This document shows positions 1-64,000 of a stretch of DNA of 64,000 nt, in pieces. Position 1 is the first letter of the stretch. Every line of letters begins with the position of its first letter. The notes below the pieces were generated by a model. It saw only the letters and a program-made list of their open reading frames with translations, ran no database searches and was not told where the DNA came from. A program made the translations under genes and the position numbers. The stretch is from contig OX485804.1 of the NCBI GenBank assembly GCA_950295325.1, positions 44,144,001-44,208,000 on the forward strand. Direction: 5' to 3'. Source of the DNA: Polytrichum commune (lineage: Eukaryota > Streptophyta > Polytrichopsida > Polytrichales > Polytrichaceae).

Positions 1-1470
1 TGCCCGCCAAGGTCAACATATTCAAAAGATGGTGGAACACCCCTTCAACCACCAACCATCAAGAACACCCACCCCTACCACCCACTATCAATACCCCTTC
101 ATAGAAATCACCTTTAAAGTACCCCACTTCCCATGTACACTGCACAAAAAGACAATTCTTCCCACCACCCAACAAGGTAAAGAAGGCGCATTCAAACTCA
201 TAATATACCACCCCGCAACTAATATACAACATGCCTATCAACTACCCGACAACCAAATCATCATGAGAGCTAAACTTGTTGCCATTTTTGCAATCCTCCA
301 CGTTACCAAGGACAACCAAATACATGCATACATCCTAATTGCTCTTCCAAGCCATAATCTGACACCTCTCGTACCAAACCACATGATTCACGTTCCAAAA
401 AATATAGGTACACTAATGCACTCTAAAAAAAAAATGAAACTATCAACAAACAAACGAAGTTTGGGGCCAACAAATCAACCCCACCATACATATTAGCCAC
501 ACCATCCCCTTTTGGCACTCCAAAATACTCACTAAACACCCACACAACACACCCATCCAACACCTCAAACCATACATACAAAATGATTACACAAGCCAAC
601 TCATAATCGCAATCTTCCCCCAATACCCCTATGTCGCGTAATGGCGTAACAATCCCTAAGTTCGCTCAACCATCTCCAACTACATCTAGATGTCATCATA
701 ATGCACACATGCTCAAAACACACAGACACACTCAAACTGTGATATGGACAAGCCATGTTGAACCAACATAAACACACTATTTGCCCACTTCTACACCCAA
801 TTCTCATCCCCCTGCGCAACCTATGCCCATTATAAGCCAATAACGCATGCCTACACATCCTCTTTGTGTGCACTAACCTCACAATCAATCACCTCCACAC
901 AACAAGACACAACAATGCAATTTCGCAAATCCAAAAACTCCTATCCCATTCCGATTCACAAAACACAGTCCTTGCCCCTTGACTACTACCCATGCATTCA
1001 CCCAACATGCACATGCTAGTGTCTTGTGAGACTCAAACATGACATCGTTGTCATCATCGCCACCATCACCTTCCAAGAATACCACCCTTTACACTACTCA
1101 AAACTATAGTGTACATTTGATTGATTTCATTTTTTGCCACGACTGCAACCCCACCATGTCAATCCAACACAAACAACTCATATACCAACTACAAGTCGAC
1201 ACACTAGAAAATAGCGGATGGTACGTCAGCCTCATTATCCTCACGACATGCATCAAAGACGGAATCCATGCCAACATTATTACCAAACTATTTTGAACAT
1301 TGCTATATCCCGTCCAACCTACACATGCATGCATGCAATTAATCCACATAATAGCCACTTAATACTTGACCACCATAACACTCAATCCCAAGGTACACAC
1401 AAAAACATCCAAAGCAACTTATGTATCACCCCTTATCATATTTAGACATTGAAAGAGACCACCTCTAACA
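1..1470 (+). pseudogene. Decayed 3' part of an RNase H / restriction-like-endonuclease LINE (relic 1)
   Basis: A G-poor, A/C-rich strand with the same unusual composition as the LINE at 18902-23019. Positions 29-496 translate to a peptide that lines up with the RNase H of that LINE; the segment around its catalytic Glu (RAEM there) reads RAKL here. Positions about 1105-1295 match the endonuclease C-terminus of that LINE: a 'HLIDFIFCHD' stretch, then a K/Y-rich stretch, then 'SGWYVSLIILTT', parallel to 'IEFTYCND' and 'KGWKIEPLIVITT'. Several frames are needed and the RNase H acid is lost, so it is a dead copy. The 5' end lies outside the window. The family match was made by eye. Confidence 0.6.
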
Positions 1471-1554
1471 TGAGGCAATAGCACTTGTCTCATAGCCCTG
1501 CTCAGTAAACCCCTTCAATATTGCATACAAGCTCACATCCATTATGAAGGTGAA

Positions 1555-1578
1555 ATCTATCTATCTATCCATCTATCA
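1555..1578 (+). repeat. (ATCT)n microsatellite, possible LINE tail
   Basis: Imperfect tetranucleotide repeat about 250 bp past the last endonuclease-like residues of relic 1. The intact relative ends in an ATT repeat, so this may be the corresponding simple-repeat tail. It could equally be an unrelated microsatellite. Confidence 0.4.
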
Positions 1579-2157
1579 TTAAATAGCGTGTGGAGACACA
1601 AAAGGAGCTTTGTGAGTGGCTATGTTACTACAATGTGAGGATATGTGAGTGCACTTTTTTTTACCATTGTACTTTATATTCTACTTTTATTATTGTCCAA
1701 TATTATTATCACTGTTTTAATAAAGGTACACTAAATATGATACTTAATGTCACCAATTCTAATTGTCTTGTCAATACTAATTGTAAACCGCAGTATAGTG
1801 TCACCAAAACTAAAGGTTAACCCAACATTACTTGTCATTCCTTGTAAATTATTTGGGGGATTATCGATTTGCAATGTTGCAATTATTGTCACGTACCAAG
1901 TGATTTTTCATCCAAATTTCAATCATCCATGACAATATTTCATCACAAGTTGCTGACAATATTTGTTCACTTGTTCATAAGAAGTGTCATCCAAAAAGTA
2001 ACCATGGTGACATTAAATACCATATGGCACTAAATACCATATTTAGTGTAGTTATCTTGGATGCTCACAATATGTCAAGAAATTAGCGTTAATTGCATTA
2101 ATGAGCCAATTTAGTGCTCAAGCCTTGTCTTTTAGATGGCAAATATAGGTGTCCCAT
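1579..2157. other. AT-rich spacer with a dispersed palindromic repeat
   Basis: No gene seen. Positions about 1970-2045 (TTCATAAGAAGTGTC, then a CACTAAATACCATATTTAGTG palindrome) recur at about 58770-58870, so this is a dispersed repeat. The same CACTAAATACCAT motif forms the end of the TIR element at 25254-25730. Confidence 0.5.
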
Positions 2158-2935
2158 TAAGGGCACCATAGCTTAAGGACCCATGAACATTGATATTTGA
2201 AAGCTCGCATTGGTGGGAAATGTTGAGGCAATACCATTCCACTTCACACTAGAGCTTGTGGGCCTAAATGACCCAAAAAATATGAATGGGTTGAAAACCT
2301 ACATGGAATCCTCCATGGCATGCAATGGACAATGCTTCATGGTCTACTATATTTCACATCAAACCCGTCTTAAAGAAGTGGGCGTAACATAAATTTAGAG
2401 ATACCATTGTTGAGGTTAGACGATTAGATTGCTCGTAATCATATGATCGTGATTGTTAGATTTATATGAATGAATAAGGTTTGAATAACCCCATATAGTT
2501 TGCAGGAAGTGGGAGTTCAAATATCCCATGTGCATTGTATGAACCAAGCAAGAAAAAATGCAATACATGGCAAGGCAAGGAGTGGAGGTGATCATCTCAC
2601 TCCAAGCATTATTCACATGCTTTTGTGTATGTGTATTTGCTTGTACAATCTGATCTCTAGTTCTATTGTGCTTCAATAACATTGACACTTCAAAATTTCA
2701 TTACCCTTTATTTTATTTTTTATATAGTTGATTGTGTAGAAGGGTCCACATGAATAGGATGTTAATGAAATAGCATCCTATTGAAAACCTAGTCATGTAT
2801 GTGTTCACATTACACTTGAAGGCCCATGAGATAACATATTCAAGTGTAATTATCCATGGTGTGATCTTTTGGATGAGTTTCAATGGCCCTCAAACTTGCA
2901 TGTTCACGGCCTACGGCCATAGTGTAAGGTGGTAC
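2158..2935. mobile_element. Old, diverged relative of MITE family A
   Basis: Short blocks match the family A copies at 16502, 26616 and 62015 in the same order: CATTGGTGGGAAA, a CTACATGGAATCCTCCATGG-like block, GCTTCATGGTC, and a CATGAATAGG..GAAATAGCAT block. It begins with TTAAGGGCAC and ends in TAA, where the next MITE is inserted. Divergence is high and the ends are uncertain. Confidence 0.45.
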
Positions 2936-2938
2936 TAA

Positions 2939-3412
2939 GGGGCACTTTGTATTAGGGCCCATTTGGAGTTGAGCCCACTTGGACTTGAAGTGGGCCTTAA
3001 CTTTAGCCCTACTTTACAAAGTGGGCCGTTGAGTGGGCCGTGCAATATAAAGTCCATAGGCCCACTTGTAGGGCCCAAATTGGAAATTCTACTTTAAAGT
3101 GGGCCTTCCAAATGGGCCTAGGGACTAGGGCCTGCGAAGCGGAGAACGACGGAAGTTGGGTGAAGTGGGCCGTAGGTGTGAAGTGGGTCTCCATAAACCC
3201 TCAACCCAATTTTTTGGCTTCGGCCCAGTTCTTTCCCTCCAAAACGCCGCCATGTCACCCGCCACGCAAGCTTTAGGAGCAGTGGGCCGACTCTCAATAT
3301 AAAGCCCTTGGGCCCATATTAGGGCCCATTTGGGCAATCTAAGCACTCTGATTGGTTGATGCCTATGGTTTGGAAATGGGACCTAGAAATGGGCCCTAAT
3401 TTAAAGTGCCCC
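2939..3412. mobile_element. PIF/Harbinger (Tourist-like) MITE, family D
   Basis: 474-bp element with terminal inverted repeats of about 26 bp. The left end begins GGGGCACTTTGTATTAGGGC and the right end reads as its reverse complement with two mismatches. It is flanked by TAA on both sides (2936-2938 and 3413-3415), the target duplication typical of PIF/Harbinger. No transposase is encoded. The interior is rich in TGGGCC/GGCCCA and more GC-rich than its surroundings. Confidence 0.8.
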
Positions 3413-3415
3413 TAA

Positions 3416-4000
3416 GAAGAGAAGCCACATAAGACCCACCATAACGTATGAAATAGCACCATTCGCATGACATAAGGCATGTACATTGTATGTGGACACT
3501 TTTCTTAATTGTATGATGTATGTGGTCACTTTTCTTATTTGGACGCCTTTATGTGAGTGGTATATGGCAAGGTTTGTGGTGAAGAATTGACACTTTAAAA
3601 GAAAAAGATGCTACAAATGATATTGGATTGCATGTTCTATAAATAGATCAATATAGGAACCAAAAAAACAACAAGATTGGGTAGGTCTATGATGTGATCA
3701 CTTTAAGAAGAGGGGGGGGGGGGGGGAAAGCTATTCACTTTGACCTCCTATAGCTTTTGCATCTCAACTCCGATTCTCAAACTTGAAATGATAGTTTGTG
3801 ACTAGGTGAATGTGCCTAAATCAGGCAAACCAACAATTTGGAAAACTATGTTTAAGTCATATGTGGTCAGACATGGATCCAAGGAACATATACCAAAAAG
3901 ACATGTGTTTAAAGGAGATAAGAGTACTTGCTAAAAACATGCCAACCATTCTAGACTAGACGAAGAAGAGAATCCCCACTTCCACAATGAATGAGAAATT
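3416..4000. mobile_element. Relic of dispersed repeat family H with a G14 tract
   Basis: Blocks such as TTTGGACGCCTTTATGTGAG, GACATGTGTTTAAAGGAGA and CATGCCAACCATTCTAGAC recur at 14532-14665, 34395-34590, 42600-43200, 44610-44830 and 63690-64000. A run of 14 G lies at about 3713-3726. No open frame of note. Confidence 0.45.
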
Positions 4001-4017
4001 CATCAGAGCTCCGCGAA

Positions 4018-4252
4018 TCACGAGGCAAACAACCACAGACACGAATCGGGTTCGCTGATCACGTCGTTCACAACCTTACGAGAAGTGGGCACAGCGAGAA
4101 GAGCATCCAATGTTTGAGGGGCTAAAAGGTAGGAAGTACTATCCCTACCGTGTGACCTGGTAAAAACGGGATCAAGGTAAGCAAGAACGGGCTCCCATTC
4201 ACGTCGGTGCAAATAAAAAGCACCGACGTTATTTATTTTTTGTTTATTTTTT
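4018..4252 (+). mobile_element. Truncated retroelement 3' end with hairpin and GTTATTT tail
   Basis: Ends with a perfect 10-bp stem (ACGTCGGTGC at 4201-4210, GCACCGACGT at 4220-4229), then GTTATTTATTTTTTG. The same layout of TTCACGTCGG, hairpin and GTTATT tail closes the LINE at 22971-23019 and the reversed copy at 63060-63100. No coding sequence is recognised upstream of the tail, and I found no convincing target duplication. Confidence 0.5.
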
Positions 4253-4975
4253 TGATCTTATCTAAGGGACATCTACATTAATGCATGATTTACATTTGCT
4301 AATTGGATGAGACGATTTTCGATCCTATCGAATGCTCTAAATTATCCATTGGGCCCACAAACCTTGGAGGGAAATATCATCCTCCTTTTCCGGTGAGGGT
4401 TTCCATCCATGCCAGCTGCAACTTCGTGTGGTTCAGTTGACCTACCTACCGAGGTTTGTGGAATAGTTGGGCCTAACCTTAATACAACCCAAGAATCCCT
4501 AAATCGGTGAATTTGACACGATTTCATGCACTTGAAGAGGAGGAGCAGGCCCGGTGTATTATTGACAAATCTCACATGACGTCCAACTTCAAGTCCAAAG
4601 TGTCACGTGACGTTTTCAAAAACAAAAACAAAAAATAAAAAACAAATGTCAACTGTCATCTACATTTTCTTTTTGAAATGTCACCGCAATGTCAGATGCC
4701 CAGTAGTACGTGTCATTTCAAATTTACCGTGTCAGCTGACATCTACATCGTCTTTTAGAATGTCACTTTAGTGTGCCTAGTAGCATGTGTCATTTCAATT
4801 TTAACGTGTGGTTTTTTCTTCACTGGTCACACTACTTGTCAAATTTTTAACTGTGCATGACAATTGACACGATTTCACTTCTTTTTTTAGATTTGTTTTT
4901 ACAAGTTATTTGTGTGTCAAATGTCCCAAACTTGCAACTGCTTTGTCAAAAATACACACTGAGGAGGAGGTTGTC
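4253..4975. repeat. TGTCA/TGACA-rich dispersed repeat
   Basis: Positions about 4650-4805 hold two diverged tandem copies of a block running from a GTCATCTACAT motif to GTGTCATTTCAA. Positions 4795-4975 (ACGTGTGGTTTTTTCTTC ... GTCAAAAATACACACTG) recur at about 35700-35878. TGACA/TGTCA pentamers are strikingly frequent. No gene seen. Confidence 0.5.
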
Positions 4976-7251
4976 ACTATGAATATGTAGTATAAAGTCG
5001 AAGGACTTAGGTGTCGAGAAAATGAATATTGGAGCAAGATTTATAGTTGAATTGGAGGTTTGGACATCGGATTTTGGCAGAGGATGAATTTTTTTCTACC
5101 GTTGTCGTAGATGAAGTCGAAGGATGAGAAACCACGTGTCCATAAATTACTGGAGCAGGATAAATTGTAACCCGAACTACGAAAAACTACACTAAAGAGT
5201 CCAATTAGTGAGGGTGGAAAATTAGTGTGTGCCATACTAATTCTCTAGTCAATGTAGAATTATTGTGGGTTCAAGACCCTGGGTCTTCTCCTAAGTTTTC
5301 ATGAGGACTTTTGATCAACACATTGAATATTAGTTTTAGGACAAAAGTAGCACAAAATAGAATAATCACTCACACTAAACTACCAGAGAACAATCAATGT
5401 GGCCCATGGTGGCTTTGTACTAAAAATTTAGTGTGGGTTGAATGTTAATGTGGCCCACATTAATCCTTATTAGGAGAATAAGTGTGGTGAGTTCTAGAAA
5501 ATTATTGTGGCCCATAGTACCATGACTATTTAGTGTAAGTAATTGTAACCCAAACTACGAATAGAGCAATTGTATGTGGTTGCTCTTTTAAATTGGACGC
5601 CTTTGTTTTATGGTACCTTAGAAGGTAAGTGGGCCTTAAATGGACACATTTCTCTATGCACCCATTTCTCGTAAGATACGAAACACACAATTAGTGTGAG
5701 GTGTTTAACATCTCCAAATCTTGTGCATAGATACTTTCTTCATAATTTTTGAGGTTCATATGAATATCTTATTTAATTGATACAATGAAGATTTTTTTGA
5801 TTCATTACATGATCATATAAGTAGCCCCCCCCCCACACACAATTATGTGCACTAAAAAAAATTAACAAAATTTGAGCATGTAGTCCAATCTCATTTTAAC
5901 ACCTATCTTTTGGTGTCCATGCATAAATTCACGTCCAACGATGCATTATTATTATTTTTGCAATCTTTCTCCAAAGGAAAACATATTTGTTCATCCTAAG
6001 GATATTGTCATTTCATTTCCTTGTTATAGTTATTTAGGCATTTTACCCCGAAAAAAAAGCATGGATTAGATGGTGTGAGGGGGGATTGATGTGGAAGTAA
6101 ATCCCTCGAGTATAAGGTTTTGTCGCATTCTTCTTTTACACAAGAATAATACAATCATGAATGTATTGAGACATTGTTATTGAGAATTTCAAACTTTGTG
6201 CAATCTTGAAAACAAAGCTTGACAACTTAATCATGATATTGTGATTGCTATGAGCTCAAACCACCCAACCATAGTAGAGAAACAATAGATGGCCTCTCTC
6301 CTCCCCCAAGCTCTCTCTTATACCCAAAGGCACCCCAGGTCTTATCCATCTTTATCTCTAGTATCTAAGAGATACTTTTAGAAGTCTCAAGCCTTACAAA
6401 ATGTAGGCATAAGCTTTTTGATTTACATAGATTATTTCATTGTATGATCCTCTCTTATCTTTTGTCTCAATCACAACTCTCTAGTTGGAACCATCTAATT
6501 TCAACTTGATGCATTCATCTATTATTATAGTTGGAGCTATCTACTTTCAACATGAAGATCTTCCACCGGGAGTTGTCTAATAACTCCCATGCACAATTCC
6601 TTCATGGGTTGTCTAGTCCTTGTGCAACATTCTTTCTTGGGTTGTTTGACCCAACTTTTTCTTTGAAGTTTTGTTTGACTCCAAATACCATGTGTTCACA
6701 TGCTAAGTACAACAAAATATGACTAGTCTTTCTTTTATGCATAGTCAAACATCAACATCTCTTAATCCAAGCATATCACAAGGTTCCACGGTGTTTTATG
6801 TGCGATGTTGTATAATGCGGGCCACATTGGTGTGCATCACATGGTAAGGCACACTTTTAGTATGCCCACATTATTTACCATAAACAATGTCTATGGGTAT
6901 CGCTTGTTGTTAGAACCAACAAACTTTATTTAGTACTTTGGGTAGCACCCTGCATGAAACATGCTTTGAAGATGGAATTCAAATTCAATGTGAAAGACAC
7001 CCATCACCCAACCAATGAATGATGACATGTCTAGAAGAAGCATATGAACTCCAAATTAAAAAGTTGAAATTCTTACAAGTATGTATTCCAATTTATACAA
7101 TTTTGGACCATTGTCATGTAGGATCCACATCAATCCCATCTTCACAAATTAGTTATTAATCATATCTCACTACCTACCTAGACTTTGCAATTGTTGGATC
7201 ACTTAACTTTGTTGAAATGAAGAGTGTTATTATCTTGGTTTGAGATGACCT
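4976..7251. other. Gene-free AT-rich sequence with a family H copy
   Basis: No open frame looks like a gene. Positions about 5740-5910 (CATATGAATATCTTATT, a C-run at about 5826, TTTGAGCATGTAGTCCAATC) are a diverged copy of repeat family H, also seen at 42600-43200 and 63690-64000. The rest gives nothing recognisable. Confidence 0.45.
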
Positions 7252-7428
7252 TAAACTACCGGATGATGGTGGAGAGATACCCAAATCTCAAGGAAGAGGT
7301 TGGCGGTTCGAATCCCGGCTGTGAAATCTCCTCTCTACTTGACGGAAAACTTGCGAGGTGGTCAACCGCCTCCTGTGCTTTGGCGTTGGCCTGTCAGCCT
7401 TCTCTCTCAAAAGAAAAAAGAAAAAAGA
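7252..7428 (+). mobile_element. tRNA-derived SINE with A-rich tail
   Basis: The head carries a pol III A-box-like block (GATGATGGTGGAGAG, 7262-7276) and a perfect B box GGTTCGAATCC (7305-7315). The body runs through 'TCTCTACTTGACGGAAAACT' and ends 'TGGCGTTGGCCTGTCAGCCT' before an A-rich tail with G interruptions. The same body and tail are at 18003-18140 and, tail only, at 17224-17290 and about 28638-28677. I could not find a clear target duplication. Confidence 0.75.
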
Positions 7429-10099
7429 CTGTTCTTATCCCATGTAGTCAATTCTCATGTTGCCTTCAACATGACAATTGTATCAAATTCCAAAATCATT
7501 GGAATGCATCCTAGGCCATATAAAGGGTTAAGCCTATCCCTACAACAAAAAGAAAGAAAGCAAACTTAAGAAAGAAAGACGACTTTGATGTTGCCAATGG
7601 TGTGAATTATGGTGTTGCTTTATTTTTTTTAAAGAAGTTTTTATGTAATCCCAAAACATGCATTGCGATGATTATTTCAACTAAAAGACAATGACTTCAC
7701 ATGCAAGGAGTGCACATACACACCATATCCAACTGTAAACATGTTTGTATCCACATATGAGTTTTAAATATTTTAAGTGAAACCCAACAAGCAGAAGATT
7801 TAAGCAAAACATTCATACCACCCATGATATCGAGGGAACCTAACTTCCTATCGAAGGTGCAAGAAGTTGCGCAAATTAATTATCTCACCAAAAGCACCAA
7901 ATTCTAAGGAATTTCTCCAAAAAAAAGTTGTGTTTGTTTTTTTCGAGTTTTTTTTCCCACTTACAAGCTCCACATACTTAAAGATTTGGCTCATATTGCC
8001 AACTGCATTTGGATAAATGCCACCATAAGAGCAAGCCCAGTCACTCCTACACTTGCATCTGCATCCGAGGATGAAAAATGAATTTCCTCCGAAATGCTTA
8101 TGCAGATGCACGGATGAAATCCCACTCATTCCACATCCTCATCCCCTTCCAGTTACCCACATCGTTTCAATCTTCAAGCAATGGCCACTGCAGTAAGTTG
8201 GTTATACAAATAATGCCAATTCTTGAACCTTTGTTTTCACCCCTTCATGATGAAAATCTATGTTTCATATTGATTCATATGACCGAGCTTTGACTCTAAG
8301 AGATTCAATAATCCTAAATTGTCGAGGAAATTTGTAAGTAAATAATTAACATGGACACATTGCAATAGACAATCTAAGATATTATTCCTCAAATAGAATG
8401 GGAACATAATTCATAAATATGATATTTGTGGAATTTGGGCCATTATTTGTATACACTACGTTATAATAATGCGTCAATGTAAGAATGAGCTACGTTGATA
8501 CAAAAAGAAGGAATAACTGCAATTGAGCGTATCTCTTCATCATTTAACTTCAAAGTCCTAGAATAGTATGTAGCATGCTAATTTCATATATTATTAGTTG
8601 CTTTGACACCGATTTAGCTTTAAAGATCCCAAATTAATGTGGACCTTGTTAATCAACTAGAAACATAGAGGGGATCAAGTTTTCATGTCGAATGGATGAG
8701 AGGTACACTTGTATGCGATTATTTCCTCTCTCCCACTAATATGTGCAATAAGGTTGCCCCACAGTAATTTAATGACATTTCATATTATTTCTAGCATTTA
8801 CTATTGTAGTTACAATTCCTTTTCTTAAATGCAGTTGCTATATAGATGAAGAAACAAAGTTCTAAGCTTTGTGATGTAATTCTAGCCAAATGTAATGACC
8901 ATGGCTAAAGAGGCAACCTTTTTTACACATAGTTGCACATTTTGATATACATTTTGTTATCCTTTTAGAATAATAGTGACGTGTCAAACTTACGGAATCA
9001 GAGGCTCGTACCTTACAATTCCACATAAATTGGAAAGATGAAACATGGAAATGACTAAAAATTAGTTCCAAATTCCCTTATGAGACACAAGTTAAAGTGC
9101 TTGTAGAGTCTACATTCTATCAATATGGTACTCAATTTCAAGTTTGCCCTAAATCACATACAAGCTTAAAGATTAGCCTCAATGATATTTACTTTATTAC
9201 ATATATCTATGAATTTGAGGCTGAAAACCAGAATGGATAGGGTAACATGTGAAAGAGATTAACATTTGGATAGTTACTTATAATAAACATATATATTTAT
9301 TTTCTTCCATCATCAAAAATCATATTTTAATATTTCGACAAAGTCTTCTATATATCTCAAAGGTCACCATGGACTAATGTAAAATCGACACGATCCTTTT
9401 GCTCGTAATTACCTCAATACATGAACAATGGGAAAGAAGTGAGTCAAAGGGTTAAAAGTTTGTTGTTTTATTCCTTATAACACTCCCTACATATCTCTCA
9501 CATATGCATGAAGGTTCAATAACTTAGCCTAACTTTTTCATCCATATAATGCGTATGCAGGATGAGTGGACTTGCCCTAAGCATGAAGACAAAGTTGCCC
9601 GACAACTATCTCAATGTAGCCCTATATGTAGGACAATTGGTCGCCTGTAAGCATGTCCCAAACAAATTCAATGCGCTCATTGCTAGCGTGATGTCTATTT
9701 ACAATCATTTTGTCTAAAACAACCCCCATCCTAGCTTCTTCAATGTACTGTACCCAACATTTCTTGGTCAAAGTAAGCAACCACTAAAAATTAGTCAAAA
9801 TTGTTGGCGCACCGCCCGGTTAAGAGAATAAGCTAACATATGAGGTAGCTAACATGTGTGGTAGCTAACCTATATAAAATACGCTATGACCACCTAGTTA
9901 GAAAGTTACACAACTTGTTTAAGGTGGGCAGGTCTTAAGTGGCTCCTTTTCTTATTGGCCCCTATATTTGATTGGAACGTGGTTCAACGAGGATCAAAGA
10001 GCAAACGTCATAAAGACAAATATTTAAAAGAGATTGGACTACGTCTTCCAATACTAACAATCACTCTACACTCAACAGTGAAACATATTGAGAGAACCA
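7429..10099. other. Gene-free AT-rich sequence
   Basis: No coding region recognised. Positions about 8690-8738 (ATGAGAGGTACACTTGTATG ... CCTCTCTCCC) match the right end of repeat family I (18487-18883). The remainder shows only short degenerate repeats. Confidence 0.45.
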
Positions 10100-10100
10100 A

Positions 10101-10570
10101 CATATCTAGTTAATAACTCAACCAACATGCACTTCCGATAACCATAACTATATCAAGGGAGGTCTGATTTTCAATCCGGTTTCTGCAAATGCATCATCAT
10201 AGATTTGCTAACCCAACACGAGTTGTTTTGTTGTGTAGAGTGGATCAATAGAGCTTAGACAACATGAAAAAATCAACAAAACAACACACCCACATACGTT
10301 AGTTCGTTTTTTGACACCTTCCAAAAGGTCCAAGGTCCAAGGTCCTACGTATCCAATTTATAACTCAACAAACATGCACTTCCAGTAACCATAACTATAT
10401 CAAGGGAGGTCCGATTTCCAATCCGGTTTTTGCAAATGCATCATCGTAGATTCGCTAACGCAACACAAGTAGTTTGGTTGTGTAAATTGGATCAATTGAG
10501 CTTGGACAACATGAAGAAATGAACCAAACAACACACCCACGTACCTTAGTTTGTTTTCTCGACACTTTCT
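10101..10570 (+). repeat. Direct duplication of about 222 bp
   Basis: Positions 10101-10322 and 10348-10570 are two copies in the same orientation, with shared blocks such as AACATGCACTTCC, CCATAACTATATCAAGGGAG and GCAAATGCATCATC. The start-to-start distance is about 248 bp. A third, more diverged copy lies at about 31972-32165. No open frame is conserved between copies. Confidence 0.75.
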
Positions 10571-11540
10571 AACACTCAACCCCCCCGCGCCGACTTCCCG
10601 ATGGTCCTAGTTCATTTATTACAACCACAAAAGGACCAAGTACGGCAAAATCAACCTTGAAGTTTGGTTTGTGGGGTGACTCAACACTCGGTGGTCTCTA
10701 GGCTAAAACTCCGGTCAAGGTTCATGTGCTTTCCGTTTGAGCAAATCGGGGCCCTTAATTTGCAGCTTATATTACTTACTAATTTATCGAAACACCCGAT
10801 CTATAATTTAAGACATGGGGAACGATTGATTGCATGGGACGTCGTCGTAGTAGTAGTCGTAGTAGTTAGTAGCTCCTTAATTAAAAAAGGCAAGGCCAAG
10901 CTCTCAGGGACCACTGAGCACTCAGCCATTAAGTCTTCTTCATCTCCTCCCAATTGCAATTAACTATTGATGTGTTTTTCCCCTTCAAACCTAATCTCCG
11001 AACCCAAATATACCCTTCAAACCCGGCTCCTTTTTTGGACTCAAACCGAACCCATTGGGTGCCAAACTATAAACTCCCCAAAGTTCCTCAAATACCCTTA
11101 AATCGCACAGTTAAATGAATCCCTTAGATTCCCAATGAACGGCAACGGCGATTTTTTCAGTTCGATCTGGTTGTGGTCCCATTTTAGGGTTTTAGTTGGG
11201 TCCACCGTTTTTGAGAGGATGGGGAATGGATGGCTCCAATTCCCTTGATACCTTAAGAGCCGCGAGTGCTAATATTGTTGTTTCGATTAGTTCTGACCCG
11301 CTTTGTTTAAGTGTTGGTTCTTGGGGTTTTGGGTTTTTTTATGTTTTGGTTTTTTTTTAAATTTTGCCGATTGATTGAGCTTATCGGGTGTTGCAGGTCA
11401 GACTCCTCTAAAGAGCCTCTTAATTATATATATTAGGGCCTTGTAGTTGTACTTCAAATTCATGTAAGGTAGGCTTAAGCCACGGGTGTTTTTTCAGATC
11501 CGGATTTCAAGGATTGTATTGTGAGTGAGCTTTATTGGGA
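10571..11540 (+). other. Promoter-like or leader sequence with no recognised coding exon
   Basis: Contains GTA/GTC trinucleotide runs (about 10840-10875) and an Asn/Pro-codon-like C-rich stretch. From about 11150 it becomes T/G-rich with AGGGTTTTAG, and a candidate splice acceptor (GTTGCAG, 11393-11399) is present. It reads like the 5' region of a gene whose body is not present (see 11578-11601). Confidence 0.35.
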
Positions 11541-11542
11541 TT

Positions 11543-11557
11543 TTAGGGTTTAGGGTT
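11543..11557 (+). promoter_or_regulatory. Telo-box (double TAGGGTTT)
   Basis: TTAGGGTTTAGGGTTT lies 20 bp before an ATG. Telo-boxes are known in promoters and leaders of plant translation-apparatus genes. The motif is seen; its activity here is inferred. Confidence 0.5.
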
Positions 11558-11577
11558 TCACAAGGGGTTTTGAATCG

Positions 11578-11601
11578 ATGCAAAGTGATAAATTGGCTAA
11601 G
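11578..11601 (+). CDS. Orphan 8-codon first exon with a strong donor
   Basis: ATG plus seven codons give MQSDKLAK, followed directly by GTAAGA, a very good plant 5' splice site. The telo-box just upstream and the short initial peptide resemble the first exon of plant BTF3 (nascent-polypeptide-associated complex beta subunit), which also starts with a few residues ending in a K-L-x-K-like pattern. I see no second exon downstream: within about 450 bp the sequence changes to LINE relic. Probably a broken-off gene start. The BTF3 link is speculative. Confidence 0.25.
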
Positions 11602-12059
11602 GTAAGAAGGTGGTTTTGTTTTGTGCAAGAGCATATAGATTTGAGGAGGTTTTATAGTTGGTTTTTAGCATTGGTAACCCTCATGCCCCCTCTGTGTGAT
11701 AGAGATGTCATGTTTCAAGGGGGCTTTGTGGCTGCACTAAGACACTCAAGTTGTTGTTCTTTTGAGAATGGCAACATGTTTATTCCCGGTTGTTGACCGT
11801 ATTATTCTCCTACGTGGGTCTAGGGGACACAAAGCTTAGCATTATAAAGTTGAGCATTGTCTACCAATGTTGTGAAGGCCAACACTTTCAAATTCATGAG
11901 TATACACCTCACAATACATCTCAATAACCCCAACATGAGATTGAAAGAGCAACTTGCATAAGACTTGAGACAAAGTCCCATTAATGTGCTCTATTCAAAG
12001 ACTCCATTGCACAACTTAACCACATTAGCCCCACTAATCCTCCTCTTGGTTAGCAACTA

Positions 12060-12550
12060 AGCAACCTCCCTTTCTCGACACCTAGCCAAACAAATATTTG
12101 CACGTAGCAGAGAATGACAATCATTTGGAAGGCATCATATATGGATCCACCACGATGGGAAACTCACTTGGAAGTCTTGACTCCCAAAAATCACTTTTGA
12201 TGCTATCAAGCATGCAATTCTTGCTAAAGACTGGAACCCTTCTTACCTAACCAGAAATAAACTAGTCTACCTTCACCTCAAGGACTTTTTCAACCATGAA
12301 TGTGAATCATACTTGAATTGATCATTGATACCACCCGATGCAAAGTCCTTGTTGCTTACCGCACCTTGAATCATGGACTTGCCATTGACGACACTAGAAA
12401 GTGATCGACTTACCCAATCTCTACGGATTAAAAAAAAAATGCCAATTATGTTATGAAAACAAAGTTGAAAACGAGGCACACTTTGTGTTGGAGTGTCCCC
12501 TCTACAACTCCACTAGAGAGATAGGTATCCTGCCCTTATTCGAGAATGTA
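12060..12550 (+). pseudogene. LINE relic, C-terminal Cys/His domain
   Basis: After frame changes, it translates to fragments such as 'ITFDAIKHAILAKDWNPSYL' and 'CQLCYENKVENEAHFVLECP', the C-x2-C-x(n)-H-x4-C knuckle typical of the C-terminus of plant L1-type LINEs. A matching relic of the same knuckle is at 35340-35430. No reverse transcriptase core is seen. The family differs from the LINE at 18902. Confidence 0.6.
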
Positions 12551-12772
12551 GTACCAAGTACATCGATTACCCCATTTAGTGTGTGTTACTACTTAAAATT
12601 ACACAACGCAATAAGATCTTATTCAGGAGTTCAGTTTCTGCTAACGAAAGTTTAAAAGGGTGTTTGGACACTATACAACATCAACAACTTTGCTTGGTAA
12701 AATGCTACATCTTCATTAAATATTCATAGCGTTGTGTATCTCCAGATATGAACACACACGAGACGAGACAAT
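12551..12772. mobile_element. Diverged MITE of family E
   Basis: Begins with ACATCGATTACCCCATTTAG and GTGTGTTACTAC, the terminal motif of the element at 17308-17541, and ends near a degenerate reverse copy (TCTCCAGATATGAACACACA). It interrupts the LINE relic just upstream. Boundaries are approximate. Confidence 0.4.
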
Positions 12773-13025
12773 CAATAAAGTATCAAGCCTTTCTTCTAAT
12801 CGGACCACGAAGTTGACATCAACCTCTATCATATCGGACATGTGAACTGTGTTACTCTAAAGAATCAACCTTTTTGACACCATCTTCATGTACTTCCAGT
12901 CCCATAAGCCTCTCAACATCTCGGACTTCAAAATTTTAATCTCATTACTAACACCACCTTAATTTGGTGTTGGCATGTACGTAGTTGTCGTTTCACTCCG
13001 CAACTTACTAGTTGCGAGGTGTGGC

Positions 13026-13145
13026 AAGGAGGCATAAAACCTCATACCACAACACGGTCCGCTGTGTTAAGTATTTGGATAACGGGCTCACATTCATGCC
13101 GGTACCATGTACAGGCGTTATTTTTTCTTTTTCTTTTTTATTTTC
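13026..13145 (+). mobile_element. Short 5'-truncated retro-insertion with 14-bp target duplication
   Basis: Bounded by perfect direct repeats TTGCGAGGTGTGGC at 13012-13025 and 13146-13159. The 120-bp insert ends with ATTCATGCCGG, a GTAC-cat-GTAC hairpin and a GTTATTTTTTC tail, matching the 3' layout of the LINE at 22971-23019. This is direct evidence that the hairpin end marks a mobilised RNA. Confidence 0.8.
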
Positions 13146-13159
13146 TTGCGAGGTGTGGC

Positions 13160-14185
13160 TCTTGAATGCTATAGTTCATCACCTCCATGGCTTTCGAGAC
13201 CCGAGAAAGGTCCAGGTTGGCTCGACGATAATAATATAGGTTAAACTCCAACTAGCGAGGGTGGCCATGGCTAACTACCAAATACTAGTAGGGAAATTGG
13301 CTGGCTTTCGAGCACTACATTTAAACACGGTTGGTTTATAGTGGCACAACGTAATAAAGTATGGGTTGTGTAAGGAATCTCCGAGAGACCAATATATCCT
13401 AAACCCTAGAATACTATAAACGAGTCCACTTAAATAACATAAGTTAGGAGGTGGTAGGGTTATGATCGATCGAGCTCCAAGTCTTGCCTCACTAATTTAA
13501 CGACCGTCTTTTTGGATACGATTAAGTTAAGTTATAGAGGCCGCACATGACCATGGCGGCTGCACGCTCTCGCTATATTGATTTAGTGGACAGGTGTCAA
13601 AATAACATGACCCACAAAGAGCCTTCTATTCTTATTTCTGACTTAACACCAATATTGGGGCATTTCTTTTTTGCTCTTCTATCTATTGTTCGATGAACGG
13701 GGGTGAAGAGAATCAACCGCTAGTTATGGTTGAACCGGGTTGAGATTCAAGACTATTACGTGTCGTAGTAGAGGAATCTATGGAATACACCTCAAATGGA
13801 TAAAGAAAACAAAACCAAAAGTTCACAACATGTATAACATTATTCAGCTGCTATCAGTTGTTCCATTCTAATAATATCAATGACATTGTTTCACGCGGGT
13901 TTAGTAGAGTGAATATGCTATGTTGAGAGAATAAACATAGTGTAATTTCGAAGGAGAATTCGGCTTATTCAAATTTGAAAGTGTGGTTTGGTGATGTGTG
14001 GTTAATTGGGATAAGATAGGCATGCTTAATTTGGTTATATGGGGTCGCTTTGCACTACTGGAGGAGCTTGAGGGTCCTTGATCCGTAGTATACAAATTAT
14101 GTGATTGGATGAGAAGTTGGAAATGGTCCTAGTTTGCTTACAATAGACCTTGGAGCACTAAGGGGCCAAAGAAATTCGCATGTAT
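13160..14185. other. Gene-free sequence
   Basis: No gene, RNA or clear repeat recognised. The short open frames here have no recognisable domain. Confidence 0.4.
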
Positions 14186-14531
14186 GAGATTTTTGTATGG
14201 TGCCCTCCATGGCAACAAGTGGATAATGTTTCATGGTCTGATGGGTGTAGTATTGGGCCCATCAAAAAGAGGTCTAACGTAATCCTATGGGCCATGGCGG
14301 TCAATTAAATTACCATTTGCTCCAATAGTTATTATATGGCCATAGTGGGGACCCAAACCCAAACATATGTTGTAGTCCCTCAACACAGTCCACTTTCACT
14401 TTACATTAAGCTTGAGGGCCCATCGATCACAAGTTTGGATTTTTTTCCCCCGTTGTACGGTTTGGATGATTTTTTCAAGGGCCGTAGACTTTCATGATCA
14501 CATCTCTTTATATGTGTGTCAAGTGACCCTT
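14186..14531. mobile_element. Relic of MITE family A
   Basis: Contains the family blocks CTCCATGGCAACAAGTGGAT, AATGTTTCATGGTC and GCTTGAGGGCCCATCGATCA, and ends GTGTCAAGTGACCCTTA, close to the right end of the copy at 16502-17001. The left end is not clear. Confidence 0.4.
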
Positions 14532-14665
14532 ATCTTAATTGGGCACCTATCTTTGAGTGGTATGTGGTTTGGTGCGGCTCTAAGAACATATACAAATACG
14601 AAAAGATGCATGTTTAGATCGGATTGGACTGTGTGCTCAGAATATGGTAACCATTCTAAGCTCAA
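14532..14665. mobile_element. Relic of dispersed repeat family H
   Basis: GGATTGGACTGTGTGCTCAG and ATGGTAACCATTCTAAGCTC match in reverse the copies at 42600-43200 and 63690-64000. No coding content. Confidence 0.45.
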
Positions 14666-14746
14666 TAGTCAGCAAAAAGAATAGATGTCAATGTTTGTTC
14701 ACATTGACATCTATCGTTTGTTCACAATCTCCTATTATTGTGGCAT

Positions 14747-15400
14747 TTATTTGGAGCGGCACAGGTTGGAGAGTGGGGAGATATTTTGTTTGAGGATGTG
14801 TTTTTGGTGATAGTTTCCTAGGTATCTTCCATAACGAATTATGGGGGCTTGTGTGATTTGGGGATTAGTGATCCATGGGGCATTCCATAAGAGGTTGGAC
14901 CACCTTAGATGGATGTATTCATTGGATAGTTGTTTCACATGTAAGGGATTGTGTTGTTGGCATGGAAGATGAGTGCGCTTTTATTTTCTTTCTTTGTGTG
15001 ACTTTCGAGGTTATGGATGGAGTTGGTATGTTGGGAAGAGGTGGGAGGAATGGCTGGCCAAAATGGTCTTTGGAGTTCAATGTGATGGAAGGGCGTATGG
15101 ATTATGTGTGATTCTTCAGCTCCTATTTTGGCAAGTGTGTTGCTTTATCATTTCCAAATATATTGGTGTGTGCTCAAACTTTTTTGAATGGTTATGTTAC
15201 GTGTGGAAGTTTTGATGGCATGTATAATTTGTGCTTGAAGGAGCTTTAAGATAACCCCTTCTCCGATGAGGCCCTTCTTAAAGGTTTTGACCAAATTTGT
15301 GGTTATTGGGAAGTTTGATTGTTGCAAAGAACTTTCAAAACTCCATAGAACTGGAAGTCTCATCGGCATTAGTGACCTTCAAAGTTAAATCCTTTGTGCA
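14747..15400 (-). pseudogene. Decayed antisense copy of the RNase H LINE (relic 2)
   Basis: The plus strand is G/T-rich, so the minus strand has the A/C-rich composition of the LINE at 18902. Minus-strand translation of 15369-15148 contains 'TTNLVKTF' and 'VILKLLQAQ', in line with 'LASMVKIL' and 'ITLYKVRAH' of that LINE's RNase H. The peptide from 14938-14747 includes 'RYGRYLGNYHQKHIL', in line with 'FRTGTYMGNARKQMF'. The DGS and His/Asp residues are not conserved and frames change. The alignment is by eye. Confidence 0.5.
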
Positions 15401-16498
15401 TTATTTGTATGTGGTGGTGGCAGGGTAAGCATTTTTCTATGGGCGGTTTGGGGGTAGTCCTTGGCTGGCGGTTTGGTAGGTTGTCCATGATAGTTGGCCT
15501 TGTTTGTGTGGTTGTGGTATTAGGTTGTTATTACGTGGTGGTGTGGCATGCTCATGGGCTCCCGCCTCCCCTTGAAATGGGTGTGTCTTTCTTTCTTCTT
15601 AATGTACGCTTGGCATTGGCTTGTTGCCTTGCCCTTCCATCAAAAATATATTTAGAAAACAAACAAAGAAACAAACAACCAATCGGTCCTCTGGTGTTTT
15701 AGAGGTGCATATTGTCTTTGATGTGTAAGATGCATACACTCCAAATATTGACAATGCATGCCCCCAAGCTTGCACCTCTTAAGGACTTTTTCAAGCTCCA
15801 TTTAATGTTTCCGGTAGAAAACGACCAACTTGGAGCTACACTCTAGTGCAAAATAAGAATTGAAACTCTTTGAGCATGTGTTTGTTTGATAGGTCCTAAC
15901 ACAAGAGTGGCAGAATATAAAAGATGAAGATTGCCTATAAAACATATGATTTTTTCTTGTGTTCACCCTCTATACAATGGGTAAGGTTTTGGAACACTTA
16001 CCCGAGGGGGAGAGTAACAATGGTGGCTACTATGTAGAGCATATCGAAGATTTTGGTTTGCCATGTGAATGCTTGAATCAAGATATGAGAATTTGATTCA
16101 ATATAATGATTTGGAAATTGGGATAAATCAACCATAACCCTATAGGGGGGGCAAGTTGACCCCCCCCCCCGGGCGGGCAGTGGTGGTATCAAACAAAATC
16201 CCGTATGACCTTTTAATAATAACTCTATATTCATGAAGCATGTTCCCTTCCTTACATCAAATTTTTGCATTAGGTAGGTGGTCCTCATGTGGTCTCACAT
16301 CTTTCTACTAACTAGATCATCAAGTTGATATTACTAGCCATTGTCTCATAAAAACCACTGCACTCTGTTACTATGAGAAATTAAACCAATTTTTTGATCC
16401 CACCTTGATATACAAGTAATCCAATACTTCTTTTGGCTTTGTGGACTTTTACAGTAAATATTGTTTCATCGGTCATGGGTCTAACACTAAAGGCCATT
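15401..16498. other. Gene-free sequence
   Basis: Includes a GTGG/GTTG-rich stretch up to about 15600, a SINE-tail-like TTGGCATTGGCTTGTTGCC at about 15609, and a G9...C10 pair around 16144-16170. No gene recognised. Confidence 0.4.
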
Positions 16499-16501
16499 GA
16501 A

Positions 16502-17001
16502 GGGCACTTCACACACGAGACTGCAAGCCCGTGACCATTACACGTCAAGCACTCTCATTGGTGGAAAAGGCAGAGCCGGTCCAAGTTTGCTTCACACTAC
16601 GCTTGAGGGACCACCGGAGTTTGTGAATGCAAGATGGGTGTAAAGTCTACATGGATTCCCATGCGGAATCAAATGGATCATGTTTCATGGTCACTTGGAT
16701 TATTTCAAAAACCACCTCTTAGAGGTAAGCTTAATACAACACCAGGAGACCATGGCACTCTGAACGTTCACAACCGTTGGTTTATTCTATTTTATCATGC
16801 ATGAGGACCCACATGAATAGAAATTCATTGAAAATATAGCATTTGGTTGAGGGCCTTGTCACATATGACTTCACACTACACTTGAGGGTCTGTGACCACA
16901 ATACATGATTATGGAGGTGTCTTGAGATGGCCTTTGGACACTTTCTTTTGGGCTCTCACAATTTCATGGTCACGGCTCTTGGCTTGTGTGTGAAGTGACC
17001 C
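16502..17001. mobile_element. PIF/Harbinger-type MITE, family A copy 1
   Basis: About 500 bp, from GGGCACTTCACACACGAGAC to a right end reading GTGTGTGAAGTGACCC, its imperfect reverse complement. Flanks are GAA (16499-16501) and TAA (17002-17004), compatible with a mutated TAA duplication. Two further copies in the same orientation lie at 26616-27106 and 62015-62510. No transposase is encoded. Confidence 0.75.
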
Positions 17002-17223
17002 TAACTTATGAGTGTGTTTTCGGTACTTACGGAACATTGGAACAATTCCAATGGTCAAATACATATGTATATCCATTTTTGTTTTATTAGCTTTGTTCCG
17101 AATATGGAAATAACCCTTGAGCATTTTCCTCACTGAGATGAGTGTTCTTCACATCCATCTAAATTGAAATTTTATATTCAATGTACTTTACGTAACATGT
17201 TTGATTTGATTGTCAATTTAATC

Positions 17224-17290
17224 CCTTTGTTTTATTCACTTGGCGTTGGTTGTGTTGGCCTTCTGTCTCAAAAAAGAAAAAAAGAAAAAA
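17224..17290 (+). mobile_element. Severely 5'-truncated SINE tail with target duplication
   Basis: Perfect direct repeats GATTGTCAATTTAATC at 17208-17223 and 17291-17306 flank 67 bp. The insert is only the SINE 3' end (TTGGCGTTGGTTGTGTTGGC, CTTCTGTCTC and the A-rich tail). Confidence 0.8.
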
Positions 17291-17307
17291 GATTGTCAAT
17301 TTAATCA

Positions 17308-17541
17308 GTACGCTGATTATCCCAATTATTGTGTTACTATTTGGGGTTAACACAGTGCTACAACTACTTAATGAGAATATAATATACTACACTACCAAGC
17401 AAAGTCATTTATGTTCTATAGTGTCTAAACAACCTATTGAACTTCATTGGTAAAAATTTAACTCCCGTAAAATTATATCTCCCATTGTTGCATTCCGTTA
17501 CTCCGAATAATAACACACACTAATTGGGATAATCGATGTAC
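17308..17541. mobile_element. Small TIR element, family E
   Basis: About 234 bp with inverted ends of roughly 33 bp: GTACGCTGATTATCCCAATT on the left, and on the right the reverse complement of GTACATCGATTATCCCAATT. The termini recur as a near-perfect palindrome at 31754-31835 and as a diverged copy at 12551. It abuts the SINE target duplication. No coding capacity. Confidence 0.65.
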
Positions 17542-18002
17542 AATAGTCATCACTTTCATGAAACTTTAATCTATTTTTTGCATTGAGATTCTACATTTGA
17601 CACAAATATAATAAAGGATTCAATTCAACATTGTAATTTTATAGTATTTCAAATCATCAATTAAAAGGAATTGTCAGCTACATCATCAATTTTGTTTTGA
17701 TTGCATTACATGCACATCATCCATATGGTTGTGTATCTAGTACGCAAAAAGTTGTGGATTTTTTTCTTGAATAACATGACATGACCGTGTTTAGTGTATT
17801 TACCCAAGATTATCCATATTATGCACAAATCATCAATTTCATGCTTTAAGTCCACAAACTTGCCTTTATACATGTTCAAAATTCAAGCTTAGGACCGAGC
17901 TATTCGTATGGGTTTTAAAATCAACGATGAGAATAGCCACAAACTCTACGAGTATGTGAGGCTTCGACAAATTTTTTGCGTCCTTGGAAACCTATCCCAC
18001 GC
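17542..18002. other. Gene-free AT-rich sequence
   Basis: Nothing recognised before the SINE target duplication at 17988-18002. Confidence 0.4.
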
Positions 18003-18140
18003 AGGAAGAGGTTGGCAGTTTGAATCCCGACTGTGACATCTCCTCTCTACTTGATGGAAATCTTGCCAAGTGGTCAACTGCCTCTTGTGAATTGGCGTTG
18101 GCTTGTCGGGTTGCTGTCTCAAAAAAAAAAAAAAAAAAAA
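18003..18140 (+). mobile_element. 5'-truncated tRNA-SINE with 15-bp target duplication
   Basis: Direct repeats AAACCTATCCCACGC at 17988-18002 and 18138-18152 bound the insert. It starts just before the B box (GTTTGAATCCC, one change from the 7252 copy) and ends in about 20 A. The clean poly(A) and perfect duplication indicate a recent insertion. Confidence 0.85.
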
Positions 18141-18486
18141 CCTATCCCACGCCACCGTAAAATTTGCAAATATGTCATGGTGGTAGATTTGCATTGTTCT
18201 GTCACCAACGCATGATGATTGCCTAGTGTTTGTATGCTGGTGATGAAACACGATTTGGATTTACTAATCATCTTGCACTAATCTCGCATTTCATATAGAA
18301 CAAGACATGGACGCTTAGTTTGTAATGTTTCTAAAATCTTGCGTACTTTAGAGGAAATCTTCCTCAACATGTAACTTGCACACTATGCAATGTAACCCCT
18401 AAATGTCTAAGAGGTTGTAATCAACCTAGACGATAGTGATTTACAAAGATTTGGATAAGCTAAATTTTGTTCAAACATCTTGATTT

Positions 18487-18883
18487 CTAGAGAGGGAGTT
18501 ATTGCATACAAAGCATACCTTTCGTCCATCCAACATAAAAAAACTTGGACCCTTGGAGGTTTGTGACCAATTCATCTCAAATGACTTGGACTAGAATAAT
18601 TTGGAATCTTCATAACTAAATCAATGCAATTGAAAAAAACTAACTTCTAGATTGCACACTATTTCATGACATTAGATGTTGGATGAATGAGGGACTGATC
18701 ACATTGGTCAGTTCAGACACCATCCGTCGGCATCTCCGGTTGTAATAGTGTGAAAAGTGGTGGGTCAACATCCAATTTTGAATATAATCCCCAACAAGTT
18801 CATGGTTGGAACGGGACAAAAAATTTGGTGTGATCAAGACATGAGAGGTACACTTATACACAAGAAGACCTCTCCCCCTAAAC
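18487..18883. mobile_element. TIR element, family I
   Basis: Left end AGAGAGGGAGTTATTGCATA with CATACC..CATCCAACAT; right end ATGAGAGGTACACTTATACA followed by CCTCTCCCCC, a degenerate inverted counterpart. Similar ends are seen at 23797-24036, 31472-31680 and about 8690-8738. The LINE at 18902 inserted at its right border. Confidence 0.5.
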
Positions 18884-18901
18884 TTCTAGTATAATGTGAC
18901 A
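18884..18901. repeat. Left target-site duplication of the LINE
   Basis: TTCTAGTATAATGTGACA, identical over 18 bp to 23020-23037. It marks the 5' truncation point of the LINE. Confidence 0.92.
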
Positions 18902-21900
18902 AATTCTGCGAATGGGCAGGAATGGACCTAGGAATACCAAAATGCGCAGTAACTGGATACCCAAACAAATCTAAACTTAACCCCACAACCTTCAAGGCCC
19001 TAATCCAATCCACCAACATAAACTATAGAAACCAACCTATACCAGTCCTAAACCAACACGAACCCTACACATACCTAGGAATAAATCTTGCACCATCACT
19101 CAAGTGGAAAGCACAAATAAATACCACTACAGCTAAAGTAATCAAACAATGTCAAGCCCTCGTAGCATGCCCAGCTATTATGAAACAAAAAATCAACATG
19201 GCTGATACAGTCATACGCGCTGGAATAGCATATAGCTTTTATGCAGTACCATACTCTATACCAACCATAAAAAAACTTGACAAAAAGATCATCGCACTCC
19301 ATAAAATAATATGCGGAATACCCAAATACACATCTAATATTACTACACAACTCCCCCACAACCTATTTGGAATTGAAGCATTTTCACTACAAAATGCCTA
19401 CCTACGGTGTATTGGAGAGCAACTACAAAACATCCTTAACGATAAAGGCCGAATTGGCAAAATTTATACCGGCCTAACGCAATTTATACTTGCCAAATAC
19501 GGAGGTTCTAAAGAAATTACCCGTATTAAATACCACCACTGTGTTAGATCACCTATCACTAGAACATTATTTCTGCTCAAGCATAAAGCCGGAGTCTACC
19601 TTAAAAATACAATAAACAACTTCCTCCTACACCCATCCCCACTCGAAAACGCGTGGATGCAAGAAGCACAAATGCTACAGGGTCTAAATCCCAACACCTC
19701 ACTTAAACTATTACACAAACTGCTCATACATAATATAACAACACTAGACCAAATCACCATGCCTAATGGCACCACACTAATGAACCTAGACGAATTCAAA
19801 ATCTACCACTCCACCCCTTCCAAACTCATCCAAAGTGCTCTAAATATCGCTAATCAACTATTTTGCCAACCTCTCTGTAATCTCGAATGCCCCCTACCAT
19901 GCCAACGACACCATCCACCCAGATCCCTCAAAGACAAATATATATTAAGACACCACAACATTCTACCTCACCTACCGACTCCCCCCATACACCCCCCAAA
20001 CCCTCCCCTCCCCCCTCCCCCCAACAACATACTTAAGGACCCTCGACAATATCCCATATACAAAATACTTGATCACAAACAAAAACAATCTACCGACCAT
20101 AACAGAATAAAAATAACAGTCACGTCATACCTATGTCAATGGACTATAACAAATAACCACACATACAACAAATGACAAACTCCAAGGGACCTATACCCCT
20201 ATTGCGATGCCAACACATGTAACCACAACACCATCCTACTTACCCACTACTACACGGAAAGACAATGCAAACACCTCTCAAACATTATTAATGCCTACTT
20301 CTCCATCGAACAACAAAGAGACACGAAATATGTCATACCTACCACAATAATCCCACTAGCACATATCTCTATTAATGAATGTAACCCAGAAAATGACATC
20401 GAAACCAACTCCGATACTATCCAAATACAATTTGACGTCGCTCACTTATACGAAGATAATGGTAGGCACCTCATCACCATCCCGAAAACCAGACTAATGT
20501 GGTTATGGAAACAATACCAATTGGCAAAAAATACCACACATGGTCTAGAACCGCCCACCCAATCTTTCGAAACCGAAATGGTTTGGTTATATCAAAGATA
20601 CAAATACCGAATCCCGAAAAATGACCCACTCAAACGTGCCCAATACACAATACCAACCCCAATATTAGATCTCCTAATAACCACATTCAATATCAACCAG
20701 TCATACTTCTCATCCCCAATGATATGCCCCACGCAACTCACCCAATTATACTCGCCATTCTCGCGTGACATAATATTTGGATCCTTAGGGAAAGCATTTG
20801 ACCACAAATGGCAAGGAATAGGATACGCTCACCCCCACAACGCAATAGACTTACAACAAGCCATTCATTGGGCTCGCATGGCGGCCCAAAATGATCCATA
20901 TACAATCACTATACTTATATCTCCGGATACCGACTGGTACAAAAACCCAAACCCGCACATAGGTCCATTCCTGGACACACACATCATTGCCCACTTTGCA
21001 GCCGATACAATTGCATATGAAGAACCCACAATACCCCCCGAACTCAATATTACAAGAAAAGAACCGTCTACCCTACAAATATTTTGTATCCACCACCAAA
21101 ACAATAACATAGGCACCTATGAACAAATGAAATTACTAAAGGACATAGCAGACAATCTCCAAATATTACAAAGCCACACCCAAATTGCACCACCCACCCC
21201 TTCAAACATCACAGTGAACTCTAGTAAAAAATGGTCTAAATCAAACTACCCAAAGATACCCCCAAACAATAACACCCTCACCCCACAACTCCCAAACTAC
21301 CAAACGAACCTACCACTAAAATTCCACCCCCAATATAGCTACTACACTGATGGCTCCTTTATGAAACCCATAGAAATAGCCCCTGGGGAATGGAGAAGAG
21401 AAATAGCTGGATACGGTATCTACAGCCCCAAAGGGCTAAACATCGCCAATAGATTACATGGACATCAAAACATATTACGAGCAGAAATGATTGCTATACA
21501 CGAAACACTAAGCATCATCAACACACAATATCCCAACGAACCCGCATTCATATTCATAGACAGTCTAAATGTATTATACCTACTTAACACTCAAATTAAA
21601 CACCCCACACTTCATAATAGTCACCCAGACCAAACCACACTAGCCTCCATGGTAAAAATTCTTCAAAAAAGGACACAACCAATTACACTATACAAAGTTA
21701 GAGCACACGTCAACATTGACGGCAATAAAAAAGCAGACAAACTAGCAAAAGAAGGATTAGAATTAGAGCACAGAATTGCCGCCCACCCATACGAACATGC
21801 CCACGCCACCCCTTACTATTACCAAAAAGACGTATGGGCCTCGATGGAAGACATTCCGGACAAAGGCCCAGTTAGATTCTTAGAAAAACAAATTAAAAAA

Positions 21901-22801
21901 TATGATAGGGAAACGAACCTAGCAATCATGGCCACACAAACCCCCAACACCTGTAAATGGACAGAAAACATAGATATAGACAACGAGTTGTCGAACGAAT
22001 TCTGGACAAATCCCGCTATCATCGACAAACAAAAATCATGCCTCATCAAATTCCGCACAGGAACCTACATGGGTAATGCGAGAAAACAAATGTTTTTTGG
22101 CCACCAAAGATTTCCCACTATCACGTGCCCCATATGCAACTCAAATGAACCAGATACATGGATACATGTATTACTTACATGTAAACACCAACATATACAC
22201 TCACTTAGAGTTAAAAGACATAACAAAGCAGTCGGAGAAATTAGGAAGCTCCTAATCTCATCAGAAAAATCCCGATGCTTTACTCTCATGAATGCTGGCA
22301 TCTTCAATAACAACCCCCAAGAAAACACAGTCCCCAATTGGCTACTCCCCTGCACATATAGTACACAAAGATGTCACTGCAACGCAAGATTTAGACCTGA
22401 TATCCTTTGTGTTAAAGGACTACCCTATCAAAATGCCCCTCCCAGCGATGTCGACCCTAACCTTACCATACAATTCATTGAATTCACATACTGTAATGAC
22501 AGATTCTCCCCAGAAGCAATTGAAGCAAAAAAATAACAAATACAGCCCACTAATTGCTAGCATTGCTTCCAAAGGATGGAAAATCGAACCACTTATTGTC
22601 ATCACTACTGGTGCCAGAACGACTGCTCACATCCCATCTATGAAAGCACTAGAGACCAACTTCAAAATACCTATGGCCACCATCAAAAATACTTTCAAAA
22701 ATATTAACACCATTGCAATACAATATGCTATGTCTATTCTCCTCCATAAAAGGAGAATTGAAAACCACCAACCACTCCCCCAAAATCCAGACCCCCCATA
22801 A
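18901..22801 (+). pseudogene. LINE polyprotein: RT end, PCIF1-like fold, RNase H, zinc knuckle, PD-(D/E)XK endonuclease
   Basis: One frame runs from 18901 to 22536, broken only by a TGA at 20173-20175. The C-terminus continues in the next frame to 22801 after a slip in an A-run at about 22528. RT motif D/E remnants are 'GIPKC' and 'YLGI' (about 19072-19083). RNase H (21337-21756) keeps DGS, RAEM, IDS and a final KKAD, so all four acidic positions are present. The knuckle C-x2-C-x9-H-x4-C is at 22126-22182. The endonuclease has RPD (22393-22401), IEFTYCND (22477-22500), then a K..KY stretch and a GW..PLIVITTG block in the second frame. The protein is very rich in Asn, Thr, Pro, His and Gln, matching an A/C-biased strand. 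The catalytic YxDD lies in the lost 5' part, so this copy cannot be active. Confidence 0.8.
20647..21096 (+). other. PCIF1/CAPAM-like methyltransferase fold inside the LINE
   Basis: Between the RT and RNase H, the translated segment shows in order a 'YFSSP' block, 'YSPFSRDIIFGSLG', a Gly-containing turn 'GIGYAHPHN', a helix with 'ARMAA', and a strand ending 'ISPDTDW'. PCIF1-family cap-adenosine N6-methyltransferases have the matching series F/Y-A-S-P, S-x-F-x-D-x-x-FGS-x-G, NPPF and a strand ending in F-x-P-x-W. The catalytic NPPF position reads HPHN here. The resemblance was found by eye; an ancient or inactive methyltransferase is my reading. An unrelated Rossmann-like segment is the alternative. 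Confidence 0.5.
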
Positions 22802-22970
22802 CTCAGAACTTAAAAGTTAGGGTAAGGGGCAAGGGGTATTATATTAGGCGTAGTTTACATTAATGGTTTCTTGTGTCTAAAGTGTCTACTCTCGAAAGGG
22901 GGGAGTAGATCTTCTCCTTCATACCTCTGTCCTGTGGGCTTGGGATTGAAGGTAGATCGAACAGACACTT

Positions 22971-23019
22971 AATTCACGTCGGTCTCCTTCGGAAACCGAA
23001 GTTGTTATTATTATTATTA
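22971..23019 (+). other. LINE 3' terminus: TTCACGTCGG, hairpin, ATT repeat
   Basis: CTTCGG (22987-22992) pairs with CCGAAG (22996-23001) around an AAA loop, followed by GTTGTTATT and further ATT units to the duplication. Non-LTR elements of stringent type recognise such 3' structures. That role is inferred from the shared ends at 4201, 13088 and 63080. Confidence 0.6.
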
Positions 23020-23037
23020 TTCTAGTATAATGTGACA
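23020..23037. repeat. Right target-site duplication of the LINE
   Basis: Identical 18-bp copy of 18884-18901. Confidence 0.92.
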
Positions 23038-23796
23038 TTTAAGATTTGAAATGTGTGCAAATTCCATGACATAAATTGGCCTCTCTAAGCATATCACAAG
23101 TAAGGTTGATTTGCATGTCGCATTACTTTTTGCATGTACCTAGTGACCTCTAGCACTTCAAAGATAAAGTGGACCGTTTTTTAGTGGCATCATTTTGGAT
23201 AGGAGATAGTCGCGAGGTTCATTGAGGTCCGGGGTTTTGACTTGCCTACATGCAAGATAATACAAGTCAAAGTTGTGGCTTGTACGTTAGTGAATGTTGG
23301 GCCAACGTCACTACGGTACTAGCACATAATTCTATTGTTTTCCAAGTATATTTACTTAGTAATTTATAAATGTGGTACTACTACTACTACTACGACTCCC
23401 TTTAAAAATTGAGAACCCATCTTTATTACTTGTTACCGAAATCTTGCGTGGACCACACCAATTTTCTTACCTCATAAATAAACACTACAAAAGTCCATGT
23501 GAGGGTGGTACGAATGTACAATCTCAACAACTTTAATGAGAGAATGGGGGGGAAAGATGAAGGATTGTATGCTTTTTTGGAGTATTTAAACCAAAATAGG
23601 AGTCCAATCATCCAATGCATGCTACTCATTTATCACAATTAGGTCTCCGGGACTAGTTTAGAATAAGTGGACAAGAGCAATGATGTTGGACTCATATAAT
23701 GTAGGTCAATGCATGGGTTCGATACACAATATCAATATCGGCATAAAATCACTCGTCCAATCGATAACGGTTACGTGGCGGTGTGAGGTGCTTAAG
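23038..23796. other. Gene-free sequence
   Basis: Contains a short ACT repeat near 23374-23391. No gene seen. Confidence 0.4.
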
Positions 23797-24036
23797 GGGT
23801 CGAGAGAGGGTTATTGCATGCTCGTAGCTTACCTTTTCATTCATCTAACCAAACACTTTTCATGCATTCCGGAGGTTATTTGAAGTTGGGTTGGTGTCAA
23901 CATTAACTTTTGAGACCCGATTAGTGTAGTTGGAGTCATTTAAGATGAACCAAACCTCAAACTTATAGGGAGTTCAAGTTTTTATTTTGGGTGCATGAGA
24001 GGTGCACTTGTATGCGACACATTCCTCTTGGGTTGA
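23797..24036. mobile_element. TIR element, family I copy 2
   Basis: Left GAGAGAGGGTTATTGCATGC, right ATGAGAGGTGCACTTGTATG followed by CATTCCTC, in inverted relation to the left end. About 240 bp, with only the ends shared with 18487-18883. Confidence 0.45.
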
Positions 24037-24246
24037 GGGGCTTGGTTTCTCCTCTAATTGGGCGTGTCCTTTGTTCTTCTCCACCATTGTGACATTGGCG
24101 ATTGTATTTTGTTTAACAACAACAATAACAACAACAATAGTATCAATGTCAAAACACCTACCCAACATGCGACTAAATTGTAACCGAATTGCAATCAATG
24201 TATATGACAACATGAGAGACTCTTTGTTAACCCAAGTTGTGATATG

Positions 24247-24657
24247 CACGGGGAGGTCACTTCATTGTCAAGTTGACACCACGTGCGGACAAAGTTTGCT
24301 ACCCCTATATTACATGCCATATATAATTTTAAAATTTATGATATTTTTTCTACATATACATAACCATTGATAGTATCTTTTGTATACATTTTTTGAAATT
24401 TTTAGTCATCTTTATTTTTTTAGTAATTTTTTTAGTTCAATTCTGTGTCATTCTAGTTAGAAACGGTATGTTTTATGAAAAAAACAAATCATCAAATTTA
24501 GTTACCACTTTTAACTATGTCATAGGTACTGTGTATATCTACTCATGAAAAACATTTGATAAAATTTTGACCCATTTTGGTGGTGCAACTTACCAAAAGA
24601 AGATTTTTTTTAGTCGCACGTGGTGTTCAACTTGACAATGGAGTGATCCCCCCCGTG
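24247..24657. mobile_element. hAT-type MITE with perfect 8-bp target duplication
   Basis: GTGATATG occurs at 24239-24246 and 24658-24665. The 411-bp element has inverted ends of nearly 40 bp: left CACGGGGAGGTCACTTCATT, right its reverse complement with few differences, both continuing through TGTCAAGTTGA and CACCACGTGCG. 8-bp duplications and CA..TG ends are typical of hAT. No transposase is present; the interior is AT-rich. Confidence 0.85.
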
Positions 24658-24665
24658 GTGATATG

Positions 24666-25253
24666 GGTTGACACTATTGTAATACCATGTTGATAATTAG
24701 GGTAGTTTTATTTGGGTATGAAGGTCTTGCATGATTTCTAGATGCGAATGGAATCGATATTGAGGGGAGGTGTTAATTGATTAATTGGGTTTTCTGAAGT
24801 GCTATATCCTATGATGTCAAAACACTCTAGAAAGTGAATCCAATTTAATGTTTTTATTCTTTATTCTTTTTCCATTACTTCATCATTCAATATGAGTTGT
24901 GACTTGTTGGCTTGGGATTTGCAGTGTCTATGTAAACTCATCCATCATGGATAAAAGGGTTCCGGTACCAAATTGAGGGTCAAACCCCCTACAAAATTGA
25001 GGGTCAACTCATTCTCGTTCAACTTCCTCGAACTAATGTGGGGTCTCTAACAAATGATCTAAATGTGGTCATTTACATGTTATAATTCATTGCATTGTCA
25101 CCTTTGCAATGGGACGAGTTCACATAGACACCATGACTCCCCAACCTAACTTATTACTTGGTTTGGCTATGTACTTGAAGCTCATGAAGAATCTACAAAA
25201 ACATGTTAAAAATATCAATTGATTAATTTCTGACTTTAGCTAGACAAGAGTAG
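24666..25253. other. Gene-free sequence
   Basis: A short direct repeat of AAATTGAGGGTCAA lies at about 24973-25005. No gene seen. Confidence 0.4.
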
Positions 25254-25730
25254 TACACCGTTTATGGTATTTGGTGCCATGTACACTATTTGCGAAGGGC
25301 ATAAACTAGATGCCTACATGTCTCAAAGTGCCACGTTTGCTACTTGTCAACATAATACTATTCGTCAACATAAGTATTTCAAATGAGAAAACATGTGCAT
25401 TATGACATTTGGCGTAGCACATTGGGATACTTGAGATGATAGTTTTTCATTTTAGTGTGAAAGGGGATGATATTATTGAGGATACTAATACCAAGTGCCG
25501 TTTATGTACACTTTAGTCAACTTGTAGACTATTGTGTAAGATAGGCATACACCTCATCACACTACTGATCATACTCATGCCAAGATATCAGTGTGCGCAC
25601 TTGAACACCAAGTGTTGTGAGGTGACACTAACGATGAAGTTGTTGACCATTAGTGTAACCTAACATAAGTTTCAAAATAGGGTATGTTACACTACTACGC
25701 ATGTCACACTAAATACCATAAACGGGTGTA
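25254..25730. mobile_element. TIR element of about 477 bp
   Basis: Left end TACACCGTTTATGGTATTTG, right end the reverse complement of TACACCCGTTTATGGTATTT. The flanks allow a TA duplication. The right-end motif recurs at 27108 and, more diverged, near 2030 and 58830. Superfamily not assigned. Confidence 0.6.
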
Positions 25731-26053
25731 GTAATATGGGTGATGGGTGGGTGTATAAGGAAAGTATGTGGTGCCGGTTCAAGCATTTTCCCATGCTGCT
25801 CTGGTTAAGTCAAGAATATGGGGTCATGACATCATAGTGTTCTAAACTTCTAACTTTGTTGGGATGAGAAATTTTGACCTTCAATTTGCCAAGATGGCAT
25901 CATCAAAGAGACCCCCCCTCAACCCTAATATCAATCCATCCTAATTCGAACACCTCCAAGTTTAGATTATATGTTTGTTGATCCCCATTATTATATTCCC
26001 CAAACTATCATGGTAGATGGCAGAGCTCAAAAAGTTCTAACATTAAGGTAAGT
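25711..26053. repeat. Dispersed direct duplication, copy 1
   Basis: About 340 bp matching 27108-27414 at high identity, with shared blocks GACATCATAGTGTTCTAAAC, AAGATGGCATCATCA and GATCCCCATTATTATATTCC. Copy 2 lacks about 30 bp near the start and has a longer C-run. Confidence 0.8.
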
Positions 26054-26108
26054 ATTCCTAAACATACCACTCCAACATAGGTGTCTAAATTATTATTATA
26101 TTGGAATC

Positions 26109-26468
26109 ACACACATCTACACCCTGGTCTAAATCATATATGTGTTCAGCTGGGCCCCGCCCCTCCTACGCCTCCTTCACTGCCTGGTCTTCTTGCCTGC
26201 ACCTGTGTGGGAACCAATGTGACAATACCCAGTCAAAATTACAAATATTTAAGTTAACATCACTTTCATTATTCCCAAGTTAACTGATGGACTTCCTTCA
26301 CATGCCAAAGGAGCTTAATGGCTTAAGTGACCGGGTATTGTCACATTGGTTCCCAACGGGGAAGAGTTCCCACGCAGGTGCGGGCAGGAAGACCGGGCAG
26401 TGAAGGAGGTGTAGGAGGGGCAGGGCCCAACCGAACACAGATGTGATCTAGCCCGGGGCCACATCTAC
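26109..26468. mobile_element. Foldback element with arms of about 125 bp
   Basis: The arm 26109-26232 is the inverted complement of about 26325-26462. Shared blocks in the left-arm sense are GGGCCCCGCCCCTCCTACGC and GGAACCAATGTGACAATACC. The loop is about 95 bp. The right arm has an extra block of about 15 bp and the arms differ at scattered sites. GC content is well above the surroundings. It lies between the two copies of the 340-bp duplication. Confidence 0.8.
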
Positions 26469-26615
26469 CTTATCTTACAACTTCAAGTTTGATTCAACTT
26501 GAATCACAATCCAATAAAAGAGAAATGAAAGTTGCAAACATTTTTGAGCACATGTAAGGGTCCAAATTAATTTACTAGTTTCAAATGAGAGGCAAGTAAT
26601 TGGGCCTTATGAATA

Positions 26616-27106
26616 GGGCCACTCCACACACAAAGATTGAGAGCCCATGACCGTTACACGTCAAGCACTCTTATTGGTGGAAAAGGCAAGTTCTCTTCAC
26701 ACTACGCTCAAGGGACCAACGGAGTATGTGAATGCAAGATGGATGTTAAAGTCTACATGGATTCCTACATGGCATCAATGGGTCATGTTTCATGGTCACT
26801 TGGATTATTTTCAAAAACCACCTCTTGGAGGTAGGTCTAACACAAAACCAGGAGACCATGGCACTCCAAATGCTCACAACCGTTGGTTTAATCTATGTTA
26901 TCATGTGTGAGGAGGACCCTCATGAGTAGAGATTCATTGAAACAACGTTCGGTTGAGGGCCCGGTCACAAATGACTGCACACTATGCTTGAGGGTCCATG
27001 ACCACACCACATGATTTTGGAAGTGTGTTGAGACGGCCTTTGGACACTTTTTTTGGGCTCTCACAATTTCATGGTCACGGCTCTTGGCTTGTGTGTGAAG
27101 TGGCCC
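26616..27106. mobile_element. PIF/Harbinger-type MITE, family A copy 2
   Basis: About 491 bp, GGGCCACTCCACACAC to GTGTGTGAAGTGGCCC, collinear with copies 1 and 3 (ACGTCAAGCACTCTTATTGG, ATGGCATCAATGGGTCATGT, TTGGGCTCTCACAATTTCAT). The right flank TAA runs directly into the 27108 duplication. Confidence 0.8.
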
Positions 27107-27107
27107 T

Positions 27108-27414
27108 AATACCATAAACGGGTGCGTGTATAAGGAAAAGTCAGTGGTGCCGGTTCATGCAAGAATACGGGGCCATGACATCATAGTGTTCTAAACTTCT
27201 AAATTTGTTGGGATGAGAAATTTGACCTTCGATTTGCCAAGATGGCATCATCATAGAGGACCCCCCCCCCACCCACCCCTAATATTACTCCATCTTATTT
27301 CAGACACCTCCAAGTTTAGATTATATGTTCGTTGATCCCCATTATTATATTCCCCCAACTATCAGGGTAGATGGCAGAGCTCAAAAAGCTCTAACATCAA
27401 GGAGGGTAAGTGCT
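27108..27414. repeat. Dispersed direct duplication, copy 2
   Basis: Second copy of 25711-26053, about 1.4 kb downstream in the same orientation. It begins with the CCATAAACGGGTG end motif of the element at 25254. Confidence 0.8.
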
Positions 27415-27677
27415 CCTCACGGTAAGGTAGATGTGTGTTATTTTGACACTTTTTTGTCAACGCACCCATGTTAAATTGGTTCACTCAATTCAACCCCTAG
27501 CCCATGTAACATGATAGATTTAAAGCCGCATCCTTTTAAATCAAACATTAGGGAACCACATTATGAGAAATGTTGAACTTCGTATTAACTTGTGTGTATT
27601 CATATTGCATGTAATGTTGGTGACTACAATAGTAACGGAGTCCATTTTTACACGTGACGTTTGTCAACAAGATTAAA

Positions 27678-27683
<6 letters not shown>

Positions 27684-27709
<26 letters not shown>
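27684..27709 (+). repeat. (GT)n microsatellite
   Basis: Thirteen GT units touching the terminus of the MITE at 27712. Confidence 0.9.
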
Positions 27710-27711
27710 TG

Positions 27712-28218
27712 GGGGCACTTCAAACTATGGGCCGAAGGTCGAGAGGCTGTCGATTTTCACCAATTAGATTGCAAGAAACCAAGATTTTGGCCTCTTGACC
27801 TTGCACACCAGAGGCCAAAGTCCAAAGGTTGTCGTCTTCTAAAATGCCTGCATGGTAGTACTTTTTTACTAAGGCGATGGACTCTCGAAGGAAGTTTGTG
27901 TTAGACAGGGATGGAAACCCAAACTATGGTTGAGAAGCCATCGTTTTTTTTTCACAAAATTAAAAAAAAAAACTAACAAGATCTTGGCAGTTAGATTGGA
28001 TGGATTATATTGAGTAGGGAATAAAGTGTGATGCTTTGTACAAATGATATGGGTTTGGACTTTGGACTTGGCCTTTGGAGGCTTCACACTTTGCCTGGCC
28101 GAAGACTCCAATTCCTATATTTTATTGGCTATTTTCAGCCCATTTCTTTGGACTCTCAACAAAGTTTGGCCATTCAATCCCACGGCCTCTTAAGTTGGAG
28201 GGCCATAGTGTGAAGCAA
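27712..28218. mobile_element. MITE family B, copy in inverted orientation
   Basis: Runs from GGGGGCACTTCAAACTATGG to GGGCCATAGTGTGAAGCAAC and is the reverse complement of the element at 29857-30396, including blocks CCAAACTATGGTTGAGA, TTGGACTTGGCCTTTGGAGG and CTCAACAAAGTTTGGCCATT. The right border is decayed. Confidence 0.7.
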
Positions 28219-29513
28219 CTATAATAAATGGTTATTATATGTGAAGGGACCAAAATAATATGTGTCGGAATTGGATTTTTGACGAAAAAAATGCATGCTT
28301 CTACCTTAGTTGTCGTGTTTTGGAAGTGTACCATCAATGTAAGTCCCTATGCCTCATGTGGCTAGCTAGTTTGGGCATGTAAATTAAACTCTTAGCACGA
28401 TTGAGTAAGTTAGTTTGTGAATGTGTGTGCATATCACACGTGAACAAGCCATTATACGGATAAAGACTTCGCCAACTAGCAATTGTTGAAAATACGGGCA
28501 ATAGCTCACTTTCTTGTGCTTTTGTCATGGTCGAAGGCACATTGGAATTTTATTGTTTTGTAATAAGTTGTAAACTTGTACTACAAGTGCCTCACAAACA
28601 AAGTCTCAAACACAACACGCGCTCTTCGACCTGAAATGAGCGTTGGCTCGGTTGGCCTTCTAAGAAAAGAAAAAGTGTTGCCCTACTGCATGTGAACACT
28701 TCTAGCTCCACATGCAATTTTGATTGTGAGATGAGACTGACAATCATAAAATCTAGTTAGTGATTGTGAATCAATTTTTTTATCACGTCAACTTTTCTAA
28801 AAGGTTGAGATACAATTAACTTAATAGGTCAAAGTGAAAATTCTCTTCCTCAATAAACAAACACTTTGTCTCTCCCAATTATATCAGCCTGACGAACTTT
28901 AGATGGCCACTATATTTTGCACACATAGTTAAATCTTATCATAGTATTCTAAAATTTTTGGTGTCCATCAAGCATTGCCATGGACCACTTGAACATGGAT
29001 GTGCGATTAAGAAGAGGAACCACAATAACGCTTAAGTAAATGCCACAATTCTTCATAGCTCGTACATATCAGATACATGGGTGTAATTCAGTTTGTTTTT
29101 CGTGTTTTCCAATTTCTATTGATTATATCTACACATCAAAACATGCATTGCACTAGCAAATCGACGACGAAGTGTAAGCAAAAATAATAATTGGAAACTA
29201 GACTTTCCCCGATCTACTTATGGTTATCAAAAGTGTATGTTTAGTTGAAAACATGAGTCCTCCCCCCAATTGAGTTCAATTTGTGTGTGTGGAGTGGTTG
29301 ATAAAATTTGATAACGCAATCTAGTCTCTTGTAAACACGTATCTTTATTGTTAATCATTTTTTGATTCTCAACACACCAAACCACGCACCAATCAAATAT
29401 GATGTCTGGTTAAGAAAAGTAAGCAAAAAACACCCGCATACCTTACCCAAGAGGTTGAATTTCAAATGATCGTGGTTCGAATCTGACCGCTTATGGTTTG
29501 CGATTCAGGTAAC
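28219..29513. other. Gene-free sequence with SINE fragments
   Basis: A SINE 3' tail fragment is at about 28638-28677 (GAGCGTTGGCTCGGTTGGCC). A pol III B-box-like GTGGTTCGAATCTGACC is at about 29472-29488 with no complete tRNA around it. No gene seen. Confidence 0.45.
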
Positions 29514-29516
29514 TAA

Positions 29517-29853
29517 GGGTCGGTTCACACGAGGTCCCAAATCCTAAGTCCCAAGTCACTCGAAATCAATCCGTGTATCTCAACCACTGAGAGCATGGAA
29601 GTTGGGACATACCACTTCACATGGGTCCCAAGTCCTAAGTCCAAGTGCGACATGGATGTCTACATGGCAACATTTTTTGTAGGTGAGTCTTGGGACTCGT
29701 GTTGAGCAAAAAGCTTGACCCAAGTCTCCACACAAGTCCCCCGATCATTTTTGCATAGACTAATCAAGATCCCACTCTATTGATAATGAAACCATATTTC
29801 TTGCTCCTTTGAGGCTCAAAAGTTGGGACTGGGGACCCCATATGAACCTGCCC
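29517..29853. mobile_element. PIF/Harbinger-type MITE, family C
   Basis: 337 bp, left end GGGTCGGTTCACACGAGGTC, right end the reverse complement of GGGCAGGTTCATATGGGGTC. TAA at 29514-29516 and 29854-29856. The right duplication is shared as the left flank of the next MITE. Confidence 0.8.
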
Positions 29854-29856
29854 TAA

Positions 29857-30396
29857 GGGCCGCTTCACACTATGGACGTCCAAGTCGAGAGGCTGTGGGA
29901 TTGAATGGCCAAACTTTGTTGAGAGTCCAAAGAAACGGGTTGAAAGTAGCCAATAAACTATAGGAATTGGAGCCTTTGGCTAGGCATAGTGTGAAACCTT
30001 TGGCCATGAACTCCCACGGCCTCTCGACTTGGACAACCATAGTGTGAATCCTCCAAAGGCCAAGCCCAAAGTCCAAAGGAAGAAGAAGCATCCCACTCTA
30101 TCCCCTGCCCAAAACAACCCCTCCAATCTAACGACCAAGATCTTCTTAGTTTTTGATTTTTTGAATGAAACAAAAATCGACGCTCTCTCAACCATAGTTT
30201 GGGTTTCCATTCCTGCCCGACCCAAACTTCCTTCCTTGGTCAAAAAGTACTGTCACGCATACATTTTGGAGAGCGAGAACCTTTGGACTTTGGCCTCTAG
30301 CGTGCAGGGTCGAGGGACCTAATTCTTGGTTTCTTACAACTTGATTGGTGGAATATTGACGGCCTCTCGACCTTCGGCCATAGTGTCAACCGGCCC
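29857..30396. mobile_element. PIF/Harbinger-type MITE, family B
   Basis: 540 bp, left end GGGCCGCTTCACACTATGG, right end the reverse complement of GGGCCGGTTGACACTATGGC. Flanked by TAA and TTA. A subterminal copy of the end (CTCTCGACTTGGACAACCAT) lies inside at about 30022, so the element has repeated ends. An inverted relative is at 27712-28218. Confidence 0.8.
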
Positions 30397-30654
30397 TTAA
30401 GTTACAAAATGTTTGTCAATCATAGCACAAGCTTGTATGCAACTTTTGGGGACATGAATCATGAACACGAACGTTAATAAATGGCCGAGGATGCCCCTTT
30501 GACTCAACCTTGCATTAATGTGTTCAAATAAATAAACATATATACATTGATTTGTAGCTAAGCAACTAGACTGTCAGCAAACCTGAAGTAAGAGACAAGG
30601 CTACATTAATAAGGTTAGTATCCATGGTATTCGGGACTCATTCGGGACAGGCTA

Positions 30655-31105
30655 GGGCCCGGGGAGAACCGGCGGTTAGTTACACATGAACCGGTGGAGT
30701 TTGAGAAATAACCGGTTCAGTGCTTGGAGAGATTTTTGGGCACACTAATTGGTCGAGATCCTAGTGTTTGCAAGTCCAACCGGTTACATGTTGACATCCT
30801 CCGGTTTTCCTTTATGAAATTGGGGTATATTATGTAAATTCCTTTAAAACGAACGGTAATTCTCCTGCAGTTTTGAACTTCAACCGGTTCATTTGTAACT
30901 AACTGCCGGTTCTCCCCCCGATCATTGAACCGGTTGAAGTTTGAGAAATAACCGGTTGAAGTTGGAGACTTTAGGAGAATTACCGGTCATTTGAGAAGAA
31001 TCTATAGAAGAATATACCCCAAATGAATGAAAGCAAAACCGGAGGATGCCAACATGTAACCGGTTGGATTTAGAATCACTAGGATCTTGACCGACTATAT
31101 ATGCC
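30655..31105. mobile_element. Inverted-repeat element loaded with ACCGGTT palindromes
   Basis: The left half (about 30740-30905) and right half (about 30925-31105) are inverted copies. Examples are GATCCTAGTGTTTGCAAGTC against a reversed AATCACTAGGATC, and CATGTTGACATCCTCCGG against the reverse of CCGGAGGATGCCAACATG. The outer block GGGGAGAACCGGC..GTTAGTTAC is itself repeated in inverse at about 30895-30920. ACCGGTT or close variants occur about ten times. A second copy of the left-half type is at 62826-63050. No coding sequence. Confidence 0.7.
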
Positions 31106-31471
31106 CTAAAACTTCCCAGGCACTGGCTCATTAACCTTTGGTAACGAACTCTTTAGTAAAGTATATGCACTGTGGAGATGGGCTAGCGATTAGTAGTGTC
31201 TACGAAGAGTCATCCATGTCGAAGGTGAGAACATAATACTATATAAAATTGTAATGTATTATATTAGGACCTGCAAATAATTGGGTGTCAGAGACCCCAA
31301 TTAGTCTAGAGATGGTGAAATGGAAGGAATTCGGCCCTTAATCTTGTAGGGAAGATTTTTAAAGTTTTAACTAGAAGCCCCTTCATCCATGTTGGATGAG
31401 TTTATGTAGACACCACAAACCCCCGAGCATGTGCAGATAAGGGTTTGCTATTGAGGCTCTGGAATGTGTAC
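31106..31471. other. Gene-free sequence
   Basis: No feature recognised. Confidence 0.35.
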
Positions 31472-31680
31472 GGGAGAGAGAGAGAGAGAGGGAGGGAGGA
31501 AATATCGCATACAAGTGTACCTCTCATCCATCTAACATTAAAAACTTGATCCCGTATAGGTTTGTTGTCGATTCATCATCTCACATGACATCTCACTAAT
31601 TCCAACGTCCAATTGACTGAAAAAAAAGGTAACATATGGGTTGTATGCTATTTCAGCTCTCTCTCTCTCTCTCTCTCTCA
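31472..31680. mobile_element. Family I element with GA/CT microsatellite ends
   Basis: A GA run (31473-31490), then ATCGCATACAAGTGTACCTC and CATCCATCTAACATTAAAAA; the opposite end has TTGTATGCTATTTCAG and then a CT run (31655-31679). The two simple-repeat runs are inverse complements at the two termini. Related ends are at 18487 and 23797. Confidence 0.5.
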
Positions 31681-31753
31681 TATATGAATGACGTGTGGTT
31701 AGGTGAGGATCAAAGAACAAACACCGTAAAAACACATATTAAATAAAAATCGG

Positions 31754-31835
31754 ACATGTGTACATTGATTATCCCAGCTAGTGTGTGTTCCTCCGAGTAG
31801 TAACACACACTAATCGGGTAACCAATGTACACATG
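31754..31835. repeat. Near-perfect palindrome built from family E ends
   Basis: ACATGTGTACATTGATTATC...GTGTGTTCCTCCGAG (31754-31797) is followed at once by its inverse (31798-31835, ending AACCAATGTACACATG). The arms are about 38-40 bp with almost no loop. The same terminus ends the element at 17308-17541. A further inverted end is at about 31914-31946. Confidence 0.75.
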
Positions 31836-31971
31836 CTACCTAAATTGACTCTGCTTGGTAAAACATTACACTCTCATTACATAGATACTTATAGCATTGC
31901 GAAACTCCAAACAGTAACACGCACTAATTAGGGTCACCAACATACACAATTGGAACGACCAACGTACTCGA

Positions 31972-32165
31972 CCAAGAAACGAACAAACATGCACTTCCGA
32001 TAACCCTAACTAGACCAAAGAAAGTCCAATTTCCAATCCGATTTTTGTTGATGCGTCATCGAGGCTGTGTTAATGCAACACAACCTTTTGTTATGAAAAC
32101 GTAACCGGTAGAAGACGGTTGGAGTACATGGAAAACAAACCAAATAACACCCACACACACACACA
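31972..32165 (+). repeat. Third, diverged copy of the 10.1-kb duplication unit
   Basis: AACATGCACTTCCGATAACC, CAATTTCCAATCCGATTTTT and AACAAACCAAATAACACCCA follow the same order as 10101-10322. It ends in a CA microsatellite (about 32150-32167). Confidence 0.6.
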
Positions 32166-32458
32166 CATGTAACCTTATAATAAGGGACCGGGGTTTTAGG
32201 GTAGATGGGATGAGAGAGAGAGGTATGTACGCCCATCCATATATATATGTGATAAATAGTGGGTTGGGAAATGTAAAGAAAACGGGCCACAAAGTCCGGT
32301 GTGGCCATGGAGTCGTCTTCTTTGCGTCTGCATCACTCCATGCAGGGAAGGGGATGCTTCTAACTTAATTGTAGCCTTGCATGCACCGGTTTGTAATTAA
32401 CTTACCGTACTCACTCGGGCCGAAATAACTAAGAGAGGGAATTATTGCATACGAGCGT

Positions 32459-33289
32459 ACACCTCCTTTTGGCCACGGAAAACGGGGTAAAGTTTCATGG
32501 CAGCTAACTTAGGGGGAGGCGTGGGGAAGAAAAAAAATTTTAAAAATGACCCACAAACAAACATTTGTACACTCTAACCTCCCTATTATCACACGTGTGG
32601 CAACCAAAGTGCATGTGATATTAAGGAGGTGTGCAGTGTTAGCATGGATGCGTGGTAATAGAGAATTAGTACACCTCTTTTTGTCTAAGGAAAACGGGGT
32701 AAAGTTTCATGGCAACTAACTTAGGGGGAGGTGTGGGGAGAAACTAAAAAATTATCCACAAACAAACATTGTGCACTCTAACCTCCCCTGGTATCACGCG
32801 TGTGGCAACCAAAGTGCATGTGATATTAAGGAGGCGTGCAGTGTTTTCATGGATGTGTGATAATAGATAATTAGTACACATGTTTTTGTCTATGGAAAAC
32901 GGGGTAAAGTTTCATGGCAGCAAACTGAAGGGGAGGCTTGGGAAAAACCAAAAAAAAAAACCAAAATTGAAAACAAACATTTGTACATTCTAACCTCCCC
33001 TAGTATCACGCATGTGGCAACCAAGGTGCGTGTGATATTAAGGTGGTATGTGTGTTAGCATGGATGCATGATGATAGAAAATTAGTACACCTATTTTTGT
33101 CTAGGGCATATGGGGTAAAGTTTCATGGTAGCTAACTTGGGGGGAGGTGTGGGAAAAAAACAATTTACCTGCAAAGAAACATTGTACATTCTAACCTCTC
33201 TATTATCATGCTTATGACAACCAACGTGCATGTGATATTAAGGAGGTGTGTAGTGTTAGCATGGATGCATGATAATAGAGAATAAGTAT
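32459..33289 (+). repeat. Four-copy tandem array, unit about 203-212 bp
   Basis: Units start at about 32459, 32671, 32876 and 33087. Each contains GGGGTAAAGTTTCATGG, a purine-rich GGGGAGG block, an A-run, CTCTAACCTCCC, GTGTGGCAACCAAAGTGC, GATATTAAGGAGG and CATGGATGC. Inside each unit CTCC.TA.TATCAC and GTGATATTAAGGAG are inverse complements, giving one potential hairpin per unit. The last unit merges into the dispersed element at 33184. No open frame is maintained through the array. Confidence 0.85.
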
Positions 33290-33532
33290 AGCATGTGACA
33301 TTGTGGAATAACATAAAGTCAACATTGCTATAATGACAGTGATGACAATGTGATGCGTGCAAGTGTGTGGTTTGAAATCTTTGGTGGATTAGTTTAATGT
33401 CAGAACCCATGATATATGAGAGAGAAATGTGACAACAAAAAGAAAGACTTAAACTGAACACTTCCATTCCGTTGGGTTTGGAGATATAAGAGAAGGAGTG
33501 ACATTAGAGAAGATATTACGGAGGTTAGGGTG
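33184..33532. mobile_element. Dispersed TIR-like element, family J copy 1
   Basis: About 350 bp collinear with 44191-44527. Shared blocks are AAAGTCAACATTGC, GACAATGTGATGC, TCTTTGGTGGATTA and GTGATATATGAGAG-like. Left CTAACCTC..TATTATC and right GATATTACGGAGGTTAG are inverse complements. The array at 32459 appears to be amplified from its left terminal part. Confidence 0.65.
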
Positions 33533-35339
33533 GTGGGGGTTTCCACTATAGAACATACGGAATCCTCAAAACGGAGTCAGAGATTGCAATAAAGTCCTAG
33601 TGGGACCCAATTGGAGTGAATTCGCGACAACATTGGAAAGGGGTAGTTTTTATGAATTGCCGAGCACAATAGTTGTTGTGGATTGAAATATGGAGAAGTC
33701 TTCAATATTGGCAAAGACTTCATTGAAATTATTTGACACCAAAGTCACTTAGTTTCAAACACGTCAAATTAGTCGAGTGATATATGAGTTTTCCATGGCC
33801 AAGTTTACAATAGATGTCGTGCTCTTTGTGTAGGGGCGCCTCAAATTTTACCCATATAAAAGTTAGGGGCGGGGGGCTTTTGTAAGAACTTATCTTCTAT
33901 AGATTTGTAATTGCTCATCCTAATTGAGTTTTTCATCTAAACTCTAAATCAAGGTGCACGATTTGTTTTCGAGCATTTTGAATTCAATATTTATTAGATT
34001 GTTTGATTTGCAGATTGTTAGAAAAATCTTGAAATTACACTTCTTTTGGTGGTAGTTTTGTTTAATGTTCGAGTTGTATTGGCAGAGGTATGAGCATTTG
34101 AAAGCATGGTAAGTTTGTGCAATTGATTTCTAGACAATGATCTACTTTTGCAAATTTTGATGCATCATCATCTGATGGTAATGTTGCTCAATTTTGAATT
34201 GTTTTGACAAAGGTGTGACTATAACGAGTGACGCAAAATTTTGACTTTGGTGATTTTATTGTGCTTGGGGGTTGTGTTGGAACTAGATGGTAGAGAAAGA
34301 GTTGCATCTACCAATGTTGGGGCCCAATTCCAACCGCAAGACATGTAGCCTTGGCTAATATGGGACGAGAGCAAGCAAGAATATCCCTTTGGCCACGTAA
34401 CTTAAGGTAAGCATGAATGATTCAGTTACTTTTCATACCCGGGCACCTTGGGTGGGTTTGGACTAAGGAGAGACCCCAAAGAGACACGTGTTTAATTTGG
34501 ATTGGACCACGGTTGCTTAAGACTTGTTATCTACTACAAAGTTTGATAGTTAACATAATTGGATTTGGAAGGGGGGGGGGGGGCTAGAGGAGAGGCACCC
34601 ATAGCCAACCACTTTAGAGATTTTGCACCAAATTTGAAGAAGTATAAGGCGGTGCAAAAAAATTACGAGTAGGAAGATGGACATCAGGAGGATTGCAAAA
34701 AGAATTTCTTGGTAATTATATTTTTTAGATTCCTCCCCACTTTAGCACTCAAAACTAGGGACATGTGTCATGGTACTATCAATTCCGACATGATTGAAAT
34801 CATGGTACTCTATGGATTCCCAATAGGGTCTTGATTGGGTATATGTGGTTCTACTCTAGACAATCGTTGAAGAAGAAAAAAGTTTTTTCACTTTGATAAT
34901 CAATCAAGTATTTATATGCACACCAAGAAATATGATGAGAATGGTCATGACGTTGATTTGGAGGTGATATATGTCTTGTACTAATGTCCTAGAAAGGGTG
35001 GGCTAATAAGGAAAAAGTAATTATGCAAAATCTGTGTAACCTAGGAAGGATTTGCATCAGGGTCGGTTCCAAGAAGATTGGGGATCCCAAACACCTCTTA
35101 ATGGAAATTGCTTTAAGACTTGAGATTGGACTTAAGCTTGAAGATTGATAACTCAAACTAGGAGTATTATCTTGAGTTAGAATCATCGTGGTTTGGTGGG
35201 AAAATAATTCCACATTAACATCACTTCATTTTGTTTTCATGTACCTTGTGCCCAAACACTAGTGCATGTTCCTTGTGTCCAAGATTTTGCTCTTGACCCC
35301 TGTCTTGAGAGATAATAGATTACGCCACTTTTGCTTTTA
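33533..35339. other. Gene-free sequence with family H traces
   Basis: Positions 34395-34590 carry family H blocks (GACACGTGTTTAATTTGGAT) and a run of 12 G near 34572. Nothing else is recognised. Confidence 0.4.
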
Positions 35340-35600
35340 CAACGTAGTTTAAAACGAGGCACAACTTTGTGTTGGAGTGTTCCCTATATAACCCCGTTAG
35401 AGATAAGTTTCAATCGTTATTTGAGAATGCAATGTTTAGGGAGTCTCAAGTCTTTCATTCAACTGGACCATCAAGTCGATATTAGCCTTTACATCACAGA
35501 GGCTCCTGCACACTACCACTCTAGGGACTCAACCCGTGTGACAACCATTTCGATGCACTTTTGATCCCATGCAAGCCTTTTGGCTTCCCAGACTTCAAAC
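35340..35600 (+). pseudogene. LINE relic, C-terminal Cys/His domain, second copy
   Basis: AACGAGGCACAACTTTGTGT followed by TGGAGTGTTCCCTATATAAC matches the knuckle coding sequence at about 12460-12520. Frame changes destroy the peptide. It stops before the TGTCA-rich repeat. Confidence 0.5.
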
Positions 35601-35699
35601 ATCCCCAAGGACTTGTTTTCACTAGTTAACGTTAAAAAAAAAACCACTACAAAGAAACTTCATTTTAGCAAGATCACTAAATTTTAAAGTGTCTTTGGT

Positions 35700-35878
35700 T
35701 TCATAAATTGACGTGTGGGTTTTTTCCTTCTTCTTCACAAGGCACACTACATACATGTCAAAATCTAAATTGTGTGTGTCAATTGACGTGCACCTCATTT
35801 TTGTGCAAGTTTTTGCGTGTCAAATGTAGAAAACTTGGTGAAAACTTTGTCAAAAACTACACACTGGCCTCCTGATGA
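35700..35878 (+). repeat. TGTCA-rich dispersed repeat, copy 2
   Basis: Matches 4795-4975 in the same orientation, from ACGTGTGGGTTTTTTCCTTC to GTCAAAAACTACACACTG. Confidence 0.65.
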
Positions 35879-36043
35879 TGAATTTGCTAATCTCTTGAGA
35901 AGCGCTTAACCTCTCTCCAAGTGCTCAATGTGTCCATGTCACAGGCAGGCGGTTCTACCTAGTAAAACCTCGTACTTCTTTACCTTCTTACACGATGCAT
36001 TTTGTGTGTGTGTGTGCGCGTGAGTGTGTATTTTTGAGAGAGA

Positions 36044-36191
36044 GATGAGAATCCATGGCAATTGCCCACTGTTGCAAAGCGATGAGAATCCATGGCAATT
36101 GCCCACAGTTGCAAAGAGATGAGAATCCATGGCAATTGCCCACAGTTGCAAAGAGATGAGAGAATCCATGGCAATGCCCACAGTTGCAGAG
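36044..36191. repeat. 37-bp minisatellite (VNTR), four copies
   Basis: Units at 36044, 36081, 36118 and 36155, each built on GATGAGAATCCATGGCAATT plus GCCCACAGTTGCAAAGA. The first three are nearly identical; the fourth has a 2-bp insertion and a 1-bp loss. Each unit contains CCATGG and CAATTG palindromes. It lies at the upstream edge of the bHLH leader region. Confidence 0.9.
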
Positions 36192-36780
36192 GCATCCGGG
36201 GAGGGGAGGCGAGGCGAGGGGAGCGGAGGCAGCGGGGGAGGGAGGAGGCTATTCCGGGCAGTTGCTTTCCTGGGACCAGGGAGTTGGGGGGGAGAAAGGC
36301 GGAGAAGAGGACGAGGACGAGGAAGATGAGGAACAAAACTGCAGCAGGAGTTGGATGGAAGCATTGCATTGCAGGCAGGGCCGCGAGGGAGGCTGCAGCT
36401 TGCCGCAGCCAAACCAGCTCTCTAGCTTAGCTAGTCGGCCTGCTGGGCGTGCAAGCCACACCCCTGCTTTCCAGAGCTTCGCCCACTCCGCGCCATCGCT
36501 GTCCCCCGCTCCCCGGCCCCCTACTTGTATGCGGATGGCTTCCCTTTTATGGGCCCGCCTTCGCACCTCTCCCTCCCTCCCCCGCCAACTGCACTGCCAC
36601 CCACACACACACACACACATCTCTACACACGCGCGCACACTTCCTTCCTTGCCTCCCTCCCTCCCTCCCTCGCTCTTCTTCTTCTTCTTCTTCTTCTTCT
36701 TCTCCCAGCTGCATTCTCAGCGTTCAGCATTCAGCAGTCATCCGCATTAGTACTTGTCTGCTGATCAGCCCCCTTCTACA
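36192..36780 (+). promoter_or_regulatory. GC-rich, microsatellite-rich probable promoter or leader of the bHLH gene
   Basis: Composition changes abruptly from AT-rich to purine-rich GGGAGG runs, then to C/T-rich sequence with CCTC repeats, an (AC)n at about 36600-36619 and a (CTT)n at about 36673-36702. CT-rich and CTT tracts are common around plant transcription starts. Overlapping open frames on both strands here are products of the simple repeats. No TATA box could be fixed with confidence. Confidence 0.45.
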
Positions 36781-38821
36781 GTCAGAGTGATCAGCAGAAG
36801 CATCTAGTCTTGTCTATATGTATGTTGTAGCGTCGGAGGGGTTAGGCCGCATTGGGTTTGGGGAAACCAATTACTGGGAAGGGCATCGGCCTCTGATGGG
36901 TCAGGATTGTGGTGGGTTGAGAATAAGGAGTGGAGTGGAGTGGAGGTGAGGGGCACTTCGGTGAGGGAGGAGGGAGTGGCATTGAGGGGAGTCGGGGATG
37001 TGGAGTGCAGAGTAGGGTGAAGGGAAGGAGGTTGGAGTGCAGTTAGTTGGTTAGTTAGTAAGTGAGAGGTTGAGTGGGAGGTGGATGAATGCCAGCTGCG
37101 GCATTGGGGTGGTACATATCGGATGGTGAAGATTGAGAGGACCTGGGTTGTCAGTGGATTTAGGGGGGGGAGTACATCACCTGGAATCGAGGGTTAGTGG
37201 GAGAGAAGAATAGAGAGCAGAGGGTACCTGATGAATGCGACACTGCGATTTGAGTAAAACTATTTCTCTTCCCTGGCAGCTGGAAGAATCAGTGTGAAAC
37301 TGGTTGCTTAGAAATCAGTTGTGTCCCACCACCGGTTGCCATCGCCGAGTACCAACTGTGTACAGGTCCCCATCGCCTTGTGCCGCAATTTCCTTTGTCC
37401 TCTTGGGACGTAGCATTGGTGGTGTCTGGTAACGCGGAGCAGCAACTTGTGTCCAAGAGTACCGCACCAATCTCATCAGCCCCTCAAGCCTACCCCCAAC
37501 ACTTTCATGTCCAGATCATGAGCTGTACCGAATAGGATCAAAGCTCCTCAGTGACTCCACACTTCTGACGCCGGCGAAGCTGATGCTAGGAAATTGATGT
37601 GCAGACAACAGGACATCGGGAATCTTGCTCTACCAGACACCCCGCGACACCAGACACCCACTTCAATAGCCAGATCTGACGGAGAACCGACACGGGCCGT
37701 AATTCAAGCTTCCTGTTAACCCATTTCGCAGGGTGGCTGACTTCCATCATCAATCAAGTTCGCAGGGAAGGATAGGTATTTCTGTAGGCCACTGGGACTT
37801 CGAGGAGCGAGCTCTCTGTCTGTGGTTGTGGTTTTGGTCTACACCAGGAATCGCTTGGAGCAGAGACTGATTGATTTTCATGAGCATAAGGTAGTTGCAT
37901 TCCATCATCCGTACGCTGGTCGGGTCCTACAGTCCATTAAGTCCACCTCTGGAACGAGAGCGGAGTTTGATGTGCCAACATGTTAAAACCTTGCGGCTTT
38001 TGGGGGTAACCCCCAGGTTAGGAATGATTATGATGTTCTGAGTTGAGGAATAATGTCAGTTTGCACTCATATGGTCAGCTGCTTCCAATTTGCGTGAACA
38101 TGTAAGGAACATTGCGAAAGTTAAACACCCTCGAGGTGTTCATGCCGCGACGTAGGAACGCGAGGCTGGTGGTGACTGTAATAGACTTACTGTCAATGCT
38201 ATGTAGAGAGACCTGCACGACAAGGATGGCTTGACAATCTCAGTACTTTCTCAGGCTCATGTTTCATGTCAAGAGCAAAATAAACAAGAGTTTTTTTCTT
38301 TTCTTTTCTTTTCAATCGTTACCGGCTCTCCGTAATGTAGTCTGCCTGTGCATTGGGGAAACTAGACTGTCTCATTATCGTCAAGCTCATGATGACCAAG
38401 TTGTCAGAGTCGCCTCGAAGGCCAACAGACGCTAGTTGTGATCGCCTCCTTTCGATTAGAAGCACTGTGCTGGAGTGCCTTGCTCATGTATTTGAGGGTT
38501 GGTTTGGTTTTGTGAATGGGTCTAGAAACGAATTCTGTGAACGAGTGATCGGAACAAAGCAGTGGTTTGTACATGGTCAGTTTGCAGTGTGTTGCGTTGG
38601 TTGTCTCACCGCTGTTGCATGCATTGTGGTGGAGCAGTGCAGGCAGACATTTTGCAACGAAGGAGATGACCGGAGGCATGCTTGACCTGCACATGACATC
38701 CGGCAACGAGAAGTTTTTCATTTACGCGCACTTCTCTTTAGCACACGTCCTATAGCACGGCCAGTGAAGCGCACACAAACGCAAAAGACTTGACCCGCAT
38801 TGCCGGTATTCTGTTGGTTCC
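36781..38821 (+). other. Probable long 5' leader, perhaps with introns, of the bHLH gene
   Basis: No protein domain seen. A strong acceptor-like sequence CTATTTCTCTTCCCTGGCAG ends at 37280, so a leader intron is plausible. An open frame at 38353-38685 (110 codons) ends 136 bp before the main ATG. It has no recognisable domain and could act as an upstream ORF. The leader assignment rests on position and moderate GC content only. Confidence 0.35.
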
Positions 38822-41800
38822 ATGGCATTCATGGCTTCGTCATCCGAGGTGAATCACAGGGGGATCTCGCCATCGAGCTGTTACATGAAAACCGCGGCAT
38901 CGGTGCATTCGCAATCCAACTCCCTGGTGTCAGAATTCAACGACAAGTTTTCAGTGGAAGAGCAGTCATCCCCGTACGCACACATGAGCAGTCACAGCCC
39001 AGCTTCCAGCCATCGAGCCACGGCAACCTCCGGGACTCCTGGCTGGCCTAGCTGCGGTCAGGAGATCAACCGCATGAGCCCAGAGTCTTCTCCGATGCAA
39101 GCGGGCAGCGAGTCCAGCAACCGATCAGGTGGTGCAGGCAACAAGCAAGTGAACCCCGGGTCATCATCATCCCCAGAGCTTTTGCAGTCCTCCGACTGGC
39201 CCCACATGTCGGACGCCACCATGCATTTCTCGAAGCCAATTGTAAGCATGGCCGGATCATCTCCTTCACACGATGTCACAAGAATGCATGACATGATGGG
39301 GAGGTTAGGCAGCAGCAATGGTGTTCCTCCGCTGGCCAGTTCACAGCAACATGTGCAGCAGCAGCAGCAGCAGCAGATGGGATCAGGCCTGCTGCGTCAC
39401 AGCAGCTGGAGTGCACTGGACATCTCCAACAAAATTGCTATGTCGGTGGACACAATGAGAAGCTCCATCTCCCTGCAAGGCGCCGGTCTGGCAACCTCAC
39501 ACTGCTTGGCGCAATTCACTTCTGACCCCGGATTTGCTGAGCGTGCGGCGAAGTTTTCTTCCTTCAGCAACGGAACCTACTCACAAGTCTCCCAGCCTTA
39601 CCTTCCGGAAAGCAAAGGCCGGAGATCAGGTAACCAACAGTCTGTGCAGGATACAGACGGCAAGCTCTCCAGAAGCTCGAGCTGCTCCAGGCTCACCAAT
39701 GCGGGCACCTCTAACGTCGACCGCACAGGAAGCTCCCACACATCGGTGCAATCCAAGAGCCCAATCCGGGATGCCCGAGAACGCGCAGACGGAAACAACA
39801 TCGACATTGAACAAGAGCACGCTAACGACTTGGAGACGCAGATGAAGCAGAATGACCAGAAGCAGCTGGCCGAGCGCACGGTGGACACTTCTTCCATCGA
39901 AGGCGCCACCGAGGCAGCCACCGCAACTTTGAGTGGCTTCGACACTGGCGACGACGTGGAGAACTCTTCTTGCTCCGAGCAAGGAGCCCGGAACGACAAT
40001 GGCTCGGGTGGAGCCGTGGTTAGATCGAACAGCCTTGGCAAGAGGAAGGTATCGCCGGACCGAAAGTTCAAGGATGAGTCCGCAAGTGTGCCCTCTCAAG
40101 CTGCAGACCGCGACACCAATGTACTCTTCGCACTTTTCCGTTCCTTACATTGTGCTTCGTTCATAGCTTTGTGCAAAACGTCAAGCCATAGCCATTGTCA
40201 AGCCTTGAAACATAAACATCCTACGTTATATAAACTAGACACAAACTGGCCACGAAATGTTAAGCCATCGTTAGGTACTTTTCATTCGTTCCTTACTTTT
40301 TGCTTCGTTCATAGCTTATTGCGAAACGTCAAGCCATAACCAATACAGTTGTACTTCAACTCAATGGGACTTGGATCCGCTTGAATTTGGTTCCCTATGA
40401 TTTTCCATTGGTTGATTTGCATACAATATCAACAATTTCTTTCCACCTGTGATGTAGTGTTTGACCTTGAATGAAAAGCGACCTGTTTCGGTCATCGAGA
40501 GCCAAACTCATGCTAGCACCTCTTGGCATGCCAAAACGAGTGTGACTCTCAATGAACCGATGTAGGATGCTTTTCTTCGGCACTACCTCCTAGCATGCAT
40601 CGCACGCTTACCGAACATGGAAGGCATGTATGCAAAACAACGAACCCCCGACCAGAAGTCATATTATTAGAGGATAACTTTATTATCAAGCCACGTGATA
40701 CGTGGAAACAGTTTACTACTGTAGCAATTATCATGCTTCGAAACTTCAACTCGGTTTCGTTTGATGCCATATCTCACCTGCTCATTTAATCTTCAGACTT
40801 TTCGTTTCTTACCTTTTGCTTCGTTCATAGCTTTCTGAAAAACGTCAAGCCATAGCCATTGTCATGCCTCGAAGCTTCAATTCGGTTATGTCCGATGCAT
40901 GGCACCTGCTCATCAAATCTTGTTTCCACAGGACAACGGAGAAGGAGGAGGTCTCAAACGGCACAAGAGTGGCGACCAGAGCATGCAGGTGGACACCAAG
41001 GGCAAGACAGATCGAAGTTTCAGTGAAAATTCGGGCGAGACCAGCCCGACCTCGCTCAAATTAGACAGCAGCAAGCCTCCGGAGCCTCCTAAGACAGATT
41101 ACATTCACGTGCGAGCCCGTCGAGGCCAGGCGACCGACAGCCATAGCCTTGCTGAGAGGGTAAAGCCATAGCCATAGCCATACCTATAACCACCGATAGC
41201 CAATACTACTTCACTATCTTCTCGTTTTCTAGCGCAATGTAATCTTCTTTTCAAATCTTAATTATCCTTATCATATAATGTATCACAGTTTTGATGTTCT
41301 AATGCAGTAAAAAAAGAATTAGAATGTGTTATGACTATTTATTAAGATCTCGGTACCTCGCTTTCCAGGTACGCAGGGAACGGATCAGTGAGCGCATGAA
41401 ATTTCTCCAAGATCTTGTACCAGGCTGCAGCAAGGTGACCGGGAAGGCTGTCATGCTCGACGAGATCATCAACTACGTGCAGTCTCTTCAACGCCAAGTC
41501 GAGGTCGGTGGACATCACTCTCATTCTTGTTTCCTATGTTTCGATCGATGTTATGTTGTGCATAGTAAACGCACGAAAGTCCTAATTCCGCTACTCTTCT
41601 TAAGAAGAACTTCACGGCAATTATGTAGCAGTAAATTGACCATTTTACTTACTATCGTCGTGACGTTTTCCTATGCACATTCCAATTAAAAAGACTGCTG
41701 GACACGATCGACCCTAGCATGTGACACGATCAAATTTGGCAGTTCTTCTGGATGTATCATGTACTTCCAGTTTTTGGATTCCCCTGGAGTGATCCTTCTC

Positions 41801-43432
41801 TCCTGAGAGTAATTCGTTTCCGGTTTTCTTTGTGCGTGCAGTTTCTGTCGATGAAGTTGGCTGCTGTCAACCCTCGCCTGGACTTCAATGTAGATACCTT
41901 TCTTGCCAAAGAGGTAAAAAAATGTTGCTTCATCTCAAGATTCTGTAGCTAACTCTTTCTTGCATTAAGGACGCCTACAAATTTGCCTCTACTGAAATCA
42001 GAGAACAACTCCCGCCGAAGATGTGCACACAAAAGAAAGAGAATAACAAAGTAGTGCAAGTATCACGACATTAAGTGATATTCAAAATGTTTTCAATTAA
42101 ATCTACATAATACTTTTGTGTAGGAGGTGGTTTATCTGACGACATTTTGGTGATTTTGTAAACGTTTAGATGCAAAGCCAATTATCACCACCCGCCATGA
42201 TGCTTGGAGGACCTCACGCGGACATGGGCATCCCACCCTCGTATGGACACCATCAAAGCCACAATTCGCAACAAGCGCAAATGCAAATGGGCGGCTTGAT
42301 CTCCTCGTCGGGCCTCGACTACAGGTGCCACGAAGCGGCCGCCTCGGAAGCGAGCCACATCCGGAGGACGATGAGCGCGCCCGTGGCAACACCCTTGTCA
42401 TGCTTAGACGTCTTCGGGGATGCGATTAACTCGCCACAAACATCAAGTGTGTGGGATGGGGAGCTCCAAAGCATCGTGAATCACATGGGCTTTGCACAAG
42501 GCCGGCCAACTAGTTTGTTCCCGCACGCTCTACATTGTATGTTCCATTCCTTCCTTCTCTCGTAGTAGAGGTCTCTCTGCTTGTATTTTGTTTCACGTAT
42601 CATTATCACATGAGGTCTTGAATGGTTGCTTTCTCCGACCTAGGATGTGAAACACATGATTAGTAAAAGATGGTTAGCAAATCCTAATCGATTCCAAAGC
42701 CATTTTCCTCATAATTCTCGGATCTCATAGGACCTGATTCAATATCAAAGTAAACACTCTCGTGCTCATTAAATGGTTATACATATCCTCCTCCCCCGCC
42801 CATTACGCTGACCATTGAGCCTAGATTGGTCATCATATTTTGAGAATGCAATCCGATCTCTTTCACACACGTCGTTTTGGTATCCATTCTTGGGAGCCAC
42901 ACTAATCTACATACCAGTGAAGCTCAAGGAAGAAGGGTCTTAAATTGATTATCTTTTCCAATTAGTTCACTCCTAGGATTATAAACAGAGAGTGAAAACG
43001 AGGCCGTAGCCATTTTGCTCACTAGTTTCGGAGCTCACATGAATACCTCATTCATATTCGGAATGAAGATCTTTTTGTTCCCTCTTGAAATGGCCATGTA
43101 GGTTCCCCTCAATCTTGTTATCCTAAAATAGTTACCAAGTTTTGAGCATGGAGTCCAATCCCTTAAAAAACACGTGTTCCATCTTAGATCCAAACCTAAC
43201 CACACAGCACTCAAATTTCGGTGGCCAATTAAGTTAAGTAACCGAATCAAGCCCGCTTCCCTCGGAACTGATACGAAGGGTTTGAGAGTTGTTTTGAAAA
43301 GATAATACAGCAATTGGCTGACACAAAGTGAAACGTTATGTATCTTCCACTATGACTGACTGACTTAATTGCTCTTGCTTGTGGTCACTTGCAGGCCAAT
43401 TGCCAGCCGGACACATGAAGGTGGAGCTATGA
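38822..43432 (+). CDS. bHLH transcription factor (subfamily XII type), six coding exons
   Basis: Exons are 38822-40120, 40932-41159, 41369-41503, 41842-41913, 42170-42536 and 43395-43432, giving 712 residues. All introns are GT-AG and the phases fit. The ATG has a good context (TTCCATGGC). The basic region straddles exons 2 and 3. It reads '[16 protein letters not shown]' then '[10 protein letters not shown]', with the His-Glu-Arg triad (H504, E508, R512) that reads G-box/E-box DNA. The helix-loop-helix includes '[20 protein letters not shown]' and '[12 protein letters not shown]', and exon 4 adds '[16 protein letters not shown]'. The N-terminus is Ser/Gln-rich with a Q7 run (179-185) and the family motif '[14 protein letters not shown]' (235-248). 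The C-terminus ends 'HMKVEL'. This is a nuclear dimeric regulator; the nearest angiosperm relatives are the bHLH62/78/CIB group. Targets cannot be read from the sequence. Confidence 0.9.
40136..40905 (+). repeat. Degenerate repeat in bHLH intron 1
   Basis: Three copies of a block of about 65 bp (TTTTGCTTCGTTCATAGCTT ... AACGTCAAGCCATA) start near 40136, 40284 and 40796. A second block (ATCATGCTTCGAAACTTCAA ... CGGTTT) occurs at about 40729 and 40863. They make up much of the 811-bp intron. Intron 2 begins with three AGCCAT units related to the end of this block. Confidence 0.75.
42600..43200. mobile_element. Family H repeat inside bHLH intron 5
   Basis: Blocks CTCATTAAATGGTTATACAT, CCTCCTCCCCCGCCCATTAC and ATTTTGAGAATGCAATCC, and later GCTCACATGAATACCTCATT and TTTTGAGCATGGAGTCCAAT, match 63690-64000 and 5740-5910. 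Two partial copies are probably present. The intron is 858 bp and splicing sites are intact. Confidence 0.55.
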
Positions 43433-44190
43433 CCGTACATTCACCATGGAATTCCATGGTGCTAGGATTCAAGCAGTCGCAGCCACTTCAACACATGAAA
43501 CTTCCTTTATCAATTTCAATATCAACGGATTGTTGGACGAGAGAAAGCACAACCTGCATTCGTTCTTCATACAAATTAAGCAATTCATTAACTGGCAGCT
43601 CCAAGAATACTGCACCAGAATGTATCAATACAAACCCATCATCACACAATACCCACAATTCGACAACAATCAGAGAATGATTTGCACTCTCTTCTCACCA
43701 GGGATCTTACCACTAGGAGGCTCGTCGATGATCGAATCCTAGGGTGGTTGTTGGTAAGATCTTTCTTCAGGTGGACGTCATTAATTACTCATTCAATCAT
43801 TCATTCATTACTTAGATAGAAGTTCACTTGATTCATAGATGATAGAACCAGTTGAATAGGTGGTTATTAGTGGATACAATTCAAACTCGACATTTTTATG
43901 GATTCAGCCAAGGGATTTCAGAAATCGGTGATCAATTCACGGTGTATAGTAAAGGGCATGCATGCATACGCACACCTGGGATGCCAGTGCGATTTGCATG
44001 CGGGGTTGATACTAGCCTTCCTTTCATTTACTATCATTCTTCAGGGGAAAACAAAAAACAAAAAAAACTCAACATTTATTCTTTTCAGATTATTCTTTCA
44101 CATTCATTCCGGTAGAATGCTTCCCTGTTCTGGACTACTGAGGTTGTAAGTTGCATGATTAATTTGAAATTGTTATTGGATTGTTCAAAT
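43433..44190 (+). other. Probable bHLH 3' UTR and flank
   Basis: A palindromic CCATGGAATTCCATGG lies at 43446-43461. No further exon needed: the frame stops cleanly at 43430-43432. A polyadenylation site could not be chosen. Confidence 0.4.
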
Positions 44191-44527
44191 ACACTCTAGC
44201 CTCCCTAACATCATGCCTGTGGCAACCAAAGTGATATGATGGAGGTATGCAGTGTTAACATGGATGCATGAGAGAATTAGTGTAGTGTGACATTATGGAA
44301 TAAAACAAAGTCAACATTGCAATAATGACAATGTTGACAATGTGATGCATGCTAGAGTGTGCTTTGAATTCTTTGGTGGATTATTGTAATGTCAAACCGT
44401 GATATATGAGAGGGAAGTGTGACAACAAGGAGGAATATTTACATTGAGCACATCTATTCACTAAGGTTTTGGGATGTAAGAGAGGGAGTGATTTTGCGGA
44501 GGGTGACATTACAGAGGTTAAGGTGTA
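44191..44527. mobile_element. Dispersed TIR-like element, family J copy 2
   Basis: Collinear with 33184-33532, from CACTCTAGCCTCCCTAACAT to CATTACAGAGGTTAAGGTG, with the same inverse ends. Only one copy of the part that is amplified at 32459. Confidence 0.65.
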
Positions 44528-46980
44528 GTCCACAAAGAAAGGTTACTTTTAATCCCGCTAGAGTACATTGTGTGTGGGATGTTTATTGTGGTCCCTCTTT
44601 GTGATTTGAACACCTAACTTAACTCACATTTGAGTGGTATTTTGCAAGGCTTGGAGTTTAGAGATGCCCACCATAAAGACATGTGCTATGATGAGATTGG
44701 ACTATGTGCTCGATATACATACGTGATTCGAGGGGCAATGTGAGATTGAACGTTCACTTTGGGCTATAAGTTGGCTTTACATATCAACTCCAAATTTGAA
44801 ACTCAAAATGATAGTCGGCGTGATTCAAGAGAGTCAGAAATTTTTGTGGAGTTGGAAGGGACCCATAAGCCTCACTTGCACTATTACTCCTTTGGTAAGA
44901 TGACTCTACGGAAGTGCAAAGTCAATTTCATGAACCTTCCAACCCATGCTACCAAAATTTTCTGCCAATTTCATGAACCTTCTAAATTAGTTCATGATTC
45001 TCCTACACCAACTCGACATGTGGCACACCTTAGTTTCATGATAATGGACCTTTACTTGTAGCAATTTCATGAATCTTCCAAACCAAGCGGTTCTCATATT
45101 CTCAACTTCTCAAACTTCTCGCCTCCTCGTCTCGCATTCTTTGCCTACTTTCACGACATCTAGTTGTTGGTCGAAGTCTTTGTACTAGGTCTAATAGTAG
45201 AATTGAGTTGGAAACGGTGTAGGTGGCAATGTGTGTTATGTTTGCAACTCCCCGCTTTGTTTGCAATTGTTAGTGCATGAATACATCAGTTGTAGTTGAA
45301 TTCCTTCCAAAAGACACGCCATGTTTTGTACAGATGATAATAGATAGAGAGACGTTTAATTTGAGGAATAAAGACGATCTACTTGCTTGTGATGCTCCTT
45401 TAAATGCTTTGTTGTGGACACACAACATTTAGATCAACCATTGAGAACTCAATCACCACATATTCTTGCCGGAGATTATTCAAGTCTGTAGTTTAGTCTA
45501 TGTGGAAGTCTCCCTTTTGAATTGGATACATTCAACTTATGGTAGCTGATTCTTCGTCATTAGATTGGACACGGTAGTGTTATCAAGCAATGACAAGGAT
45601 TTGGCGTAAAGGAAAGACATTTGAACTGTTATGTCTGTGTGTCTCCTAAAGGTAGTGGTTATAGGAGTATTATTCATGTTAGATAATCTTGGATGGCCAA
45701 AACCATTCACTAGGTGAGGATTTTATGCTATAGTATGTATGTAATAACCATTACAACATGAATTGCATCTAACACATAAGGTCCAAGTTGTCATTGAGGG
45801 ATTTCCACACGAAGATTGTGCATGTGGTAGGTTTTACACTTCTATGCAAGGTTAATTGCACTACCAACAAGTTCATTCACACATCCATATTCAACTACAA
45901 CGAGGTGATGCATCTTCTTGAGATCGTGGGCTTGGTTGAACAAATGCATAGATGTGTATATGAAGGTCTTCAACACATATATTGCCAATTTATTCACACA
46001 CACACAAGCATATATATTGATATAGAGAGTGAGAGAGTGAGAGAGAGAGAGATAGATAGATTAGTAGATAGATTAGTAGATATATATGTATCCCCATAGG
46101 AAATGAAGTACAATCTATTAGTGCAACTACATATCTAAATGTTACAATACAGTGTTGAACTTTTCAACGATGTGCTTGACATATTAATAAAGTGTCTATG
46201 ATTGCGGACATGCATATCCATGGTAATAAGGTCCAATTCAATATTTTTGTATTATCCACTATGCTATGACTTGAATATGTAGTCCAACTTTTTGTATAAC
46301 TTCCTTTAAAAACATGTATTATTAGTCATTTTGTTGATCACTACTCACCACTCACATGTTTGCTTCCTTCTACTGCAAGGTTGTTGTCTCTAGTTACATG
46401 CTTGATGTACTGGAAGGTGGTCATATTTGGATACATACATGTCATTACTTACATTCCTTTTTAGCAGGTTAGATAGACATGGAATGATCCAAGTCCAAAT
46501 CGAGCTCCGCAATGGGGTTGGGAGAAACTTGGTCTACCTTGTCAAGTTTACAATTCATGTGCAAGAATGAGGGTGGCTGGACCCACGTGGCACCACAGTT
46601 GGCGGCATTTGCTTTATCTCGCCTCTCTTACCTCCTTTGGCACATACACCGACTCTCAAAACTAAGTCAATCAACAAACCAATAAATTTTAGGAAGCCAT
46701 ATCTGAAAGAGGTCTGATCTTTTCACCAAACTATAAATTGGGTTAGATGCACAACTAAGTTAGCTATTAAATTTCCAAATTTTAGCTTGTGTACTATAGC
46801 AACGCAAGAAAAATTGCAATTTGAATGAACTTAGGTCTATTGACTCAGTTTTGGAATTTTTTCATCACTCAACTTCAATTGCAAGAATAAGTTCATAATG
46901 TTGCCTAGGGTTCTTCCTCTTACTTTTGGTCCATAGTGTGGTCTCTTAGGACATCACTTTTACAATTTTGAGGGTTTTCT
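44528..46980. other. Gene-free sequence
   Basis: Family H blocks are at about 44610-44760 and 46218-46330. A GAGA/GATA microsatellite is at about 46023-46090. No gene recognised; open frames of about 100 codons here show no domain. Confidence 0.4.
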
Positions 46981-47563
46981 TTGCCCATGAGAGCATTACC
47001 AGAGGAGAAGAGGTTGAATGCTATAGCCATGTTGCAGTATGAGCTTAGCACACTTGAAGTGTCAAAATTGTTGGGTATCTCGCAATCTACATGCTTTAGG
47101 ACTTGTAGAGAGTGTGTTCCTCATATGGAGCCTTCAAGAGGAGGGTGCCCAAGAAGCATCACCACTATTCAACAACAAGTGTGTATAAGAGCCCATCATA
47201 GTTGAGGGACTAGATAATGTTGTAGATGTGAGGAATGCTTTGAATGAGCACTTGCAAGTGGTAATGAGCACCAACACAATGAGGTGTGCACTTCATGAAG
47301 CAGGTCTTGGGTCATCAAAAAAGCAAAAGAAATCATTTTTGATAGCCAAGAATGTGCCTTATAGGTCAAAATTTGCTCAATGCCATTAAGATTGGACTAA
47401 TCCATGATTGGTATAGGGTGATTTTTATTGATGAGACCAAGATCGATCCATTTCAATTTGATGGTCACGTTTGATGTTGGGTGAAGAATGGAACATCTCA
47501 ATTACAAGCTTATCATGTGCACCAAACAATTAAACATGAAGATGGTGCAATTTTTGTGTTGGG
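46981..47563 (+). pseudogene. Tc1/mariner-family transposase, N-terminal and central part
   Basis: The first 75 codons give a helix-turn-helix of Tc1 type: 'LPEEKRLNAIAMLQYELS', 'EVSKLLGISQSTCFRTCREC', 'RGGCPRSITTIQ'. The frame then breaks near 47205. Past further stops, 47426-47563 gives the catalytic-core start 'VIFIDETKIDPFQFDGHV', a stop in place of the usual Trp, then 'KHEDGAIFVLGYM', matching the Tc1 DET...DG..W and KHGGG..VWG.M motifs. The protein continues at 48954 after two insertions. Dead copy. Tc1-like (as opposed to mariner-like DD39D) elements are uncommon in plant annotations. Confidence 0.8.
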
Positions 47564-47571
47564 TTATATGA

Positions 47572-48014
47572 ACCTTATGGCGGGACCCTAGGGTCCCATC
47601 GGCCCCTGGCTCTCGCATAAACTCTGTAACACCATCAATATGACTCCAATTTTTTTTAACGAAGCCGGCAATTGACTTCTCACATCATGAGCTACTCGGG
47701 GACATTCAAATCAAATTTTCATAATGGTGATGCAATTAGTCATTTGTAGGGGTATCATGCTCATTTTTTAGATGGATTTTTGGAGAAATAATTAAGAACA
47801 TATTTTTTAGTGAAGTTATTGAAAGGGTAACTTAGCTGAGAGCAAGAGAGATGCAATGATACATTGCAAGATGCAGTAATGACTTCTAGCCAACAACTAC
47901 AGATTTAAGTTTAGGTTTAGGTTTATGTTGCAACATAAGCACTCCAACAAAATAAATAACTAATGATGTTTTGAGACAAAGTCTATGCGGGACCCCAAGG
48001 TCCCGCCATAAGGT
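47572..48014. mobile_element. hAT-like MITE inserted in the Tc1 transposase
   Basis: Inverted ends ACCTTATGGCGGGACCCTAG (left) and the reverse of ACCTTATGGCGGGACCTTGG (right). The 8-bp flanks TTATATGA (47564-47571) and CCATATGA (48015-48022) differ only at two pyrimidines, fitting a hAT duplication. It splits the transposase just after 'GYM'; the Tc1 frame seems to resume at 48020. Confidence 0.75.
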
Positions 48015-48037
48015 CCATATGACTTCTGTGGCATGGG

Positions 48038-48953
48038 TGTCGAAACCCTTGCTAGCACCCTTTAACAATCTTGACCATTTTCAAATTCTAGCAAAGATCA
48101 CGAGTGCTAACCTTTCGCATTCCGCCACGCAAATGGTTAGCTCCCCATACCGTAGACCTCTTAGCGCATAGGTAGAGGACCAACCCTCTTACTCTACATT
48201 TGGGATTTTTCCCTTAATCAGTAGCCAATGATTAAATATGGACTTCCATCCATGGAAGTCCAATCTTAAGTTGATCATCGCTTTGCTGAAGCAACACTAT
48301 AACATCCCGAACCATACTAGGCAACTATGCCCCCATGTTGGGCCAATGCTCGTGGAGGTTGTGCCGTAAGGCCTCAAGTGGGTTTGGTCAGCTACACTGA
48401 CTCACCCATATAAGCCTCTAGGACTTTGGGTAGGGCCCCTACCCCACCGTTAAGTAACCTTTTGTCTCTCTACAAGGGTTGGGGCCAAGTAGACATTTTC
48501 CCTTAGTCGTTGGGGCTAGAAGCCCCCGGCAGTTTCAGACCATCATAACTTCCTTGTATGATCTCAGATGCTATCAAACGACCACTCCATCATCATCTAC
48601 ATTTCACGTACATGCCCATGCATTCCTCACTGTCCCATTCGAGCAAGTATTAAAGAAGTTATGGGTTATCAAACCTTGGCAGTTCCGGGAGCCACTCCCA
48701 TGCCACTGTTCCTAGCTCACACCTCCAATTAAGGTGTTCTTGAGCATTTTAGAATCCGCATGCCATAAGTTACTCATTGCTCATGGACTAACCCTCGTGA
48801 CTCTTAGTCGTCATAGGTAGGAGGCATTTTCAATGCCCGGGGCCCTCACCCACACTAGAATCACTTAGGCCCTCTTACCAATGACGTCACAAGTCTCGGG
48901 TCCCCCTTATGCCCATGGTATTTTAGACACTCCTAATGGAGAAGTGAGTGACA
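48038..48953. mobile_element. LTR-like repeat, copy 1 (probable solo LTR)
   Basis: 916 bp collinear with 49314-50250. Begins TGTCG and ends GACA, i.e. TG...CA. Shared blocks are TTAGCTCCCCATACCG, TTGATCATC..TTGCTGAAGC, GTAGACATTTTCCCTTAG and ACCATCATAACTTCCTTGTA. The 5-bp flanks ATGGG and ATAAG are similar but not identical. No retrotransposon proteins or primer-binding site are seen nearby. Confidence 0.55.
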
Positions 48954-49300
48954 ATAAGTTACATATTTAAGATCAAAGAGATGATCATACAAGCTATTTA
49001 TTTTAGCATTCTTCAAGATGGAGTCATGAAGACTATTGAATGGTATTGTTTCGACCCTTCTCATATCATATTTTAGTATGATAATGATCTCGAACATACT
49101 GCAAATTTGTCAAGCAATGATTGTCAATGAATTTTTTTGATGTTCTTACTTAGCCTCCTAAATCTAATTGAGCATATGTGAGCACTTATAAAACGGACAT
49201 TAATGAGTATCCAATACCAACCAAATGAATGCTTCAATTGTGGGCGCGTATGCAAGCTTCTTTCCATTCCATCATTCATGAGCAATGTTAAAAAAATTCT
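48954..49300 (+). pseudogene. Tc1/mariner transposase, C-terminal part
   Basis: Gives 'ILQDGVMKTIEW', 'FDPSHIIF', a stop, then 'DNDLEHTANL' (the second catalytic Asp block, DNDPKHT in the family), and after another break 'NLIEHMWALIKRTLMS'-like residues (the third acidic block, NPIEHLW). It continues the transposase begun at 46981. About 20 residues between the parts are not seen. Confidence 0.75.
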
Positions 49301-49313
49301 ATCATAACATGCA

Positions 49314-50250
49314 TGTCGCAATCCTTGTTAGCACCCTTTAACTTATCTTCACCACTTTACAGCTCTAGCAAGTGTCACAAGTGCTAACCTGCACATTCCA
49401 CACGCACGCATGGTTAGCTCCCCATACCGAGGACCTCCAAGCCCATAGCTTGGTAACCAACCCTCTTACACATGCATGCATAACTCTCCAATTAGTATGT
49501 AGCCAATGGTTAGTTGTAGACTTCTATTCATGGAAGTCCAATCTTGAGTTGATCATCACGTTGCTGAAGCAACACTATAACAACCCGAAGCATAGTTGGC
49601 AAGTATGTTTCGAGTCGGGTCGGTCAGCAACACCGTCTTACCCATATAAGCCTCTAAGACTTTGGACAGGGCCCTACCCCACTGTCAAGTAACCTATTGT
49701 CTCTCTCCTAAGAATTGGGCTAAGTAGACATTTTCCCTTAGCCGTTGGGGCTGGAAGCCCCCAGTAGGTTCAAACCATCATAACTTCCTTGTATGATCTT
49801 TTCTATCAAAAGACCACTCCATCGACATCTACTCTTATTGCATAAATGCCGATAAACTCCTCACTTGCCTCATTCAGGCAAGTATTAAAGAAGTTACGGG
49901 TTATCAAACCTCGGCAGTCCTAGGCGCCACTCCCAGGTCATTGCTGTCCTAGGGCACTGTCCTTAGGCAGCACCTCACTCAAATTGACATATCTCCTAGC
50001 TTACACCTCCGATTGGGAAGTTCTTGAGTATTTTAGAATCCAAACGCCATAAGCTAGTGAATGCTCATGGCTTTATCCTCATGACTCCTAGTCTCCGTGG
50101 ATGGGAGGCATTCTCAATGCACGGGACCTTCACCCACATTAGGATTAGTTGGGCCCTCTCACCTATGGCGCCACAACTTCCAGGCGTCACTCCAGGGTCC
50201 CCCTTGTATTCATGGTGTTGTGAGCACTCCTCATGGAGAGGTGCGTGGCA
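49314..50250. mobile_element. LTR-like repeat, copy 2 (probable solo LTR)
   Basis: 937 bp, TGTCG...GGCA, same orientation as copy 1. Flanks ATGCA and ATGCC match at 4 of 5 positions. It sits immediately after the Tc1 C-terminus. Copy 2 contains an insertion of about 60 bp near 49950-50000 relative to copy 1; copy 1 has an extra block near 48330-48370. Confidence 0.6.
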
Positions 50251-51169
50251 ATGCCCAATCATTTCCAAGTTGTTTTAGCTTGTAAAGGAGGTTGAACGAA
50301 TTATTAATTTATAGGTAGATGTAGGTTACAAAACTAAGTCAATGTATATGGTTATCTTCATATCATTGTTTCTTCATGTGTAGTTTTGCAATAGACATAA
50401 GACTTTGGAAATGATGTACTAAACTATGACTTTTAACTTACATAAGTGAAAGTATTTATGTTCTTGTTTTTTATTTGCCTAGCATTGTGTTGAAAATTAA
50501 TGTAGTAAAGTCATTGACTCAACTTCGAGAGTCAATATATAATATGAGGGGAAGAAGATAGAGTGATATCAGAGGTGAGCGCTCACATGTCACCTTAAAG
50601 AATATCTATGTAGTACCATAGAGGGCTTTTTTTATTTCGACACACATTAATTATTTTTCCCTCAAATTTTGCCACATGTCATGCTCACATTCACTAAGTC
50701 AATATCTTAGTGACATTCACTAAGTCAATATTCCACATGGAAACTACATTTTGACACAGATAAAGATGAAATAGAGAGCCCTCTCCAATATTTTTTACTA
50801 CAATTAGCCTTTAAAAGGTTGGGTGGATTGCAAGTGTACTATCATTAAGCCCCAAAAATCCTACTTTTACTTAAATCTTAGTTGCACTTTAGCTTTCAAT
50901 GTCTTGACATTTTCTTTTGTCACTCCATAGACAAGAACTTCCACTTCCTTATTTTACTTTTACTGTTTTCTTACTTTACTTTTCATTACTTTTATTTTCT
51001 TTATTTTCTTTCAACTATAGATTGAACACATTCAACTTTAAATCATTTTCTGCATACTTCACTCTACTTGACTACTCGCAGGATCAACGAAGTAATGAAT
51101 TCTTTTGCTGCAACCGCATGATTGACAACATAATTTGTCATAACATCCTCCAATATCATGTAATATAAT
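50251..51169 (+). promoter_or_regulatory. Upstream region of the kinase gene
   Basis: AT-rich with pyrimidine tracts (about 50940-51015, TTTTACTTTTACTG and TTTATTTTCTTT) that could be a leader. A CATTCACTAAGTCAATAT direct repeat lies at about 50689 and 50715. No start site or TATA box is certain. Confidence 0.35.
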
Positions 51170-52237
51170 ATGATGGGGGACACTACAACAATGGCGGAGA
51201 GTTTTCGAATGCTTCTAATGCAATCCCGAGATAACTGTCAAACTCTCCATCCAAGCTCCAACTTGGGGGATCTCACAGTTCCTCCGAGGGTGTTCCCATA
51301 TGACACCGGAAACATAAGGGACTGGTATGACATGGACACGGTTTCGGTTTTGGGATCAGGCTCAAGCTCCACCATGTTCAAATGCTTTGAGCGTGGCACC
51401 ACTTCAAAGCCACCGTATGCATGCAAAGTGATCCCGAAAGCAGACCCGTTCAACACATTCCCGAGAATTCGACAAGAAGTGAAGATCTTGTTTGCGTTGC
51501 AACACCAACCCAACATCATCACCCTACACGACGTGTTTGAGGACGCCGATTACGTGTACCTCGTGATGGAGCTCGGCAATGGTGGCGAGCTTCTGGACGA
51601 CTTCAACCGGCGGTACCGAAATGCCGACCCCGCGCAGCGGCCGTTGCCGCCTCTGTACTCGGAGGCGGAGGCAGCAAGCATCATGTTCCAAATCATGAGC
51701 GCCATCCGGGCGTGTCAATCGGTGGGTGTTGTACACCGGGATCTTAAGCCGGAAAACATTCTGATCGTCAACAAGGATGAGGACGGTTTACCGACGATCA
51801 AGGTCATTGATTTCGGGCTTTCTACCTTCACCCAACCCGGCGAGGTTTTGCACGAGCTCGTCGGGACCCTCCTGTATATAGCACCAGAAGTGGCTCGACA
51901 AGCATATGGTGGTGAAGCCGATGTTTGGAGCGCAGGGTGCATCATGTTCATCCTCCTTTGCGGATACCACCCCTTCCAACGTGCCTTGTATAGCGGTGTG
52001 AGAGAGCTCGTCGCGGCTCAAACCAACCTTCAGAGCCTCCTGTTTCGGGCACCGAGTTGCATTGAAGGGTTTAAGTCCATTTCGAGTGTCGGACAGGATC
52101 TCCTCCGTAACATGTTAATGGTGGATTCATCTGTGCGATTGACGGTTGATGAGTTTTTTGAGCATCCATGGATAACACGCCACATGGGAAAATGTCAGAA
52201 CTCACAAACAAGAGAACGTCATGAATGGCGAGTTTGA
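51170..52237 (+). CDS. CDPK-type (CaMK group) serine/threonine protein kinase without EF hands, intronless
   Basis: 355 residues in one exon. After an N-terminal extension of about 55 residues comes a full kinase domain (about 57-336). It shows the catalytic Lys K86 (YACK), Glu E103, HRDLKPEN (D191, N196), DFG (D214-G216), APE (238-240), 'DVWSAG' and subdomain XI Arg (R323), ending 'FFEHPWI'. All catalytic residues are present, so phosphotransfer is plausible. The Gly loop reads GSGSSS: its third Gly is Ser. A Pro-rich insertion ('NADPAQRPLPPLY', 151-163) lies between alpha-D and alpha-E. No EF hands or autoinhibitory segment follow, so the layout is like PEP-carboxylase kinase or CDPK-derived kinases, not a true CDPK. 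Two ATGs start the frame. Substrate unknown; cytosol or nucleus likely (no signal or membrane segment; the N-terminus lacks a MGxxxS myristoylation motif at the first ATG). Confidence 0.88.
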   Translation: MMGDTTTMAESFRMLLMQSRDNCQTLHPSSNLGDLTVPPRVFPYDTGNIRDWYDMDTVSVLGSGSSSTMFKCFERGTTSKPPYACKVIPKADPFNTFPRIRQEVKILFALQHQPNIITLHDVFEDADYVYLVMELGNGGELLDDFNRRYRNADPAQRPLPPLYSEAEAASIMFQIMSAIRACQSVGVVHRDLKPENILIVNKDEDGLPTIKVIDFGLSTFTQPGEVLHELVGTLLYIAPEVARQAYGGEADVWSAGCIMFILLCGYHPFQRALYSGVRELVAAQTNLQSLLFRAPSCIEGFKSISSVGQDLLRNMLMVDSSVRLTVDEFFEHPWITRHMGKCQNSQTRERHEWRV

Positions 52238-53475
52238 CAAGCGGCATACTAATAAATGCAACCCAAATGTGCACATATAAGTTACGAACTTGTAAGGATT
52301 TAAGACTGCTATGATGTGGAGTGGGATTTAGCAGATATGAAAGATAGTCACATGGCGTGTAACTTTGAAAGACTTGTAAAAGATATAGACAAGACTACAG
52401 GATCCAATAGAGACAATACTTATTTTAAATTATACTCACAGGATAGTCTCAAGGCCTGGATCAAATGAATAATGAATAAGGCCTTACGTAAGAACTTGTT
52501 ACATGCAAAGACCAATAACATACTATGGTGTACATTTTAGGATATGTCTCTGCACCATAGTTCCCCGATTCAATTTCTGGAACGCTCAGTGTAAGACTGA
52601 GAAAGTAAAATGGAATTTGTATGTAAATTAAACATCTCTATTTTGGTATAACAAGGGCTTGAATGTTCTTATCCAAGGCAAATCAGTCAAAGGTAACCAG
52701 TATTTAATTATTGCAACATTTAAGATTTGGAGGGGAAAAAGCGGATACCAAAGAAACATTGGAACTGGCACACCTTGTTTGCAGGACTTCCTCCTGACTA
52801 AGTACAGTACTGTCTGCACAGATAAAAACTTTCACAATTATCGCATTTTGTTAGTTGCTTTGAGATGAAATGATACCTCCAAGTGTCCGATAATATCACA
52901 TGCATCTTAGGTATCCTCCATCTCTATGCTTTTCACCAAATTGTGAACTACATACAAGGGGGAATACATCACACACAAAAATATAGACAGTGGAATTGAA
53001 GATATTCACAATGAGAAAGTAACCGGATAAGGACTTTCAAGGTTGCAAAGCATTGCCAAGGTGGCAAACAAGCATATATTTACAATTGCTGAAAGCTTGC
53101 TGCCACAAAAGTGGACTTGTAGATTACTCATAGTATCTCAATTTGCTCTGCTGAGTTGGGTCACCAACATTCTGGTCTCCACTCTTTCAGTGCATTGGAC
53201 AATAGTAATGTACAAAATAGTAGTGTACAAAATTAGTATTGAAACTAATTGGAACATGAGTCCCAAAAATAGACGACATGAGCCTGGTCCAATTACACCA
53301 AAAGTGGAGTGTACTCATTCATCTTGTCCTTCCTCATCTTTGAATGATAGGCCAAGTAATGTGCCTGCACAATTGATTGAACACAGCCTTCTCAGTAACT
53401 GTTCAACAGAAAATTCCTTCTCTAAAGAGATTCCCAAGTCTTTTAACACTCGTTGAACAAGATGATCTTGAAAAC
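52238..53475. other. Convergent intergenic region between kinase and transporter genes
   Basis: AATAAATG at about 52251 could be the kinase polyadenylation signal. The remainder should include the 3' UTRs of both genes. No further gene recognised. Confidence 0.4.
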
Positions 53476-56321
53476 CTAATAAAAATACTGCTAATTTTGG
53501 CCACTTACGGAAAAAAGAATGTAAAGCGGGTTCAGGAGCAAACCTGTACAAGCAGTGTAATGTCAAGAGTTACAGTTCCTAAGCTCCCAATAAGCCATGG
53601 TGCCTTTCCAAGAAAGTCTTGCCTGCCATGGCACAAAATAATGCAATTAGATGATGACCACCAGCATCATATTACACAGAGACAATGTATAAAAATAACA
53701 TCTGGGTCGAATTGAAGTGTACAGATTTCAAGCAGGTAAGAAATTCAAGTTGTAGCAAATTCAGAGGATGGGGGTCACACAAGAGCATAGAAGCTGAGTA
53801 CAAACCAAGAATATAGCCGCATAAGGATGGAGACACCGTAAGTTGAGTTAGCCAAAATTGCAGTAGAAACCATTGCCATTGATAAGCCTTCTGCAGATCC
53901 CCTATTGTTAACCTTCAATACCTGAGATACTCGAGAGCCCAGATATAATGAGGCAGATCCCCAACTGCACAATATAGGAAAATTGATCAGAAAGCAGATT
54001 TTTTGACTTAGCATTGTTTTTTGCAAACACTCCCAGTAGTTCAACTGCAACAAATAGCAGAAAGACACCCCAACATCGATAAATCCAAAGATAGGTTCTG
54101 CAGGATAAGCCAATAACATAACTAGGCTAGTAGCAAACAATATCCAAATACTTAATCACGTGAAGCAATGGACATTCCATCATAATAGAAAGAAAAAAAG
54201 CTCCGTAGCAGAATCACAAGGCATACCCAAGTATGGTACCACTGTCCTTCAACCACCAGATTCTTGATGTATCCTCACAGATGGACATCAATTTTCTTCC
54301 CATCGTAGATTTAATGGACTGAAGACCAGTATGGTCTCCCTGCACCAAGTTGTGGGTAGCAGCTCCTAAACAAATAAGGCCAGCCACACCCATCACTGCA
54401 GCACCAGCCAAGCGAATGATCTTACTTTTCCCATGTTTTCGGAGGAGACCATGCTGAATAGTAAGGCGCGGTCCAGTTGGTGGACCATACTCTAGACCGT
54501 ACTGCATAATAACCTGCCGAAGATGCCGACTCTTGGAGTGGGATGGGGAGTCATCAGAAGCAGGTACATTTTGGTGCTGGCACTTTAAACTCTCCAAGTC
54601 ACATGCCTGATTTAATAGTAGTGGTCCTCTTTCAATGCACCTATACTGGGCTGACTCAGGGTTATTCAAATTCGTGCTAAATTTGGTTTCATCCCTTCCT
54701 GCACCATAAAGGAAATATTTACTGCTCAGCAACTCTCCTCTCTTTTGACAGGATAACCAGCTTCTTGAGCAATACAATAAATACACCATACACTATGTTG
54801 AGCTTATCTGAAATTCTGAATGTACTCAGATCTAAATCTTCGTACGAAACAATCATCAGTTCAAGCATCAAACTAATAAGAAGTCGGATGCCTGATGCTC
54901 CCATTACAAACATCTCACCTGATGCATTAGTTGGTGGGGTGTAAACCACTACTGATGTGCCCTCCTTTGGTTTATCATCGCAATCCCCTATATATAGCAC
55001 ATCTTCTTTTTCATCCACACGTGGTTGTTGATAATAGAAGTACTGTCACAGCCAAAAATAAGGTTAATAATGTGCATCCAATTGCCAGGACTAACGCTCT
55101 GTTATACAATTGTTGAGCATAATGACATGTAGCCCTGCGCATGCCATCAACTGAGTACTGGTGACTCCATTTAAAAGTTAGAAACATTCTGCAGCTTCTC
55201 AATTGGAGCATGCAGAAGAACACAAAAGAAAGAAATTAAGAAATTAATTAAGAGAGCAATTAAGAGATTTAAGCAATTACGAGAGCCTTGACCTACGTGA
55301 AGAAGGAAGCAGAGAGCTAAGGAAGTACCAACATGCAAGTGCAAGAACAGAATATAACAGAAAAAGAGCACATCAGTTTTTGCGGAGGCGCTCACCTGAC
55401 TGATTATCATGAAATCAGCAAACATGAAGTAGCTGGCTGACAGATTTTGGGTTGCCAATTGATCACCGGTTAAAAGGCAACCCAGGAAATTGAACGAGTC
55501 ACCCTGCACATCACAATTGTAATCCTCTTAATAAAGTCTGGAAATCTTTGATCTGAATTTGTTACTGAAAGCACGACAGCTACTCAATTTGAACAACTTC
55601 TGTAAACATGGTGCTGATTCAAAGTCACACACTTCCCGATACAAACAAAGGACAGAACATTTTCTTATAGTTCGACCTTAAAAACGGATGTAACAGAGTC
55701 TACACATTCCCAAACATGAAGGCGGAGTCTGACATAATTCGTTTGGTCGTATACATCACACAAAATCTTCTGATTTCTCTGACGAGGATTAGCTTCTAAG
55801 AAGTCATACTTTGTTCCCTATTACATCCAAGTACTGCCGATTCACCACACGGATGCTCACCACTACTCTGCTGTAAGCAATTTCTAATCTGTGCTTTGGC
55901 ATTGCAATGACATATGTATCCTGGAGAACTTGGAACCAAGGGCAAAGATCCTGATCCCATTCCTTCGACCTTAAAGGCTCGAGATGAATCTACTGCAGTG
56001 TATTCCATGTAGGCCATATGTTTGTCTAAGAGCATCGGATCAATTCCAAAAACCAGAGGAAGATACTGCAAAGGGTAAAGGAGTGCTGACCGCAAGCCAC
56101 TGTAAGAGGAACCAAGGCGACAGTGCATCTGCACTCTGCAGGCGCCAATTGCTGATGAACTGAGGCACTTGCGCTACCAACCAGAACATGAGTGACGAAA
56201 GGCCGATGTAGAAGGCTATCATCTCCCATGTCGAATAAATGCAGTCCCCAAACCATACTTCTATCCATAAGGTCGCCCCCGCTTTGCATCCACAAGCAGC
56301 GTTAGCATGTAGTCCGTACAT
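53476..56321 (-). CDS. PQ-loop repeat transporter (YPQ/cystinosin-like, vacuolar cationic amino-acid type), seven exons
   Basis: Minus-strand exons are 56091-56321, 55396-55503, 54919-55042, 54227-54737, 53806-53964, 53544-53622 and 53476-53487, about 407 residues. Phases agree at every junction. The exon 4 start is uncertain by 3 bp. An in-frame stop lies just upstream of the ATG. The N-terminus has 'FGDCIYSTWEMIAFYIGLSS' and the first PQ motif 'VAQVPQFISNW', then 'GDSFNFLGCLL' and 'FMIISQYFYY'. A long hydrophilic loop (exons 3-4) is typical of plant members. The second repeat is 'LGWGSASLYLGSRVSQ' with '..AEGLS', ending 'APWLIGSLGTVTLDITLLVQ' and a three-residue last exon. The family exports basic amino acids or similar solutes across the vacuole or lysosome membrane. 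The second PQ motif reads SQ here. Substrate not readable. Confidence 0.85.
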
Positions 56322-57600
56322 ACTTACGTCCTAGAGACGGACTAGTCTTGTCTTTACGGAAGGATTCACTTCCAGCAGGCAATTTGAGTAATACAGAGAA
56401 TCTTCAAAGAAACCCGAAGTTAGGCAATTCCGACCGGTTGCAGAGGGAAAATGTCTCTTCTATGCTCTTCTCTCCAAACAGAAGGGTCTTCTAAGTGATA
56501 CAGTATTTCTCTATGAACACAACAGAAGGCACCGACGGCCAAAACTGATTTGAAGCTAGAGAACATATATGCCAGGAGACGGGGCGAGTTCACAAAATGC
56601 AGGAAGAGTAAGAGAAATATAGCACTTTGTGCTTCATGGCCTTGAGAGCATCGAGCCTACTATGGCGTGCAAGGAGCTACATAAATATTAGTCCGAGGAA
56701 TTTCCAACGTCCTCGACAGATCCCTGTCAACTTGCGCTTACTCCCGCTCTCGCACCCGCTCTTGTCCAGAATTCACTCCTGCCCAAGTGGTCCCCTGATT
56801 GCCCACAGCAAAGAAGAGAGATCCTAGAGAAAAGAGGCAAAACATGCAAAATGCAAGGGTCGTATTACATAACAGTCTTGGACCAAAGTATCGAGTCTCT
56901 TCAGGTTTTGCCCACACAAGTACGACGGCAACACGTTTTGAGGACACGGAAAAGCGGGCCTGAGCAAGAACTCCCTAATTAGTAATCACCATGCGCTCCC
57001 TACTTGGTACAGAACGGCAATCCTCGTCAACGCACACTCGTGGATTACACCTCCATCAATGCCTAAAGTCTGTCAAGGCCGATAGCGTGCGCTGACCAGC
57101 ATGCCGACACAGCAGCAGCACCGGCTGCTTGATGAGCCGTATTACTGCAGCAATCCAGCATTCTTCTTCCCCGAACTTCACATCCACAGGACGTCACAAA
57201 AGCCTTGCGAAATTTGCCTTGCCATACGCAAGCAAGAAATCAAGAAACCCAAGAAATCAATCTGGTTGGTTGGCTGGCTGGCTAAAAAATGCCAGTCGTT
57301 CTTCTTCCACGAACTTCACATCCACAGGACGTCACAAAAACCTTTGCGAAAGTTGTATTACACGCAAACAAGAAAGACAGCCAGAACTCGCGGACTTCCT
57401 CCTGCTTCTTGCTGGCTGACAAATGTAAGCGAGGTTAAGTCTTATAACCCTCGGCAAGACACTGCTCTGATTCGGAGGTTCCTGCTCGTACAATTGTGTG
57501 CCACAAATGAGGCAAAAACTCGAAAAGTCCGCAACACCACTACAGTTGGAGACTCAACACCTAATCATGTAACTTGGTAACTTCCTGCACAGAGCACTGT
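56322..57600 (-). promoter_or_regulatory. Upstream region of the PQ-loop gene with a duplicated ACGT element
   Basis: A 54-bp block at 57161-57215 (TTCTTCTTCCCCGAACTTCA, CATCCACAGGACGTCACAAA) is repeated at 57300-57354 with a few changes. Each copy carries GGACGTCAC, an ACGT-core site of the type bound by plant bZIP factors. The repeat lies about 0.8-1.0 kb upstream of the start codon. Function inferred only. Confidence 0.4.
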
Positions 57601-57605
57601 TTGCA

Positions 57606-57842
57606 GTGATTTTCCCCTCTACAGAAGCACAAGGAAGCAAAATATATTTTCCATCGAATGTGCGGGGCCTGAGGAGGCGCAAGGAAAGCGCACGAGTCAC
57701 AGAAGCTCGTGCGATGCGTGCGATCAACGAGAAAAGGATGGAAGAAGCTGCAAAGACCAAGCAGCAGGGGCGGCAACAAACACCCTTCCCCCAACCACTT
57801 AAGTTTGAGCCCTTCGAATCATCCCATCTTGTTGATTTCTGA
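57606..57842 (+). CDS. Unrecognised 78-codon open frame, possibly an exon or gene fragment
   Basis: The peptide is hydrophilic with a basic, helix-prone middle ('GLRRRKESARVTEARAMRAI', 'EKRMEEAAKTK') and an acidic-aromatic end ('LKFEPFESSHLVDF'). GC content is higher than the flank. I recognise no family. It could be an exon of an unannotated gene, or chance. Confidence 0.2.
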   Translation: MIFPSTEAQGSKIYFPSNVRGLRRRKESARVTEARAMRAINEKRMEEAAKTKQQGRQQTPFPQPLKFEPFESSHLVDF

Positions 57843-60800
57843 TGCCGAATCTAGCTTGTGGCGTAGATTCTGATGGTAAGATCTACCTATACGGCTGATA
57901 CGGTTGGGAAACCCGTTAAATTGAAGGGTAGATCTAAGGGCGTGGGAGCCACCAAATCTACCGAAACGTACTAACTCTCAACAAGGGACTACTGGCCGGT
58001 GGGCTATTATAATGGTCACATAATAGGAATTTATTCTATGTAGTAAGGCATATATAGCATGCCCACACTAGGACCATCAACTGGTCCAGACCACTGGGAG
58101 AGTTTCCTTTTTGATAGGAGTTTTTGTCTTACATGCAGTGAAGTGCAATGGGCAGAGCTACAATACATTACATTCAGTGAAGTCGTTGGACGTAGGATAA
58201 GAAATACTTACTGGTAGTAGTAAATTCTGGAAAGAAATGAATTGTCCCTATCAGAAGGGATTCCTCCTTTTGCCAAGCAACATCGACTGGCCCTAGTGCG
58301 AGCATACTAGTAGATTCCATGCCTCTAATGAACAATGTGATTTTCATTGGGAAGAGATCATGTACACCATTGAAGAGCTTTGTAAAACTAACATTATTAA
58401 TCTCGATTTGGTATGTTCTTTCTTGAAAAGAAATGTCGTACATAGACTATCTTTGTTATCTTTGTTCATTATTTAGTGACTGGCAAAGGGGAGAGGCTAA
58501 CAAGCAGTTGTTAAGAGCCACCGAATTTGTTGAAAAGCACAAACTCTTAGGTTTAAATGTGGAAAACCTCCGAGAATATTCCATGGAATAATGTCAATCC
58601 CATATAACATTATTCTGGATATGAATAATGTTATGATGATATTGACCAATAATTGTATAATAGGAAATTGATTGTATGTAAAGTAAATACCGCGCTTCTA
58701 ACAGACACGTAATTTTCATCAGCAGGATGAAGTGGATGAACTAAAAGTAAGTTGGGATGACAATATCTGTAAACTTATTCATAAGAAGTGTCCCAAGAAA
58801 AGTTAGCATAGTGACATAAAATGCCATATGACACTAAATACAATATTTGAGTGTAGTGGCAATCCCCCGTTGATGAAGAGCTTCGTCATTTCAACTTGAA
58901 TTTGCAATGTCAAAGAATCGCCGGGAATCAAAAGGCATAATTCCTTGATCGTTCATGGGCCTATGAACCTACAATGCAAGCTTAGCAATGCACTAGAATG
59001 ATTTGTTGAATTATTTGACATTATTTGCATGTTGTGTGAAGTGCAAGTGTTTGAGCGTGTGCTTCACCACACACAACTTTGGGTGGAGGGCATAATCCCA
59101 TTCTAATGGACATTAGGTTAGATAATGGCATGTTAAGTGGACCCATGTGTGCAATGGGTGGCCACGAGTGCATAAATGCATAAAATATTGTATCGTTTAA
59201 AGTTATGTGAAAGGGTGGCTTAACCTCAAGGCCCTAAACCAGGATCCTATGAGAAGCTCGAGGTTAAACTATCTAAGACCGGAATAGAAATCAAATGGCT
59301 GACCTTCCTAACACTTGATTTTTGATGCACCCAACCAACTATGGTCCACTCAGTCATAGTGAGGGGTGTCCAAGTGATTGGATACTTTCAACCAACCATG
59401 TGGGAACCTATGGGACTTGTCCTCGGGAGAGTTTAACAAAGTTCATATATTAATTATGGTAATTGAGGACCAATCTTAGCTAATTGACCGGGTAAACTAA
59501 TTGTTAACGGTAACTTAGGGTGAGTTGGGATTAAGCAGCGATGGGATCCTAGCCGCCAAGGGTTCTCTTGTGTCCTAACCCCAATGACTTCCAATTGGCC
59601 AAAAGGGTCTAAGGGATGGGTATTTTTTAAATGAGAGTTGGAATGTATAGTCATGGGGAGTGGGCATTTGAGTCTTAGAATTTAGGGAGTGTGAGTTTGA
59701 GTGTATTCCAAATGCTTCTAAGCATTAAGAATGCTTGAGGATATTGAGGTGACTTGGGAAAGTGAAGAAAGGTATTAGAGGCAATAGTTGTATTTTCTAT
59801 ACTTGATCTATATAAAGAGGGCCAAATTTTGAATATTGGTTTTGGTGTATCATACGTGATTGGAGTTGAATCTCAATATGAGATTGTGAAGTTGTGTTTT
59901 TGGCGCGGCATATTACTCGTATTTAGATTTGAAGGGTTTGGTTGTTGTTGGAGAAGGAGCATAGGAGCCTTAAAGTGAAGGGAGTCCATAAACTAAGGCA
60001 TTTGAGTGGTCTAACTTTGAGAGTTTGCTTCTCGGTGAATATTGCGAGTGTAAGGGCAAAACTATGATAGTAGCTACTGAAATGCATTGTCTAGTTTGTA
60101 TCAAAATCTTAAGTACACAAAACTTATAGATCGGGAGACGTTGACATGAATGCAACCATGTATTTAAGGCAATGTTACAACTACAAAGTCGGTTTGATGG
60201 GAAGCACTTATTACAGGTTCTGCAAATTTAATCTAGCCATGATATGTGAAGTTTTCATAAGGTATAAAACTATCATGTAAAATTTCGTGAAGAAATAGTG
60301 AATAAATTAGGAGCTACATAAGCTAAAAGTTGTCTAGGTCAGACTAGAAAGGAATATATGAATTGGAAAACTAGCATTTGGTGAGTGATGTTCAAGAAGG
60401 ATATATTTTTAAGACAAATATCTACCACAACAAAGAGCCTCATGTTTTTTTGAACATACATTACATACTTCTTGACACTAGTAAATGGGCTAACAAAGAT
60501 CTTTAAGTAGATATAGCTTTTGATGTTTTGACTACTAATTGCAATAAAAAAAATACACATATACTTTTGGTGTTTCGAGTACCAATTACTAGTAAAAAGT
60601 AACACATTTTATGGTCAAGTTTATTTCATTTGTGCATCTCAAGTATCTTCCTCTCTATTCTATTGTATAAATAAAAATTTGCTTTTGTGCTATTATTTGT
60701 GTTGGCAACATGGCAGTGGTGCATTTAGTTTTCAAATGTTAAAGAAGGTTTTCTTTAATTTTTTGCAACATGGTGGTGTATTTTTACAACACAGATGCAA

Positions 60801-62014
60801 GTTCACAAATATTCAAGATTTTCCTTTGCATTCATACTATAATTACATAATTAACACTTTATGTATTGCAATTTATTTTCTTGGGACAATGATAGTATGT
60901 ATTTGCAACATTTGGACACTTTGCGTAAATGACTAGTCATTCTTCATGATGGTTTGGTTGCATGGGCACAAGTGAATGTTGCATCCTCTACAATGCTTAC
61001 TTTTTTGAATCTTGTTTTAGTTGTATTGAAAGTGACCTACATTTGTGATTTCTTGGTGTAATAAAGTATCTTCTTTAGATATGTGTGGTATATGAACTTG
61101 ATTTTATTTTTATTTTTGGTAGTTTTATGTTACAACAAGAGTATAGTTTAGTGAAAAATTGCCATGATATGGGTGTGTCCCACCCACTCACCTGGGTAGT
61201 CTCAAGCCTAACACATGTTTGCTTATAAGAAACACCTCTAGTTGCTTCAAATGATGATGTATTCTTCAAATCTTATTTGTTTTCCACAGGTTTTTCACAA
61301 CAACAACAATATATTGTCTTGTAGGATAGATGGGTGCTAAAACCAATGCCCCATCCAAAGTAACGCCTTCGAGTGATAAGTACATATTGATCTTGAGAAC
61401 GTCCAACACCTTACCATCAAGCTCCCATGTTGGCTCTGGATCATCTAACAATAAAACTACGACCTTTCATAAATGTTGGAACTACGCATTGTCCCAAACT
61501 TTTAGCCATTGGAGTGTGACGAGCATTTTAAAATCAAGCACATTTCCTTTTGGATGTTTTCTCCCTCTCTCAATTCCTGAACCCATGAAGTGAAATTGGG
61601 CTCTTTGCTTTTGTCTTCTCAAATCTTCAATTTGATACCTTACCTATTATTCAATCTCAAAGAATTGCTTGATCATAGCGAGTGTTTGAAGATTCAATAG
61701 TTGTTATGTTGTTGAGGGAGGTTGCCACCAAATGCCCCCACCTCACCCTAAGAATAGATTAAGTAGATTGGAGACCTTGGGAGGTAAGCGACATGAGTGG
61801 ATTTAAATAGAGATGAAATTTTCTATTTGCATAGTACACATGAAGTACCTACCTATTCTCTTAATTTCTTGTTTTCATGCTATGATATTAGCATCCGTGG
61901 AGCACATCATACAAAAAATTTCATGAGAAGAGACAATAAGCAGTAGGAGTTGAGAAGTGCCTAGTTCCAACACCCCCCATAGTGGGCAACTATATGCTTC
62001 AACATAAACACCTA
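57843..62014. other. Gene-free AT-rich sequence
   Basis: Positions about 58770-58870 repeat 1970-2045. The rest has only short open frames without domains and no clear repeats. Confidence 0.4.
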
Positions 62015-62510
62015 GGGCCACTTCACACACGAGACTGAGAGCCCGTGCCCATTACACTTCAAGCACTCTCATTGGTGGAAAAGGCGGAGCCGGTCCAAGT
62101 TCGCTTCACACTACGCTTGAGGGACCAACGGAGTAGGTGAACGCAAGATGGATGTAAAGTTTACATGGGTTCCTACATGGCATCAAATGGATCATGTTTC
62201 ATGGTCACTTGGACTATTTTCAAAAACCACTTTTTGGAGGTAGGCCTAAAACAAAATCGGGGGACCGTGACACTCCAAATGCTCACAAGCATTGATTCAT
62301 TCTATTTTATCATGAGCGAGGACCCGCATGAATAGAATTTCACTGAAATAGCATTTGGTTGAGGGCCCGGTCACATATGACACTACACTTGAGGATCCGT
62401 GACCACACTACATGGTTTTCGAGGTGTGTTGGGACGACATTCGGACACTTTCTTTTTTGGGCTCTCACAATTTCATGGTCGCAACTCTTGGCTCATGTGT
62501 GAAGTGGCCC
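62015..62510. mobile_element. PIF/Harbinger-type MITE, family A copy 3
   Basis: 496 bp, GGGCCACTTCACACACGAGA to ATGTGTGAAGTGGCCC. Flanks CTA and TTA. Collinear with copies 1 and 2, including ACTCTCATTGGTGGAAAAGG and GGGCTCTCACAATTTCATGG. Confidence 0.8.
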
Positions 62511-62825
62511 TTACTATATCATTTGAAGGACTAAAAATGTAGCTCATTGGTTAAAGGAGACAAAATGTCAATGATCAATATTGTCCACTTTGGGGGTGCC
62601 TATGTGACTGGGAAAGATCAAATGAGGTTGATAACTTTGAACATTCCTATAAAAATTAGATCTGCTCTAATTCATGTGATTTTGTATTTGCTAATCCAAT
62701 TTCAATATTACATAATTTGTCTTGGTTAAGCAAGGGATTGTAGCGCTCAAAGTGTCCATGATCGGCGCTTCTACCTTAGTTTTTTTTTTGGTCTAAAAAT
62801 TGTAGCGCACACCTTTTGTGGAACA

Positions 62826-63050
62826 ATGATCGGGGAGATTTTTGGGCATAATCGGTTGAGATCCTAGTGTTTGCAAGTCCAACCAGTTACATGTTGACAT
62901 CCTCCGGTTTTTCTTTATTAAATTGGGGTATATTCTACACATTCTTCCAAAATGATTGGTATTTTTCCTGCAGTCCTATACTTCAACCGGTTATTTCTCA
63001 AACTCAACCAGTTCATCTGTAACTAACTGCCGGTTCTCCCCGATCATTGT
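62826..63050. mobile_element. Second copy of the ACCGGTT-rich element
   Basis: GAGATCCTAGTGTTTGCAAG, CATGTTGACATCCTCCGG, AAATTGGGGTATATTCTACA and GTAACTAACTGCCGGTTCTC follow the order of the left half at 30740-30915. Here two ACCGGTT sites have become ACCAGTT. It lies directly next to the SINE at 63060. Confidence 0.7.
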
Positions 63051-63059
63051 TGTGGAAGG

Positions 63060-63306
63060 AAATAAATAAATAAATAACCATTGCCGGGCAATCCGACGTG
63101 AATTTGAGCATGCTGACCCTACCCTACTCAAGAATCCTCTTGATGTAGGGTGGGGTTTACTGCCTATCTTGCAGTTGGTGGGTTCTTGGCTTCCTACCTA
63201 CCTAACTAGTTTTTTTCCATCAAGTAGAGAGAAGATTTCACAGCGGGAATCGAACCGTCAGCCACTCCATTCGAAAATGGGTACCTCTCCACTATCACCC
63301 GGCAAG
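63060..63306 (-). mobile_element. tRNA-derived SINE with a LINE-type hairpin 3' end
   Basis: Read on the minus strand, it opens with a tRNA-like head (GCCGGGTGATAGTGGAGAGG as A-box region; GGTTCGATTCC as B box, about 63244-63254) like the SINE at 7252. After 'CTCTCTACTTGATGG' it departs from that family. It ends with ATTCACGTCGG, a perfect ATTGCC-G-GGCAAT hairpin (63080-63092) and GTTATTTATTTATTT. The end is shared with the LINE at 22971-23019. No clear target duplication was found, so a chance juxtaposition of two fragments is possible. Confidence 0.6.
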
Positions 63307-63689
63307 TTAAGGTTGTCTTGGACCTTTAGTGGAAGGGAGTATTCCCAGCTAACACACTTCTGCACTTTTAGTGATATTTTTAGGGTACAAACGTTGGAAT
63401 TGATGCATCAACATGAACTCAATCAACTGCCTTGGAACACACCTTTGTGAGAAGGAAAAGTACTCCCCACTAACTCCACACTTTTATGCACTTTAAGTGA
63501 TTCTTTATAGTACGAACTTTGGGATTGCCAAATGCATCACCATGACCCGGCATTAAATTAGTAGTAGAGAGTGATAGTGGGCATGAACAAGAGAGACTTT
63601 GTTTGTAAGCACATGACCAACTTTTGATGCGTGCGATTGATACGTCCTCAAAAGTGTACACTACACTAGTGACAAAAACTCATACGCCT
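63307..63689. other. Gene-free sequence
   Basis: Two diverged tandem blocks (CACTTTTAGTGATATTTT.. near 63364 and CACTTTAAGTGATTCTTT.. near 63490), each followed by a TGATGCATCA- or GATGCGT-like stretch, suggest an old duplication of about 125 bp. No gene. Confidence 0.4.
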
Positions 63690-64000
63690 TCGAATATTCA
63701 TTAAGGGAGATGGGTTCTTAAATGGTTACTTTCTCCAACCGGCCCACTTCTCCTAGGGTACAACACAAACAATGAGTACAAGACGGTTAAGCCAATCCAA
63801 AACAATGTTGTAAAGACTTTCTCCATCATTTTTAGTGCTCATATGAATATCTTATTCATTGTCAAAGTGAAGATTTGCGTGCTTATTGAATGGTCATATA
63901 GCCCCCCTCCTCCTCCCCCCAATTATGTTGATTATTGAGTCTAAAATGGTTATCATGTTTTGAGCACACAAACTAGTCTCTTTTGAACATGCCTTCTTGA
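63690..64000. mobile_element. Family H repeat reaching the window end
   Basis: GTGCTCATATGAATATCTTA, GCTTATTGAATGGTCATATA and a CCCCCCTCCTCCTCCCCCC tract, then ATGGTTATCATGTTTTGAGC. Same order as 5740-5910 and the bHLH intron copy. The right end lies outside the window. Confidence 0.6.

Follow-up and report, generated by a model that had tools for sequence, protein, structure and literature searches.

Non-LTR retrotransposons (LINEs) of the R2 clade carry a restriction-like endonuclease (RLE) together with a CCHC knuckle, are not known to have APE or RNase H, and have a structured 3' UTR with a known role. L1 elements in general have APE before the reverse transcriptase (RT), target-site duplications (TSDs) and 5' truncation. 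A further type, Dualen/RandI of green algae, was reportedly described by Kojima and Fujiwara in 2005. According to the available parts of two papers, a single Dualen/RandI element contains APE, RNase H and RLE (PMC3636483; PMC4640811). In 2015 the host range of Dualen was green algae only, as given in Table 3 of PMC4438587, the portion available; LINE/Dualen annotations in cryptophytes appear in excerpts of a later paper (PMC12747079), and no report of Dualen or RandI in land plants was among the literature matches listed. N-terminal 2A-like sequences occur in LINEs of trypanosomes and sea urchin, according to the available text of PMC4981915.

In the window, i.e., the whole 64,000-nucleotide stretch of Polytrichum commune DNA analysed here, the sequence TTCTAGTATAATGTGACA is found at 18884-18901 and at 23020-23037 and has no further occurrence on either strand. 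This flanking pair sets the insertion body at exactly 18902-23019, and the following features were assigned:

18884..18901, unstranded: target-site duplication, 5' copy, TTCTAGTATAATGTGACA, 18 bp, exact repeat of 23020-23037
18902..23019, + strand: Dualen-like non-LTR retrotransposon (probable), 5'-truncated, disabled; from the TSD bounds and alignment to intact copies
18902..19368, + strand: C-terminal part of the RT, YADD palm absent; 93% identity to L009 ORF residues 1324-1480
20173..20175, + strand: in-frame stop TGA, not present in intact L009
20539..20817, + strand: PCIF1-like methyltransferase-derived domain, AHPH replacing NPPF; PF12237 E 7.4e-8
21325..21777, + strand: RNase H of D/E/D/H/D type; PF00075 E 3.7e-11, alignment A4
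22126..22182, + strand: zinc knuckle C-x2-C-x9-H-x4-C, CPICNSNEPDTWIHVLLTC
22360..22693, + strand: predicted RLE with PD, E and K-x3-Y; alignment A3, AlphaFold2 model, PDB fold search
22881..23003, + strand: structured 3' UTR, a closed multi-helix domain and a terminal hairpin; z -2.86 (window copy)
23004..23019, + strand: microsatellite-like 3' tail, (TTA)n
23020..23037, unstranded: target-site duplication, 3' copy, TTCTAGTATAATGTGACA

The window copy is dead: it is truncated at its 5' end inside the RT with loss of the palm motif, carries the TGA at 20173-20175 and has one frameshift, the RLE reading RPDILC...IEF, then a frameshift near 22520-22548, then KQKNNKY...GWKIEPLIVITTG. The last bases of the 5' duplication copy (18884..18901) fit the element too, i.e., there is microhomology at the truncation point. 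The protein of an intact copy (L009) matches the body 18902-23019 in two pieces, with 87 and 84% identity, and the genome search gave 57 scored matches of 86-100% identity, the window's own counted in, spread over all seven large contigs. These matches confirm that the combination of RNase H, knuckle and RLE in the window is real and beyond chance. LEAFY exons indicate a moss as the host. A second copy was sought at the window start, where no protein match was found at E 1e-3 and the frame 2-493 had no Pfam match at E 1; the 3' structure model gave a weak match at 4118-4230 (E 0.0046) and a third match at 37866-37967 (E 0.6).

Six natural copies have an uninterrupted single frame of 2625-2924 aa (L009, L010 and L011, 2625 aa each; L015, 2919 aa; L016, 2924 aa; L017, 2663 aa), in which a 2A-like peptide is followed by APE, RT, the PCIF1-like domain, RNase H, the CCHC knuckle and the RLE, and families about 64% identical keep an identical domain order. 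Over 9.7 kb, L010 and L011 are 99.5 and 99.1% identical to L009. L010 spans about 12.0 kb between its duplications, which are 12 bp long, and this copy and the window copy (18 bp) are the two for which a TSD was found; none was found for L009, L011 and L035, where the sequence read did not clearly extend to the 5' end. L037 and L038 share one 3' flank, perhaps because a single insertion was duplicated. As L013 belongs to the genomic copy L015, alignments A2 and A4 hold nine rows from eight distinct loci and A7 seven rows from six. Between families dN/dS (NG86, where computable) was 0.04-0.21 for APE, 0.05-0.10 for RT, 0.08-0.20 for the PCIF1-like domain, 0.06-0.23 for RNase H and 0.09-0.14 for the RLE; both endonucleases as well as the remaining tested parts are under purifying selection. 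For 18902-23019 we put the probability at about 0.84 that a Dualen-like LINE, present in several families and active in the recent past, left this dead copy with its truncated 5' end.

The initial annotation had read the acidic positions of an RNase H, a C-x2-C-x9-H-x4-C knuckle and a C-terminal restriction-like endonuclease from the letters of the window, and these readings stand. The RNase H matches PF00075, and its D/E/D/H/D residues are invariant in 8/8 distinct loci (alignment A4, the window among them); the knuckle is present as listed above; and the RLE residues PD, E and K-x3-Y are invariant in 7/7 (alignment A3). A sequence profile of the RLE had no match in PDB and Pfam, and the fold search alone succeeded, with six PDB matches at E <= 0.001, every one an R2 protein (TM-scores 0.40-0.43, rmsd 7.7-8.9), from an AlphaFold2 model of moderate quality (mean pLDDT 66.7, below 50 in the knuckle region, input seven rather close sequences). 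The model supports a predicted R2-type RLE as the C-terminal domain. The initial annotation had also named copies with an APE as support, and these were found: the APE precedes the RT within the frame that also encodes RNase H, knuckle and RLE, PF14529 matches 6/6 sequences (best E 7.8e-10) and PF03372 6/6 (best E 4.1e-7), the catalytic motifs are invariant in the alignment, and the APE of L009 taken alone (PF14529 E 1.9e-4) lies below the curated cut-offs of PF14529 and PF03372. Other Pfam matches in L009 are RVT_1 (E 1.1e-29, residues 1121-1387), RNase_H PF00075 (E 7.3e-13) and PCIF1_WW (E 3.6e-10). The proposal of a Dualen-like LINE in a plant genome is thus strengthened by APE, RNase H and RLE in intact copies, and the grouping with plant L1 that had been named as the contrary outcome was not seen with three L1s of this genome.

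The same domains could belong to a lineage with RLE alone (R2/NeSL/Utopia-like) that acquired APE and RNase H on its own, the likeness to Dualen being convergence. In PDB the RT profile scored highest with vertebrate R2 (114.5, 108.8 and 108.3 bits), and the RLE fold likewise matches R2, but the scores of Bombyx R2 (70.2 and 66.2 bits) do not exceed that of chain 8c8j (71.7 bits), which we take to be L1 ORF2p, so that the RT is not clearly R2-like. A tree of the element's own copies, three moss L1s, R2 and a group II outgroup (L032; L033 left out), computed under three models, does not join the element to R2, with weak support, and does not resolve the branching order within this set. The set of domains is the one given for Dualen in the available parts of PMC3636483 and PMC4640811, and we regard convergence as improbable. 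Acquisition of an RLE by a plant L1 is far less credible still. The available part of PMC4640811 reports an RNase H for plant L1, and zf-RVT, the finger at the C-terminus of plant L1s, is matched at least 141 times in the genome, with 150 of 322 candidates scored; however, the RT shares 20-25% identity with the three L1s read from this genome and is no closer to them than it is to R2 (23-27%) or to a group II intron (20-24%), the copies stand apart from these L1s under all three models, and the fourth RNase H position is H in 8/8 distinct loci, whereas plant L1 is reported to have an archaeal-like RNase H with R at this position (PMC4640811, same part). A cluster of separate elements, inserted into or beside one another and misread as one, for which the stop and frameshift of the window copy might speak, is refuted by the intact frames, which run through all domains in six natural copies at different sites, and the order is the same in the diverged families.

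Outside the moss, viral contigs scanned with the PCIF1-like, RLE and RT alignments and prokaryote genome contigs in one scan gave pattern matches and no tblastn-confirmed relative. When plasmids were searched by tblastn with the RT, 214 records matched, among which the eight listed comprise six annotated as RTs of group II introns and two lacking annotation; one record, L032, is the outgroup in the tree above.

Beyond the initial annotation, the element has a PCIF1-like domain, a 2A-like peptide, a covarying 123-nt structure in the 3' UTR and microsatellite-like tails. PCIF1 is a cap-adjacent m6Am methyltransferase. PF12237 is matched above its cut-off in 8/8 distinct loci (9/9 rows, best E 1.1e-13), and the PDB sequence matches of the domain, weak at E 0.02, are PCIF1 exclusively. 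FGS-G and neighbouring positions align with solved PCIF1, and the position of NPPF (EANPPF in solved PCIF1), which we take to be the catalytic motif, is AHPH in 7/8 and AHPP in 1/8 distinct loci. Since NPPF is replaced in every locus, the sequence makes methyl transfer by this domain unlikely. Its AlphaFold2 model is poor (mean pLDDT 44.5). The literature matches listed held nothing relevant on PCIF1 within retroelements; Iyer et al. in 2016 are said to discuss PCIF1-like domains in mobile elements. A chromodomain-like stretch before the PCIF1-like domain, plausible by eye but not significant, matches PF00385 in 2/7 rows (six distinct loci; best E 0.026) and scores 13.3 bits in L009 against a cut-off of 25.1, and a PDB search with thresholds up to E 10 gave nothing for it. 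The 2A-like motif GDIxxNPGP, followed by MPN, is present in 9/9 ten-kb loci read, with the E of DxExNPGP retained in 6/9 and replaced by K or H in 3/9. At E 1, Pfam gave nothing for the N-terminal domain of L009 or for the stretch before the 2A.

In the 3' UTR an RNA structure is conserved, with 96.3% of cells paired across the alignment, 29 cells changed on both sides compared to 11.6 +- 2.7 in shuffles, and eight pairs showing two-sided change over 10 sequences. The tails of other copies are (TTA)n, (TCTA)n or of CTT/CTCTT type. A survey of 3' ends gave 425 candidates, of which 40 were scored and 12 further ends read; 11/12 run on into the element over the whole ~1.8 kb read upstream (L040 with an internal deletion), and in L035 the element sequence ends after about 1.0 kb. 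SINE partners sharing the 3' end were also looked for, and none of these 12 ends was SINE-like.

The mRNA is presumably transcribed from a long 5' region with tandem repeats, and in families keeping the 2A-like motif ribosomes would release the upstream peptide ahead of the polyprotein. The RT would then recognise the 3' UTR structure, APE would nick the DNA first, with little site specificity, and target-primed reverse transcription would slip at the 3' end, giving short repeat tails; RNase H would remove the RNA template, and the second strand would be cut by knuckle and RLE, bound to the target, so that a 12-18-bp duplication remains. We infer this division of labour between the nucleases, APE first and RLE for the second strand. 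The weakest step concerns the PCIF1-like domain, which, its catalytic motif lost, would most likely be a retained RNA- or cap-binding module holding the element's own transcript. It is tempting to speculate, though the whole is doubtful, that a dual-endonuclease LINE lineage thought confined to algae has lasted into land plants, where it can still move, with a captured PCIF1-type methyltransferase now serving as a non-catalytic cap- or RNA-binding module, a 2A-like release of the upstream peptide, and strand cuts split between two endonucleases. Either vertical persistence or horizontal gain may lie behind the presence of the element in the moss. Dualen is cited as evidence on endonuclease replacement in LINEs in the available part of PMC4640811; if the above is true, the element would represent a surviving transitional form between LINEs of the RLE type and those of the APE type. 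With its numerous copies, several of which have unbroken frames and are 99% identical, and with selection acting on both nucleases, the moss would be a land-plant host in which it can be asked which nuclease makes which cut, and also what preserves the methyltransferase-derived domain and the 2A-like peptide.

Compared to PCIF1 itself, the moss domain shares the PF12237 match and differs in the loss of NPPF and in its embedding in a LINE polyprotein. The LINEs of trypanosomes and sea urchin share the GDIExNPGP-type motif upstream of APE, as far as described in the available text (PMC4981915), whereas the moss element is a dual-endonuclease plant element in which the E is altered in 3/9 loci. 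With plant L1 it has in common APE before RT, TSDs and 5' truncation, but it has an RLE, an RNase H with H and not R, a short-repeat tail instead of poly(A), and a distant RT that falls outside the three L1s of the same genome. R2 shares the CCHC knuckle, the RLE fold, the best RT matches in PDB (vertebrate R2) and a structured 3' UTR, while the moss element adds both APE and RNase H, is dispersed over all seven large contigs and has TSDs of 12 and 18 bp. With Dualen/RandI, compared by published description in the parts available, the set of APE, RNase H and RLE is common. This supports a Dualen-like element in a land plant, the likeness being that of the domain set as described, in a moss host and with a PCIF1-like domain and a 2A-like peptide recorded for the moss element.

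The copy in the window lies between two exact 18-bp copies of a target-site duplication (TSD), which occur nowhere else in the window, and as these directly flank it, the coordinates of the initial annotation are those of the exact insertion body:

18884-18901 and 23020-23037, the two 18-bp TSD copies
18902-23019, plus strand, non-LTR retrotransposon copy

The copy is dead: it begins inside the reverse transcriptase (RT), downstream of the YADD motif, its frame shifts near 22520-22548, and a TGA stands at 20173-20175. The RNase H read in it earlier was recovered by the Pfam search proposed at the time (E 3.7e-11), and PCIF1_WW (PF12237) matched at E 7.4e-8, slightly above the family cut-off. 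The layout of the protein was taken from the intact reference copy, locus L009, and constraint was measured by the NG86 method as dN/dS for pairs of copies with a computable dS.

Domains of the L009 frame (residues) and dN/dS between copies
N-terminal domain: dN/dS 0.11-0.27
AP endonuclease (APE), about 505-800: dN/dS 0.04-0.21
RT, RVT_1 at 1121-1387, E 1.1e-29: dN/dS 0.05-0.10
Region between RT and PCIF1-like domain: dN/dS 0.08-0.28
PCIF1-like domain, PCIF1_WW at 1871-1966, E 3.6e-10: dN/dS 0.08-0.20
RNase H, RNase_H at 2139-2279, E 7.3e-13: dN/dS 0.06-0.23
Restriction-like endonuclease (RLE): dN/dS 0.09-0.14

The APE was not among the Pfam matches of the whole L009 frame. Searched as a separate piece, six of six sequences matched PF14529 (best 7.8e-10) and PF03372 (best 4.1e-7), L009 itself at 1.9e-4 and 0.0081, both below the curated cut-offs; the motifs TWN, QET, YMP, GDFN, D218, and SDH are invariant. 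In the C-terminal 296 aa the C-C-H-C knuckle is invariant and PD, E, and K-x3-Y are present in 7/7 sequences, while sequence profiles alone gave no match for the RLE part. An AlphaFold2 model of this region, built from seven rather close sequences, had a mean pLDDT of 66.7, mostly 67-90 per ten-residue block in the RLE part and below 50 in the knuckle-bearing residues 47-92. A PDB fold search with the RLE model gave six matches at E <= 0.001, all of them proteins of R2 retrotransposons (2.2e-5 to 6.7e-4), although TM-scores were modest (0.40-0.43) and rmsd was 7.7-8.9; next, at non-significant E, came a spliceosome chain, which we take to be Prp8, and cap-snatching endonucleases, presumably of the PD-(D/E)XK type. 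The C-terminal RLE claimed in the initial annotation is thus borne out by the predicted fold and the conserved residues. As distant pairs mostly have dS above 1 or none computable, the near trio L009, L016, and L019 weighs most, with dN/dS of 0.04-0.14 in every domain except about 100 aa upstream of a 2A-like motif, where constraint is weaker (0.29-0.44 between copies); two trio values have dS slightly above 1, and the region before the PCIF1-like domain is represented by one near pair. Because these values are low, both nucleases are maintained.

The PCIF1-like alignment has nine rows from eight distinct loci, and all nine rows match PF12237 (best 1.1e-13). Up to E 10 its sole PDB matches were two PCIF1 sequences, presumably fish and human, at weak E of 0.02 and 0.025, and AlphaFold2 gave no usable model. 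The NPPF motif of PCIF1 is catalytic; at its position (EANPPF in the alignment) seven of eight loci have AHPH and one AHPP. The domain is read as methyltransferase-derived and probably non-catalytic. Upstream of the APE, GDIxxNPGP followed by MPN was found in all nine 10-kb loci read. Six of them (L009, L010, L011, L015, L019, and L020) retain the glutamate of DxExNPGP and three have another residue there (K in L016 and L017, H in L018), so 2A-like release is plausible for several families, not for all; alternatively, translation might start at the M directly after the motif. According to PMC4981915, LINEs of trypanosomes and of sea urchin have 2A-like sequences too.

The assembly comprises 407.8 Mb in 64 contigs, seven of which (42-78 Mb) are nearly the whole of it. 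Across all seven, at least 57 matches to a 786-aa part of the window copy were found, its own included, with 86-100% identity (57/57 scored; 5988 candidates). PF12237 has at least 150 genomic matches, each above the Pfam cut-off (150/150 scored; 697 candidates), and none in 14 control genomes; both copy counts are lower bounds. The nine 10-kb loci were picked for long frames and hence are a non-random sample; a single unbroken frame was present in six (L009, L010, and L011, 2625 aa each; L015, 2919 aa; L016, 2924 aa; L017, 2663 aa), and the frames of L018, L019, and L020 are broken. L010 and L011 are 99.5% and 99.1% identical to L009 over about 9.7 kb, so movement has been recent. Protein identity to L009, across most of the L009 length, is about 64% for L015, L018, and L020 (49% in the N-terminal part of L018), and several families therefore coexist. 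Past the 3' end of the copy at L008, positions 4857-5354 (minus strand) encode an RLE relative (38% identical, E 3e-27), which by its sequence belongs to a more distant family of the same genome. A short stretch at window 15126-15182 (minus strand), AHTNIFGNDKA, resembles the RNase H C-terminal motif with one stop (E 0.28) and may be another decayed minus-strand copy; GC skew is positive around it, at 14-16 kb.

The window copy has a TSD of 18 bp and L010 one of 12 bp, its two repeats about 12.0 kb apart; none was established for L009, L011, and a further locus, L035. L009 and L010 have a common 5' region beyond the frame with 48-56-bp tandem repeats; L010 starts at or just before these, and similar sequence in L009 extends further upstream. 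As read in L024 and L025, the 5' region of two copies holds 18-bp tandem repeats besides those of 48-56 bp. This region also holds a 181-codon frame antisense to the element, of the same length and place in the near-identical L009 (9117-9662, +), L010 (9101-9646, +), and L011 (9131-9676, +).

The 123 nt directly before the tail form a closed multi-helix domain and a terminal hairpin. From ten sequences, RNAalifold gave 33 pairs, eight with two-sided change, and 96.3% of cells are paired; these counts are biased towards the structure, since it was built from these very sequences, of which some are closely related. Two-sided change was seen in 29 cells against 11.6 +- 2.7 in shuffles (0/500 reached 29), pairing fell to 31-54% when partners were shifted by 1-3 columns, and single-sequence z-scores of four copies were -2.86, -3.98, -3.41, and -6.66. 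Against the structure count that 25/500 shuffles reached eight pairs with two-sided change and that the number of further pair types was not above shuffles (484/500 as high). Tails vary among near-identical copies, being of (TTA)n, (TCTA)n, and CTT/CTCTT types. The 3' UTR structure model has a weak match at window 4118-4230 (plus strand; 19.5 bits, E 0.0046), which ends in the hairpin CGTCGGTGC...GCACCGACG with TTATTTATTT after it. A more distant, decayed family may have its 3' end here; no protein match was found for a putative element ending there. Window 1-2000 is strongly C-rich on the plus strand.

Other features include a dispersed repeat at window 16518-17004 and 26634-27109, about 10.1 kb apart and 85-97% identical in blocks, and a 357-aa protein kinase frame at 51164-52237 (plus strand; Pkinase E 9.2e-60), calcium-dependent-kinase-like by eye. 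The genome has LEAFY matches at three loci (L021, L022, and L023); for two exons tested, the best solved chain was 4bhk (E 9.6e-65 and 2.3e-59), and 2vy1 (PROTEIN LEAFY) gave 5.5e-50 and 3.6e-53. We take these chains to be the LEAFY proteins of Physcomitrium patens, a moss, and of Arabidopsis, respectively. These matches point to a moss host, and seven chromosomes would fit the Polytrichaceae. The motif MRxYVHC has H in L021 and D in L022, presumably at the position that switches specificity between the LEAFY of mosses and that of flowering plants; finding both states in one genome would be notable.

Against PDB, the RT profile scored 114.5, 108.8, and 108.3 bits with two vertebrate R2 (three chains), above 8c8j, presumably L1 ORF2p (71.7 bits); Bombyx R2, at 70.2 and 66.2 bits, did no better than 8c8j. 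In a tree of ten sequences and 403 columns (four present copies, three L1s of the same genome, two R2, and one group II intron), the present copies form a clade (99/100) separate from L1 (100/100) and R2 (99.9-100/100). The grouping with plant L1 that had been named as evidence against the initial reading was thus absent with respect to these three L1s. R2 and L1 join with SH-aLRT of only 54-74 and bootstrap of 64-71 across three models, and the deep order is therefore tentative; identities among the four groups are 18-27%. Near zf-RVT matches, the L1-type elements L029, L030, and L031 carry frames of 1440, 1476, and 1265 aa, respectively; inspection by eye showed APE motifs (L031 is cut within the APE) and no RLE motif.

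The domains and their constraint, the RNA structure, the tails, two TSDs, and the 5' truncation are directly supported, and a mechanism may be proposed from them. The 2A-like peptide would mediate release and the RT would recognise the 3' structure. TSDs and dispersed sites are traits of APE-type LINEs, and because the element resembles these, the APE would make the first nick; the RLE would then cut the second strand, and the PCIF1-like domain may have a binding role.

Dualen/RandI elements are LINEs encoding both APE and RLE, according to PMC3636483 and PMC4640811, the latter also listing RNase H. Table 3 of PMC4438587 has them from green algae only, and they are reported in Chlamydomonas and relatives (PMC8226300) and, as LINE/Dualen, in cryptophytes (PMC12747079). 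No report from a land plant was found among the papers listed in a literature search, with Repbase/Dfam entries and most subscription papers outside its scope. The present element has all three structural hallmarks of Dualen/RandI, APE, RLE, and RNase H, and because the assignment is structural, it is called Dualen-like, a variant rather than a proven member.
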